Source: Magnolia sinica (lineage: Eukaryota > Streptophyta > Magnoliopsida > Magnoliales > Magnoliaceae). Taken from it: a stretch of DNA of 64,000 nt. This document shows, piece after piece, positions 1-64,000 of the stretch. Numbering within the stretch: the first letter of the stretch is position 1; each line of letters opens with the position of its first letter. The position numbers were made by a program, and so were the translations under genes. The DNA lies in the NCBI RefSeq assembly GCF_029962835.1, contig NC_080575.1:42136336-42200335 (forward strand). The letters run 5' to 3'. The notes below the pieces were generated by a model. It saw nothing but the letters and a program-made list of their open reading frames with translations, made no database searches and was not told the origin of the DNA.

Positions 1-264
1 ACAATCCTCCTATAGATCCTTAAGAATGACAACAAACATTACTTCCCTTGAAACCTAATGGATGATAGTTATACCGGACATGGACAACGTATATGACAGG
101 CTAAATTCTTCTTTTTCTTTTGGAGTGACGAGTTGATAAAAAATCTTACTTTTTAGCTGACAAATGTATGTGACACAACCTCCCTCTCGGTGGGACAACT
201 GGTAGTATGATTCTCCAAAGACAACCTTCAAATGCCTTAAAGCTTTATGTATGTTTTTTTAGGT
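1..264. other. Unassigned sequence at window edge
   Basis: No gene or clear repeat boundary is visible in this stretch. It leads directly into a reverse-transcriptase fragment, so it is probably earlier polymerase sequence of the same decayed gypsy element, too degraded to assign frame by frame. Confidence 0.4.
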
Positions 265-790
265 CGCAATGCTATTTGGGCTTTAAAATGTAGGAGCTAC
301 TTATCAACGAGACATGAACGTAATTTTCCATGACATGATTAGTCGATTCATGAAAATCTATATCAATGACGTGGTGGTCAAAATGACCAATTTGACCGAA
401 CATCTTGACCACTCACAAAAGTCATTTGAAAGAATGAGGATTCATAAATTAAAAATGAACCCTCTCAAATGTGCTTTTAGTGTATCGGTTGATTTTTTTA
501 TAGAATTTATGGTACATCAAAGAGAAATTTAAATAGATTAGCATAAGGCATGAATAATAATAGAAGCTCAGCTGTTAATTACCAAAACTGAGTTACAAAG
601 ATCTCTTGGCAATGTTAACTTTATGCGGCGATTTATTTCCAACCATGCTAGAAAAACTAATGTGTTTTCTCCTTTGTTGAAGCTGAAATAAGGAGATGAG
701 TTCATATGGGAAGCAAAGCATCATTTGGCTTTTGATAACATTAAAGATTCTTTTCTCCAAGCTACCAGTATTGATGCTACTGGTTGTTCA
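265..790 (+). pseudogene. Ty3/gypsy reverse transcriptase / RNase H fragment (Tat-like)
   Basis: This is the C-terminal part of a gypsy reverse transcriptase. The frame from about 265 reads the end of the palm with a degenerate MPFGLKNAGATYQR-type block. It is followed by YINDVVVK in place of the catalytic YIDD box, then an FERMR..LKMNPLKCAF thumb segment (314-532). A stop follows, and after it comes the ELQRSLGNVNFMRRFISN connection typical of the RT/RNase H junction. The second residue of the active box is Asn rather than Asp, and several stops interrupt the frame, so it cannot be active. It belongs to a copy lying mostly to the left of the window and not to the gag that starts at about 1370, because an apparent leader or LTR lies between them. 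Confidence 0.8.
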
Positions 791-799
791 TACCCGTTT

Positions 800-1372
800 C
801 AACCATAGTCTACCTTGGGTAATTAAAGTCAGTTACATGTGATCTGTACGGACACACATGGTGTACCAGGAGGATTTTCTATGGATATGTACGATGACTC
901 CTCGAAAAGTGGAATCATAATGTATCAATTGTCGCTAAACATTACTAAAGTGGTTGAGAGGATAAACGAGCGAGCTCAGATGATTGTGTGACATAAGGAG
1001 AGGCAACTGAGCTCACACGATCATGTGACAGATGGCTCGAAGATTGTAGAAGAAGCAAAACGTGGGAAGCATGTAGAATCCAAGTGATCGACAGCAATTA
1101 CTATAACCGTTGGAACGTGGGAAGGATCCAAAATATCTAGATTAGAGCTACAAATAGAAGGAGATTGTAGTAGAATAAATTGTCTCATACCAACCCAAGA
1201 AAACCAAACTTATATTTCAATTATCCTTTCAATTTATCAATCAATTTACATTCCATAGTGTAATCCTTTACTTTCCTCAGGAGAAGTGCCCGAATTGTCG
1301 AGGTTAAACCCTTAACATCGACCACACCACCTCAAGGGGAGGATGTGTCGGTCCATGTGCCTCCTGAGGCTT
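800..1372 (+). repeat. Probable LTR end and leader of a gypsy element
   Basis: No coding frame is supported here. The stretch has a TATA-like segment (gctacaaatagaagg, about 1148) and an AT-rich downstream leader, and gag-like sequence follows. That arrangement suggests the 3' part of an LTR plus the 5' leader of the + strand Tat-like element. I could not find a clean primer-binding site or LTR borders, so this is a positional inference. Confidence 0.35.
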
Positions 1373-2625
1373 TAAATCCAAATACTAACCCCACTGGAAA
1401 TTAGGCTGGAGCATCCACATCTCAAGCTGTACTTCTGGACAAGGTATCTGTGGTACTTCGGGATGTTCAGATGAGCATCAAGATGGTGTAGGAATATGGA
1501 AGAGCCCAAGCTGAACAATTCCATATCCAAGCCGAAAGAACCAATCGTTACATGACCAGTCAGATTGATGCCATGTTGGTTGTAATAACAGAACGAATAC
1601 CATTGGCACCACAACACATTGTCCATGGAAGCTCGGTTGGCGATGCAGTTTCATTACCACATATGCCACCTTTAAAACATAATCCACCACCAATTACTCC
1701 TTCGGATGTCAGGAATATGCCACCTCCTATAGTAGTCAGGCAACCTGAGCGAGTGGTCAGGAATTTCACACCTAATAATAGGAATCATGGACCGCTAGCT
1801 GGATTTAATTCACAGTAGGGCCTCCGGTTTCCTAATAATCTTAATCAATTTGGTTTGGATCATTCACCAGCTGTGAAACCTCAACGGATCAACTGGGACC
1901 AGATAGTACAACTTGTTCAAGAGGTTACTGGCCAGGTACATGGCCATAACACCATTCCTTTGTATCACAAGCCCTGCCCTAAATGGGTAGATCGACAACA
2001 TCCCCTACCGAGAAATTATTGACCGGATTTTCCCTGTTCTTAGGTGAGCCTAGTCAGTCGACCATTGAACACGTCAGCCGTTTCACAATGCAATGTGATG
2101 AACTCACAACAATGATTATCATAAGTTATAATTGTTCGGTTACTCATTGACAGGTGCGACCTTCACCTGGTATTCAAACCTACTGCTACATTCAGTACAC
2201 ACTTGGCAGGAAATGAAAGAGAAATTCCATTCTCAATTTTTCTCTAGAAATTGGGAGATAACCATGGCTGATCTCGCAAGATTCCGACAATTTCTTGAGG
2301 AATCATGCGAGAGTTATATTATGCGATTTAAGCATGTGAAGAGCTGATGTAAAGTGGTTATAATCGAGGCCAATTTTGTGCAACTCGCATAAGATGGACT
2401 GGAATATAAGCTCCGTAAAAAGTTCATACATATAGAGTTTATCGATCTATATAAACTAATAAAGAAGGTTTCTCACTATGAGCACTCATATGGGAAAGGG
2501 GCTAAACGAACGAATTTGTCATTGGGAACGTATTACAACAACCCTAACTACAAAATTGTGATTGCCGAAGTAGTGGCTAAGAAGCCAACGGTATATGCAA
2601 CATTGGTTAAAGCAGAGTCGACCGC
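1373..2625 (+). pseudogene. Tat-like gypsy gag, part 1 (split by insertion)
   Basis: Degenerate gag of a Ty3/gypsy element. A proline-rich N-terminal segment (1552-1818) is followed, after stops and a frame change, by the capsid signature GYSLTGATFTWYSNL...TWQEMKEKFHSQF (2132-2347). Next comes an ARFRQ..EESCESYIMRFK block typical of retrotransposon gag. The frame continues through further stops to about 2625 and resumes at 6943 beyond an inserted LTR unit. Gag would form the virus-like particle. This copy has several in-frame stops and two frames, so it is a fossil. Confidence 0.8.
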
Positions 2626-2630
2626 CCCCA

Positions 2631-5600
2631 TGTAACACCGCGATTCCCGAAACTCGAGTACACTACTCGTTTTCCAAAAACTCAAGTGTTAACCTTTAAA
2701 GATAGCCCAAATTTCACGTACATTTTTTTTCTTTATCAATATTAGTAATCTAGTGGAATAGAAACAAATCAAGTATAAGAGGGAGTCAAAATAGACATAA
2801 CCAAATCTTCGAATGGTTGCCCGAAAACTTATATGAACCAAAGTCTTAAGTTTTTACAATACATGACAGTACAAATTAAATACGAATGAAATCAAGAATA
2901 TAGAGTCACAAGATCATCTGGCTCCTCCTATTCCACGTGAACACCAGCATGCGCATCATTTGTGTCTCCTGCACACTAAATATAGTTTCATAGCTTCAAT
3001 GGCTATCCCAGTGAGGTATAACCCCTAAGATTTATCGAAACATCAAGATAATTAAGCAAGTTTATCAAAAGCAGTCTATAATGAATATTTTGCAATAACC
3101 ATCATAATAATGAGACATAGTTCATTAGATGTACAAACATTAAATAAATTTCATAATAGTATTCTTGTTTAAATGCATGGATACATGCACATGCTCATAG
3201 ACCTGGGGATGCTCATTTAGCTGGCAAAAAGTCACCCAAGGAGAATTAGCCACTCGGAAAAGACTGTAACAAGGGCACCCAAGGTAATTAGTCTACGAGA
3301 AAAGTCCATGCGAAAAGGAAGGACAGCCTATAGTGGTAAGAATGCACGTGATATTAACTTAAGATCACCTGGGAAAATACTCTATGGTACAATACATGGT
3401 GACCCAAGAAACTCCGTGTCTTACATCGACCACCCGATAAAGTCCGTATGCCATGAAAATACATGATTAGCCAAACTATTATTATTCCAATTTCAAACAG
3501 CCATTTTTAGAAAGCTCAAAGGTCACTATGGGGGCCTCGCCACCCAGCATAGGCTAACAGCTCGAGCATAGTGTCCCATACCACCATCCCCGGCTTATGA
3601 GACTCTAACGAATAACATGTTTAAAGGTAACCTCCTCAACTGGTGGAAAATTATAGTTCTAAAAGTTGAACTTACCATCGCAAGGTTATATGAAGACAAT
3701 CCATTAAAGCCATATAGGAAAAATATTTCATCAAGCCGCATAAGGCAAATAGTCCATCCCAAGGATGTGATAAAAAGGGACTATCTAAAAAGCTACTTAG
3801 GCAACAAATGATCCCTAACATGGCAAGTCCACCATATAATTTCATTTAATCCATTACACAAATGGCCACTGATTCAAGGACTTTTAAATAAACATGTATC
3901 ATTATCTTCAATGAATATTAAATTAAGCAATTAGTGAAATAAATGAACTAAGATAACTATCATGACGTACAAAAAGCTTGAAGGGTGATCCTCACCGTAT
4001 GATGTGGGTACTCTCCTCGCTTCATTAGAAAGTATTCTAAATGAGGGATTTGGGGGAAAATAATTGTCCCTAGCTGCTTTCTACTTTGATATGAACTTAA
4101 AGGCTCAGATCTGGACAATCGGATGATGAGATGTTGAACTGAATCAGCACCCACACAGATAGCACAAGACATTCGACTCCTCAGCCCCACTGAGTCAACT
4201 CGGCTTAACTCGGCAATCCACAACTTTCTTGCCCTTTCTTTCTTCCTCTTTCTTATCCTTTTTCTACTTCCTTTCTTCCCTTTTCTCGTGTTCTCTGCTT
4301 CTCTCTTTTTTCTTCCAACTAGGATGTCCAGCAATGGATGCTCAACCCGGCTTGACTCGGTTAGTTTTAACCGAGTCAACTCGGTGGCGCTCCCCTTTTT
4401 CTCTCTTTCTTCTTTCTTTCCCATTCTTCTCCTCTTTCTTTCTCTACTGAAAATCTACCTGATTCAGAATAAAGACCAAACCCAAATCTGTCCAAATGAG
4501 CTATGACATGCTTCACTCAACCTGGATGACTGAGTAAACCAGCTGATTCACCTAAAGACTCAGTCCGAGTCGACTTGATGCGGCATGTATAACCATCAGC
4601 TCCGACTCAACCCCCCCCCCCCCCCCTCTCTCTCTCTCACAACCAAACATCTTGACCAAACCCACAACCAACATAGACTCAACTTACCTAGACTTGACCC
4701 ATGACTCATTGAGTCGAGTCCACAACTCGACCAGCAACACAAACCATCAGCAACTCGTTTGGGTTAAATTGGTGCGGTACTCGCTGCACCCTCCTAATTC
4801 TCCCCTCCTTTGCTCTGTCCTTCTCTTCTCCTTTTCTTTACTTCCTAAAAGTCCAGGAGCATCTGGACTAAACCTAGACACAGCCCAAACTCGACAGACT
4901 CGGGCCAAGTCTCGGTGCGGCACGACAATAACGGTGGCCCTATTCTCGAGCTCTCTCTCTCTCTCTCGTCATGATTCTACCTTGTCCTTTATTTCCTTCT
5001 TTTCTTGTTCTTCTATTTCTACTATTCTTTCTTTCTTTGTTAGGGAGACTGGATGGAGCTCTAGACTCAGCCCGAACCTACAATGACTCGCATCGAGTCG
5101 ACTCGACTCAGTATGACAGTCGAAATGGCGCAATCGCTCTCCTTTCTCTCCTCTTTTCTAGCTTTCCTCTTTTGGAAAATGTTACCCTAAAAGGTAGACT
5201 TTTTAAAGGCTCTATTAATCTATTCTAGATGGTTCGAAAGTGTAACTAATCAAGGGATTAGTTACGGTCTATAGCTATTTAATCCGTTCTGTTTTGCATT
5301 GTCATAACTGAATAATACTTGCATGGCTATGATCAGACGGTATGGATGATCTTTTCATCGTATGGCCCGTCAAAATGACGTATCTAATCAGCGAATAAGG
5401 CCCATCCCATGATGATGGGTTTCTTGCTCGGACGGAGAAGACGAGGGGCCAATCATGGCGGTTTCTTGTCCAGGGCCCCATCTAATGATCCACTACTTTT
5501 AGATGGATCAGATGGGTCTCTTGATCCTTGTGTGACCCACCATTCATAGAGGTTTTCATAAAACCCAATGGGATCCGAGATATTTAATCGCGACCCAAAA

Positions 5601-6937
5601 CTCGCACGGCCATGGGATTTCTCGTGAGAACTTCTAACCTAACGAAAGGGATTGTTAGAAGCCCTAAGATTGATGATCGAGATGCTCTGGAAGAGCTTCT
5701 AGAAGCCCTTGAATGGCTAAGATGGAGCCACGTTTTGAAACGGAAAGATTCTTTCCGCAGCTTCTCTCTAACTCTTTCTCTCTCTTTCCTGTTATAACAA
5801 CCTACCTTCAAGGGCTAGGATTCTTTTGGATGGATGGATAAGATGGAATTTGCTAGCTCATCATGTTAAAAATGGAAAATTCCCATTTTCAGAAATTTGT
5901 TCTCAACGAGTGGGCCTACACCTGAGATTGTGTGAGTGTGAGTGGGAGAAATCATGTGGAACAACCTGGGTTCGGTGGGATTTAAGTGCCCTACATGATG
6001 GACGGTTTAGATTTGGCAAGCCGATCATGAATGTGGGCCACTGATCAGGTCAGCAACAGAAAGTTTCCATTTTCGAAAACCATCACACCACCGCCTGTTT
6101 TATGTCAGCTATTGTGCGTATGCACACGTGATAAACGTGTGACCAAGAGAGGTTTTGGTCAAACGTCAGTCCCACACCTAACGAACGGTTCAGATCATCC
6201 AGTTGGGATTGGTGGGTCACAGACGATGCTAGAGAGAGGTTGTTCATTCAAACGCCTCCTTTCAGCGGGAAAAATGGGAAAAAGAGTTCTCTTTTCTCTT
6301 AAAATCATGGTTAAACCTAGTTAGACCGCACCAGTGGGTTTGATGCACTGCAGGGTGCACCATTCCTGGTGCACACACAACCCTTGTGTGGGGCCCGCAG
6401 TGATGTTTAATGAAATCCACTCCAACCATTCGTCTTAAATACCAACATTGGGCCATCCCACCAAAGATGAGGTGGATCTGACGCTCAGGTGGGTCATAAT
6501 GTTTGATTATGGTCTTTTAATTACAGATTTTATCGATCCAATGGCCAGATTGCCTTTGATCTAAATCTTCGATAGTCATAGGGGTTCGTAGTCCTATTTA
6601 GTAACTTGGTTGAATGAATGATCATGAGTTACACCAAGATCTAGGTCTATTGACCAACTATTTGTATGATTTAGATTGTTACGAACATCTTCATTTGATT
6701 AATATGAATTAGGCGAACTAGATTTGTTTTGATTCAGGGTTAACGATCATATAGAACTAACTAAGTGAAGGTGTATGACAGGTTGTTATTAACCAAGATC
6801 AGATAGTTGAGATGGGGGGATTAATGAGTTGTCGGGTGATGATGTATAGAGTAGATTTTTACGTGTTCCCATACATACGCAGACATTAATTAGGTATCCA
6901 AGGTAATACCTGATTATAGAAAGTACGAGGTGTTACA
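2631..6937 (+). mobile_element. Giant solo-LTR-like element A (TG...CA, TSD CCCCA)
   Basis: The unit begins TGTAACACC and ends GGTGTTACA, so its termini are short inverted repeats. It is flanked by the perfect 5-bp direct repeat CCCCA at 2626-2630 and 6938-6942. It interrupts the gag frame of the surrounding gypsy element, which resumes on the other side. There is no primer-binding site, polypurine tract, internal LTR pair or coding frame, so a solo LTR of about 4.3 kb is the simplest reading. A non-coding LARD-type element is the alternative. It contains a poly-C tract near 4611-4626 followed by CT repeats, and clustered GAGTCGACTC-type words between 4140 and 5110. It shares scattered blocks with element C (for example the TGGGGATGCTCAT and GCATAGTGTCCCAT words). 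Confidence 0.82.
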
Positions 6938-6942
6938 CCCCA

Positions 6943-7896
6943 CCACCCAAGTATAGAAAGTAAGGGGTGTTAACCTGTGCTAAAGAAATATTTGATATCT
7001 TGTTGGTAGAAAATTTTATTAAAGTCCTTATCAATCATAAAGTGCCTCCGGTTAACGAATTACAGAGGATTGAGTACTACAAATGGCATGGAACTCGATC
7101 ATACTCAACTAATAATGTATTATTTTAAGGAACATCATTTAGGACCATATCGACTGTGGGCTATTAAAGTACTTGGAAAAGGATAAGGAAGCAAAGTTGA
7201 TCGACATTGATCCATTTCGGCTAATGTCGAGGTAAACATGGTCACCGTCAATCTGAGGTATCATCCGAAGCTAAAGATCAATCTCAACTCCAATGATCCA
7301 CGGAGAATGTCCGGGCCGACTTATGCAAGGACGTCACTGGATTCCTTGTCCTCAAGATGATCGGTCAGTCACCATCTGAAGAAGACACCAAGGTCCTTGA
7401 ATCTGTGATCTATGTGCTTGGGAAATTATATCACGGTCAGGGGATCACAATAACGGTCTCGACCATTATCGGCTGACACAATCGTCTCTCAATCATTGTT
7501 CGCGGTGGGGACCACCTATGTCAAGGATGGTCAAACCTCCTACTACACGGGAGGGGATATGGAAACGGGTCTTTCATCCAAGGTTCTCAGCGATACTGAA
7601 AGCTTTGACAAAGACCCAGAAGCGTCACTGGCAAAGACAGAGAGTTGTTGTGAGAAGGGAAGTGGAAGGGGAAGTAACACTCCCTCGACCAGAGGCTAAA
7701 ATGGCCCATCCTTTTTGGAAGGTTCCTACTCTTGATGAGTAATTGACAGTAAATATGGTCGAGGCTGTTATACCAGTTGCGACACAAAATGACCCAAATA
7801 CCCTCAACAATATGGCTCGGTTGGAGGACTTCAAATAGGAAGATAGTTATTGTAACTTGTCAGATTATCTCAACGAAGATTGCTTTTTGACAAAGG
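6943..7896 (+). pseudogene. Tat-like gypsy gag, part 2
   Basis: Continuation of the gag interrupted at 2625. From about 6985 the frame reads KEIFDILLVENFIKVL..HKVPP, then YYKWHGTRSYSTNN. This is the recognisable remnant of the YCKWHNS..H.TNDC zinc-binding segment of this lineage, with the first cysteine lost. Many stops follow. The frame up to 7901 continues across the next insertion at 11424. Confidence 0.75.
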
Positions 7897-8708
7897 AGTG
7901 GTGTAAGACCCGTGTCCTAGTCCGTACCATTCCGTTGGCTTCCGCGGTCCTTCCGGTCAAATTCCGGCAACCTTCGCACCATATCCGACGTTTGCAGGCG
8001 ATCCGAAGCCAGGTCCCGAGCACCGACGTCGGCTCGATCCGAAAGTTGTATCATAGCGACCGCATCGTCGCCGCGGTTCCAACGTCGTGACTTGCGCACC
8101 GAACCGATACCCAGGCTAGAAGATGTCGATCTGCGTTTATTCTGAAGAAACGCCGCATGTTGCGAATCTCGAGGGAATCTCTACGATATGTCCAATCAAT
8201 CAATCAATCAATCAATGTCAAGTACAAGTCAAGTTACACCTTACCCAAGTACAATAACCCATCCCTCTTTCTCCACAAAGTCAACTCTCTCTCTCTCTTC
8301 ACCCATCCCTCTTTCACTCACTTTTCAAACCAACCCATGCTTCATTAATAACACCCATCACTCCATCATCTCACCTCACCCATCCATATCTTCTCTCTCT
8401 CCCTCATTTCTTCTAAGCAAAAATTCACACGTCCAAGCTTTCCTCTCCCTCCCAAGTGTGGTCCACCTTCTCATCTTTTATTTACACCTCTCATCTCTCA
8501 TCCACACCATCAATCTTCCATCAACCTCCATCAAAAAGCAAGGCAAGGAGCTTAGGAGCCTAAGGGAGCAAGAAGAAGGAAGATAAGGTGGGTGATCTAC
8601 CGTTGTTTTAAATTTTAAGAGCCACTTGTTGTGTGACCCACTCGATGTATGAATTGTATCAATGGAGGGCCCGTAGTGGCGGGGTTCCTCCTCTCCCTCA
8701 CCGTCTCT

Positions 8709-8711
8709 CTA

Positions 8712-8767
<56 letters not shown>
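8709..8767 (+). repeat. (CT)n microsatellite
   Basis: About 29 uninterrupted CT units followed by a short poly-C run, inside giant LTR B. The Ser-Leu and Glu-Arg open frames across it are artefacts of the dinucleotide repeat. Confidence 0.95.
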
Positions 8768-8770
<3 letters not shown>

Positions 8771-9387
8771 CCCCCCCTTTCCATTGTGATGGTGAAGATC
8801 CACACCATCCATGGTTAAAATGGGCCCAATGCCCTTCTTATTATATCATATATTTTATATAATATATAATGATATATAATATAATATTATATATATATAA
8901 TATAGGATATATATATATGTGTGTGTGTGTATATTATGTGTATACAGGTGTTGGTGGGCCACATCCATGTGGGACCCACCACAATGAAGTGTATTCCTAT
9001 GCCGTCCAACGTCCTTGGACGCTGGACGTGCTATCGGTGGCCGAACAGTGGAGTGTACACTGACATGGGAGGTTTTAATGAGCTAGCTAAAATGGTGGGC
9101 CACTCATGCAGGCCCCACCTTGATGTATGCATATAATCTAAGCCTTCTATCCCGTTCACCTTGGTGCATTTGATGGGTCCCCATGGACAGCCGTCCATCC
9201 CAAAAATAAGCTTTATACGGAACTCATGTGGGCCACACCATTTAAAATCATGTGAAGACATACCAAAACATATAAATCCACTTGGTGGGGCCTACCTGAG
9301 TTTTGGATGTTGCTGAAACTTAGGTTGGACCGTCAGCTAGATGGGACCCACATAATGGATGGGCTGGATTCATGAACCACATTTCGG

Positions 9388-9803
9388 TGGGCCCCACGTC
9401 CACCGTCCCAGTGACCTTATAAATAGGTTGGACGTCAAAAAAATAAAAAATTAAAAAAATAAACATTACGGTGGGCCCCTCCACCACGTGGCCCTATGAA
9501 CAGGTTGTATGAAAAATAAGCATTTCAGTGGGCCCTTGGTCCACACGACCCCATCAACAGGTTGTATGGAAAATAAATATTACAGTGGGCCCTATCCAGG
9601 CCAACGTGACCTTATGAATAGATTGGATGATAAATAAATATTGCAGTGGGCCCTACCCTGGTCCACATGACCTTATGAACAGTTGGTTGGAAAATAAACA
9701 TTATATTGGGCCCTATGTTGTTTGGAAAATAAATACTACTGTGGGCCCCGGTCTGAATGACCTTATCAATGGGTTGGATGGAAATAAACATTATGGTAGG
9801 CCC
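9388..9803 (+). repeat. Tandem array of about 8 units, period near 57-60 bp
   Basis: The word GTGGGCCC, or a one-base variant, recurs at about 9388, 9471, 9528, 9585, 9646, 9705, 9741 and 9796. Between occurrences each unit repeats TGACCTTATGAA, a GGTTGGATGGAAAATAAA block and CATTACA. Spacings are mostly 55-61 bp, with one long unit (83, an A-rich expansion) and one short unit (36). The unit matches the interior of Mutator-type MITEs seen elsewhere in this window (47590-47640, 48010-48070). Confidence 0.88.
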
Positions 9804-11428
9804 CGCATGGGACCCACTTATGTATGTGTTGTAAACCATACCCTCCATTAGAGTGGGCTCCATCATGATGCATGTGTTTCATCCAACTGTCCAACCATTT
9901 TGGAGATAATTTAAGGCCTATTTTATGAGGCCCATTTGATGTATTAGAGGCCCAATGGGATGTACATGAGGCCCATTCCATGATTTATGTGTTGACCCTT
10001 ATAGCGGCAGTGCCTTGGGAGCAATGATGGTTTAATGTCCACATTGTAAGGTTAATGTTGGTTAAATGTCCGCATTACGACTCTCCCTAAGGCCCATTAA
10101 TAGGCCCATGTCTGTAGTATATAGGCCGTCTAGGCCCATCTTCATGTTGATCAGAGCCCATCACCACATAACATGTATAGCATAGATCCATGATTCATGA
10201 TCATATGCATCATATGTATGCCTGATATGAGAAGTGACTGATCATAGCATATGCCTTCGGGTAGATCGTTATGGGCTCCCTGATAGGCGGAGTCGCCCCA
10301 CATGAGCGCTCAGTACGAGCAGGATTGTTGCATGTTTGGTAATGTGAGTCATGCACTTGCATCTGTGTGATCATGATTATTGTATGCCCTAGCAACATCA
10401 GGGCCATAGCTTTCATAGACACATCGTGGGAGGCTGAGTTGGATACCGAAAATGTTTGGTTCTAGCATATGGGCGCCATAGATGTCCTTGGGTGAAAATC
10501 CCTAAACCCAATGATACCAGAGGATGACTTTAATGTTGAGACCGAGTGGATATATGAGCGCATGAGGCCCGAATACCAGAAGGCCGAGTCTCCTACTGTG
10601 TCGTGGTCGGTTGGAAAGGAGTGTGGCCTTACTCGTCCGAGGGTAGGGGGCAATACTAGGCTGAGTTTGATCAGCTCGTGAATGGGTTCGCTATCGACGT
10701 GCCAGATAGGTATTGGCAGACTATTGGACAGGCGGATAGTGAGGTTTCTTACGCTCACTTGGACTGTACGGCTAGGAGAGCGATAGTGCCATTTGGAGTG
10801 TATTGAACCCCGGTGATTATCCAGAATGAGAACTGTACTGATACATGTTGAGGATTGGCATGCTTGAGTTGCATCTCGCATCGCATGGCCGTGTTATGGC
10901 CGATAGCATTCATATCTTGCACCGCATAGCCTTGGTACGGCTGATTGCATTCATGTTCTCATCACCATGATTCCGCATTACTCTGACCTTGCATTTTGAG
11001 CACGCTTATATTGCGCACATACTTACACCACCCTCTAAGCTTTCTATAAGCTTATGCAGGATTGATGTGTGCAGCTAACGCTAGGCAGTAGCTGAGCAGG
11101 AGCATGCCGTGGAGGAGTTTTACTTCTGGAGTCTTGTTTCTTTTGTTACATTGTATTTTCCTTTTCTGTCGCATTGTACTAAAAAGTTTTTGATCATAGT
11201 GGATTTTGTGGTGGTGTTCTTGTGGTTATTGTTTGTGGGTTATACTTTTGTTTTGCTCATTATGAATCAGACTGATGATTTGAAACCCTCCTTGTAGTAT
11301 CCCAGGATCGGAACCTGGTGAATGGGTGCCGGAATCTGAGAATGGGGTTCTATGGAGGCTGTCAGCGCCGAATTCGGCGATCGGGAATTTTATGAGCCCA
11401 GTTTCTGAGTTCGGGGCGTGACAAGTGG

Positions 11429-12402
11429 CTAGCCAATGAACTCTCATCAACTGCAGACGCTCTAGAAAGTTTCTTGCCTGTCAACCTTTCGGCCGAACCC
11501 ATGGCTAATGAATACCATAGTCAGATTGAAGAAATCAGATCTGAAACACTAGGGGGAAAAGTTCAAGTGCTAAAATTGTATTTGGTTCATTGCCGAAAGT
11601 AATGTTTCATTGTAATATGGTTTTCACGTTGTCGTCCAGCTTTCATGAGAGGCCTACTCAACCAAACACAATGCCTCGAGATGTAAAGGAATATGCTCCT
11701 CCGGTAATCATACAACATGCTTCTTTCCCATTTGGAAAAGGTAAGGAAGATGAAACTAGGGTGGATAAGGCATCACATGTCGACATAGTCGCCGTTGCGG
11801 CGAGGAGTGCATTCAAAAGGGTGATTATTGACAAACCCACTAGAGACATGACACAACACCTTAAGCTATTCTAAATATTAGCCCATCTGGATGGATGCCC
11901 GGTTGCTAGAATTTTGGTTAATAATGGAGCCGCAGTGAATTTGTTATCGAAGAGAATGATGAGCAAGTTGGGAAAGACCACACTGACATGATCCCATCTA
12001 AAGTGACCATAAGCAATTTCGCTACTCATGTCACGAACACACACGGTGTCTTACCGGTTGATCTAACCATGGTACAAAGACAGTTCTAGTGCCATTTTTC
12101 ATGGTAAATACTTCATCAAGCTACAATGCACTATTAGGAAGGGATTAGATCCAATCTTTTACATGTATCCCATCTTCTCTCCATAATCTCATGATTTTTT
12201 GAAACTAGGACAAGGTCGAGCTAGTCTTAGCCGACAATAAACCTTTCTTGGCTACATCGAATACCAATGAAGCTTGGCTACATTGAATACCAATGAAGCT
12301 TATTACTACGGCAAGGAGGTAGGTCCTATTAGATTTACTGGGAGAAATAAGCTTGGTCATCTTACACAGATCACGGTAAAAAAGAACCTAGACAACTTTG
12401 TG
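11429..12402 (+). pseudogene. Tat-like gypsy protease region (part 3 of the split element)
   Basis: The frame resumes after the AGTGG TSD. At 11670-11873 it reads a linker ending TRDMTQHLKLF. After a stop comes the retropepsin block CPVARILVNNGAAVNLLSKRMMSKLGK (about 11895-11970), where the family normally has VD-G-A around the catalytic Asp. The catalytic Asp is replaced by Asn (VNNGA). A short internal duplication of ttggctacattgaatacc sits at 12247-12296. The frame reaches the insertion of a small LTR element at 12408. Confidence 0.78.
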
Positions 12403-12407
12403 CAAGA

Positions 12408-13022
12408 TATTATGGGTAAAAATGAACTGACCAGATGAACAAACTTGAAGACTATGAATTGCTTGAGGGCCGAAAAATCACCCCGACCTTACCCTCGGGT
12501 ATCAACCTTGGCCTTAGAGGTTGGCCTCAACCAAAGACCTTGACCTCGGTTACCAACTTTGGAGGTCGGCCTCGGATATTGGCCTCGACCTTGGTTACTA
12601 ACCTTGGAAGTCGGCCCCGGTTACCGACTTCAGCCTTAAGAACTAACTTTGGAGGTCAACCTTGGATAACGACCTTGGCCTCGGGGTAGAAATACACTTA
12701 TAATATATAAAGATAAGATTATCTTCCTAAATATTTGGTATAAAGATAAGATTATCCTCTAAGATATTCGCAAGATATAAGGAAATCAATCATGACACGT
12801 CTGAAGGAAAATCTCTTCCGTAATACGCATTCACCATAAAGAGGCATTACCATATACGACACCACCCCAAAAGGCAATAAATAAGGACATATCATGACTT
12901 AGGCATCAGAGGGTCCCTGGCCTTAACTGGTGCCCCCAATGTCTTCTATTGTTTCATAATAAATCACAGGTACTCCAACGAGCAGGAGTTGAGGAAGGAT
13001 TGATCAGATTTCTACATCAACA
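12408..13022 (+). repeat. 5' LTR of gag-only element
   Basis: Starts TATTATGGGTAAAAATGAAC, where the first G of the expected TG has mutated, and ends TTTCTACATCAACA. Compared with its partner it lacks about 60 bp around the TATA/leader segment and part of the CCTCGG-rich repeat, so it is 615 bp against 725 bp. Confidence 0.88.
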
Positions 13023-13041
13023 ATTTGGCACCGTCTATGGG
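13023..13041 (+). other. Primer-binding-site-like sequence
   Basis: The sequence atttggcaccgtctatggg follows the LTR directly. It matches the TTTGGCGCCGTCTGTGGG junction usual in Tat-lineage elements, with a few changes. The same motif occurs on the other strand at 45688-45703. Confidence 0.8.
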
Positions 13042-13059
13042 AACGACATCAAAGTCATT

Positions 13060-14341
13060 CCTACTTTACCAAAAAACCACAATAGTGAAAGGAAGAAAGA
13101 GAGCTTTGGTTGCCATTGCTACAACTGTTACTACACTAGTGGAATAGTCCACAAACTAAGGAGATCCGTCTTCCCAACTTCAGGCTCATTCTACGCCTGC
13201 ACGCCCTGCGTAGCAGTCCTAAAACCGAGGAGGTCAGCTTGTCTCTCTGGAACATCAAGTCGATGTATTGACCAGTAACATTAATTGGATAATGCAGATT
13301 TTAGAGAGACAAAACCTAGCTCCTGACCAGGGGATAGATGCACGGGCAGCCACCGAGGTCTTTGCACCACCTCAAGTACCAGTCGACTTATAGAGAACCA
13401 AGCAACATCCTGGGCAGCTAAGACATGCGTCCTCCCACATCTCAGGAACTGCCACGCCCGCCAACTCCAACTTGCATCACACGTTGGAGAAGAAGAGGCA
13501 TGGAAAGGATCCCGAGGCGGTAGTCAAGAACAAGTGCCCCTAGAAGGCAGAACTCAAGGAACTGCGAGGTCAGGTCAGCGAAATCCGCAAAGCCTACCAC
13601 GTCCAAATACCGACCTCCATCAAGGCTATAATAGAGGAGATTAAGCCACCATTTACCGACAACATTATGAGAGCCCGACTCCCGGCGAAACTCTGAATGC
13701 CGCAAATCGCTCCCTACTCCAGGTTTAGCGATCTGGTTGAGCATTTGGAATCATTCAGGGCATAGATAGAGCTCCACGGTGCGTCAAGCTCGATTATGTG
13801 CTGAGCCTTCTCCCTGACTTTATTAGGGACTGCATGAAAGTGGTATAGGCAGTTGAAGCCAAGATCTATCAACTCCTTGACATAGCTCAGTAAAGATTTC
13901 ATCACTCAGTTCATCAGTGGAAAAGATAAGAGAAGCCATTGACCCACCTCCTTATGATCACTTAGAGGGAGGATGAGCTGCTAAAAGACTACATCATCCG
14001 TTTCAACGTTGAAGCTGTCCAGGTCGATGGTTATTTCGACCAGATACCTTTGACTGCCATGGTGGCTGGCCTTAAACGAGGGAAGTTCATATTCTCTATT
14101 GGTAAGAACCCCCCAACTACCCTCTCCAACATACTTAATCGAGCTAAAAAATATTCCAATGCTGAGGAGTTTTTTAGTTCATAAAGAGCTACTCGAGAAG
14201 GAAACAATTCGGCTAAGGATAGGAAGCGAAGGGAAGAAGGGGAGTCTTCTACCGTTAAAGCCAAAAGAAAGAAAGAGGACGACAAAGATTGAGGCCAGCA
14301 TACCTCGACATCAGATACTGAGAAGTGCGTCGACTGACTGA
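13060..14341 (+). pseudogene. Tat-type gag, degenerate
   Basis: A broken gag frame. The clearest blocks are ELKELRGQVSEIRKAYHVQI, then KPPFTDNIMRARLP, a stop in place of a residue, MPQIAPYSRFSDLVEHLESFRA (13550-13760) and, in a shifted frame, capsid segments to about 14340. These align by eye with the gag of the minus-strand Tat copy (45701-44703: KPPFTDDIMKAQLP, HIAPYSESSDSAKHLESFRA). Stops and at least one frame change make it non-functional. Confidence 0.8.
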
Positions 14342-14965
14342 CCTACTCAACTAAGAGAGACCTCCCTTTTTAAAAGGAAAAAATGTGCTCGTGATTTTAC
14401 TATTATATTTTCTACTACTTTATGGGCTTCTATAATAAAAGAACTATACAGTTTACTGAGGACTTTCTTTAGTACAAGAAAAAAATAGTCATCAACCAGT
14501 CATCCGACCCTTAGAGAAGATGTTGGACCACTAATTGGCAACGCTACTCGAACTACATGACTGATTATGAGGGCTTCCCTTAGTGTAAGGGAAGAAAATC
14601 CTCCACTGTGAATTCTAATATAAAAGAACCTCCCCAGGTCAGGGGAGGAGAATTTCTTTCAATTCCCTGCTATCCGACCTTGCGATCAACTATGAGGACT
14701 TCCCTTAGTATAAGGGAAGAAAATCCTTCTACTGAGTGCTCGACCTACTAATATGGGAACGACTAGGACTTCTCTCAGTTTAAGGGAAGACAAGTCTCTC
14801 CTATTAATTCTACCATACGTGATTTACCATTGAACAATCGACTTATTGATCTTAGCCCTACTCCATCTGACCTCTTGACCTCTTCAGTGCAAATCATCAC
14901 AAAGTGTTAGTCCCCACTAACTTACTTCTCGAGCTGCTGAAGAATGTTTGAAAGTAGGGAGCTAC
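14342..14965 (+). other. Untranslated 3' internal region with polypurine tract
   Basis: Contains short internal repeats of a GACTTCCCTTAGTATAAGGGAAGA-type unit (around 14460, 14570, 14700 and 14770), each able to form a small stem. It ends in the purine-rich tract gaaagtagggagc (about 14950-14962) just before the second LTR, the expected plus-strand priming site. Nothing coding is seen. Confidence 0.65.
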
Positions 14966-15690
14966 TGTTATGGGTAAAAATGAACTAACAAAATGAATAA
15001 ACTCGAAAACTATGGATTGCTTGAGGACCAAAAAATCACCCTAACCTCACCCACGGGTACCAACCTCGGCCTCAGAGGTCGGCCTCGACCAAAGACCTCA
15101 GCCTCGGAGGTCGGCCTCAACCAAAGACCTCGGCCTTGGAGGTCGACCTCGACCTCGGTTACCAACTTTGGAGGTCGACCTCGGATATCGGCCTCAACCT
15201 CGGTTACCAACTTTAGAGGTCGGCCTCGAATACCGACCTCGACCTCAAGAACCAACTTTGGAGGTCGGCCTCAAATACCGACCTCAGCCTCGGGATAGAA
15301 ATACACATATAATATATAAAGATAGGATTATCTTCTAAGATATTCGCTATAAAGATAGGATTATCCTCCAAGATATTCGCAGGATATAAGGAAATCAATC
15401 ACGACACGTCTGGAGGAAGATATTTTTCGTAATATGCATCTACTATAGAGAAGCATTCCACATATGACACCACCCCAAAAGGCTATAAATAAGGACTCCG
15501 CCTACGGTGAAAGGTACACATACAACACTTGATTCTTCTACTACTCCTGCAAATCCATATCATGACTTAGACATTGAAGGGTCCCCAGCCTTAATCGGCA
15601 CCCCCAATGTCTTCTCTTTTTTCATAATAAATCATAGTTACTCCGGCGAGTAGGAGTTGAGGAAGGATTGACTTGATTTCTGCATCAACA
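14966..15690 (+). repeat. 3' LTR of gag-only element
   Basis: Starts TGTTATGGGTAAAAATGAAC and ends TTTCTGCATCAACA. A TATA box (tataaata) is at 15484-15491. Between about 15045 and 15295 it is built from diverged tandem repeats of a CCTCGGAGGTCGGCCTCGACC-like unit that read through in one frame without stops, a composition effect and not a gene. Confidence 0.9.
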
Positions 15691-15695
15691 CAAGC

Positions 15696-16422
15696 CATTC
15701 ATGAAGTCATCCAAGCCAATGATGCTCGGCCGAAGGATATTGTCCTCTATCGGCTGACCTCTCACTATATTATCAAAGAGGTCCCATGATCAAGACACCA
15801 AGGACCAAGGTATATGGGGCCGACTTCATGATCAGAATAAAGAGGCTTGAAGAAAGCCTAAAGGAACCAATGAGAGTTGTTTTGTGAATTTGGCTGAATT
15901 AGAGGAATCGGATGAGGAAGATAGTTTTGAGTTTGAAGAAAAGGAAGATATTTGACCACAGATCCAGGATCCACTGGTCGAAATTAACTTGAGGATGGAT
16001 CATGATCCAAAACCAACGTTCATAAGCAACTTGTTGTAACCTCTCAAGAAGAAGAAGTTGACGAATTTAGTTTTGGAGTTCGTTGATTGCTTCATGTGGG
16101 ATTAACATGAAATTCCGGGGCTTGATAGATCCCTTGTCGAACATAGATTACCCACAAAAGAAGGTTATCGACTGTATAAGTAGCCGCTTAGGCAGATGAT
16201 GGTCGAAGTCACCCTTAAGATCAAGGAGGAGATCGAGCGACTCCTAAAAGCTGGTTTCATACCACCAATCAAATATGCGGAATGGATGTTAAATATGGTC
16301 CCGATGATGAAAAAGAATGGTAAGTTAAGAGTCTGTATCGGCTTCAAAAATTTGAATCTGGCTACACTAAAAGATGAATATCCCATGCCAATGGCCGATC
16401 AGCTTATTGATCGGCTCACTGT
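15696..16422 (+). pseudogene. Tat-like gypsy reverse transcriptase N-terminus (part 4)
   Basis: After the TSD the split element resumes, with a linker containing stops and then the RT entry region. Blocks are VEHRLPTKEGYR-like, VTLKIKEEIERLLKAGFIPP, a NMVPMMKKNGKLRVCIGFKNLN block and DEYPMPMADQLIDRL (16196-16425). These match the RT finger domain (K-x-G-K-x-R-x-C-x-D/G-x-x-x-L-N). Homology stops abruptly at about 16423, where sequence shared with a copia LTR begins. The palm with the catalytic aspartates is absent. Confidence 0.82.
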
Positions 16423-16536
16423 GTCTTTAATCTTCATTTTTCAAGGGTTCAACCAACTCACTAACACATGGAATCATGCGATTGACAAATAGGTGTGGAA
16501 TCATGTGATTGACAAATAGGTGTACAAATCAATACA
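16423..16536 (-). repeat. Truncated LTR fragment of minus-strand Sirevirus-like copia element
   Basis: About 110 bp matching 34954-35040 (shared words gtgtctttaatctt, caagggttcaac, gattgacaaataggtgtacaaat). On the minus strand this is the first part of an LTR. It sits just past a polypurine tract, as a 3' LTR should, but the rest is missing at the junction with the gypsy RT. A local tandem duplication of about 28 bp (gattgacaaataggtgtggaatcatg-like) lies at 16476-16520. Confidence 0.7.
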
Positions 16537-17317
16537 CTAAAAATCTCCCCTTTGTCAATTACGTGATAAGAACCTAACCTAGACCTTGTCATGGTCTATA
16601 CTAATGAAAAATAACTAAAATTATTACATGTCAAGTATAAATATTTACAAATCTACTACTGATAAGACATGTAAACTCTTGCATTGCTCCCCCTCAAATG
16701 TTCCCTCTATCTCCATCAATTCCTTGCAACAACAAAGAGAATATATAAAATAAACTTCAACTTGTTTTAGTGGGACTTGATATTTTTCTCCCTTTTTGTA
16801 AGTATTTAACAAAGAGGTAATTCCATAGACATACCAATTAAGCATAGAAAATAGAAATCTTTATAAGTCATACATTTTCTTATAAGCACATACCGACTAG
16901 AAAATATGGTGCATATAAACATAAAAAACATAGAGCATGCATATTATGATCATTTAAAAAAATATACTATTTGAAATATCAATGACCAGTGATAGTCTAG
17001 CAATAAACTTATGTTACTTAAAATTAAGCAACTTTACATCTTAACTATCAAAAAGAAAATGAGGCTATAATCCTCGAATTTACCTACTAAGCACAAAATG
17101 AGGTTAAAAGTCTGATTTACCTATATGCTCAACAAAGAGGCCATATTCCTCAGATTTTACTATTGGGCTTACTCAATGAGGTTTGAATCCTTAGATTTAA
17201 CTATTAAGCCCACAGGGACTTTCTAAGGTCACCTATTGAATGTGTTATGGTTTCCCAAGTCTTTAAGGAAGGAAATTGTGGTGGGGGCCATTAAAACACG
17301 TAAGTTTCTAAGGCCTT
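16537..17317 (-). mobile_element. 3' internal region of minus-strand Sirevirus-like element, with polypurine tract
   Basis: At 16541-16572 the minus strand reads a TCACGTAATTGACAAAGGGGAGA-type motif split here as cacgtaattgac plus aaaggggagattt. It is nearly identical to the polypurine-tract context of the other Sirevirus (31059-31082). The rest is AT-rich and non-coding, with diverged repeats of a CAATGAGG..TTGAATCCTCAGATTTA..CTATT type around 17050-17220. The region is cut at 17317 by giant LTR C. Confidence 0.65.
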
Positions 17318-20300
17318 TGTCACGCCCTAGTTTTCAAAATCTAAGTATAGATTTCGTTTCCTAAAAACCCGAGTGTTAATTAATCAAGTAATTGGAAATA
17401 TATCAAAATCAGAGTGTGATAGCATAAACCAAGCGTAGATAAACATCACATAATCAAATATCAAGATCCAGGTCCACTCAGCTGGGGACCTTAAGTACAA
17501 AACTCAAAGTGTCAAATGTATCAAGACAAACTAAGAAAGAAATGCTGCAACTACTGATTAAGTCCATAATATTCTGCCGCCTCCTGACGCGGCTCCTCCT
17601 CATAGTATCCCTCCTCCAGTCTTACTGCAATAGCATCGGAACATGTGTCATAGTCGTCCTCACCTAAACCTACGTTCTCTGTAAGGTTGAATATTTGATG
17701 AATGAGTGGCCAACTCAGTGTGAATTCCCCTCAAGATTACACACCGCTGCCTTAGACAAGTATGATTTTAAAACATAACAAGGTATACAAAATAAAACAA
17801 ATACAGTCTTATGTAATGCATTGATGTATGAGTGCACATCAACTGGGGATGCTCATCCAATTGGCTTTTGGGCAAAACTCATGCATGTAGCCGGTCACCA
17901 GCAAAAGTACATCTCGTATATGCATAATGCCAGACTCACTGAAAGTGGGTCGATAGCGATGGTTTAGGAGCTGGCAAAACGATACCACGACTAAGGGCAC
18001 GTACTACAATATCTAGAATTAGCCACTCATCATCGCCTGTATGCTATGAATGCATGATTAATCCAACCTTTATTATTCCAATTACAACTAGCCTATTTAA
18101 GATAGCCCAAGGTCACTACAAGGGGTTTATCGCCCAGCGTAAGCCAACAGTTCAGGCATAGTGTCCCATTCTCACCATCTTCGGCTCATGAGGCTCCCAC
18201 CTTATGATGTTTAATGAAAGCCATCGACTAGTGGTCAATCAAATTCAATGTGTGGTAATCACCATCGCATGATTATATGGGAATGAACCATCAAATCTAC
18301 ACTGGCAAATATCAAATTATGGGACAAATGCAAAGTCAAAGCGATAAGAGGTCGTACGGGGTAAATACTAAAGCGAAGTGGTAAATGGGTTGTATAGGGT
18401 AATATTAAATCAGAGCGGTAAATTATCATTCCCAAAGTCTCATAGATATAACAATCTATGGATGGTGCACCCGCGTTAATGTTCCACTACAAAAGGTAAC
18501 CTCCAAGTCAAGGGTCCATTTGTTAACACATTCCATCTCATTACATCATAAGTATGGATCTACATACACAAGTGGAGTTTTCCCCACTAGTTGATGTAGT
18601 AAATTTAAATTCTATATGCGACTTACGAACAACTTATTGAAGTATAGGGACACAGCATGCAAGATATGTGTAAAGATCAAATTCTTAACTATGATTAAGG
18701 CATAAGTTATCAATTAGAATGGAAATTTAGAACATAAGGCATGATGGCTATTGCATGTGAACATAATTTACAAGTTATCGATTAAAATAGAAACTTAATA
18801 GGCAAGGTTTAATGGCTATGTGAACTAGGGTGCACACGGGTCGGTTCGGTCTAGTTTTAGGGTGAAACCGAAACCGAGCCGTTCCTAACGGTTTTGCAAC
18901 TATTGGAATCGGAACCGGACTATTAGCACCTTAGAACCGAACCGGAACCGAACCTGAAGAATGGTTCGGTCCTGGATCGGATCCATGGTTCTGGGCTTTT
19001 AAAAATCCAGCCCAGTTAATTGATTTGAAAAAAAAAAAGATGAAATAGAAGAAAAAGAATAATGCGGGAAGACGAGATCGAAAAGATTGAGAAGATAATT
19101 CAGTTCGATGAAACCCTAACCTTACAATGCGGGAAGACGAGATCGAAAAGATTGTGTTTGCTCTTACCTTAAATCGATAAAACGGGAAGTGAGAAAGTAG
19201 AAGAAACCCTAGATCCGATGCAAATGCGATAACCGAACGGGTCTGCCTTTAAAAACGTGAGCTCGTTGAGATCTGTGAATTCAAAGGAGAGCTCTCTCCT
19301 CCAGCATGTAAAGTGAGAGAGAGAGAGAGATATGGAAAATCGGTAGTAAGGTTTTCTGAGAGAATCAAGGGAGCGGGTCGGAGAAAAATTCCAGAACTTT
19401 TACCTTTATCGTTGCTGCTGGGTGTTGGAAGAAGGAAGAAAGGAAAGAAGATAAACACAAAGGACAAATGTCATGGAAGCAGATTGGGAAAGGGAGAGGC
19501 TAAGAGAGAGAGAGAGAGAGGGCAGAGGGAGTGCGGCGAGAGAGAGGGCCGAGGGCAGGGCTATGCGGCGAGAGGGCAGGGTGTTAAAGGACTTAGGAAA
19601 ATTAGGGTTTTTTTAGTTTTAAACTACCTTGGATCAATGGTTCGGAGCCACAGTTCCTGTCATGGATCGGTTCTACGGTTCGAATCTACAGTTCGGATCA
19701 ACGGTTTGGATCAACGGTTCGGTTCGGTTCGGTTCTACAGGACCCTAAACCAGAACCGATTTGTAATCAATAGTTCAGAAAATTTGATAACCGAAATCAA
19801 ACCATTAGCACCCTAGAACCGGACCGATCTAACGGTTCCGGTCCGGTTACACGGTTCCAACGGTTAGATGTGCACCCCTAATGTGAACATGGTATATAAG
19901 CTATTGACTATAGATCAGTGTGAGCCGTTATGATTTGGTAACAAGTATAAATTATCATGAGTTCTAAGATAAAATATAAACCATCCTTAAACTATTTTGG
20001 AAATGGAAAGCTCGAAGGGAGGAAGTCATCACCTAACCTTATAGCTTGATTTAGTAGCAGGCTATCTTGCCTTCAGGCTATTCTTCGCCCTAATTAACGC
20101 AATTCTTTCTGTCACGCTTGATTTGATGAAGATTTGGGATAAAAAGGTCCTGTAGCTATAATGGAATTAGCAACTACATATATTACAAACTTCTTATCCT
20201 ATGAGTTAGTTAGGCTTTACCTGTGTGCAAACCCACTATGGTTTGGACCGCAAGTCAGACTCAGTTGATCCTTGCCCTAAAATGAGGAGTAGACTAGGTT

Positions 20301-22825
20301 AGTTTCGAGTCTGAGTCGACTCAACCGAGGTGAGTCAATTGAGGCCATCCTCATGGGATGGAGCACGTATGTGGTTAGAGGCCTGGGCCCCTGATCACTT
20401 GGTCGTTCATGAGTTGGGCCGGGCCGAACCATCTGTAGTATTTAGGCCCATGAGCCATGGAAAATGGTCATTCCAGCTGGTGGCAGATCTATGGGACTAA
20501 GTTCAAACTCGACTCAACCCAGAGTCCACTAAGACGATCGGGTTTGGCCTTACATCTAACGAGTTAGCTTCCCCATCTTAGGCATACCACTCCGAGCTTT
20601 CCTTGCTACATCGTGCTAGTCAGGCTGGAACGAGCTAGAAGTCAGTCGTGTTTCAATGGCATCCCAGCATAAGACGCGGTGGGGTGATGATTGGCTCATT
20701 TTAGTCGATACATATATGGGAGCATTTAGGCGTTACCTGGGTTCTTTCAAGCGTCTGCTGAGTCGACTCAGAGCCTTGCACAACTACTACACTGGCTTGG
20801 ATAACACCACACCTGGTAACAATAGCTCAGCACCTGAAACTTGCTAGAACGAGTTCAGTGATGAGTTCCACCTAACAACTCTCCTTTCCCGATTGAACTG
20901 CTAGCCTCTGGCAAGGATGGATGATCATTGGGAGAGTCTTGACTATGGAGTTCATTCCTCGGGTTCCCATGAAGGATCCAACTACTTGTAACTAGGTGAA
21001 ACAGCACCTCATTACACCTGAGTGGACCGGGAACGGACCGAATCAAAATCAGTGGTTCAGCAACACCTCACAGTCTCCTCAGAGGCCAGGCTCTCTCACT
21101 CTCTTCCTCTCTCTTTCTTTCTACTTCCTATTTTCTCACCCTCTTTTTTCTCCTTGATTAACTGGTGGGAATCCCAAGGTGAGCAGTCCCCATTTATAGC
21201 CGCGAAGCTTGCTCTAACCGTCCTAATGAATAGTCGAGATGGGTGCGGCTGTACACATGCCCTCATCTCAGTTTTTTACATGCACGGGACCAATCCATTG
21301 TAAGGGATGGATTCCTGTCACCGTGGCCCACTGGAAAAGTATTTTTGATCAACCAATGGAGCCCATGCCATCCCAGTGGGTTACCCAGCTTAACGGAGAA
21401 GATGACATGGCTGAAAATGGTGGAGTTTTGTTTATGGCCTATCAGCGTGATTTGGTCCATTTGAATGGGTCAGATGGGGCCATTAATCATTATAGGGCCC
21501 AATTTTCCCACCAATCATCGTCGTTTCTATATATCTCACGAGATTTTCACCCTTCATGGTTTTCTCGTGAGACGAGAAACTCTCTCCAATAGATTCGTTG
21601 CTGCCCTAGAGGGGACAACTGAGATTGATCTACTGAGCCTAGTGGGAGGTCCGGATCACGCTAGCTCAAGTTTTCTGAAGTGGAAATGTTTCCCACGCCT
21701 TTCTGTTGCACAGTCGAGTGCTTGCCCATTCTTAGAACTAAAACGAGCGCTGAGAAGCATCCTTAATGAATGGTTGGGATTGAAAATGGGTTATTGCCTT
21801 GGATCGCCAATGTGGCAACCATCCACCCCTCCCTCTTTGGAAGAACCCCGACGTATGCCCTTGTTTGGCTCCTGCTTGAGTGCATGCATGCTTACATGGG
21901 CCCAGATGGTCGATGAGGGTTTGATCGTCCAGGCCCCTTCTTCCCGTTGGACAACTTAAACCATGTGGACGACAGCCCAAAGTGGGCCACCATGTGATCA
22001 AGATGGACATCCATCTGTTTTGAATTAGTCCCAAGCGGGAAAATGGGAGAAAATCCCTTCGCCGTGGGATTTGTCGGGTCAGCGGCTGTTTTGACCGAGT
22101 CAGCAGTCCAGTGGACCTCATGCACGTTGCCCACGATGTACACACACACACACTGGTGTGGGCCCCATTACGATGAAGTTGTAGATTCCACACCGCTTAT
22201 TTTGTTTGGGGGGCCTTATTCAAGATCTCGGGCCACGATCAAGTTGATCTAAGGCTTTGTGGTCCATTCATTATGGCCGGGACATCCGATCATGGGTTTT
22301 TTTTCCTGATCTAAGCACTAGATCACCCCAAATTTGAACGTCAACACTCAGAAAGGGTCCCAAGGGTCATTGGTACGTTTGGGCCCGACTATCCCATCTA
22401 TCGAAAACTTTCGATATCATCATTTGCACTGCTCTACTTCTTACATATGTGTAAACTTTTATATTCATTTGTTTGTCTATTTGTTTGTAGGGTCTGCCCA
22501 TGATCAGGGTCGTTGACGTTGAACCATCTGTACAACCCCTAGGCACCTCTGTCCCTCGAGTGTCTCATGGTTGGTCTTCAATGGTCGACTTAGGGAGAAA
22601 TCGATCCATGGGGTGACCTCGGAGCCGAAGTAATTAATGAATGTCCTAATTTGTCTCTAAGGGGTTTTCGATGCCTTGCCAGGTGTTAATGAAGGTTAGA
22701 CGACTCGATAAAGGTTATCCCTACTGTCTTGGTTTAGTCTAGATTTATTCGTTAATTAAGTTCCGGATTATACTAATCCAGATTTTAATGGTAACACCCG
22801 TGTACCAAAGATGTGGGATGTTACA
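17318..22825 (+). mobile_element. Giant solo-LTR-like element C (TSD GCCTT/GTCTT)
   Basis: Starts TGTCACGCCC and ends GGGATGTTACA. The 5-bp flanks are GCCTT (17313-17317) and GTCTT (22826-22830), differing by one base. After subtracting the nested hAT element (1055 bp plus 8-bp TSD) the unit is about 4.4 kb, similar to element A, with which it shares several blocks. No coding region, PBS or LTR pair is seen. It is inserted in the minus-strand Sirevirus between its gag and its 3' end. Stretches with no further feature: 17400-18800 and 19900-22800, the latter with GAGTCGACTC-type words near 20320-20340 and 20760. Confidence 0.78.
18826..19880. mobile_element. Non-autonomous hAT element (8-bp TSD ATGTGAAC)
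   Basis: The ends TAGGGTGCACA and, inverted, TAGGGGTGCACA form terminal inverted repeats. A perfect 8-bp direct repeat ATGTGAAC flanks it (18818-18825 and 19881-19888), the size typical of hAT insertions. Both subterminal regions are dense in CGGTTCGGTT/AACCGAACCG words, as expected for transposase-binding subterminal repeats. A direct duplication of about 29 bp (aatgcgggaagacgagatcg...) lies at about 19061 and 19127, and GA repeats at 19315 and 19506. No transposase frame exists, so it would be mobilised in trans. Confidence 0.88.
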
Positions 22826-23498
22826 GTCTTCATTACTAGGGAAGTCTCCTTAATTGGATTCGGACTCATCCGTATCATCTCATGTTGCCGCCATAACCTT
22901 TCCTTTGGATCTTACTTTGTTAGTGTATTCGGAGGCAACATGTCCATTACCCTCATAGTTATGACATTTGATATATATATATATAGTCTTTTTGAAGAAT
23001 TTACCTATGCACTTCTCAGCCATTTTTCCATTATTGTCACAACTCTTCCCTCTACTAAACTTGAGAAATTTCTTAAAATTTTCTATTTATCTCCAATATG
23101 TCCCACGCTTCCTTTCTCATTTCACATGTGCAAATACATTTAAATTCATTAGGAAAAACCACACAATAAATCGTATTGAGAGCTATGGCATCATAGGTAT
23201 ATCGAGTTCTCTCATTCGCACTCCATTTGAATTAATCTTTGGGAGTGCTAATGGTTCTACCTACACCATGACTTCTTTCATGGGCATAGTCCATCCTTGT
23301 TTAACAATAGCTCAAACCATAGGGTTAATCAATCTCAAGAATACCCTTATTCTATCCTTCCAATAGGGGTAGCTAGACCCATAAAAATACAGTGGTCCTG
23401 TGATACACTCCCCTCATGGGTAGACATAATTCCAAAGCTCTTTCGGATCTTACTATAAACGGTTAAGTCCTTGAAGAATAACCCATTCTGATACTAAT
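22826..23498 (-). pseudogene. Minus-strand Sirevirus-like gag remnant with primer-binding site
   Basis: On the minus strand the start of a copia internal region is visible. A PBS-like ttagtatcag (about 23486-23497, complementary to initiator Met tRNA with one change) follows the LTR. Further on are gag-like segments, including degenerate CCHC knuckles (a C-H-N-Y-E-G-N-G-H-V-A-S-E block near 22945 and C-F-E-C-G-K-V-R-H near 23115). Stops and shifts are frequent. The + strand open frames here are mirror artefacts. Confidence 0.6.
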
Positions 23499-23862
23499 TG
23501 AAATTTTGTGGATTGTCTACCATGGCACATGACGAAGCTTGGCAGAGCTTAAAATTGCGACTAAGCCCTGGGGGGTGAATAGGACTACTTAAAAATTCTT
23601 GCCTAATTAATATAATATACCAAATTAAACTAAGAAGGAAAATAACACTTAGGCTTTCAAGCCAAGTGGGTCCAATCACTTAGACCAAAAATAATACAAT
23701 AGTAAGTAACTAGTAAATAGAGAGACTGTAACTTGTGTGTGCTTTTCGAGTTAAGAGCCTTGCTTACAATTCGATTCAAGCATTTGTATATTTTAACTAA
23801 AAAATCACATAAGCATAAATAGAATTGTGCTCAATTTACAATCACAAATATAAGCATGTATA
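23499..23862 (-). repeat. 5' LTR of minus-strand Sirevirus-like element, first segment
   Basis: On the + strand it starts tgaaattttgtgg, the complement of the LTR's 3' end. It runs to the GTATA duplication at 23858-23862, where the second Sirevirus is inserted. It continues at 33471. Together the two segments give an LTR of about 1.9 kb. Confidence 0.72.
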
Positions 23863-26205
23863 TGAAAGTGCCCTGGTTTGTCAATTAGCGTGAGCGCTAA
23901 GTCAGTTAGACAGAGGAGCCCCACAGGAAAATTGATCAAGCGTCTACCTCAACTAGATGTGTGACTAAACTCACCATAGGTAAATCTTAGCCTCACATCC
24001 CATGTCCCAAAACACCAGGTAATTAAAACACTTAAAATTAGTTAGAACTTCTTAGGATTTTTAGTTAGAAAACTTTCCCAAACTTCAGGAAAAATCTTTA
24101 AGTTTTCTACCTTGGTCGATTTATCGAAACATGGTTTAATGAAATTGAACCTTGTTATCGATGTCCTCGAAGCTTGCTCGATATTATCGAATTGAGGACA
24201 TAAGATGTCCAACAACCATAAAAATCTCTGGAAGAAATTATCAATGTATCGATAGATGGCTCGATACCATCGTAATTTGAATCTCGAGTCTATCGAAGTA
24301 GACTTGATAAAATCGACATCAAGTCTGTTGTGTCCAAAGTTCCGCTAAGGCAAATCGTGTTCTTTTTAATATATCGAAGAGCTCCTCGATATCCTTGGAA
24401 TTCAAATATCGATGATATCAGAAGCCCTTCGATGATACCGGATTGGACATACATTTCTCTCCAGTAAAGTTTTTCAGGTTGTTTTTCTCAGATCGAGGGT
24501 CACTCGATAAAATCAATATTAAAATATCCATCATATCGAGGCATGGTTGGTGTCATCGAATGTGGACATAAACTGTCCAACAAACTTATAGGAAAATTCC
24601 CTGGAATTATCGATGAATCGACACTGTCCTCGATATCATCGATATTCAAATTCTGATGATATTGAGTGATGCTCGATCATATCGTTTACTTAAAATATTT
24701 CAAAGGTAAGTGCTCTCACATTTTCAAATATCGAGGAATTGAACCTCGTGTCGATGAAATCGGAGTTCGAAATCTGATGACATCGACACACATTCGATTT
24801 CCTCGGCCAACTAGCAAAAGGTTTCAAAAGCGTTTGACATTTGAGTTCGTGTCATCGAGTGGCCAGCTGACGCTATCGAGAGTATAGGCTCGATGATATC
24901 GACCTTGCTCGATGATATCGAACTCTATCAAAAATGTGATCGTTTTATATCCGTTGGAACCTTTTGCCTATTTAATGAGAGCTTGCCCTTAGTTGTTAGA
25001 TAGAGAAAATAAAGAGTGCTTTTGAGTGTTTAACCTTACATCATATACCCTAAGCCTTTTCTCTCATGGAAGTTCATCCTCCAATTCACCCTCATCATTG
25101 ACATTCAATAGAGTGGATTCGGGAATGAACTTCTGCATTCAAGGATCCTACAGGTACCACCTTAATGGCAAATAATTAAGCTGGGATGCCTTGAATGCAT
25201 AGATGATTGGAATCGCTCTATCTCCCTTATAGGAAAATATTTAATAGAGTAGGATTCCATCATAACTTTGACTCAACCTGTCGCCATGTATTGGTACATT
25301 TTCTGAGTTGCGGTTCAAGGAAGCAGAAGATTCTTCGTCAATAAAGGAGGAGATCTTTGAAAACGCGCTAAATGGAGCTCATCTACTTATCTGTAAGTCA
25401 TTAGAGTCCAGAGGACCCTTGTGATCACTCCTTCTGTAGGATTGGGTCTAAGGTGTTTCTCACCCTTTGCAAGTCCTCATAGGAGGCCTCCGGCGGGAGT
25501 GTACATGGGGGTACTTTGTGGTGACCCTTACTCTATGGAGAGCATAAACTCTTAGGTCCTTGTATAGGTCCTTGACCTGTGTGGTCTAAAACCTGGGTGC
25601 TTTGTGTTGACCCTTGCTCATAGAAGCATAAACTTGTGAGGTTCCTTGAGTGGATCCTTGGCTTGTGTGGCCTAAAATCGAGTGTTGTGTGTTGACCCTT
25701 GCTCATGGGAGCATAAAGTGTGTCGTGTAGACACTGTGTGTCTGCCTTAAGTGTAGGTTGTACTGGTTAGAGGTGAACCTGTTGTGAAATCTCCTTTAGT
25801 GAGATCTGGTACACTCAAGGGTTGAGTGCGTCCACCGGAAGTGGAGTAGACAAGTAGTCGAACTACTATAAAAATGACTGTGTTTGAGATTGATATTTGT
25901 CTTCCGTTACTTATGTGATTTTCTTAAATGCTTTCATATTTGATTATCTGAGATCACACCTCACACAGTCATATCCATCATAAATTATGACTCGCATCTT
26001 ATTTATCTGTTAATTAGTTTTATGATTAGATCCTCTATTTGGCTTAGAAGCCATTAAAGTTACTCCGAAGAAATCCTTATGCATGCACATTTATTCAGGA
26101 ATAGATTTTAAATAACCATAAAATATTAAAAAGTCCTATTCACCCCCCTCTAGGACATATTGGCATATTTCCACTTCAACTAAAGCGGTCATTACCATAA
26201 TTTTA
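23863..26205 (+). repeat. 5' LTR of the Sirevirus-like element (2343 bp)
   Basis: Starts TGAAAGTGCCCTGG and ends CATAATTTTA (TG...TA rather than TG...CA, as in its partner). The section 24115-24945 is saturated with TATCGA, ATCGAT and GATATCATCGA words, which are self-complementary. The first ~130 bp differ from the 3' LTR far more than the remainder does. Confidence 0.93.
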
Positions 26206-26207
26206 AT

Positions 26208-26222
26208 TGGTATCAAAGCGAG
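26208..26222 (+). other. Primer-binding site
   Basis: TGGTATCAAAGCGAG, two bases after the LTR, is complementary to the 3' end of initiator methionine tRNA apart from minor changes. It is the usual primer of copia elements. Confidence 0.9.
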
Positions 26223-26299
26223 TCTCTCTTAAGGGCTTCACCGCCTAGAGAGTGATCTTGACTGAAGTTGGAATCATGACCAAAAGTGTCTAAGAGGGT

Positions 26300-26590
26300 G
26301 TGACAGATCAGAACAATTGCCTGGTAATCCATATTGCTCTGAAAGTTGGTAATAGTTCAAAATGGTACCTTGACAGTGGATGCTCCAGACACATGACTGG
26401 TGATCAAACTCATTTTTATGAATATTCAGACTTTGATAGAGGATCAGTCACATTTGGAGATGGTAGCTCCACCAGAATTATTGGACAAGGAACGATAAAT
26501 GTACCAGGCCTTCCAAAAATCAAACATGTTCTTTTTGTAGAAGGTCTGAAACATAATCTCCTTAGTATCTCCCAAATCTGTGACAAATAA
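26300..26590 (+). pseudogene. Copia aspartic protease
   Basis: The retropepsin of the polyprotein, which would cut Gag-Pol into mature parts. It shows WYLDSGCSRHMTG with the catalytic Asp in the D-S-G triad (codon near 26372). Then come VTFGDGSSTRIIGQG and the HVLFVEGLKHNLLSISQICDK end typical of Ty1/copia proteases. A stop at 26588 interrupts the frame, which reopens at once in the same polyprotein. No gag precedes it. The upstream sequence back to the PBS has stops and nothing recognisable. Confidence 0.9.
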
Positions 26591-26593
26591 CAT

Positions 26594-27325
26594 TTGGTCA
26601 CTTTCTCAAAGGATGTGTGTAGGATCTTAGATCATACAGGAAAATCTCTCATAAAAGGTTTACACACTAGTGATAACTGTTACGTTATTGAAAGTACAAG
26701 TGAGAGTGTGTTATCCACAAAGTGTAATATGGTTGTAAAGAGTGAATCCAAATTATGGCACCAAAGGTTGGGACATGTTCACTACCGAAATTTAGCTAAG
26801 CTTAGTTCAAAACATTTAGTTAGAGGACTTTCCAAGATTAGAAAAGAAGAAAAAGTTGTCTGTGGAGAATGTTTAAAAGGAAAACAGATAAAAGTTGGTC
26901 ATAAAAAGACAACCACCATAGGAACAACAAAACCTTTAGATCTGCTGCATATGGACCTGGTTGGCTCAACCAAAGTGGAAAGCCATGGCAAGAAAAGATA
27001 CTTCCTGGTGATAGTAGATGACTACACCAGATTTACCTGGGTAACATTTCTTCGAAAGAAATCAGATGCCTTTGATGAATTTATAATTTTGGTAAAGCGA
27101 CTTCAAAATGAAAAAGGATATTACATAAATCGTATCAGAAGTGATCATGGTGGAGAATTTGAAAATGAGCAATTTGAAAAATATTGTGATGAGAAAGGAA
27201 TTCGTCATGAATTCTCAGCCCCAAAAACCCCACAGCAAAATGGAGTCGTTGAAAGGAAAAATCGAGTATTGCAGGAAATGGGGTCAGTTATGCTAAATGG
27301 AAAAGATATGGCAAAAAGTTTCTAG
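26594..27325 (+). pseudogene. Copia GAG-pre-integrase zinc domain and integrase core
   Basis: The N-terminal HHCC zinc domain is seen as HQRLGHVHYRNLAKL followed by VVCGECLKGKQ. The catalytic core shows LDLLHMDLVG with the first Asp, NRIRSDHGGEFENEQF with the second Asp, and TPQQNGVVERKNR with the catalytic Glu, so the D,D,E residues are all intact. Integrase would join the cDNA ends to the host chromosome and produce the 5-bp TSD seen. A TAG at 27323 breaks the frame before the C-terminal domain, which continues in the same frame. Confidence 0.92.
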
Positions 27326-28345
27326 GCGGAAGTTGTCAATACAACCTGTTACATCATAAATAGAGTATATCTTAGAGCAGGATTGAACAAAACTCCATAT
27401 GAACTATGGCACGGGAAACCACCTAGTGTGAAATACTTTCGTGTTTTTGGAAGTAAATGTTATATCTTGAGAGACAGAGATCACCTAGGGAAATTTGAGT
27501 CTAAAAGTGATAAGGGTATCTTTCTGGGGTATGCCTTGAATAGTTGTGCTTTAGAGTATATAATCTAAGGACTCTCACTATTCAAGAATCAGTCAATGTG
27601 GTAATCGATGAACAACCTCACAAAGAAGATAGCCCTGTGAATGGATTAGAAGATAATGTAGATTCATACATTCTAGATAAATCAAATAACAAATCTCCAT
27701 CATCAAATGAACTACAACCATCATCTAACATACCCATCATTAAGGATCACCCTTGAGAACAAATTATTGGAGATACTAATGAGGGTGTGAGGACTCGACA
27801 ATAGATAGAAAATATCTATAGTCATTTCTACTTTACCTCGAAGATTGAACCTAAGAATATTGTGGAAGCTCTTCAAGATGAACACTGGATAAATGTTATG
27901 CAAGAAGAACTTCAACAATTCTAGATAAATGAGGTATGAAAATTGGTTTCCAGACCACTCAATACAAATGTCATTGGAACCAAAAGGGTCTTCAAGAATA
28001 AATCCGATGAATTTGGAAATGTAATCAGGAACAAAGCAAGGCTAGTAGCTCAAGGGTATTCATAGATAGAAGGCATTGATTTTGATGGGACATTTGCTCC
28101 TATAGCTCATCTTGAGTCTATTAGAATACTTTTGTCTGTTGCATGTGCATTAAAGTTTAAACTATTTCAAATGGACGTAAAGAGTGTGTTTCGTAACGGG
28201 GATCTTGTTGAAGAAGTTTATGTAGAACTACCTAAGGGATTTTCAGATCCAAAGCATCCCCATCACGTTTATCGTCTAAACAAAGCTCTCTATGGTCTCA
28301 AACAAGCACCACGTGCTTGGTATGAACGATTGACAAAATTTTGTT
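27326..28345 (+). pseudogene. Copia integrase C-terminus and reverse transcriptase N-terminal half
   Basis: 27383-27568 reads TPYELWHGKPPSVKYFRVFGSKCYI, the GKGY-like C-terminal segment. The frame shifts near 27540. A linker leads to the RT region: EALQDEHWINVMQEEL, VIGTKRVFKNKSDE, NKARLVAQGYS, FQMDVKSVFRNGDL (the palm's first catalytic Asp region) and LNKALYGLKQAPRAWYERL. At least four in-frame stops (near 27757, 27922, 27938 and 28062) and a further shift at about 28345 disable it. Confidence 0.9.
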
Positions 28346-29370
28346 TTGGACCTTAAATTTTGTAGAGGAAGTGTAGATAAAACATTGTTTACTCAAACAA
28401 CAAAGGACTCATTGCTTATTGCACAGATCTATGTGGATGATATAGTCTTTGGTTTAACATGTGAAGATGCTACATACAAATTTGCCGACCTCATGAAATC
28501 AAAATTTGAAATGAGTATGGTTGGCGAATTAAACTTCTTCTTAGGATTACAAGTTAAGCAGCTAAATGATGGAATCTTCATTTGTCAAACCAAGTATGCA
28601 AACGACTTGGTGAAAATATTTGGGCTCAATTATGGTCGTACTTATCATACTCCTATGAGCACCACACTCAAACTCTCGAAAGATGTTAATGGCAAAAGTG
28701 TGGACCAACATCTCTATCGGAGTATGATAGGAAGCCTACTATATCTCACAGCCAGTTGTCCAGATATATCTTTTAGTGTAGGCGTGTGTGCTCGGTATCA
28801 GGCAGATCCTAAGGAATCTCACCTAATGGCTACTAAGAGAATCATCAAATACATAGCAGGAACTACCTCTTTCGGGCCGTGGTATCCATTTGAAACATCC
28901 ACCATCATTACAGGATACTCTGACGTTGAGTGGGCTGGAAATTTGGATGATTAGAAATCGACAAGTGGAGGATGCTTTTACATTGGCAATTATCTGGTCT
29001 CCTGGCAGAGCAAGAAGCAAAATTCAGTATCATTGTCCACTGCTGAGGCCAAATATATCGTTGCAAGTAGTTGCTATGCACAACTCCTTTGGATGAAACA
29101 AATGTTTTGGATTATGGGATTGAGCAACCCACAATGAGTCTTTTCTATGATAACACAAGTGTTATCAACATCTCAAAGAATCCTGTTTAACATTCTCAGA
29201 CTAAGCATATTGACATTCTTCATCATTTTATCCGGGAACTTGTTGAAGATAAGATTATTATGTTAGATTATGTATCTACTGAAAAGCAACTTGCCGATAT
29301 CCTAACAAAACCTCTTGATACAAAGAGGTTCAGTGATCTTCAAAAGTCAATTGGAGTATGTACTCATTGA
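28346..29370 (+). pseudogene. Copia reverse transcriptase C-terminal half and RNase H
   Basis: The catalytic box YVDD is intact at 28430-28441 (QIYVDDIVFG). It is followed by GELNFFLGLQVKQ and the thumb/connection YRSMIGSLLYLTASCPDISFSV. The RNase H signature DVEWAGNLDD, then a stop, then KSTSGGCFYIG, is at 28920-28990. The family has D-A-D-W-A-G at this site, so the second of these acidic positions is Glu. After a frameshift near 29105 the end of pol is readable (SQTKHIDILHHFIRELVEDK, EKQLADILTKPL) down to TGA at 29368-29370. Confidence 0.92.
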
Positions 29371-29656
29371 TGATATCTCAAGAAAAATGATCCACATAGG
29401 TAAATCTTCAATCTGAGATATTCATGGTTAATTATATGGAATAAATTTAAACCTCACGAATTAACCATGTTGGCTTTGGGAACAAAAATGTAAAATCTTC
29501 ACATTTCTGATGATATCTCTACAGTTTCGATATCATCGAGATTTTAATATCGATGATATCGATATTCACCATTGATGCAATCGAAGGGTCTCAGGAATGC
29601 AGTGTTATAACCACTGGTCCTTCCCAACGGTTGGACTGCCTTAGTTTTCATTGGAT
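29371..29656 (+). other. Pol-to-ORF3 spacer
   Basis: Non-coding spacer between pol and the following ORF. It contains the same GATATCATCGAT-type words as the LTRs (29509-29585). Confidence 0.6.
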
Positions 29657-30333
29657 ATGAATAGTCCTCCCATGCAGCCGGCTAACCAACATGCTCAACC
29701 CTCATATCCTCCTACACCTTGGGGATCCAATCAGACGTCGCTGCTTAGTCCGAAGTCTATCACAAATCGCTAGGCTCATCACTTGGAATGTCACTCGAAT
29801 CCCAGTGACAAATCAGAATCTAAATGGTCTGGGTGTTTAGGGAGAGATAACCCGCGCATTATGTCATGGCACCACTGTCCCCCGAAATGATGAAAATTCT
29901 CTTCACATCAATCATCTTGGACCCTCTTTTAAAATTCTCCATAGCATTCTAGGGTCTAATGTATATCCATGTGATGTAAAGGGTAATCACCTTCCTCCCT
30001 TTGTGTTAAATGTTCTTTATGATGTGTATCAAGAAATCCAAGTGTGCCTTCCAACTCTTCTTCTCAAGCAGCTCATTCGAATAATCCAAGGCGATCATCG
30101 GGATTCACTACCCTTTCCTGCACTCATATGTAAACTCGCTCATTATGTGGGCCTCCCTACCACATCCGACGTTGTTCATCCAGAAGCATGGTTTGACAAT
30201 GACGCAGTCCAAGAGGCTCAACAGTTGTGTCTCACTTCATGTCTCCGCTGGTATGGAGGAATGCCTTTACAACTGTGAAAGGTGCCTCACCGTGATTGAA
30301 GAAAAATTTGACGTTCTCCAGCAAACAAGCTAG
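29657..30333 (+). pseudogene. Post-pol ORF with plant-transposon-associated domain
   Basis: An ATG at 29657 opens a proline-rich start (MNSPPMQPANQHAQPSYPPT), broken by a stop. The adjacent frame reads GPSFKILHSILGSNVYPCDV, then LPPFVLNVLYDVYQEIQ, LLLKQLIRIIQ and SLPFPALICKLAHYVGLP. That pattern resembles the so-called putative plant transposon protein domain found in ORFs of plant retroelements. After a shift near 30230 a charged stretch ends at 30333 (ECLYNCERCLTVIEEKFDVLQQ). Sireviruses often carry an extra, env-like or coiled-coil ORF in this place. Function is unknown and this copy is broken. Confidence 0.6.
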
Positions 30334-31082
30334 CAAGTAGTGGACTTGCTCACACATGGTGAGCCTCGTGGACATTAGGGGCCAACTGAGAAGTACAATG
30401 TTGTTGCAGGTCTACAAAACGTTTCTCTTTTTGTTGTGCTCATATTTGAGCCAAATTGGATGGTTTTGTTGTTTTAAACTGAATGGTACTCTACTGCCAA
30501 CCTTGGGCAGTATATATTTTGGATTTTTTTTTGCATTTTGGCTGTTTATATCTCATATCTCTTTACTGCCATATTTTTCGATCCCCTACTTTCTCTGGTT
30601 CATATAGATAATGGAATATGATGCGTGTGATGCTTGCGCTTTATCTCCATATTATCTGCCTATTTCACTGCTCTCCTTTGTCCTGTTAAGCATCCATGTT
30701 TTCTGTAATAAGATGTTCTTTTCCATCTATCTATTGTGCTTATGCTCCTTGAATTTTGGTTCTCTCATATTCTTTAACTTCAGTCAATATCAAATGTTAT
30801 GTTATCCTTTGCCAATGACTGACAAAAAGAGGGAGAACAAAACCACCCAAAAAAATCCACCCCGAAGAAAAATTGTATGTATCTGTTTGTAGATGGTGGT
30901 ACAGGTGTTAGGGGGATCAGCTGCAAGAAGAGAGGGGGAGATTGTCGTTAGGGGAATCAGCTACTGATGTGTGTGTGTGCTCACTAAATAACTTCTAGAC
31001 AAACACACAATTTAGGGTGTTTGTCCATAAGTTGTTCTAGGGTGTTTTGGTGTTTTGTCACGTAATTGACAAAGGGGGAGAT
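30334..31082 (+). other. 3' internal region with repeated polypurine tracts
   Basis: The first ~480 bp are T-rich and non-coding. Purine tracts then recur: caaaaagagggagaac (about 30821-30836), aagaagagagggggagat (about 30927-30942) and aaagggggagat (31071-31082) right before the 3' LTR. The last is the expected priming site. Tandem polypurine tracts are a described Sirevirus hallmark. Confidence 0.75.
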
Positions 31083-33465
31083 TGAAAGTGCCCTGGTTTG
31101 TCAATTAGTGTGAGCATTGAGTCAGCTATACAAATGAGCCCCATAGGAAGATTAATCAAGCATTTGCCTCAACTGGATGTATGCCCGAACTCGCCACAGG
31201 TAAATCTTAGCCTCACATTCCATGTCCCAAAACACCAGGTAATTAAAACCCTTAAAATTGGTTAGAACTTCCTAAGGTTTTTGGTTAAAAAACTTTCCCA
31301 AACTTCAGGAAAAATCTTTAAGTTTTCTACCTTTGTCAATTTATCGATACATGGTTCGATGAAATTGAACCTTGTTATCGATATCCTCGAAGCTCACTCA
31401 ATATTATCGAATTGAGGACATAAGATGTCCAGCAACCACAAAGATCTCTGGATGAAATTATCGATGTATCGATAGATGGTTCGATATCATCATAATTTGA
31501 ATCTCGAGTCCATCGAAGTAGACTCGATAAAATTGACATCAAGTCTGTTGTATCCAAAGTTTCGCTAAGGTAAATCATGTTATTTTTGATATATTGAAGA
31601 GCTCCTTGATATCCTTAGAATTCAAATATCGATGATATCAAAAGCCCTTCGATGATATCAGATTGGACACACATTTCTATCCAGTAAAGTTTTTAGGTTG
31701 TTTTTCTCGGATCGAGGGTCACTTGATAAAATCAATATTCAAATATCCATCATATCGAGGCATAGTCGATGTCATCGAATGTGGACACAAACTGTCCAGT
31801 AAGCTTATAGAAAAATTCCCTGAAATTATCGATGAATCGACACTGTCCTCGATATCATCGATATTCAAATTCCGATGATATCGAGTGATGCTCGATCATA
31901 TCATTTACCTGAAATATTTCAAAGGCAAGTGCTCTCACATTTTCAAATGTCAAGGAATCGAACCTCGTGTCGATGAAATCGGAGTTTAAAATTTGATGAC
32001 ATCGACACACGTTCGATTTCCTCGACCAGCTGGCAAAAGATTTCAAAAGCGTTTGACATTTGAGTTCGTGTCATCGAGCGGCCAGTCGATGCTATCGAGA
32101 GTATACGCTCCATGATATCGACCCTGCTCGATGATATCGAACTCTGTAAAAAAATGTGACCATTTTATATCCGTTGGAACCTTTTACCTATTTAATGAGA
32201 GCTTGCCCTTGGTTGTTAGATAAAGAAAATAGAGAGTGCTTTTGAGTGTTTAACCTTACATCATATACCCTAAGCCTTTTCTCTCATGGAAGTTCATCCT
32301 CCAATCCACCCTCATCATTGACATTTAATAGAGTGGATTGGGGAATGAACTTCCACATTTAAGGATCCTATAGGTACCACCTTAAGGGTCAATCATTAAG
32401 CTAGGATGCCTTGAATGCATAGATGATTGGAATCACTCTATCTCCCTTATAGAAAATTTTTTAATAGAGTAGGATTCCATCATAACCTTGACCCAACCCG
32501 TCGCCATGTATTAGTACATCTTTTGAGTTGCGGTTCAAGGAAGCAGAAGATTCTTCGTTAACAAAGGAGGAGATCTTTGACAACATTCTGAATGAGGCTC
32601 ATCTACTTATCTATAAGTTATTAGAGTCCAAACGACTCTTATGATCACTCCTTCTGTAGGATTGAGTCTAAGGTATTTCTCACCCCTTGTAAGTCCTCAT
32701 AAGAGGCTTCCAGTGGGAGTGTACATGGGGGTGCTTTGTGTTGACCCTTGCTCTGTGGAGAGCATAAACTCTTAGGTCCTTGTGTAAGTCCTTGACCTGT
32801 ATGGTCTAAAACATGGGTGCTTTGTGTTGACCCTTGATCATAGGAGCATAAACTTGTGAGGTTCCTTGAGTGGATCCTTGGCCTGTGTGGCCTAAAATCA
32901 GGTGCCGTGTGTTGACCCTTGCTCATAGGAGCATAAAGTGTATCATGTAGACATGGTGTGTCAGCATAAGTGTAGGTTGTACTGGTTAGAGGTGAACCTG
33001 ATTTAAAACCTCTGGTTTGAGGTGAACCTGTTGTGAAATCTCTTTTAGTGAGATCCGATACACTCAAGGGTTGAGTGCGTCCGCCGGAAGTGAAGTAGAC
33101 AAGTAGTCGAACCACTATAAAAATGACTGTGTTTGAGATTGATATTTGTCTTCCGTTACTTATGTGATTTCCTTAAATGCTTTCATATTTGATTATCTGA
33201 GATCACACCTCATACACGGTCACATCCATCATAAACTATGATTCGCATCTTATTTATCTGTCAATTAGTTTTATGATTGGATCCTCTATTTGGCTTGGAA
33301 GCCATTAAAGTTACTCCGAAGAAATCCTGATGCATGCACATTTATTTAAGATTAGATTGATAGGATTTTAAATAACCACAAAATATTAAAAAGTCCTATT
33401 CACCCACCTCTAGGATATATTGGGATATTTCCACTTCAACTAAAGTGGTCATTACCGTAATTTTA
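31083..33465 (+). repeat. 3' LTR of the Sirevirus-like element (2383 bp)
   Basis: Same ends as the 5' LTR (TGAAAGTGCC...GTAATTTTA), followed by TSD GTATA at 33466-33470. TCGA-rich palindromic words cluster at 31335-32150. Insertion differences include a 32-bp partial duplication near 33000-33030 (ggtgaacctg repeated) absent from the 5' copy. Confidence 0.93.
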
Positions 33466-33470
33466 GTATA

Positions 33471-35040
33471 GTGGTTCGATTTTTCTACTCCACTCTAGGC
33501 AGATGCACTCTCCTTGAGTGTACTAATATTTCACCATCTTAAGAGTTTTAAATAAGTTTACTCTGAACCTTTACATGTATATACTCTCACCGAAGGCCTA
33601 CACAATGACTTGACACATGTACAATACCCTGTCGAAGAAACACGTTTCCACCCATGTTGTTGGCTCCCGCAAGAGACTTTAATGGGTTTTCTATTAACTA
33701 ACCAACAACCACAAATGGTCCAAATCCAAGACTCAACGTACAATGTTGCTAGAGGCTCTACATGGATATTAACACATATCAACCTATGTCCGGTGAATTA
33801 GGTCTTATACGAGAGCCTAGGTCCTACACAAGAAACTATTCAAGTTTGGGTCATAAACTCTACACTCAATTCTACACAAGGATAATATTTGTGGACTCTA
33901 AAATGACAACTTACTTACCGGATTGACCCCCTTTGTAGCACCTTGCTTGAGATACTTTTACAATGCTCTCTGATGCTTGGATTGGCTTCTCAATTGCTCT
34001 CACATTCATTAATGTTAATGGTTCAGCTCCATGAACAAATTCCTTACATGAGATGCTCCGATGAGGTGACCAAGGTGATGGAAGGATGGTGGAATCTTTT
34101 ACAACTAATAGATAATTGATTTTCAAAGTGGATTCACATATATGGGTCTTCTGGAGGATATAGATAGGGATATATCTATAGGCTTAGTATCTAATTTCAA
34201 GAGAATAATGGAGAACAAGGTCATCTTCATAATCGAGGTAAGAATCCTCTTGAGAATGATAAAGCTCAAGAAGAAGACTTAGATCTCATAGGTTTAGAGA
34301 CTTAAGATGAATTATATGAGTGGACAATCACCTAGGCTTCTATTGCATCAAAAATTCATCCATAAGCCTAAGATCCGTATACCCTTTATAAAGGAATCAA
34401 GTTCCAATGGTTAAAAAAAAGGTAGAGAACGACACCTTTGATCGATCAAGCGATGCCTTCGATCGATCGAACTCCCCTTCGATATGATCGAAGATCCTTC
34501 GATGGGATCGAGAAACTCCAAAATAATAGACATTTAATTGTTGGATGTTTCTAACTACCTTCGATCGATCAAACTCTCATTCGATGGGATCGAGAAACTC
34601 TATAATCTTGAAAAATAGTTGCTAAACATTTTTGGCTCTCTTCGATTGCTTGAGCCCTAAGGTTCGATCAATCGAAGGTTCGATTGAGACCCATTGATGG
34701 CCTATCGATGGAATCAAAGATCCCTAAAAAAAAAAAAACTAATGTTTTGGGCTGTTACATTTACACCATTTGTGTACCGCTTTTAGCCTATCTTATCATG
34801 CTTTAATTTAACTCTTAAGGCTAGATCAACCAAGGGTTTACCTATTTGAAAATGGATCATCTAAAGGCTAGGTTGTTTTAGGTCTAAGGTTAGAGTTACT
34901 AAGGCACCTCAATTTACCAGTTCTTCACTCTTTGATGCTTCATGTCTTCTTGTGTCTTTAATCTTTAGCTTCCAAGGGTTCAACTAACTCACTGACACGT
35001 GGACTCACATGATTGACAAATAGGTGTACAAATTAGTGTA
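33471..35040 (-). repeat. 5' LTR of minus-strand Sirevirus-like element, second segment
   Basis: Continues 23499-23862 beyond the nested insertion and ends at gtgtacaaattagtgta (35040), the minus-strand start of the LTR. The same stretch recurs truncated at 16423-16536. The part 34430-34715 is packed with TTCGATCGATC/GATCGAAGATC words, a feature shared with the LTRs of the unrelated nested element. It encodes nothing. Confidence 0.72.
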
Positions 35041-35420
35041 CTAATAGGATTATTATTATATGGGGCCCAATTCGAGTTCTTAGCCACATTAAAGACCCCA
35101 CATATATAATTACGCATTTCTGAAGACCTCACACCAAAACGATGCATGTGGGTTTGCTTATTTGGAACTGATTGATACATCTTTGGACTATTTGGACGTC
35201 ACCTAGCCTAACCTGGACCACATTTAGACTTTACAAATATTAAATGCTGCCATTGGATATCTTGGACATATCAACTTGGTGATCCAGACCGTTGAATATG
35301 TTAGGAGACTCAGGTTTAGGTGTACAGACACTCTAGTCTGCACATCCAAGCCATGGACACATTAGACCATATTCATTCAGGCTATTGATCATGTATGGAC
35401 ATGTGGGCATACCTATTGCA
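35041..35420. other. Unassigned interspersed-repeat sequence
   Basis: No gene is seen. The GGGGCCCA and CATGTATGGACATGTGGGC phrases resemble Mutator-type MITE remnants found elsewhere in the window, but borders are not visible. Confidence 0.35.
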
Positions 35421-36234
35421 TGTTGGAGAACTCCTTATGTCATATGGCACATCTTTATTTCTTTTTTATTTTTTAATTTTATTTTAAGGTATTATATATT
35501 TATGTTTTAATCTTGACCGTTAATAGATTGAAACAGTCAAAATAATTTTGGACTTAATTTTTGCTTAGGTTTTCTTATATATACTTGTTTGAAACTTGAT
35601 ACTTGAGATAATGAACATATTGAATGAAATTTCTCATTATTGCTTCTTTTGAGGAAGAAAACTTTATGTGAATGAAATTTGGTATGAAGTCATTGGAGTG
35701 ATTCCAAGTTATCTTTTTTATTCCTATCAAGTTAATTCTTTCTTTTCTCATTCAAACTTTTTTCCCATTGAATATGTTTTTCACTTCTTTCTCAAATCCT
35801 AACTCCATCATCATCAACCTAACTCATTATCAACTAAACCGACTCAGCCCTACCACACCATTCGTACACTCCCCCCCCCCCCCCTCTCTATTTTATAAAA
35901 TCCTAAATCTAACCCTAGGCTTTTATAAAATCTAAAATCCCCATTTCTTGATTTTTAAACCCAAACCCTAGCAAAGCGCAAATGATAAATTAAATCTATA
36001 TGAATCCTATGCTAGATGGAAGTTCTACATTCCATTAGACCATGTCCGATCAGTAGACTTAAGAATTTATTTTATGCTTTGATTCACTCAAGTAATTCAT
36101 TATTTAACTTAATTGTATCATTTTAGTTTAGGCCATCCATCCTCCATCATGAATCCTACCCATTACCAAACTTGCCATTGACTCCATTGCAGCTATGCTT
36201 CTTTATTCTCTCCTTGGCCCGTTCTCTCCTAACA
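35421..36234 (+). repeat. Copia LTR followed by a primer-binding site
   Basis: Begins TGTTGGAGAAC and ends GTTCTCTCCTAACA, so its ends form an imperfect inverted repeat. A TATA-like tatatata is near 35576 and a poly-C run near 35871-35884. Immediately after it, 36235-36246 reads atggtatcagag, the initiator-tRNA-Met primer-binding site used by copia elements. This is therefore the 5' LTR of a + strand copia element whose body is almost wholly missing, since the minus-strand Tat element begins near 36600. Confidence 0.72.
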
Positions 36235-36600
36235 ATGGTATCAGAGTATTCACAATGTATATTCCACACCTCTACATGCCCCTCCTTAATCCCATTTTAG
36301 TGATCCAAGTTGTCCAATCTAATGCTTGATCAACCGATACCATAAGTGACCCATAATCCTAACAAGATCGCGTGCATTTATGCGCATAGAGCTCAGTCGA
36401 AACAACCATGATGTGTTAGTGCCATCCAAACCGTCCATCATATTCCCCTCCATTCTAGTTGTCAATACCAAAATCCCTTTTACTTTGTAACTTAGATGGC
36501 CCATGTCAAAAAGATTGATGGGAAAATTGGGAATATTAGGGAGAAAGATAACCACCGTATACTCCCATTGGTTGCTTTGGTTGAGTAGATTAGCCACTTC
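36235..36600 (+). other. Copia PBS and leader remnant
   Basis: The PBS (36235-36246) is followed by about 350 bp of non-coding sequence with no recognisable gag. The boundary with the neighbouring Tat element cannot be placed exactly. Confidence 0.5.
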
Positions 36601-36620
36601 CGATCGAAGGACTTGTGCCT

Positions 36621-37836
36621 TCACAGATAGTAGATCTTCAAGTGATTGGCATTCCACGGGTGCTGCAAGGGCTGTCCATCCATATCCTTGAGTCGATAAG
36701 ACCCGGGCCACATAGTGCTAGTGACCTGACAAGCTCCCTCCCAGGTTGGTCCTAGTGTGCCTGAACCAAGCTCCTTAGTGTTTTGGGAAGTTTTGCATAG
36801 GACAAGGTCTCCTACTCGAAACCTTTGCACTTTAACCTGAGAGTTGTAGTATTGAGCAACATGTTGTTGATGAGCGGCTATCTTTAAATGTGCTCGCCCC
36901 CTTTCTTCTTCGAGCAAATCTAGTCCTAGAGCCATCTGCTCGGCGTTTTGATTTTCATTAAAGGAAATGACGCGAGCAATTGGGAGTCCTATTTTGACCA
37001 GCACTACGGCTTCTACACAGAAGGCTAAAGAGAAAGGAGTCTTTCTAGTCAAATTCCGAGTAGTAGTTTGGTACACGTAGAGGACGTGTGGCAATTCCTC
37101 AACTCATGCTCCTTTGGACTTCTCGAGCTTAGAGGTGGTTTTTGATAATCTTGTTGACTACCTCAACCTGTCCATTAGCCTTGGGGTGCCAATGTGATGA
37201 ATAGGTGTTTCGAATCCCAAGCCCCTCACACATACATCAGAATCGTGCATTATCAAACTGCTTGCCATTATTTGAGACGGTGGTGTGTGGGACCCCATAC
37301 CTGCAGATGATATTTTTCCAGATAAATTCGGTAATCTTTTTGCTTGATAATTTTAGCCAATGGTTCAACCTCTACTCATTTGGTGAAGTAATCGATCGTA
37401 ATAATAGCGAACTTGGTCTGCCCTGTGCCCATTGGTAGTGGGCCAATGATGTCAATTCCCCACTAGGCAAACAGCCATAGGCCGATCATGGGAGTAAGCT
37501 GTTCGGATGGTGGCGGGGCACTGCAGTGAATCGCTGGCATTTATCGTATTTCCTTATATATTATTTGACATCCTCTTAGATGGTTGGCCAAAAGTATCCC
37601 TGTTGGATAACCTTATGGGCAAGGGCTTGGCCACTAGAGTGGTTACCGTAGATCCTTTCGTAGATTTCTTTCAGGACATACTCAACTTCTTCAGATCAGA
37701 ATCACCTTAGGTATTGTAAGGAGAACCCTTTTTGTAAAGGATGTCCATATTGGGCCGCTTTATTTCGAATCCTTCATGCCTCGAGCTTATTATTGAGTAG
37801 CTTGCTCTCCTAAAGGTAATCAATGATAGGATCCAT
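36621..37836 (-). pseudogene. Tat gypsy integrase, degenerate
   Basis: On the minus strand a zinc-domain remnant (YGNHSSGQALAHKVIQQGYFWP followed by YDKCQRF) precedes the core. The core keeps YGVPHTTVSNNGKQFDN (about 37240-37290), where the family's catalytic Asp (S-D-N-G) is replaced by Asn, and then HPKANGQVEVVNK with the catalytic Glu. The C-terminal part (36621-37094) reads LPHVLYVYQTTTRNLT..PFSLAF and GDLVLCKT, ending WNANHLKIYY. The substituted Asp, stops and frameshifts make it inactive. Confidence 0.85.
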
Positions 37837-38394
37837 CTAGCTCAGAGCCGAGGTAATGGGAAGGATTGTTTCTGGGTCAGGCTCGCTGATGCTAGGCTCT
37901 GACTCGATTGGGATTGACTTCAAGATGTCGTCATCAGCTGCTAATTTTTTTAATGTATCTACTCTGGAATTTTCCACCCTGGGGACCAGGATGACCTCAC
38001 ATCTATGGAAGCTATTGATGAGTTCCCTCACCTTCTGAAGATCAACGTTCATCTTTTCCTCATTTACTTGATATTCATTGGCGACCTGGTTGACAATGAG
38101 CTGTGAGTCACCGTGGGTTTTTGAGGTCTGAGCTCTCATTGCTGCCACCAACCTGAGTCTAGCGAACAATGCCTCATACTGTGCTACATTGTTGGATGTT
38201 GGGAATCCAAATCTCAAGGCATATTGAGTGCAAGTCTGGTCGGGTACTTCGAAAACTATCCCGGCCCCACTGCCTTTAGAGTTGGATGACCCATCGACAT
38301 GTAAATTCCAGATTTGTCGGTCGAGCTCTCCTCTTGTAAACGTAGGTGCTTCCAAGTGCTTATCATTGGTGAATTCAATGATGAAGTCGGCCAC
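37837..38394 (-). pseudogene. Archaeal-type RNase H of the Tat element
   Basis: A 185-residue frame. ADFIIEFTN is the tether end, and then LHVDGSSNSKGSGAGIVFE carries the first catalytic Asp of an RNase HI fold. NVAQYEALFARLRLVAA carries the catalytic Glu. HGDSQLIVNQVANEY carries the next Asp, and the RVENSRVDTLKKLA end the last. This additional RNase H downstream of the retroviral-type one is diagnostic of Tat-lineage elements. It is the best preserved domain here, although upstream and downstream stops isolate it. Confidence 0.9.
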
Positions 38395-39492
38395 TGCTTA
38401 GCCCTTGATGCTGGTTCGAGGCCAATATTTGATGTCGAACTCACTTAGCTCGATCGCCCATTTTGTCAATCTCTTGGAGACTTCGGGGTTTTGCAGTACT
38501 TGACGAAGAGGCTGAGTGGTTAGGACCACAATAGTATGGGTCTGGAAATAGGGGCGGAGATGATGTGAGGACATAACCAAGGCCAAGGTAAGCTTCTTGA
38601 TGTCAGGGTATCTGGTCTCGACTGGGACCAGTGCCTTGTTAACATAATAAATAAGGAATTACTTCCCTCCGGCCTCTCGGATAAGTGTTAAGCTTACCGT
38701 TGTGGCTGAGACCGCCAAGTAGAGCAGCAAAGATTCTCCCTGCTTAGGCTTGGAGAGAAGTGGAGGTGAGCCCAAGTACTGCTTGAGTTGCTGGAAAGCT
38801 CGTTCACAGTCCTTGGTCCATATTGTTTGTCTTGCCTTTTAACTGTTGGAAGAACGGGAGACACTTATCGGTAGCTCGGGATACAAACCTATTGAGGGCA
38901 GCAACCCTGCCCATGAGACACTAAATCTCCTTCATAGTCCTAGGTGAAGTCATGTTCAATAGGACCTGGATCTTATCAGGGTTTGCTTCGATCCCCCTTT
39001 GATTGACCGTGAAACTGATGAATTTTCCCGAGCTCACGCTAAAGGCGCATTTGCTCGGGTTTGGCTTCATTGGTATTTTTTTTAAAATGGTGAACATCTC
39101 TTCGAGGTCAGTTACATGGTCCGCTGCCTTGATTCTCTTGACTAGCATATCGTCAACATAGATCTCCATGGAGTGCCCAATTTGATTGACAAACATCTTG
39201 TTAATAAGTCATTGATAAGTCGTTTAGTGTTCTTCAGCCCAAAAGGCATCACCCTGTAGCAGTTGAACCCTTTGTCAATGACGAAGGTTGTCTTCTGCTT
39301 ATCGTACGGGTGCATGGTGATTTGGTTATAGCCCGAATAGGCATCCATGAAGCTAAGGAGCTCATGCCCATATGTGCTGTCTACCAATTGGTTGATTCTT
39401 GGGAGAGGAAAATTGTCCTTAGGACATGCCTTGTTCAGGTCTGTGTAGTTGATGCGTACCTGCCATATTCCATTCAACTTTTTTACTGGCAT
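38395..39492 (-). pseudogene. Tat gypsy reverse transcriptase and first RNase H
   Basis: 39492-39142 reads KLNGIWQVRINYTDLNKACPKDNFPLP, SFMDAYSGYNQI (first catalytic Asp) and YRVMPFGLKNT, then shifts frame. 39196-38921 carries IYVDDMLVK with both catalytic aspartates and PSKCAFSVSSGKFISF. The following RNase H region is scrambled by stops until 38586-38398 (VSKRLTKWAIELSEFDIKYWPR). The enzyme would copy the genomic RNA. This copy is dead. Confidence 0.88.
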
Positions 39493-39831
39493 GACATTTG
39501 TGATCTAGTTGGGGTAGTAAATTTCTTAAATGAATCCAACTTCGAGGAACTTACTAACCTCTTCTCCGATGATGGCATATCGCTCCGGTTTGAAGGCCCG
39601 TCGTTTCTGCCTCATTGGTCGGTGGTCGGGATTAACGTTCAGCCTATGAACCGTGACTTATGGGTTAATGTCGGGCATATCTTAATGGGACCATGCAAAG
39701 ACATCGTCGTGTCACTTTAGTAAACTGGCGATCACCTCCTACTGGCCTAGGGTCAATAATGAACCTACCTGAACCATACAGGATGGGTCCGCTTCGTTAA
39801 GGGGGATGGTCACTAGGTCTTCTAAGGGATA

Positions 39832-40223
39832 TCATCTCTTGGGCGATTCTTCGTGAGAGTCGAGGGAGGTGATAGTCATTATATGTTGTCGAGCTTGAAC
39901 CCTTAGTGCTGTCGAGTAGCACTGTCGGGCTTCATGTTGATCACCTTTAACCTGTCTGACCCCATGCTCAGTCAGAAATTTCATCGTTAGGTGATATGTA
40001 GATACCACCGCTCTCATAGTATTGAGGGATGGTCGTCCCAGGATGACGTTGTAGATTGAGGGACAGTCGACCATCACCATTATCTGGCCACGACCTTCCT
40101 CTACAATCATAGGCAGTAATATGCTCTCTTCTAAGATTATTCTCTCTCATGCGAATCCAAGCAAGGGAGTTAAGACTAGGCACAGCCAAGACCTCCCCAT
40201 CCCTACTTTGTTAAAGGCAGGGG
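39832..40223 (-). pseudogene. Tat gypsy protease, C-terminal part
   Basis: Minus strand: PLLGFA, stop, then MVMVDCPSIYNVILGRPSLNTMRAVVSTYHLTMKF and GDQHEARQCY. This is the end of the retropepsin domain and its tether (family pattern C-P-S-x-Y-N-x-I-L-G-R). It joins to 43803 and beyond across the inserted LTR unit. Confidence 0.85.
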
Positions 40224-43200
40224 TGTAATGCCCCGAACTTTTCAATACCCAAGTATTGAAAGTTCTCAAGTGTTACCATAAGAATTTAACCTATTATGTA
40301 CATGTGTACGATACCAATCTAGTGAACCTAACCTTACATCTATCTTCCAACATGAATCTGACCATTGGGAATAGTCTCCATTCATAGATCAAGCCATCTA
40401 ACCATTAATTTTAAGACAAGACCAACCATCATATGATTTGACGTATATACCCTTTCTTAAATGAATTAGCAATAACTCTTTATCCATAATGATTTAGATG
40501 TAAGTTCATTTGTAAGAATTATTTAGAAAGGTGCATACAACCATGTATAACCATTAGATTTCACAAAATTCTTAGATCAACAATAATTACGAAAATGCCA
40601 TTAACCTAGACCTTGAATTCTAAATCACAAGGTTCTCATGATCTGCTTGATGAGAAACCTTATACCATGCTTATATATCGTAAATTAACTGCACATGTCA
40701 AATTCAACCCTTATATCAGCAAGACCCATAGTTAAAACAAACATCCACTTGATATGGACCACTTAAGCTTTGGATTTGTCTCATCTCCGGTCAGATGACC
40801 TAGATAGGCCCATAGAGTATCATGGATGGAGCAAATTCCTCTAAAAACATCACCGTGGACCCCACCCTCATATCGGGTGTACACAGCAGGGTGTACACCC
40901 ACGACACACTGAACTCAAGTGCGGGTCAAACTTGGTTTGACCCGACATCTCCCACCCGAAGAGGAAACTTCCTTCTCTCCTTTTGGTTTCCTTCCCAACG
41001 GACGGACGTAATCCGTTTTGCACGGCCAGTGGCCCACCACCACGGACCACCTCAACGATCCGAACCGTCCATCATGTTAGGGAGTTCGGGCTGACCAAAA
41101 CCATGATGCCCATGTGCATTCATGCACACACGCATGCTCATAACGACGGGAACAAGTGGTCGGGCGTGCGAGCGTGTTTATGCTTGTAGCCACCCCAAGA
41201 CAGATCCATCGTGATCTAAGTGGGCCACTTAGGGCCAATCCAAACCATCCATACCTAAGGAGTGGGGAATCCGACCCTCCCCAAGATATCCGGAAGAGGA
41301 AAAAGGATACAGGAAGGAGTGTTCCGCCGTTTCTACTCGCGTGTTAACCGTACCATACAAAAAACATGTTCGCAATGGAAACACCTACAAGGACAATTAG
41401 ACCATCGATCTTGTGGGCCAGGGAGCATTGAATGGCAATCCCTGGCCGTCTGGAAGAGCCTTTTCGAGCCAGGATTGGCTGAAGGCAGATCTACCATTAG
41501 TGCAGAAACTGTCTTCCATAAGCGGATGTTGGGTGTTGATCATGGCGATTAACGTCATTCTAAGATCAAGGCCACATACGAAGAGACCCACCTGGACATG
41601 ATCCAACCTCCACAAGAACGAAAGAAAGAGACCTGAGAAAAATAAGAAATAGAGGAAAACTGCAAACTGCACTTGCGCAATCTGTTCATGCACAGTTTCG
41701 TCTGAGTGTACAAGTTACATAGAAACAATATCAGGGGCCTGGGTCTTTGTAAAAACCTTGCACCATCCGTTGGAGGATGCACACAACCAAGAATAGAGAG
41801 AGAGAGAGAAGAAGAAGAAGAAGAAAATGAGAGAAGGGGAGAGTGAGTTTGAGAGCCGCTGCTAAGCCTGAGTCTGAGTCAGGCATGGTCTTGGTTCTTT
41901 ATATTGGGTTTCTCACTCACTCCATCTTATGCTCACCCTCTTCATTTCTGGACTATGATGGTGAGCTATGGCTCTATTTGCTCCCAACGAGGTAAACATA
42001 ACTTAATGATTTCTACTTGGGGGTACTACTGGATGTTCTAGCCTAAGGAGGAAGAAAATGAAAAAGAAAGAGAAAGGGAAAGAAGGAAAAGAAAAGAAAA
42101 AGAAAGGGAAAGAAAAGAAAAGAAAAGAAAGAGAGAGGAAGATAGATTCATAGTAGGGAGAAAATCCGAGCTAAACAACACGCTGAGTGGCTAGTCGAAA
42201 CGTCAAGTATACCCACGTCCAACCTTCTCCCTCTCATACTCTTTAATCCTTCCTCTCCCAATGCTCCGACCTAGAAATCGAACCAAAGAGATCAATTAGT
42301 CTAAATCAAATCTAACCATCCAAATTCTTAAATACTAGATTAAAGGCCAAATCCTTCAACACATATCCACGTTCAAGGAAGGGACAACACTAGAGGTGAG
42401 AGTTTTTCCTTTAAGCTTACTTTGATTTACGTTGATATGAATTATCTTACCTTTTACCTATTCTCATGATTTTCTCTCTACAGTTGTTTAATTTATCATC
42501 AACGATTATTTACCCTTGGGATTATGGTGTGATGTTAATTACGAGTGATCTTTATGAATTTATGTGGGGCGATGGATACAAGTCTTGCCCTTACCTTTAC
42601 CAATTTTGTTGAGTTAGCCCTTGTTACTCTTCTCTTTATTGGGTTGGCCATTGCTGCTCCCCTCTTTGTTGAGTTGGCCATTGCCACTCTTCTTTTTGTT
42701 GAGTTGGCCCTTGCTACTCTCCTCTTTGTTAAGTTGGCCATTGCTACTCTCCTCTTTGTTAAGTTGGCCATTGCTTCTATCCTCTTTATTTTGTTAGCCT
42801 TGTGCTATTACCTTTATGGCTTGGGTATGTGTCTTAGTATTCTAAAATCCTCATAATTTGAATTATCTCTCTATCAATGCAAGTAATGTGTTAAAGGTAT
42901 CATAACTAATAACTTAATATTTATCGTGGACGTAATGCGTTACGGGTAACGGCCCTCTTGGTCGACACGTAATTCCTTAGGTTGGTTGGCGTGGTGCACA
43001 ATCGATGTAAGTAAATCGCTATATGTGTTACATCACTTCTCAGGATTTGATGTCGCAAATAGTCACTCCATGAACACATTGTGTTACGTAAATCCCTCAA
43101 TCACGTTGTTGTGTCGCCTTGAGATGTTCGCATAAATCCACATTAACATTGGACACGCTGGTGAATCTCCGTAGTTATGGGATGCGGGGTGAGTCGGGTT

Positions 43201-43802
43201 TTCTATTAATTATATTCTACATTGTGATGATCACTATGTATGATGAGCTGCACATACTCTGCTAGGTATGCATTCTTATATATATTGGTTGCACATGTTG
43301 ATACCTCTCATAGTGGTGAAGTACGGGATATATCAGAACCCTCACATTACTTTTATAAATCTCTTGAATTATTATTAATCTTAAAGGATAAACATCACTA
43401 TGAGTAGGGCGTTGACCATCTCCAACTGTACAGATGATGCAGATGACGTATAGATTGAAGACCTAGAGAACCATCTACATATGGAAGATTATATTGAATA
43501 AATAAAAAGATAGTTTTATGATTTAGTTTTATATTTTTGCTACGAACTCAACAATGTAATAAGCTCTCATTGAGAGGATATTTGATAGTTTGTTGAATTC
43601 TTTTACTCTAATGAAATAATAAATATAGTCAATTTTATTCTTGTGAATGGTTACCTTCATGAATGTAACTGGATATGATCAAAATGAATATATATATATA
43701 TATATGATGCGATTTTTAGGGCATCCAATTTATTCATTATTAACACTCAGAATTCTCAAGCACGAGTATATACTCAAGCCGCGAAAATTTCAGGATGGTA
43801 TA
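40224..43802 (+). mobile_element. Giant solo-LTR-like element D (TSD AGGGG/ATGGG)
   Basis: Starts TGTAATGCCCCGAAC and ends TTTCAGGATGGTATA, a mutated version of the GGGGTGTTACA end of its relatives. The 5-bp flanks AGGGG (40219-40223) and ATGGG (43803-43807) differ by one base. It sits inside the protease gene of the minus-strand Tat element, whose reading continues across the gap (ILYA on the right, PLLGFA on the left), which supports the borders. It contains no genes. Purine-rich simple repeat lies at 41790-41830 and 42045-42140, and a 30-bp tandem array at 42614-42793. The near-terminal AACACTC...GCACGAGTATA words mirror those at its start. Confidence 0.8.
42614..42793 (+). repeat. 30-bp tandem repeat, six copies
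   Basis: Six diverged copies of a TTGGCCATTGCTACTCTCCT-containing 30-bp unit. Since 30 is a multiple of three, both strands stay open over it, which produces spurious repetitive peptides in each direction. There is no sign of a real gene. Confidence 0.92.
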
Positions 43803-43807
43803 ATGGG

Positions 43808-44060
43808 CGTAGAGGATATCGATCGAGCTGCCAGTATCCAGTAGGATCCAGTACACCTTGTGATTTGCCACTGTCATCGTCATGACAAGAGCATCGTCGT
43901 GAGGGTGGTGGATTCCTTGAGCATCTTTCTCAGTGAATGTTAGGCTATAAAGGAGTAATTTTTGTTCCTTATGAGCCTTGCTTGTGAGATTGATGTAGTG
44001 TTCCAGGCCACTGCTACTAATACTTTGGACATGGGCTTTGTTTAAATCTCCTCCTCCCAC
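43808..44060 (-). pseudogene. Tat gypsy protease, N-terminal part
   Basis: Minus strand: TFTEKDAQGIHHPHDDALVM, then VYWILLDTGSSIDILYA. DTGSS is the retropepsin active-site triad and is intact here. The domain is then interrupted by the inserted giant LTR at 43807/43802 and completes at 40223 and below. Confidence 0.88.
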
Positions 44061-44702
44061 AGGCCCGTCGAATATGGTGAGAATTTCTCCTATAGCTTTA
44101 TTGTCATTCTCGTTGCCTTGTTGCCCATTCCTCTGATCTAGTCAATCTTTCCTCCTTTTGTTGACATACTCTCATAGATGCCCATTGTGGATGAGGGCTT
44201 CAATCTCTTCCTTGAGGTCGAAACAGTGACTAGTAGTGTGGTCGTGGTCACGGTGGAAGTGAAAGTACTTTCACTTGTCTCGCTTTTTGCCATCAGTTCT
44301 CATCCTGTTGGGCAATTTTAATATCCTTTTGTCACAAACTTTTATGAGGACTTACTCAGGTATAGTGTTCAAGGGAGTGTAGGAGCAGAATCGGCTCTCC
44401 AATCATCGGTTCAGGCGTTGACCTTTGCTCGGGTCATTGTCACTTCTCTTCTTATTGTTGACCGTTGAGGGTTGTTCCTCCTTGTGCTTCTTGTCTTTAG
44501 CAGAGCTCCTGGCGCTTTGGGTGGCTTTCCGCAAGCTGAAAAGTTCCTCGGCATTGGAGTCTTTATGTGCTCAATTGAGAAGATCAGCCAATGTTGTTGG
44601 AGGATTCTTGCCTAACAAGAAGAGAAATATGCCCTCCTTTAAGCCGGATATCATGGCGGCCATGGTTATTTGATTTGAATAACCTTCTACTTGCATTGCT
44701 TC
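44061..44702 (-). pseudogene. Tat gag C-terminus and linker
   Basis: Degenerate frame reading GLKEGIFLFLLGKNPPTTLADLL and, further on, YFHFHRDHDHTTSHCFDLKEEIEALI. The latter is the remnant of the zinc-binding C/H segment (family Y-C-x-F-H-x-x-x-G-H-x-T-x-x-C) with its first Cys lost. Stops are scattered through it. Confidence 0.75.
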
Positions 44703-45687
44703 TTAGTTGAAGTGTATGATATAATTTTTCAGTAGCTCGTCCTCCTTTTGAGTAATAGTAAGGAGGTGTGTCATTGGCTTCCGCCTGTCTTTCCCTCTAA
44801 TGAACTGCGTAATGAAGCTCTTGCTGAGTTGCGTGAAAGAACTGATAGACTTTGGCTTCAGTTGTCGATACAACTTTCGCGTTGCTCCTAATAAGGTCAG
44901 GGAGAATGCTATGCACATTACCGAGGTTGAAGCACCATAAAGCTTCATCTACGCCCTAAAGGATTCAAGGTGCTTGGCCGAATCACTGGACTCGGAGTAG
45001 GGGGCGATATGTGGCATCCAAAACCTAAGAGGGAGTTGAGCTTTCATTATGTCATCGGTGAAAGGTGGTTTTGTTTCTTCTGGCATGGCATCGATGGAGG
45101 TCCAGACTTGTGCGCGGTAGGTTTGACGAATATCACCAATCTGATCATATAATTCTTTAAATTCAGTCTCCCAGGAGACTTTGTTTTCTCCTATCACCTT
45201 GGGGGCTTTCTCACGTCTCCTGTTCTCCAGCGTATGATGCAAATCGAAGTCGTCGAGCTCGGTAGAACTCGCAGTCTGAGTAGGCGTGTGGTTATGCTGC
45301 CCCACTTGTATTATTACTCTGTAAGGGTTCTGGGGGATGCATGGAGATCGGGACTGGTCGATGGCAGCACCGGCCTCTGCCTCGTGGCCGAGAGGTGGAT
45401 TTTGTCTCTTCAGGATTTGCATTAGTCAGTTCGTGTTGCCATTTAAGGCCTCAACCTGATTTTCCAGAGAGATGAGTTGACCACCCCGGCTACGGGATCT
45501 AGGCGTAGGCACTGTGGGGGTGGAACCCGCCTGATGCTGAGAGGATGGATTTCGAATGTTGATAGAAAGATCGATTGAAGCTGGTGCAGGCGCTGTAATG
45601 GCAGCTAAGGTCTTCTTTCGGCCTTTCGCCATGGTGGAGTAGTTAGAGATATTAAATGAAACAGGAATGGCTTTACTTGTCGTTTCT
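44703..45687 (-). pseudogene. Tat gag
   Basis: Start near 45630 (MAKGRKKTLAA). A basic, proline-rich N-terminus is followed after a stop at 45423 by WETEFKELYDQIGDI, KPPFTDDIMKAQLP, WMPHIAPYSESSDSAKHLESFRA and, after another stop, SISSFTQLSKSFITQFI and a KEDELLKNYIIHF block. This is the canonical order of a plant retrotransposon gag. Three stops break about 330 codons. It resembles the gag of the element at 12408-15690. Confidence 0.85.
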
Positions 45688-45703
45688 ATAGACGGCGTCA
45701 AAC
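45688..45703 (-). other. Primer-binding site of the Tat element
   Basis: The minus strand reads gtttgacgccgtctat directly after the LTR. It is a near match to the TTTGGCGCCGTCTGTGG junction of Tat elements and equivalent to 13023-13041. Confidence 0.85.
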
Positions 45704-46453
45704 TGTTGATGCTGAAATCTAGTTGTCCTTATTAAATCCGTTGAGTACCTGCAAAAACCAATCAACAATGGAGACCCTAGCTATGGCAGAGGAACCCTTT
45801 GATGCTTTAGTTAGAACAGGGGATTTGGGTCTAGTTGAGTTAGGGTTTTTGGTGTATACCTCTCATTGTAGGTGAGGTCTCTATTTATAGCTTCGGTGCC
45901 AATTACGTAGATAGAAAGCTTCCCCACTTGCCATGTGTGTATCATAAAAGGGATCTTCTTCCTGATATATTGTCATTATCTTTCCAAGATCTTAGGCAAG
46001 GATCCCGGGAAATCTTACTTTAACAACATCTCCAAGTGGTCAGCCTCCGAGGAGTTGAAGATTAATGACCGAGTCTGACCTCACAGGTGAAGTGGTCGAG
46101 GTCCGTGGTCGACCTTCGATGACCAAAGGTGACCTCGAAGTCATGTTGGTCGAGGTCCCATGCACCGAGCAAAATCACTAATCGTGGTCGAAAATCACCC
46201 TTAAGGTCGAGTCAGTACACAGTCATTGGTCACTAGCTGTTTGTCCTTGGGCTGATCTTGAAAGTAATGCTCGACTGCAAAAATCGATCTGATTCCTCTC
46301 TCATGCTTTATGTCCTTTTAATACTGGTCGATGCTCGGCTGGAATAAGAGTTCAGCCGATGGCAACGGACCAAGCTGTTACCTGACTTCCGTTACTTGCG
46401 CCACGCACTCTTCTACTCCAGATTATCTGGGAAACCCATTTTAACCTATAACA
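45704..46453 (-). repeat. 5' LTR of the minus-strand Tat element
   Basis: On the minus strand it runs from TGTTATAGGTTAAAATGGG (46453) to CAGCATCAACA (45704), 750 bp. A TATA box (TATAAATA on the minus strand) lies at 45882-45889. GTCGAGGTC-type words are frequent at 46040-46200, as in the other LTRs of the family. No matching 3' LTR remains. Confidence 0.85.
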
Positions 46454-46860
46454 GTAACTATGGTATTAATGAAAAGTGACCGGTTAAACATACTGCTTGG
46501 ATTTCAAAGACAGTTGTCACGTTCGTACGTAGAGCAGCAACTACGTTATGTAACTATCACATTTTAACGAAAAGTGGCCCCCGTTAAGCATGCTGCTTGG
46601 ATTTCAACGATGCTTGTCACGTTCGTACGTGGAGCAGCAACTACGTAATGCGCATGCGTGGCGTTAACAGAACTCAGACGACGCGGATTGCGTACTGAAT
46701 ACTCTGTGGAGGGGCACCGTTTGATGTATGTGCTATCCATTTAATGGTATGAGCCAGACATTGAAGAAAATTCAAAGCCCAAGTAAACTCCACCACATGA
46801 AACAATGGGATAATAGCGTATATGGATGAAAGGAAAACACCAATACAAGCTTAATCTAAA
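46454..46860. repeat. Direct repeat pair of about 95 bp plus unassigned sequence
   Basis: Two adjacent copies (about 46468-46556 and 46568-46652) share gcttggatttcaa, cttgtcacgttcgtacgt and gagcagcaactacgt with scattered differences. No coding potential is seen. From 46730 the gtttgatgtatgtgctatcc phrase indicates Mutator-type MITE material. Confidence 0.75.
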
Positions 46861-46861
46861 A

Positions 46862-46993
46862 CTTCTGTCGCCAGCGTGACAAGACACAGACATCACGGAG
46901 TTTGCCTTAGTGGGATTTCACCCCCTATGGATACTCGAACCCGTGACCGAGTGTTGAACTCCTGAGAGTCTACCACCGGAGCAAGAGTAAGGA
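46862..46993 (-). mobile_element. tRNA-derived SINE
   Basis: The minus strand carries a pol III promoter pair: an A-box-like TGGTAGACTCTCAGG (46961-46975) and a B box GGGTTCGAGTATCC (46929-46942), spaced as in a tRNA head. No tRNA cloverleaf closes around it, so this is a SINE and not a tRNA gene. The 3' tail is not clearly bounded. Confidence 0.7.
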
Positions 46994-47745
46994 TCCACAT
47001 GTTGTATAATATACACGCGAGTAGTTGATGCCTTAGATCTGGCATCATCTTTAAATGATCCAAACCGTTCATGCGATGGGCCTTACCATAAATGACAAAC
47101 ATGCATAAGACAGAGCTGCACTATTTACCTTTAACTTCAGCATCCACATTTTTGCCCCACACCATTTTATCTTAACCATTCATCTTGATAACAGACAATT
47201 AGATGGTTAAAATTGTTCCTTGAGCGATATTTTAGAGGAATGACTCATTTACAACGGTACCGATGCTATGGATGGCTCCTAATACGGCAGCGCAGTATAT
47301 GGATGGGGTTTCAGATAAAAGATGGACGCGGATTCCGCGGTCCCCGCCCGCAACGTATTCATTCCTTCATGGACCGGATTCCGTTCTCACCTGCTAGGAC
47401 AGACTCGGTCCTGCCTGGAGATCTGTGGATCCATTGTGATGTATATGTTTTATCCACACTGTCTATCGATTTTTATGGATCATTTTACGGCATTTCACAA
47501 AAAATGAGGTATATCCTAGATTCAAATGGACCACACCAAAGGAAGAAAGATCATTTATAATGACCACCGTTGAAACCTTCATGAGCCCACTGGGCTGTTT
47601 ATTTGCCATCCAATCCGTTCATAAGGTTGCATAGGCCCAGATGAAGAGAAAAAAAAAATATCAGATTGATCAAAACTTCTTCAGCTCTCAAAAAGTTTTA
47701 ACGATCAAATACACACTGTGCGGTGCACTTGAACTTTTTTTCTGC
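46994..47745. other. Mutator-type MITE remnants, no gene
   Basis: Contains gtgatgtatatgttttatcc (47438) and, in the opposite sense, a CACTGGGCTGTTTATTTGCC.ATCCAATC..TTCATAAGG segment (47588-47632). These are characteristic phrases of the bounded element that follows. Own ends were not located. Confidence 0.5.
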
Positions 47746-47754
47746 CTACTTTTA

Positions 47755-48295
47755 GGAAACGGATTGGCTACTCCCCCTGCCACCAGCCAATGGCTGATGG
47801 TCGGTGTTCTGTGGGCCCTATCATGATGTATGTGTTTCATCCATGCCGTCCATCTATTTTTCCAGATCATTTTATGGTATGAGACCAAAAATTAGTTCTA
47901 TCCCAATCTCAAGTGAACCACATTACAGGAAACACTGTTGAATGAGCGTAGACCATTAAAAAAATTTTAGGGGCCATAAAAGTTTTGGAACAAGATGATC
48001 TTTGTTTTTTCCCTTCATCTGGGCCTGTATGACCTAATCAATATATTGGATGTCAAATAGACAGTACAGTGGGCGTTAGGAGGATTTTAATGATGGATAT
48101 CCAATCACTATTTTTTTTTTCCTGTTTTGTGCTTTACCTGAGATTTATATCCGTCTCATTTCTGGGCTAAACCCTAAAATGACCTGTAAAAATGGATGGA
48201 CGGAATGGATGAAACACATACATCATGGTAGGTCCCACAGAGCACCAGCCATCAGCCACGGGGCTGGTGCCAGGGGGAGTAGCCAATCCGTTTCC
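47755..48295. mobile_element. Mutator-type MITE with long terminal inverted repeats (9-bp TSD)
   Basis: Inverted repeats of about 130 bp: left from GGAAACGGATTGGCTACTCC (47755), right ending at 48295 with its complement. The flanking 9-bp sequences are ctactttta (47746-47754) and ctattttta (48296-48304), one difference. Long inverted repeats plus a 9-bp duplication fit Mutator-like elements. There is no transposase. The interior carries a GACCTAATCAATATATTGGATG..CAGTGGG segment that recurs in the array at 9388-9803. Confidence 0.87.
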
Positions 48296-48304
48296 CTATT
48301 TTTA

Positions 48305-48616
48305 GTCTCATAACCTAAAAATATATGTCAAAATGGATGGACAACTTGGGATAAAACCCATGGAACCTTTGGTTTGGACTGATGAGGATTGACGGCTTGG
48401 ATAAAAGCCATCCAACCTTGTCGGTGGACGAAGACGCTCATTGAACCCCACGCGGTTTGGCCAGTGACGCTGCCATGTCCGTGGTCTATGGACCCACCGG
48501 GATGTATATATTTTATATTTGCTATTCTTTTATTTTTTTAATATCATTTTAACATGTTATACCAAAATAAGGCAAATTTAAACCAAAGGCGGATCACACC
48601 ATGCCAAAATAAAATA
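48305..48616. other. Older MITE copy, left part, host of the palindromic element
   Basis: The ccaccgggatgtatatattt and atcattttaacatgttatacc phrases are those of the Mutator-type MITE. The matching second half lies beyond the insertion at 50375-50470 (cccactgtaatgtttatttg). The palindromic element therefore landed inside an existing MITE copy. Confidence 0.55.
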
Positions 48617-48621
48617 GTAGT

Positions 48622-49221
48622 TGCTGATGTTGAGATATGGATGTCCTCACTAGAAAGCTGCGCCCCTAGTCCAGTAGAACTTAGGATGTATTTTTGTGCG
48701 TACCTTTCACCGTAAGTTTCACCCTAGGTAAGGCTCTTATTTATAGTCTTTTGATGTTAATAAGGTATACAACAATACCTTTGTATGGTATATGCATACT
48801 ACGGAATAAGTCTTCTTCCGAACGTGTCGTAGTTCTCGAGATCCTCGCCGAGGATATCGAAGAGATTCTCTCGATAAGATCTCCTAGTGGTCGGGGTCCA
48901 AGGAGATCAGAGTAGAAGATTGAGGATGACCTCCAAGTCAGCTGGGTCGAGGTCTTATAGATGGAGCTATATTGTCGATCATGGTCAATGCTCTACTTCG
49001 AGGCAAGATGGGTCAACACTCATGGTTGTTTGCTGGTTGCATGGCCGTTCTTTGGACACGATAGTGAGACACCAGCCATGGGCCAAGGTCAGTGCTTGTG
49101 ATAGGTACTTCAGTTTGTTTGCAGAGGTCATCCTCAACAGTCGAGGCCGAGCTACCTTCTTTTGAACGCTCTTTGTTCTCCCTCATCCAGTTGTTTGATC
49201 AGTCCATTTTTACCCATAACA
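48622..49221 (-). repeat. Left LTR of the palindromic element
   Basis: On the minus strand it runs from TGTTATGGGTAAAAATGGAC (49221) to CAACATCAGCA (48622). It is 600 bp, against 642 bp for its inverted partner. Confidence 0.88.
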
Positions 49222-49732
49222 GTATCCCTCTTACATTCGAGCATTCTTTATAAGCTCGAGAAGTAAGTTGATGTATATCGACACATATACAATGCCCTGC
49301 GCTAGAGAATTAGAGAGGATGGTAGGTCGAGCTTATTCATCATCATTGCGGAAGAGGGGGAGGCGGTTAGCACGTAGATCAAGGAGGATCTAACGGTGAT
49401 TGCAACGAGGTGCTTGAGGAGGAGTGCTCTGAAACAGTGCCTCTTCGGTCCTCAACGTATAGGGAGGAGACATGTGATCCTCTTTGGAACTCCTTATACG
49501 TTGAGGACCGAGGAGGCACCGTTTCAGAGCACACCTCCTCGAGCACCTCGCCGCAATCACTGTTGGATCCTCCTTGATCTACGTGCTAATCGTCTTCCCT
49601 TATTGCGCAATGATGAAAAATAAGCCCGACTTACCATCCTTTCTAACTCTCTAGCACAAGGCATTGTATATGTGTCAGTCAACATCAACTTATTTCTCAA
49701 GATTACAAAGAACACTTGGAAGTAGGGGCTAT

Positions 49733-50374
49733 TGTTATGAGTAAAAATGGACTGACCAAACAACTCGATGAGGGAGAATAAAGAGTGTTCAAAAGAAGGT
49801 AGCTTGGCCTCGACTGTTGAGGATGACCTCTGTAAACAAACTCAAGTGCATATCACAAGCAGTGACCTCGGCCCTGGCTAATGTCTCACTATCTTGACCA
49901 AAGAACGACCACGCAACCAATAAACGACCATGAGTGTTGACCCAATCTGCCTCAAAGCAGAGAATTGACCACGATCGATAGTATAGTTCTATCTATAAGA
50001 CCTCGACCCAGCCAACCTGTAGGTTGTCCTCGGTCATATACTTTGATCTCCTCGGACCCCGACCACTTGGAGATCTTATCGAGAGGATCTCGGGAAGATA
50101 ACTATGACATGTTCGAAAGAAGACTCCTTCCGCAATATGCATCTACCATACAATGATATTGACGTATACGTTATCGGCATGAAAAAGCTATAAATAAGAG
50201 CCTTACCTAAAGTGAAAGGTACGCACAAGATACATTCTAAGTTCTATTAGACCCAGAGTCCATGCCTTCACTTTGGCATTGGATGGTCCCCTGCTATAAC
50301 CAGAGTCTCCATTGTTATTTGCTTTTGCAAGTGCACAGCGGTCTAATGAGGATGTCCAAATGTCAATATCAACA
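49733..50374 (+). repeat. Right LTR of the palindromic element
   Basis: Runs from TGTTATGAGTAAAAATGGAC to CAATATCAACA. The purine tract ggaagtaggggctat precedes it. It belongs to the same LTR family as 12408/14966 and 51247/54645. Confidence 0.88.
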
Positions 50375-50752
50375 GTAGTGATTGAATATCCTCCATTAAC
50401 AACCTCTTAAGCCCACTGTAATGTTTATTTGACGTGCGACCGGTTGAATGGGTCATAAATACGAGAATGAAAGAAAAAAAAAAATATTTGCTTATGCAAA
50501 AATTTTGTAGCCCCGAAGAAGTTTTTAATGGGCAAGTTCAATGAATGCAAATTTTCTATGATAAAGTTTACTTGAGATTTGGATCTACTTCAATTTTTTA
50601 GCTCATACCATATACCATAAAATGATATGAAATTTTTTGGCTCATACTATATACCATAAAATGATATGAAAAAATGGATGAGTGGTGTACTTACACTATG
50701 TTAAGGCCCACAAAGCAATATCACTAGTCAATCTGCATATCATCAACCCTAA
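50375..50752. other. Right part of interrupted MITE and unassigned sequence
   Basis: 50405-50470 completes the Mutator-type MITE interior. 50590-50670 has a short tandem duplication (tcataccatataccataaaatgatatga twice, about 45 bp apart). No gene is seen. Confidence 0.55.
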
Positions 50753-51246
50753 GGGCCTATTTGCGAGTGTGGATTTGGAACCCCTGGATTCGGAACCCCC
50801 TAGATTTGAAATCCTCCTATTGTGTTTGGCACCCTTATTCAGAATCAACTTTAATCTAAAAGTTGCATAAGCTATGCATAGTATATTTACAGGAGTTTTA
50901 ATTTAATTACTAAATCAACTTTAATATCTCTAATTAATGAACGTTTGTAATGTTTGACACAATGTTTGTAATAAGCCCGTTGAAATATATACTTTGCCCG
51001 AAACTTAGGAATTTCCAAGTCTCAGATGGGCCACAAGCACAAGATCATGTAACCAATGATTTTTAACCATTGATTTACATGGACAACGTTTGGACGACGC
51101 TGATCATTGAATAAAAGTAATTATAGTGATGCAATTGATAATCTAGTTATTTCAGGATATCATTATTAGTGGGCCATGTGTTAAATAAATTAATAGTCTA
51201 GTGACACACATGTTACACATGTAACTCTTTGAAGGATTTTAGACTT
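50753..51246. mobile_element. Tourist-like MITE, left part (split by insertion)
   Basis: Starts GGGCCTATTTGCGAG after TAA (50750-50752). The matching inverted end CCAAACGACCCC followed by TAA is at 55580-55594. A TIR of the GGGGCCTGTTTGG kind with a 3-bp TAA duplication is typical of PIF/Harbinger MITEs. The Tat derivative at 51247-55466 is inserted in it. Confidence 0.65.
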
Positions 51247-51885
51247 TGTTATGGGTAAAAATGGACTGACCAATAAGACAAGGTTAGGTCAAACATCCAT
51301 GCGCGTCATGAGCTCAGCCGCCACAAGATGAAGTGCCCACTTCCATCAGACATCAAGCTCTTCTATGGTCTCATACATTTTTGAGTTGTCGCTCGGGTCA
51401 TTTCTTGAGAACAGCTCCTGCCCCATGCGATAAGATGAAGAGGATGGTCATCCTAGATTTTGTCTACATTTTACTAGGGAAAGGAACTTGGCTTCTGTGC
51501 TTGGACAAAGGCAAGTTAGTAGGTCGACCATCCACTTGATATCGAAGGGAAGCCTGACCACGATTAACTAGAGAATTCAAGTCAGCAAACCGCTCTTAGA
51601 AGCAACCATATAATTCGCCTAAAACTCCTATCGCGCGCTTCTACTAGTTCTGACCTGCTATTGATTGTCCAAATCTTACCAAAACTACTTGTCTGAGATC
51701 TCAGCTGAGGGTCTCAGGAAATAATTGCAACACAGGTTTGTACAGGATCTTCGATGAAGATCTTAGAAGAACATTGCAATTCGCTTTGGATCTGAATGCC
51801 TCTACAATACGCTACTACTAAATAGGGAGATCATCCCATATGCCACCACCATCTCTCACCTAATGGTGAAAGGTACGCACAATCT
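51247..51885 (+). repeat. 5' LTR, 3'-truncated
   Basis: Matches 54645-55310 closely (shared gacatcaagctcttc..ggtc, ttgagaacagctcctgcccc and gtgaaaggtacgcacaat) and then stops just after the leader. The U5 end and primer-binding site are gone, which places the deletion junction near 51885. Confidence 0.85.
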
Positions 51886-52015
51886 ATGCCACCATCATCT
51901 CTTTTCATTAATAAGATAAAGAGTGTACATATAGGAAGAGTACAAAAAGAGGCTAAAAATGAAAAAAGTTCACTTAGAGTCCCGATGAGGTCGGCTATTC
52001 GGTTTCTGCAAGGGC

Positions 52016-54107
52016 TCAGCCTTCAGCTTCCGGTGAGGTCGACTCTTCGGTAGGGTTGTCCACGAGAGGGGTTAGGTCGAGCTTGGGGTATAACCCTTTA
52101 ATATCATCAAGGCACTTATTGTACCTAAGATTATAGAGTACGTCTCTCTCCTCCTCCCACTTCTTAAAGGCCTTGAACTCCTTCACAACTGCCTCCTGAG
52201 TTGCCATGATAGCTGCCTTGGCTTCCTTCAGTTTGGCTCCTAACTTGACCTTCATCTCAGCCAGCTAGGCCTTCCATCTGGCAGCCTTCTCTTGGGCCTC
52301 CTTTAGAAGCGAAGTTGTCACCTCCAGCTCGGTCTTCTCCTGAGAATCCTTCTGAGCCTCCTCCACCTAGGCCTCCATCTGAGCCTTCAAAGCATCGACC
52401 TCATATCGGAATTGCTTGGACTCAACGGTCTTTGTCACGAGACCTGTCTCTTCTTCCCTGCACTCCTCGACACACAACATCTCGTGACAAGCAGACAAGA
52501 TAGCGGGGCCGAATTGAAAAATAGATCCATGAAAAAAAAAAAAAACCAAAAGAAAATTCTAAGTAAAAAAAGACTACTACTACGAGGGAAATGTCTTAAC
52601 CTTATAAAAAAAAGTGCGGCAACCTGACCTATGATGGTTGACGAGGGCTTCTCCATCACCTTGGTGAACTCGACATTAGGAACATGTCGAGTTATCCACA
52701 GTAAGAGGTCATTTGTCGTAGCGGAAGTGGACCTGGGGGCTCCTTGGGCCTTGCCCTCCTGGCGATCAGCCGAACTACTTGCCTCAACTCGGGCTATGGG
52801 GGGCTGAGCCTCTGAGACCTTGATTGCCTCCCTTAGCAGGGCGACCTCGACCGCCTCCAAGACCACTGGCGGGTCTAAAGAAGTGGTGGCAAGGTCGGTA
52901 GCCACGCTCAACTGATCTGCTATGGACGAGGAAGCAATAGTTCCCCTCCTCTTCGAAGATGGCTTCTGTTTTTTCTGGGCCACCTTGGCCTCAGAAGAAG
53001 TATGGCGCTTAAGCAAGTCTTTTTATGCATCCCTACACGACAAAAAGGAATGATCAACAAAACGGACAAAGATGAAATAATTTTCAACCATCTACCAGGG
53101 TATACCTGATATAGACAAGGCAAGACCTGATTTGTAGAGTAGCCCGGGCATGAGCTGCCTCCATGACCTTAGCTTGGTGTCCATCAACCTCGTCCTAGCT
53201 ATTCGATTACGCTCTGACTCACTCACTCCAGCAAGATACTTGGGTAGAGTTGCCAAAGAAAACTACAGTTAGAAATAAGACTACAAAAAAGGAAAAGGTC
53301 AGTTCGGATATACCAACTTGGTTGAGCAAAAATGGTCGGAATCTGAGGACGTAGCTTGGAAGCTGTTGGACCCTCCCAATCTCCCGATGCCCAGAACTAG
53401 TTACTTTTCTAGTTTTTGTTTAAGGTCAGGGCATCCGTGATAATGGCTTTGCCTATGTGTGGGCAGACTGAAAAGTAATACCAACCCTCGTGGTATCAGT
53501 AGGACTTCACCTGGTATAGGTGGAGAATTTTATTCACGATCAGCTTGGGTTATTCGAGCTTAGCCAGATCAGGTTGTTTGAGCTTAGCCTAAAAAATGAA
53601 CGACCCCACCAAGGCCCTCCAGGCATTTGGGATTATTTGCCCGGGAGCTAATTCCAGGTGTAAGAGGACGTCTATGACTACGCGATGGAGAGGGAGCCTC
53701 AAGCCACATTGGAGGGCGACCAGAAATATGGCCACCTCGTCGTCCTGGGGCTCATTTGGAATTTCACCAAGTACGAGAGCTCGGAGCACCACCGAGTTTG
53801 GGATGTGGTACTCCGATCTGATTCACACCAGGTCGGATTCCGTCAGCATCGACCTGATCGGCTCGGTTTCTTTTGACTCTGCCGAAGACTGGGCAGCCTC
53901 TTCCCTTGTTGGGGCAAACCCCTCAGCATCCATTGGTTGCTCGGCCGAGGACTGAGCAGCTATCCTCAACCCATGAGACGCCCGAAAATCCTTATTGCTC
54001 ATAATCACAAGCGAAGATGGCGGATTTTTCAGTAAGTCCCAATCCTCCAGTTCCCCGTTGTAATGCAACGCCCCTAATTCCTCCCATTGATTCGACAGAT
54101 TCGACAT
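52016..54107 (-). pseudogene. Antisense accessory protein with 'putative gypsy-type transposase' domain
   Basis: On the minus strand a Met start at 54107 (MSNLSNQWEELGALHYNGEL) leads, through an in-frame TGA near 53822, to the conserved block FLVALQCGLRLPLHRVVIDVLLHLELAPGQIIPNAWRALVGSF (53589-53715). That block is typical of the plant domain called Transposase (putative), gypsy type. After a stretch full of stops (53585-53020) a Lys/Ser/Ala-rich low-complexity region follows (53016-52600). The end is a charged coiled-coil-like tail (52255-52016: KLKEAKAAIMATQEAVVKEF, then CLDDIKGLYPKLDLTPLV). Introns may explain some interruptions. Function in the family is not established despite the name. 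Confidence 0.72.
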
Positions 54108-54644
54108 TATTGGCCAAGATTATGATCGGAAATTAGGGACCTAGAAGAAAAATGAAAAAGGAAGAGAAGACAGGAGAGATGAAGCTCACCGGAGAAGAAG
54201 CTCTTTTGAGGATCGTTGGAAATTGCCTAAAGCAAAGAAGCAACAGGGAAAATAACCCTTGCACGAGTAGGGTTCCCTCCTTTTAAAGGAAACCCATTCG
54301 TACGGGCATTTAATGCTCGCACTTAATGTGGCAGTCAAAATGGCTTTTCGACTCTGGCGCTCGGACATGTGGAGCTTTCTCACACACCGGTTGACTTGAT
54401 TCTCTAGAAGACACCATGTGTCAACACCCCATAAGGTAAGGATCGAATAGGCGCCCTGACAACGCATTTGACCTCGAGCGTGCCATATCATGATTATAGA
54501 TACACCCCAATTCCCATACACACTGCCTTATTTCGCACTAATGACAAGCAAGCCCGATGCCTTATGTGCAAGAATATCCAACCTCACCAATATCGACTTA
54601 CTTCTCAAGCCCGCTGCATGAGCTTGGAAGCAGAGGGGTTACTG

Positions 54645-55466
54645 TTATGGGTAAAAATGGACTGACTTATAAGACAAGGTCAGGTTGGACATCCATGCGT
54701 GTCACGAGCTCAGCCGCCACAAGAGGAAGTGCCCACTTCCATCAGATATTGAGCTCTTCCATGGTCCCAAACATTTTTGAGCTGCCGCTCGGGTCATTTC
54801 TTGAGAACAACTCCTGCCCCGTGCAATAAGATGAAGAAGATGGTCATCCCATATTCGGTCTACATTTCACTAAGGAAAAGGACCTCGGCCTCTGTGCTCA
54901 GACAAAAGGCACCTCGATAGGTCGACCATCCACTTGATACTAAGGGGAAGCTCGACCACAGTTTACTAGAGAATTCAAGTCAGCAATATGCCCTTAGAAG
55001 CAACCGTATAAGTCGCCTTTGACTCCCTACCTCGGCCTCCTGCTACGCGCTTTTACTAGTTCCGAACTACTACCGACTGTCCAAATCTTAGCAAAACTAC
55101 TTGTCCAAGATTTTGGCCAAGGATCTCTGGAAATAACCGCAACACGGGTTTGTACGAAATCTTCGGCGAAGATCTTGGAAGATCATTGCGATATGCCTAT
55201 GATCCAAATCCCTCTACAATATGCTCTTGCTAAATTGGGAGATAGTCCCTTACGCCACCACCATCTCTAACTTGCAAATAAGAGCATCCCTAATAGTGAA
55301 AGGTACGCACAATGTAAGTCCAAAAACCCTACTCTCTATTAGACCCAGATTCCCTACCTGACTTGGGCATCAGAGGGTCCCCTGTTGCAGCTAGGGTCTC
55401 CTTTATCTTTTTTGTGTGCAGGTATTCAAAGGTTAAAGGAGGGTTAACTAGATTTCTGCATCAATA
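54645..55466 (+). repeat. 3' LTR of the antisense-ORF element
   Basis: Starts TGTTATGGGTAAAAATGGAC and ends TTTCTGCATCAATA, 822 bp. The TATA region is degenerate near 55277 (gcaaataagagc). Confidence 0.87.
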
Positions 55467-55591
55467 GACGTAATCCAAGCTTTCACCGTGGATTTCAAAC
55501 TCCTCCTAGATTTGAAACCCTAAATTACTTTATGGTGCCAAACAATAAGGGGATTTGAAATCCCCTCAAATCCAAGGTGCCAAACGACCCC
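55467..55591. mobile_element. Tourist-like MITE, right part
   Basis: Completes the element begun at 50753. ggatttgaaatcccctcaaatcc forms an internal stem, and the end CCAAACGACCCC is the inverse of the left terminus, followed by TAA at 55592-55594. Confidence 0.65.
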
Positions 55592-55594
55592 TAA

Positions 55595-56733
55595 GCCTTT
55601 AGGGAACATGTTAATTTAAGACATTTACTTACTATAAATGAGGCAAATGTAAAGCTTAAGTAGATAACAACATATGAAGTTATAGATTTTTTTGCTCAAT
55701 TTAATATTTGTTTTTTCTATTTATCAAAGTCCAAGTCACCTTATGATTAAATTGGATGTCATATAAACATCACGTTGTGCATTAAAATCTTTTTCAACCA
55801 GGGGTATCTTTATAACCATTTTTGGTTGTGGTGTGGTCCACTTAAGCTTTCGATCTAATTCTGGCTAAGCCAATGGATGGAGTGCATTGCAGTAGAGAGC
55901 CCAGACGTGTAGCAACCCGCGTCTATGTTATATATCAGTTAGAAAACCGAAAACACCAGGAATCAAAAGCATATGCCGAGTCATAAAAAGAAAAAAATAG
56001 TCGTAGAAGAATCAACGAGTCTAATCCATTTAACGCCGCGGTTTGTCGATTGGAAACGTATGCGCGTCTAACATCGGCCCATCCGCAAGATTTTCAAGAA
56101 AGAGGAAAGAGTCTCTTGGAAAATTATTAAAAGAGAGACCCAACGGATGTATTGACCACGTCAATTGGCGCGTGGGCCCACCAACGGTACAGCTGGATTA
56201 CGAAAATACCCATACCTCTTCATCGACTAATCCGCTAAAACTTTGGGCTATCTCGACAATACGCCTGTTTCTTATTATTAATTATTTCTAAAGCGGTAGG
56301 AAACAAGGAAAACGGCTCCTTCTCTTAATCTAATCATACATATCAATTCACCAATAATACAACACGTGCATCCATCTTTCACCCTACACCTCGCTTCACT
56401 TCTCACAAATGGACCCTTTTTCTATAATCCAGACCGTTGTTCTATTGAATCCAACCATGGATGTACCATGATTAAAAAAACCCATCATACTTAAAATTCC
56501 CATCAGAAAATACATGATATATCTTCTATAAACCGTTTGTCATGTTAGCCACAGATCGGAACATTAAGTTGCTTTGAACGTGGAGATTTTTTTTTAAGAC
56601 AGACCCAAGATCGATGATTGGGCGCAACGAACGGACGGTCTTAGTTACTTAGGAGTGGGTCCCACTTATAATAAAGTAAAGAACGTGAATGCGTATGATA
56701 ACATTGTCGATATTAATAATACAGGTGTAGTTG
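55595..56733. other. Intergenic region upstream of the glycosyltransferase gene
   Basis: No gene is seen. 55735-55785 contains a Mutator-MITE interior phrase (ccttatgattaaattggatgtc). 55900-56730 is lower in recognisable repeats and is the likely proximal promoter. There are CACGTG-type words near 56160 and 56360, which are common and not evidence of specific control. Confidence 0.5.
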
Positions 56734-56741
56734 TATATATA
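56734..56741 (+). promoter_or_regulatory. Probable TATA box of the GT17 gene
   Basis: TATATATA about 430 bp upstream of the start codon, followed about 30 bp later by purine-rich sequence where transcription could start (near 56765-56775). No competing TATA lies closer to the coding region. Confidence 0.55.
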
Positions 56742-56769
56742 CAGGGAGAGAAGGCAAGAGGATGGGGAA

Positions 56770-57161
56770 TCAAAACGGTGCAGGAACAACTGCCATCCAT
56801 CCATTACAGAGAAGCAGCAGCGGCAGCGGAACTGCCTTTTTCCTCTAGTTTTTAGGGTTTGTTTATGTCCTTTCTTTCAGGTTTTTACAATTTAGCCTTT
56901 CTCTTCTACTTTCTTTCTAGACAAGAGGGCCTTTTCTTAAGACTCTCTTTCAAGGAAGAAGACCTACCAAAACTAGAAGAGATCGGCGATTTTGATATTT
57001 GGGAGGAGGGTGTTTTGGGTGGATCTGGTTTGGAAGTTTCGGAATCGGAGTTTGTGGGAAAGTATTAGGGGAAAGGGGCTTTTTCGTTCTGTTTTTGAGG
57101 GATTGGATTTTATTTTTATTTTTATTTTTATTTTTTTGTTTATTTTAAAATTATTTTCCTC
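56770..57161 (+). other. 5' leader of the GT17 gene, with upstream ORF
   Basis: About 390 bp of leader. An ATG at 56865 opens a 67-codon upstream ORF ending at TAG 57066-57068, 93 bp before the main start. Such a reading frame would lower translation of the main protein if the leader is unspliced. The stretch ttatgtcctttctttcag (to 56880) also looks like an intron acceptor, so a leader intron removing that ATG is possible. The last 60 bp are T-rich. Confidence 0.5.
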
Positions 57162-58825
57162 ATGATGCTGGAAGGAGGAGGGTATTATAACTTCAAGAAG
57201 ACGGACGATATATGCCAAGGTGTTTGCGGGCAGGTATTTATTTTATTTTAATTTTGTAAATGGATCTGTTTCTTTCTTTGTTTTGGGGATTATTTGATTT
57301 GATTATATGCATGTTATCATTACGGTTTTTTTTAAAAAAAAAAAAAAAATTTAAAATTTTTCTGTGTTTTCTTGAAGATTTTCTTCTGTATTTTGGGAAG
57401 GGGAATGTAATTTTGGGGAATTTGATTGTGGAAAATCCAATATCCCAAAGCATTGTTTTTGTTGTTCATATTAGGGATTTGGATGAAGTAGATTTATGCA
57501 ATGTGGGGAATTGAGAATTTGGGGGTTTTTCTTATTGGGAAATTGAAAATAGGGTTTTTGTTCATGTGGGTTATTGGTTACTTATGTTGTGGTTTATTGA
57601 TTTATGTGAAGATTGTGAAAATTGGATTTGTTTCCGATTTCTTGTTTGATGATAATGGATGATTTTGTTTCTAGATTTTTGTTTACCTTATTAGATAAAT
57701 CAATTGATGGTTTCTACTTGGCAGGAGGCAGCACGTACCGCTTTCAGTATGTCGAGGTTGCGGTGCATTCTCAGAGGGTTGGATTTTAAAGCTTACATCC
57801 TTTTGTTCGTTGTTGTGCCCATGTCGATTTTTGGGATTTACCTACATGGTCAGAAGATCTCGTATTTCCTACGGCCGATATGGGAATCTCCCCCCAAGCC
57901 GTTCCATGACATCCCTCACTATTACCATGAGAATGTTTCTATGGAGAACCTCTGCAAGCTTCACGGGTGGGGAATCCGAGAAAGCCCAAGGCGTGTTTTC
58001 GATGCGGTGCTGTTCAGCAACGAGTTGGACATTCTCACTATCAGATGGAATGAACTGTACCCATATATCACACAGTTTGTTCTCCTTGAATCGAATTCGA
58101 CGTTCACTGGATTACCAAAGCCCCTGGTTTTCGCTAGCCATCGAGATGAATTCAAATTTATTGAGTCAAGGCTGACTTATGGAACTATTGGCGGAAGATT
58201 TAAGAAAGGGGAGAACCCATTTGTCGAAGAAGCTTATCAGCGAGTCGCTCTTGATCAGCTCCTCAAGATAGCCGGTATAACTGATGATGACTTGTTGATC
58301 ATGTCCGATGTTGATGAAATCCCGAGCAGTCACACAATTAATCTCTTGAGGTGGTGTGATGACATACCTCCAATTCTACATCTTCGCCTCCATAACTATT
58401 TGTATTCTTTTGAGTTTCTTGTTGATGATAAGAGTTGGAGGGCTTCCGTTCATAGGTATCAGACTGGTAAGACAAGATATGCTCATTATCGCCAGACAGA
58501 CGACATCTTGTCAGACTCGGGATGGCACTGTAGCTTTTGCTTCCGGCGTATAAGCGAGTTCATATTCAAGATGAAGGCGTATAGTCACAATGACCGTGTG
58601 AGGTTCTCTCATTACCTCAAGACGTCGAGGGTGCAGGATGTGATCTGCCGTGGGGCCGACTTGTTTGACATGCTGCCTGAGGAGTACACTTTCAAGGAAA
58701 TCATTGGGAAGTTAGGACCGATACCTCACTCATATTCAGCAGTTCATCTTCCAGCATATCTACTACAGAATGCCGAAAAGTACAAATTTCTCCTTCCTGG
58801 TAATTGCGTGAGAGAACGTGGCTGA
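57162..58825 (+). CDS. Family 17 glycosyltransferase (beta-1,4-N-acetylglucosaminyltransferase-like), two exons
   Basis: Exon 1 is 57162-57233 (24 codons, [20 protein letters not shown]...). The phase-0 intron is 57234-57724 (gt...ggcag), and exon 2 is 57725-58825, giving 390 residues, the usual length of plant members. A cytoplasmic tail is followed by one membrane anchor at residues ~46-64 ([20 protein letters not shown]), so a type II Golgi protein is expected. The lumenal GT17 domain starts near 98 (LCKLHGWG, then [22 protein letters not shown]). It carries the metal/nucleotide-sugar motif SDVDE at 218-222 and sequons at 94 and 148. The animal relative (GnT-III) adds bisecting GlcNAc to N-glycans. 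Plants lack that product, so the plant substrate is uncertain. No stops, normal composition: an intact host gene. The exon 1 start is chosen because its peptide matches the conserved plant N-terminus, whereas starting in exon 2 would use intron sequence. Confidence 0.95.
57234..57724 (+). other. Intron of the GT17 gene
   Basis: 491 bp, AT-rich, with a GT donor (caggtattta) and an AG acceptor (ctacttggcag). It contains a poly-A run at 57336-57349. Open frames inside it are by chance. Confidence 0.88.
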
Positions 58826-59690
58826 GTTCGTTGATGGGTCTCAAAGCTTAACCTTGGTCGTCGCTAGTGGTGCTCCTGCAGAACCAATCGGATATTCTTT
58901 TTTCGACATTGATGAGTTGGTGTTGTGTGGGATACCGGTTCCCCCCCTAAATTAGATCATTCTTTAGAGAGAGAAAAAAAAAAAAAAGTTTTGGGAAGAA
59001 TGGATGAGTTCTTGGGGCTTCCAAGGGTGGTTTATACTCTGTATAAAGACTTCCTCCCGTGTTGGATTTTGTTTAAGACTCGTCCATTTGCCCAAGAAAC
59101 TGCTCATTTGGGGATTACCACCACTGCCACTGTTGCTTCCAAAAGCTGTCTATCCCTTCTTGGTATGGCAAGAACCCTGCACTACATGTTGTTGAACACA
59201 AAATGAATTACATATTACCGGGCTTTTCTGTGCTGGGAAATTTCTCTTCTTTGAGACTAATTTATTCACATATTCTTACAATTTGTGTAGATGTTGTGGT
59301 TTGACTCATGCGTACACATACCATCTGATTGCCTGCTGCTTTCTTTGATGATAATGCTTGCCTTATCCTTTCCTTATCTTTGCATTACATTCAAGATCAT
59401 GGGATTTTAATCTTTGAATTTACATGGAGGTATTCATTAGTCTTTAGAGAATGCACTCAACAGCAACAGTGCCCTAGCTGGTTTGTTCATTTTTATTTTT
59501 TATTTTTCTCACAAAGTGTGGCCACTTTTGGTGGGCATTGATGGTGGAGAACATTTTGTACTCCTAACTGCTTTGTTCTTGCATGTGGTTGCTTCTTTGT
59601 TGTTATTTCACTAATAACAATCTTAACACAAAACTTAAATAGATAGGCATTATCATCCACAACTGGCAAATTCTGTCACTCTTTTGAGGT
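58826..59690 (+). other. 3' untranslated region and downstream flank of GT17
   Basis: Non-coding sequence after the TGA at 58823-58825, with an A-run at 58975-58988. No unambiguous AATAAA signal is near the stop. AT-rich candidates lie around 59200-59310 and 59600-59640, so the poly(A) site is not assigned. Confidence 0.5.
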
Positions 59691-60360
59691 GCAAGATAAG
59701 GAAATGCTTCTGTCTCTCTACTTTTCTTTTTAAAACTTTATGATGCAGCGCGAGCTGTGGAGATTTGCTAGAATACATCCCAATGTATCGTAATAAGATA
59801 TGTCGGGACTCTAGCTATTAATTTGGGACTGTTTACATGACCCAAATATTTTGTGGCGGGGTTCCCCTTTCTGGGGTTGCCCAGAAAAAAAAAAAAAAAA
59901 CCATTCAGATTGAATATTTCAACCCCTTGATTATACAAAAGGTTATGGGTCCATTTTCAAAGCAAACGAGCCAAATTATTTAAGGGTAGAAATAATCCAA
60001 TCCAATTTCAATGTCATTCTTTTCAGGTGCAAGATAAGGAAATGCTTCTCTCTCTACTTTTCCTTTAAAAATTTTATGACACAGTGCCTGATGTCAAGGT
60101 TTGCTAGAATACGTCCCAATTTATTGCCATGAGATACATTGGGACCAATGGCAACCATTACCATTTGGCCGTGCATCCATTATGACCCTGTAATGCGTAA
60201 CAGTTGGCACCATCACCATTACGTAATGGCCGTTACAGCACACCATGTTTGGAACTCTAGCTATTCAACTTGGGACTATTTACTTGATCCAAATCTTTTA
60301 TGTGATAAGGTTCCCCTTTCTGGAGTTGCCCAGAAAGACCCTGAGATTCCAAATTATTGA
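59690..60360 (+). repeat. Tandemly duplicated repeat, second copy with an insertion
   Basis: 59692-59885 and 60027-60340 share ggtgcaagataaggaaatgc, tttgctagaatac.tcccaat, ctctagctatt and ggttcccctttctgg. The second copy carries about 105 extra bp (60141-60246) rich in CATTACGTAATGGCCGTTAC-type palindromic words, probably a small transposon. Confidence 0.8.
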
Positions 60361-61316
60361 AGGGTTGAATAATCCAACCTAGAGCTTTTGTTGTTGTTGT
60401 TGTTGTTCTTTCTCCCCACGACCATCATCCCATGCAAAGTAAGCCCGTAATCAAAGTCCCGCCTCATCCTATTGCAATATGTTGGTTTTTATTCTAGCAA
60501 ACCTCCCTGCTGTGCTGCTCAGGTAGGGTTTGGGATGTGGGTGTCATGCTTGCTTGATCCTAACCCTCTGGCTCGGGGTAATGGGGCTACCCCCATATAT
60601 TCACTCTTTCAAGCATGGGAAAAGGGTGGTTGTCCTTGGACATGCTCAAGCAAAATCGTGATCCAGTAGCTTTTGCCATTTCGATGAATGTAATACCTCT
60701 ACTTCAGTAGGGTCCACCATGGGTAAGCCTTGAATGCTCCATTTTCTGTGAAGATGATCCTAACCATTCAATAATGGGCACGAAATCATTTTGACCCTTG
60801 TATGATTTTATTTCTCCAAGTAAATCGAATTCCTACATTCGTTTCTTAAAACTAGGTACTTTCTTGTGACATATTCATGGTGGGACCTACCTCTTGAATG
60901 GATTCAGATCATCCACATGCGTTGCTTAGGTATCGTAATGTTGAGTTTAGTTGATCATTCATGCACAGGGCACAAATATAATTCCACAGGCTCGCATGAC
61001 CTGGGCATTTATATTTTTCATTACAAAATTGTGTAAAGAGAGCATTTGATACTTAGATGCCAGTATTTAAGTTACCAAGCATTAGACCATATGATTGTCC
61101 AGGTTTTTCAATGAATGGTTGGCATTCAATGTGCATGGCTATGGCCATCCAACAAGTGTGACTTTTGGGTTGACCTACCCATGACAGAGCCTGATAGATG
61201 AATGGCCTGGATCTCATGGATGTAGGACATGTTTGGATATAAGGTGTCTGATAACTAGCTAGATATCTCCATCTAGCAATTGCTCCTTTTCCCTCAAGTA
61301 TTGATTGATGTATTTT
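60361..61316. other. Non-coding flank
   Basis: Contains a GTT trinucleotide repeat (60391-60408) and degraded repeat phrases. No gene, RNA or bounded element was recognised. Confidence 0.5.
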
Positions 61317-61513
61317 GGCCCTGTTTGGTAGGTGTCTAGAAATGAGCTCATCTCAGTAGTTATTTATTAGAGATCTTGATCGCTAATACATAATGAGGTC
61401 ATGTTATCAGTAGTCATCTATTAAATTTTGTGATATCTAATGCATAATTACTCTTTAAAAAATAAAATAAAAATTGAGATGAACTCACTTTAAGGTGTCT
61501 ACCAATTAGGGCC
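61317..61513. mobile_element. Small Tourist-like MITE
   Basis: Starts GGCCCTGTTTGGTAGGTGTC and ends GGTGTCTACCAATTAGGGCC. The two ends are inverted repeats that extend inwards through a GAGCTCATCTCAG / TTGAGATGAACTC pair. The flanks are ttt and tta, close to the 3-bp TWA duplication of PIF/Harbinger elements. It is 197 bp and non-coding. Confidence 0.72.
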
Positions 61514-62185
61514 TTAGTTATTATTATCATTATCATTATTATTATTATTTTGATTTTTGGAGATGGCAGAGCCATAGCTATATCTGCCGCAGATCCCATA
61601 GTAATGTGCATGTTACATCATTCTTGGCACAGTCGACACCAGAGATTCGATTGACCTGATATCTATGTATCATATTACATATTATCTTTCTGTGACCATA
61701 GTTTTAAATTCCCTTTTGATTTTTTGGAAAAGAAAGAAAACTCTAGCGATTGCATTAATGTTTCATTTGATAGGAAAACAATTTGATTTGGCCAAGGCTG
61801 CTTTTTTGTTGTACTTATCATGAAATATTTCGTACCATATTAGTCTTAGTAAGTTTATTTTTTTTTTGGGGTGAGATTTCATGATATTTGGTGCAACTAA
61901 ATGCACCCTCGACTAAATTAAACTAATTTCCTTTTTAAAAAAAAAATCACTTTTCTTTTGTAAAGAGCAAAGCATGGATTATTGCACTGAGTCTTTTTAT
62001 GGAGATTTATGGCTGGGGATTGTTTCTTGTTCTCTGTCATTGAAGGGTAGACAATGTGTCTAGTTTGTTCGGTACCTTGGTTGGCTAGCATAATGCAAAA
62101 ATCATACCAAATGAATCCATGTTTTAAACCATATATGAGAAGAGGATAGTTTAGATGGAGTGGATGAAAGCAAAGAAGCATTTCC
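61514..62185. repeat. First copy of a downstream duplicated segment (left part)
   Basis: Contains an ATT repeat (61515-61550) and, from about 61770, words shared with 62830-62990 (ggaaaacaatttgatttgg, caccctcgactaaattaaac, gtggatgaaagca). No gene is seen. Confidence 0.55.
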
Positions 62186-62311
62186 TATATATATATATAT
62201 AGTACACACCCCACTGTCAGTCCATACTCCACTAGGGAATCGATACCATGACCTCATGTGTTGAAACGAGGTATCTTCTCTCAGTCTACCACTTGAAATA
62301 TGGATCAAGGT
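62186..62311 (-). mobile_element. tRNA-derived SINE with TA-repeat tail
   Basis: The minus strand shows an A-box-like AGTGGTAGACTGAGA (62280-62294) and a B box GGTCATGGTATCGATTCCC (62235-62253), ending in a TA repeat (62187-62201). It interrupts a sequence whose uninterrupted copy is at 62985-63120, so the insertion can be judged against an empty site. Confidence 0.75.
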
Positions 62312-64000
62312 GTTTCCAATCACTATATTGAAACATTTAATCAATGTGTCCCACAATGGTGTATGTCTTCATCATCGTAAACATATTTTGAATAAGTTTT
62401 ACCGTGGTGCATGTGTGTGCATCCCACCCATTTAATAAGGTCGTCGCACCATGAAAATAGGACGCCTCAGGAATTAGGACAACCATGCTTAGATTAGCCT
62501 ATTTTTTGGCTGAGCTATTTAAATGGGCAGATTCGTTGGACAGGTTCCACGGAACACAAATCATGGTCCATGTGTTGAGGTTTGCTGGAATACATCCTAA
62601 AGGTATTGGAATCTGATATATGTTGGGACTTTTAGCCATTGAATGTAAGTGATCAATGATACAAACTGTTTATTTCAACCTCTTAAAACCCCACCATAAG
62701 ATTGGGGTCAGCCCAAGCCCAGTCATTATGCTAAATAGGCCAAGAAACCCTGCCCTGACCTAGCCCACAGCCCATTACTTGGTGACCCAACATGATCCAC
62801 TTAAAATTTATGTATCCTGACCCATTTAATTATTACCAGGAAAACAAATTGATTTGGTGTAACCAAACACACCCTCAACCAAATTAAACTCATTTACTTC
62901 AAATGGCATGGACAACCAATCCCTCGGTTAGTAATCCATACCAATTGAATCAATCTTTTCCATAGCAGGAAAAGTGGACAGTTGAAATAGGTGGATGAAA
63001 GCATCTGGAAACATTTATTCAATTTTTCCAACAATGGTGTGTATGTGTGTAAAACTCTGTTGAAAAAGTCCCCACCATGGTATATGCCTGTACCATCCAA
63101 ACCTGCCCAATAGGGTCACCCTGCCAATGGTACATGACTTTCTACGCTCGAATACATCCTTATGCAGTGCAATATGATATTTTGGGACTTTAATCCAAAG
63201 TTGAGTTTTTCTTGAAATGATCCAAACCATTTATATGGAAATTCTCACTTTGTATTGTATAAAGATATCAAATAAAAGCTCTCAATTGGATTATTTGGGC
63301 CTTTTGCTTTAATTTATTTAATCAATTTGGTTGAAATATTCAATCAAAATTTTATTTTTTATTTTTTTTTATTTTTGAGTATATACCTTAGGCCGCCATC
63401 AAATAAATGGTTTCTCATTGAAAAAGGTCCAAAATCCTCCTGATGAGCCACCCCACGTGATGCTGGGATGGGTCTGATGAGGTCGAGCACCATCTTCCTC
63501 AGGGGGATAATTACTCCGAATCCATAGAGCTTCACTAGACTCTTTACAGATATTCCTCAAATCCACTATGAGAGATAGAAAATAGAAATAAATTCTAATA
63601 AAATCCGAAATAAATTGATTGATAAGAAAACAAAAAAAAAAAAAAAAAGGAGTTTATATTCCCTTAAATAATGATATGAACCCCCGGCAAAAGTTTCAGA
63701 ATCAAACTATAACTCAAACTCTCTAAAATCGTGACTGACTATAAATAGTAAACTTATTATTTATAGACATCATGATTTCCACTAGCCCTCCTGGTTTTTG
63801 GCCAAAAATAATAAGTGTCCTATTTGGCTTAACCATGTTATTCTCCTAAATTTTCTAACCACTTTTCATGTTGGACACAACTCCTAAGATTCAACTGATC
63901 AAAGGTTATGATCAAACTAGAACTTACTATAACTAGTAAAAATGGAAATAAAAAGGATTTTCGACTGTCCATTTGATGGAATCTTGCAAATTCAGCGTGG
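62312..64000. repeat. Duplicated non-coding repeats to the window end
   Basis: 62312-62680 continues the first copy of the duplicated segment and 62830-63260 is the second (shared caatggtgt.tatgt, ccaccatggt/taccgtggtgc, gaatacatcc and ttgggacttt). 63400-64000 is AT-rich, with an A-run at 63633-63648, and is unidentified. No coding region is supported. Confidence 0.6.

Follow-up and report, generated by a model that had tools for sequence, protein, structure and literature searches.

A palindromic LTR-derived unit with a U5 end at both outer edges, apparently inserted as a single event, in the genome of Magnolia sinica

Structure of the palindromic unit

The window analysed here is a stretch of 64,000 nucleotides from Magnolia sinica (contig NC_080575.1, positions 42,136,336 to 42,200,335 of the forward strand). 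Positions 48622–50374 of this window form a palindrome, which self-alignment resolves into two arms of 845 and 885 bp around a 23-nt centre (Table 1). The left arm (49466–48622) and the right arm (49490–50374) are 83% identical, the main BLAST block having 624 matches in 756 positions and a score of 721 bits. Among 100 shuffled versions of the left arm that preserved its dinucleotides, the highest score was 26.9 bits. Read from the centre outwards, each arm begins with approximately 245 bp of internal sequence, which is followed by a purine-rich tract and then by an LTR whose U5 end is outermost. The first-pass annotation, made from the same sequence, had described inverted arms of about 850–885 bp, each with about 245 bp of internal sequence and a full LTR, around a centre of about 21 bp, the whole being flanked by a perfect GTAGT duplication. 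The inverted arrangement, the composition of the arms and the duplication are all confirmed. However, the arms differ in length by indels, the centre is longer than estimated and the two LTRs are not equal in content: the left one is missing approximately 75 nt close to its 3' end, present in the right one, from which blocks of approximately 19 and 12 nt are absent.

Table 1. Features of the palindromic unit and its target site, in window coordinates
Feature	Position	Strand	Basis
Target site duplication GTAGT, left copy	48617..48621	.	direct sequence; paralogous empty sites
Left LTR, U5 end at 48622, outward-reading	48622..49221	-	comparison with other copies
Putative TATA box TATAAATA of left LTR, pointing outwards	48738..48745	-	motif only
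Left-arm internal 3' sequence and purine-rich PPT-like tract adjoining the LTR	49222..49466	-	alignment
23-nt centre; left-arm strand resembles native sequence upstream of the arm	49467..49489	-	shuffles, 4 of 5 relatives
Right-arm internal 3' sequence and purine-rich PPT-like tract	49490..49732	+	alignment
Right LTR, U5 end at 50374, outward-reading	49733..50374	+	comparison with other copies
Putative TATA box of right LTR, pointing outwards	50189..50196	+	motif only
Target site duplication GTAGT, right copy	50375..50379	.	direct sequence; paralogous empty sites

Both LTRs start with TGTTATG, and their 3' termini read CATCAGCA in the left arm and TATCAACA in the right arm. The unit has termini of the TG..CA type (TGCTGATG..ATCAACA), and by eye a PPT-like purine-rich tract precedes the LTR start in both arms. 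The LTRs are inverted and not direct, as they would be in a canonical LTR retrotransposon, and a PBS is absent, both U5 ends adjoining the duplicated host DNA directly. The motif TATAAATA faces out of the element in both LTRs, in agreement with the outward TATA boxes of the first-pass annotation.

The identity of the outer edges was established by comparison with other copies. The terminal sequence of the window unit is the LTR end in 19 rows from 17 other loci compared, a set that includes both arms of a second palindrome (L009, see below) and three loci (L013, L014 and L018) ending in variants other than CA. A PBS-like GTTGGC directly follows the LTR end in four of the 19 rows (L021, L023, L025 and L026), as in a 5' LTR, and near variants of it follow in L024 and L028. 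Since the same sequence ends LTRs elsewhere, with the PBS-like sequence next to it in some of them, the window unit has a U5 end at each of its outer edges.

A single insertion into a host repeat

Similarity between the two flanks of the window unit stops after the 5-bp GTAGT. When the flanks were joined with one GTAGT and compared with other loci, 14 rows crossed the junction by more than 20 nt, one of which was the self match. The remaining 13, distributed over eight loci, are host-repeat copies at 61–72% identity. Five of these 13 are gap-free in GTAGT and within 5 nt of it (L014 at 6710 and 7845, L013 at 6718 and 7812, and L027 at 6068), and the other eight have gaps of 1–6 nt in the motif or close by; L013 and L014 are closely alike and do not represent independent empty-site rows. 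As these 13 copies run through the joined flanks, the window flanks were contiguous before the insertion.

Among the situations in which its reading would fail, the first-pass annotation had named GTAGT lying within a larger duplicated host segment. This is not what we found: flank similarity ends at 5 bp, and the paralogs carry no second copy. Its proposal that the palindrome integrated as one unit with U5 at both edges stands. The exact 5-bp duplication, the 13 empty-site rows and the existence of a separate second palindrome support the interpretation of the window palindrome as one insertion event with an LTR 3' (U5) end at both outer edges.

The host repeat itself (window 47412–48295 and 50380–50700) is diverged, palindromic and MITE-like by appearance. 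Clustered copies of it are present in L013, L014 and other loci. With regard to ordinary copies of the element, flanking duplications match at four of five positions in L025/L010 (AGTAA/GGTAA) and L019 (TAAGT/CAAGT) and at three of five in L016; the ordinary copies in L013–L015 have no matching flanking duplication.

A second palindrome on another chromosome

A genome-wide search of the 1.84-Gb assembly with the window unit yielded 1206 candidates, 40 of which were scored. Besides the self match, these were single LTRs, the longest at 72–79% identity and shorter ones at up to 86% over 218 nt. One scored locus, L009, had two opposed matches, C5:114202922–114203252 (-) and 114203598–114203883 (+), and lies on another chromosome. 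The palindrome at this locus (L009 3423–4406, 984 bp) also has U5 at both outer edges, is flanked by a perfect duplication of ATTTG and has termini of the TG..CA type (TGTTGATG..TTAACA); the identity between its arms is 84% over 446 aligned columns. The arms begin inside the LTR; consequently, the PPT-like tract is absent and the inner breakpoint is unlike that of the window unit. No empty-site paralog spanning ATTTG was present among the loci compared.

In a tree of 27 LTR rows, the arms of each palindrome pair up, with support of 100/96 for L009 and 84/70 for the window, whose branch is unstarred. The two palindromes fall into different starred subfamily sets (100/99 and 96/91), which indicates that they arose separately. 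The first-pass annotation had asked whether the window unit recurs with different flanks. It does not do so among the scored candidates of two genome searches: a second copy of the whole unit, from either the window or L009, was seen neither among the 40 scored of 1206 candidates nor among the 40 scored of 2468.

Three scans of the genome with LTR-end patterns found 79, 430 and 161 places; the lists covered 79, 100 and 100 of these, respectively, and the reversed-pattern controls gave 0. The places listed comprise 162 distinct LTR 3' ends, among which there are eight pairs of neighbours no more than 20 kb apart: five with like-oriented members, the two palindromes and one outward pair 13 kb apart. 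The palindrome pairs, with start coordinates 1720 bp (window) and 950 bp (L009) apart, are the only outward-facing pairs within 2 kb among the 162 listed ends, and no inward-facing pair occurs among them. The third pattern was built to fit the window ends and L009 was already known, so that the scans show rarity among the listed ends and not a fresh discovery. With 330 and 61 places outside the listed set, the genome holds at least these two palindromes.

The outward pair on C9 (72382324-/72395647+) was considered as a further palindrome and rejected, as it represents two ordinary elements with PBS-like sequence following the right-hand end. Other palindromes were seen in L013, L014, L015, L017, L021, L023, L027, L029 and L030. 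A scan for the LTR END motif detected no opposed pair in seven of these palindromic loci (L013, L014, L015, L017, L021, L023 and L027). In L030, positions 9143–9519 (377 nt) and their reverse complement can be aligned at 93% identity.

Centres and inner junctions

In L010, L012a, L012b and L026, the sequence that immediately precedes the arm is similar to the 23-nt window centre when the centre is read on the left-arm strand; 2, 16, 2 and 26 of 500 shuffles, respectively, were as good. In these four relatives the centre scores better on the left-arm strand than on the right-arm strand. The upstream sequence of L011 showed no resemblance to it, as 161 of 500 shuffles did equally well. The strand switch of the window unit shows no clear microhomology. 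The inner ends of the arms are separated by 23 nt in the window and by 11 nt in L009, the latter measured on the LTR of L026.

The stretch between the L009 arms is missing from all six LTRs compared. However, we abandoned its interpretation as foreign filler because positions 3846–3922 match antisense internal sequence of a relative (L010 2965–2889) at 82% over 77 nt, with an E value of 4e-17 when all loci were compared. The match covers 66 of 80 positions when extended, and the best of 60 shuffles gave an E value of 0.002. It was found in L010 only, and not in L026 or in eight other relatives tested singly; the matching stretch is flanked by sequence that is colinear between L010 and L026. 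L031, sought as the 3' half of another relative, had no match to the arm, loop or internal piece. At the joint, TCGAG is common to the L009 centre and the L009 left arm, and the right-hand switch point is blurred over approximately 20 nt.

Thus, both centres resemble sequence of their own element in minus-strand order, moderately in the window and clearly in L009, there with one relative only. One strand of each palindrome appears to run through U5', R', U3' and further element sequence and then into the complementary strand, out to U5. This order matches that of a minus-strand cDNA that changed template.

Age and affiliation

The K2P distance between the window arms is 0.195 overall (0.186 for the internal part and 0.198 for the LTR), and that between the L009 arms is 0.180, with some unmatched inner columns included. 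The tree path between the arms is 0.186 for the window and 0.144 for L009, and three presumed ordinary LTR pairs give 0.127, 0.215 and 0.219. The divergence of the arms (K2P 0.195) indicates that the window insertion is old, no substitution rate being assumed. The tree paths of both palindromes lie within the range of the three presumed ordinary LTR pairs, which would be expected for arms that were nearly identical when they were inserted.

A full-length relative is located on C2, with L025 as its 5' LTR and L010 as its 3' LTR, and 18 stop-to-stop pieces between them were scanned. RVT_1 and RNase H pieces are found in L025 and rve in the adjoining L010, in that order and on the same strand, as in Ty3/gypsy elements. 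From the PBS and the style of the LTRs, the elements probably belong to the Tat-like lineage of this group. The window unit shares with Ty3/gypsy LTR retrotransposons the LTRs, the TG..CA ends, the 5-bp duplication and the PPT-like tract, and it has a relative with reverse transcriptase, RNase H and integrase. It differs from them in its inverted LTRs, in the absence of a PBS and of the 5' internal half, and in having U5 at both termini.

Discussion

We propose that reverse transcription of a Ty3/gypsy-type LTR retrotransposon gave rise to an inverted-dimer cDNA, which the integrase of the element then inserted; judging from the DNA alone, we give this reading a probability of roughly 0.58. 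The arms carry only early products of minus-strand synthesis, that is U5, R and U3, with the PPT and 3' internal sequence in addition in the window. The nascent minus strand would have stalled early, and the reverse transcriptase could then have switched onto a complementary minus strand, either a sister strand templated by the other packaged RNA copy or the nascent strand itself after folding back. It would have copied outwards along this acceptor to the U5 end. As a hairpin alone gives no two open ends, a second templated step must be assumed, in which the acceptor strand would be extended across the junction to yield a double-stranded U5–U5 palindrome. Integrase would finally have processed and joined the two identical U5 ends. 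The first-pass annotation had suggested just this use of two identical ends of an inverted dimer, or a palindrome formed by strand switching before integration, and the evidence for a single insertion, together with L009, lends weight to it.

According to a review (PMC12789967), RSV integrase is proposed to have stricter sequence needs at U5 than at U3. Although it comes from another element, this proposal is compatible with the use of two U5 ends. Taken together, the two palindromes suggest that reverse transcriptase and integrase are able to produce and use DNA whose two ends are identical. More tentatively, inverted minus-to-minus template switching might be a recurrent branch of LTR-retrotransposon replication, in which U5–U5 cDNAs integrate in the germline and persist as a class of U5-out palindromes missed by direct-LTR annotation.

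The main rival is co-integration, by one integrase complex, of two truncated cDNAs that each carried a single U5 end, after which the host joined their inner ends with short filler. It predicts the same outer anatomy, with U5 ends out and a 5-bp duplication; the L009 centre could be filler from another cDNA, and the window junction is without clear microhomology. We nevertheless consider it less likely, since the near-coincident inner ends and the minus-strand order weigh against it. With random breaks on a 3.4-kb cDNA, a length taken from the LTR spacing of the neighbouring element, inner ends as close as 23 and 11 nt would have a chance of approximately 1% each, an argument that a shared pause or break site would void.

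Reduction of two opposed ordinary elements, or of one element with an internal inversion, by later deletion and recombination appears improbable. The region is rich in related elements, and the pair on C9 illustrates that ordinary elements do occur in opposed orientation 13 kb apart. However, the duplications remaining after two insertions had been rearranged would not match each other, whereas the window has one matching pair at the exact U5 ends as well as empty-site paralogs, and the duplications of L009 match too. A DNA transposon of the foldback or MITE-like type, mobilised by a transposase after acquiring LTR sequence, would account for terminal inverted repeats and a short duplication, and the surrounding host repeat is itself palindromic. 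We regard this as very improbable: in some other copies the terminal sequence directly precedes the PBS-like GTTGGC (or its near variants), no recurrence as a family with different flanks was seen among the scored candidates, and L009 belongs to another subfamily and has another inner breakpoint. Palindromes are a known artefact of long reads, but an inverted chimeric read is scarcely credible here, as such artefacts are expected to give near-identical arms, the observed arms differ by approximately 17%, and the duplication and the second case would be left unexplained.

Several known systems bear a partial likeness to the unit. Solo LTRs and TRIMs are likewise short, non-coding, LTR-derived insertions with a target duplication. 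However, a solo LTR is a single LTR bounded by U3 on one side and U5 on the other, and a TRIM has direct LTRs, a PBS and a PPT, so that the window palindrome is neither. Autointegration products of Moloney MLV are also aberrant retroelement DNA with inverted parts; Shoemaker et al. reportedly described such a circle with an inverted segment in 1980. In autointegration an LTR end attacks its own DNA, whereas the window unit has no LTR end at its inner junction and is chromosomal, with a duplication. Concerted integration in vitro is possible with two identical viral ends, and there, too, integrase pairs two U5 ends; the present case differs in being a germline fossil deduced from its sequence. 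Among the matches listed, which came mainly from the open-access literature, we found no description of a U5-out palindrome that lies in a chromosome and carries a duplication of its own; this is weak evidence of absence.

If the proposed reading is correct, the window unit represents natural germline evidence for a concerted integrase reaction on two identical U5 ends, and it indicates that reverse transcription can yield inverted dimers. Their own duplication makes U5-out insertions countable in any assembly, and the frequency of the pathway thereby measurable. The first-pass suggestion that transcripts of the two arms could fold on each other is unlikely, because the TATA motifs point outwards and transcripts from the unit's own promoters would lack one arm. 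Hairpin RNA would arise only from read-through transcription starting outside the palindrome. When the unit was young, such transcripts would have been near-perfect hairpins and may have been a source of silencing small RNAs.

Related elements in the window and in L024

Just downstream of the palindrome, from window position 51247 to approximately 55440, lies a related element with two direct LTRs that are 88% identical over their first 241 nt. Further LTRs of the same broad group are found at 12408–15624 and 45704–46226, and the LTR copy at 45704 (-) has PBS-like sequence next to it. Direct repeats at 23863–26205 and 31083–33465, approximately 7.2 kb apart and 89–96% identical, are possibly the LTRs of another element. 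In L024 (4264–8313), two LTRs stand in a row, each after internal 3' sequence, and the upstream one is then followed by PBS-like sequence; this arrangement resembles a tandem element with a common LTR.
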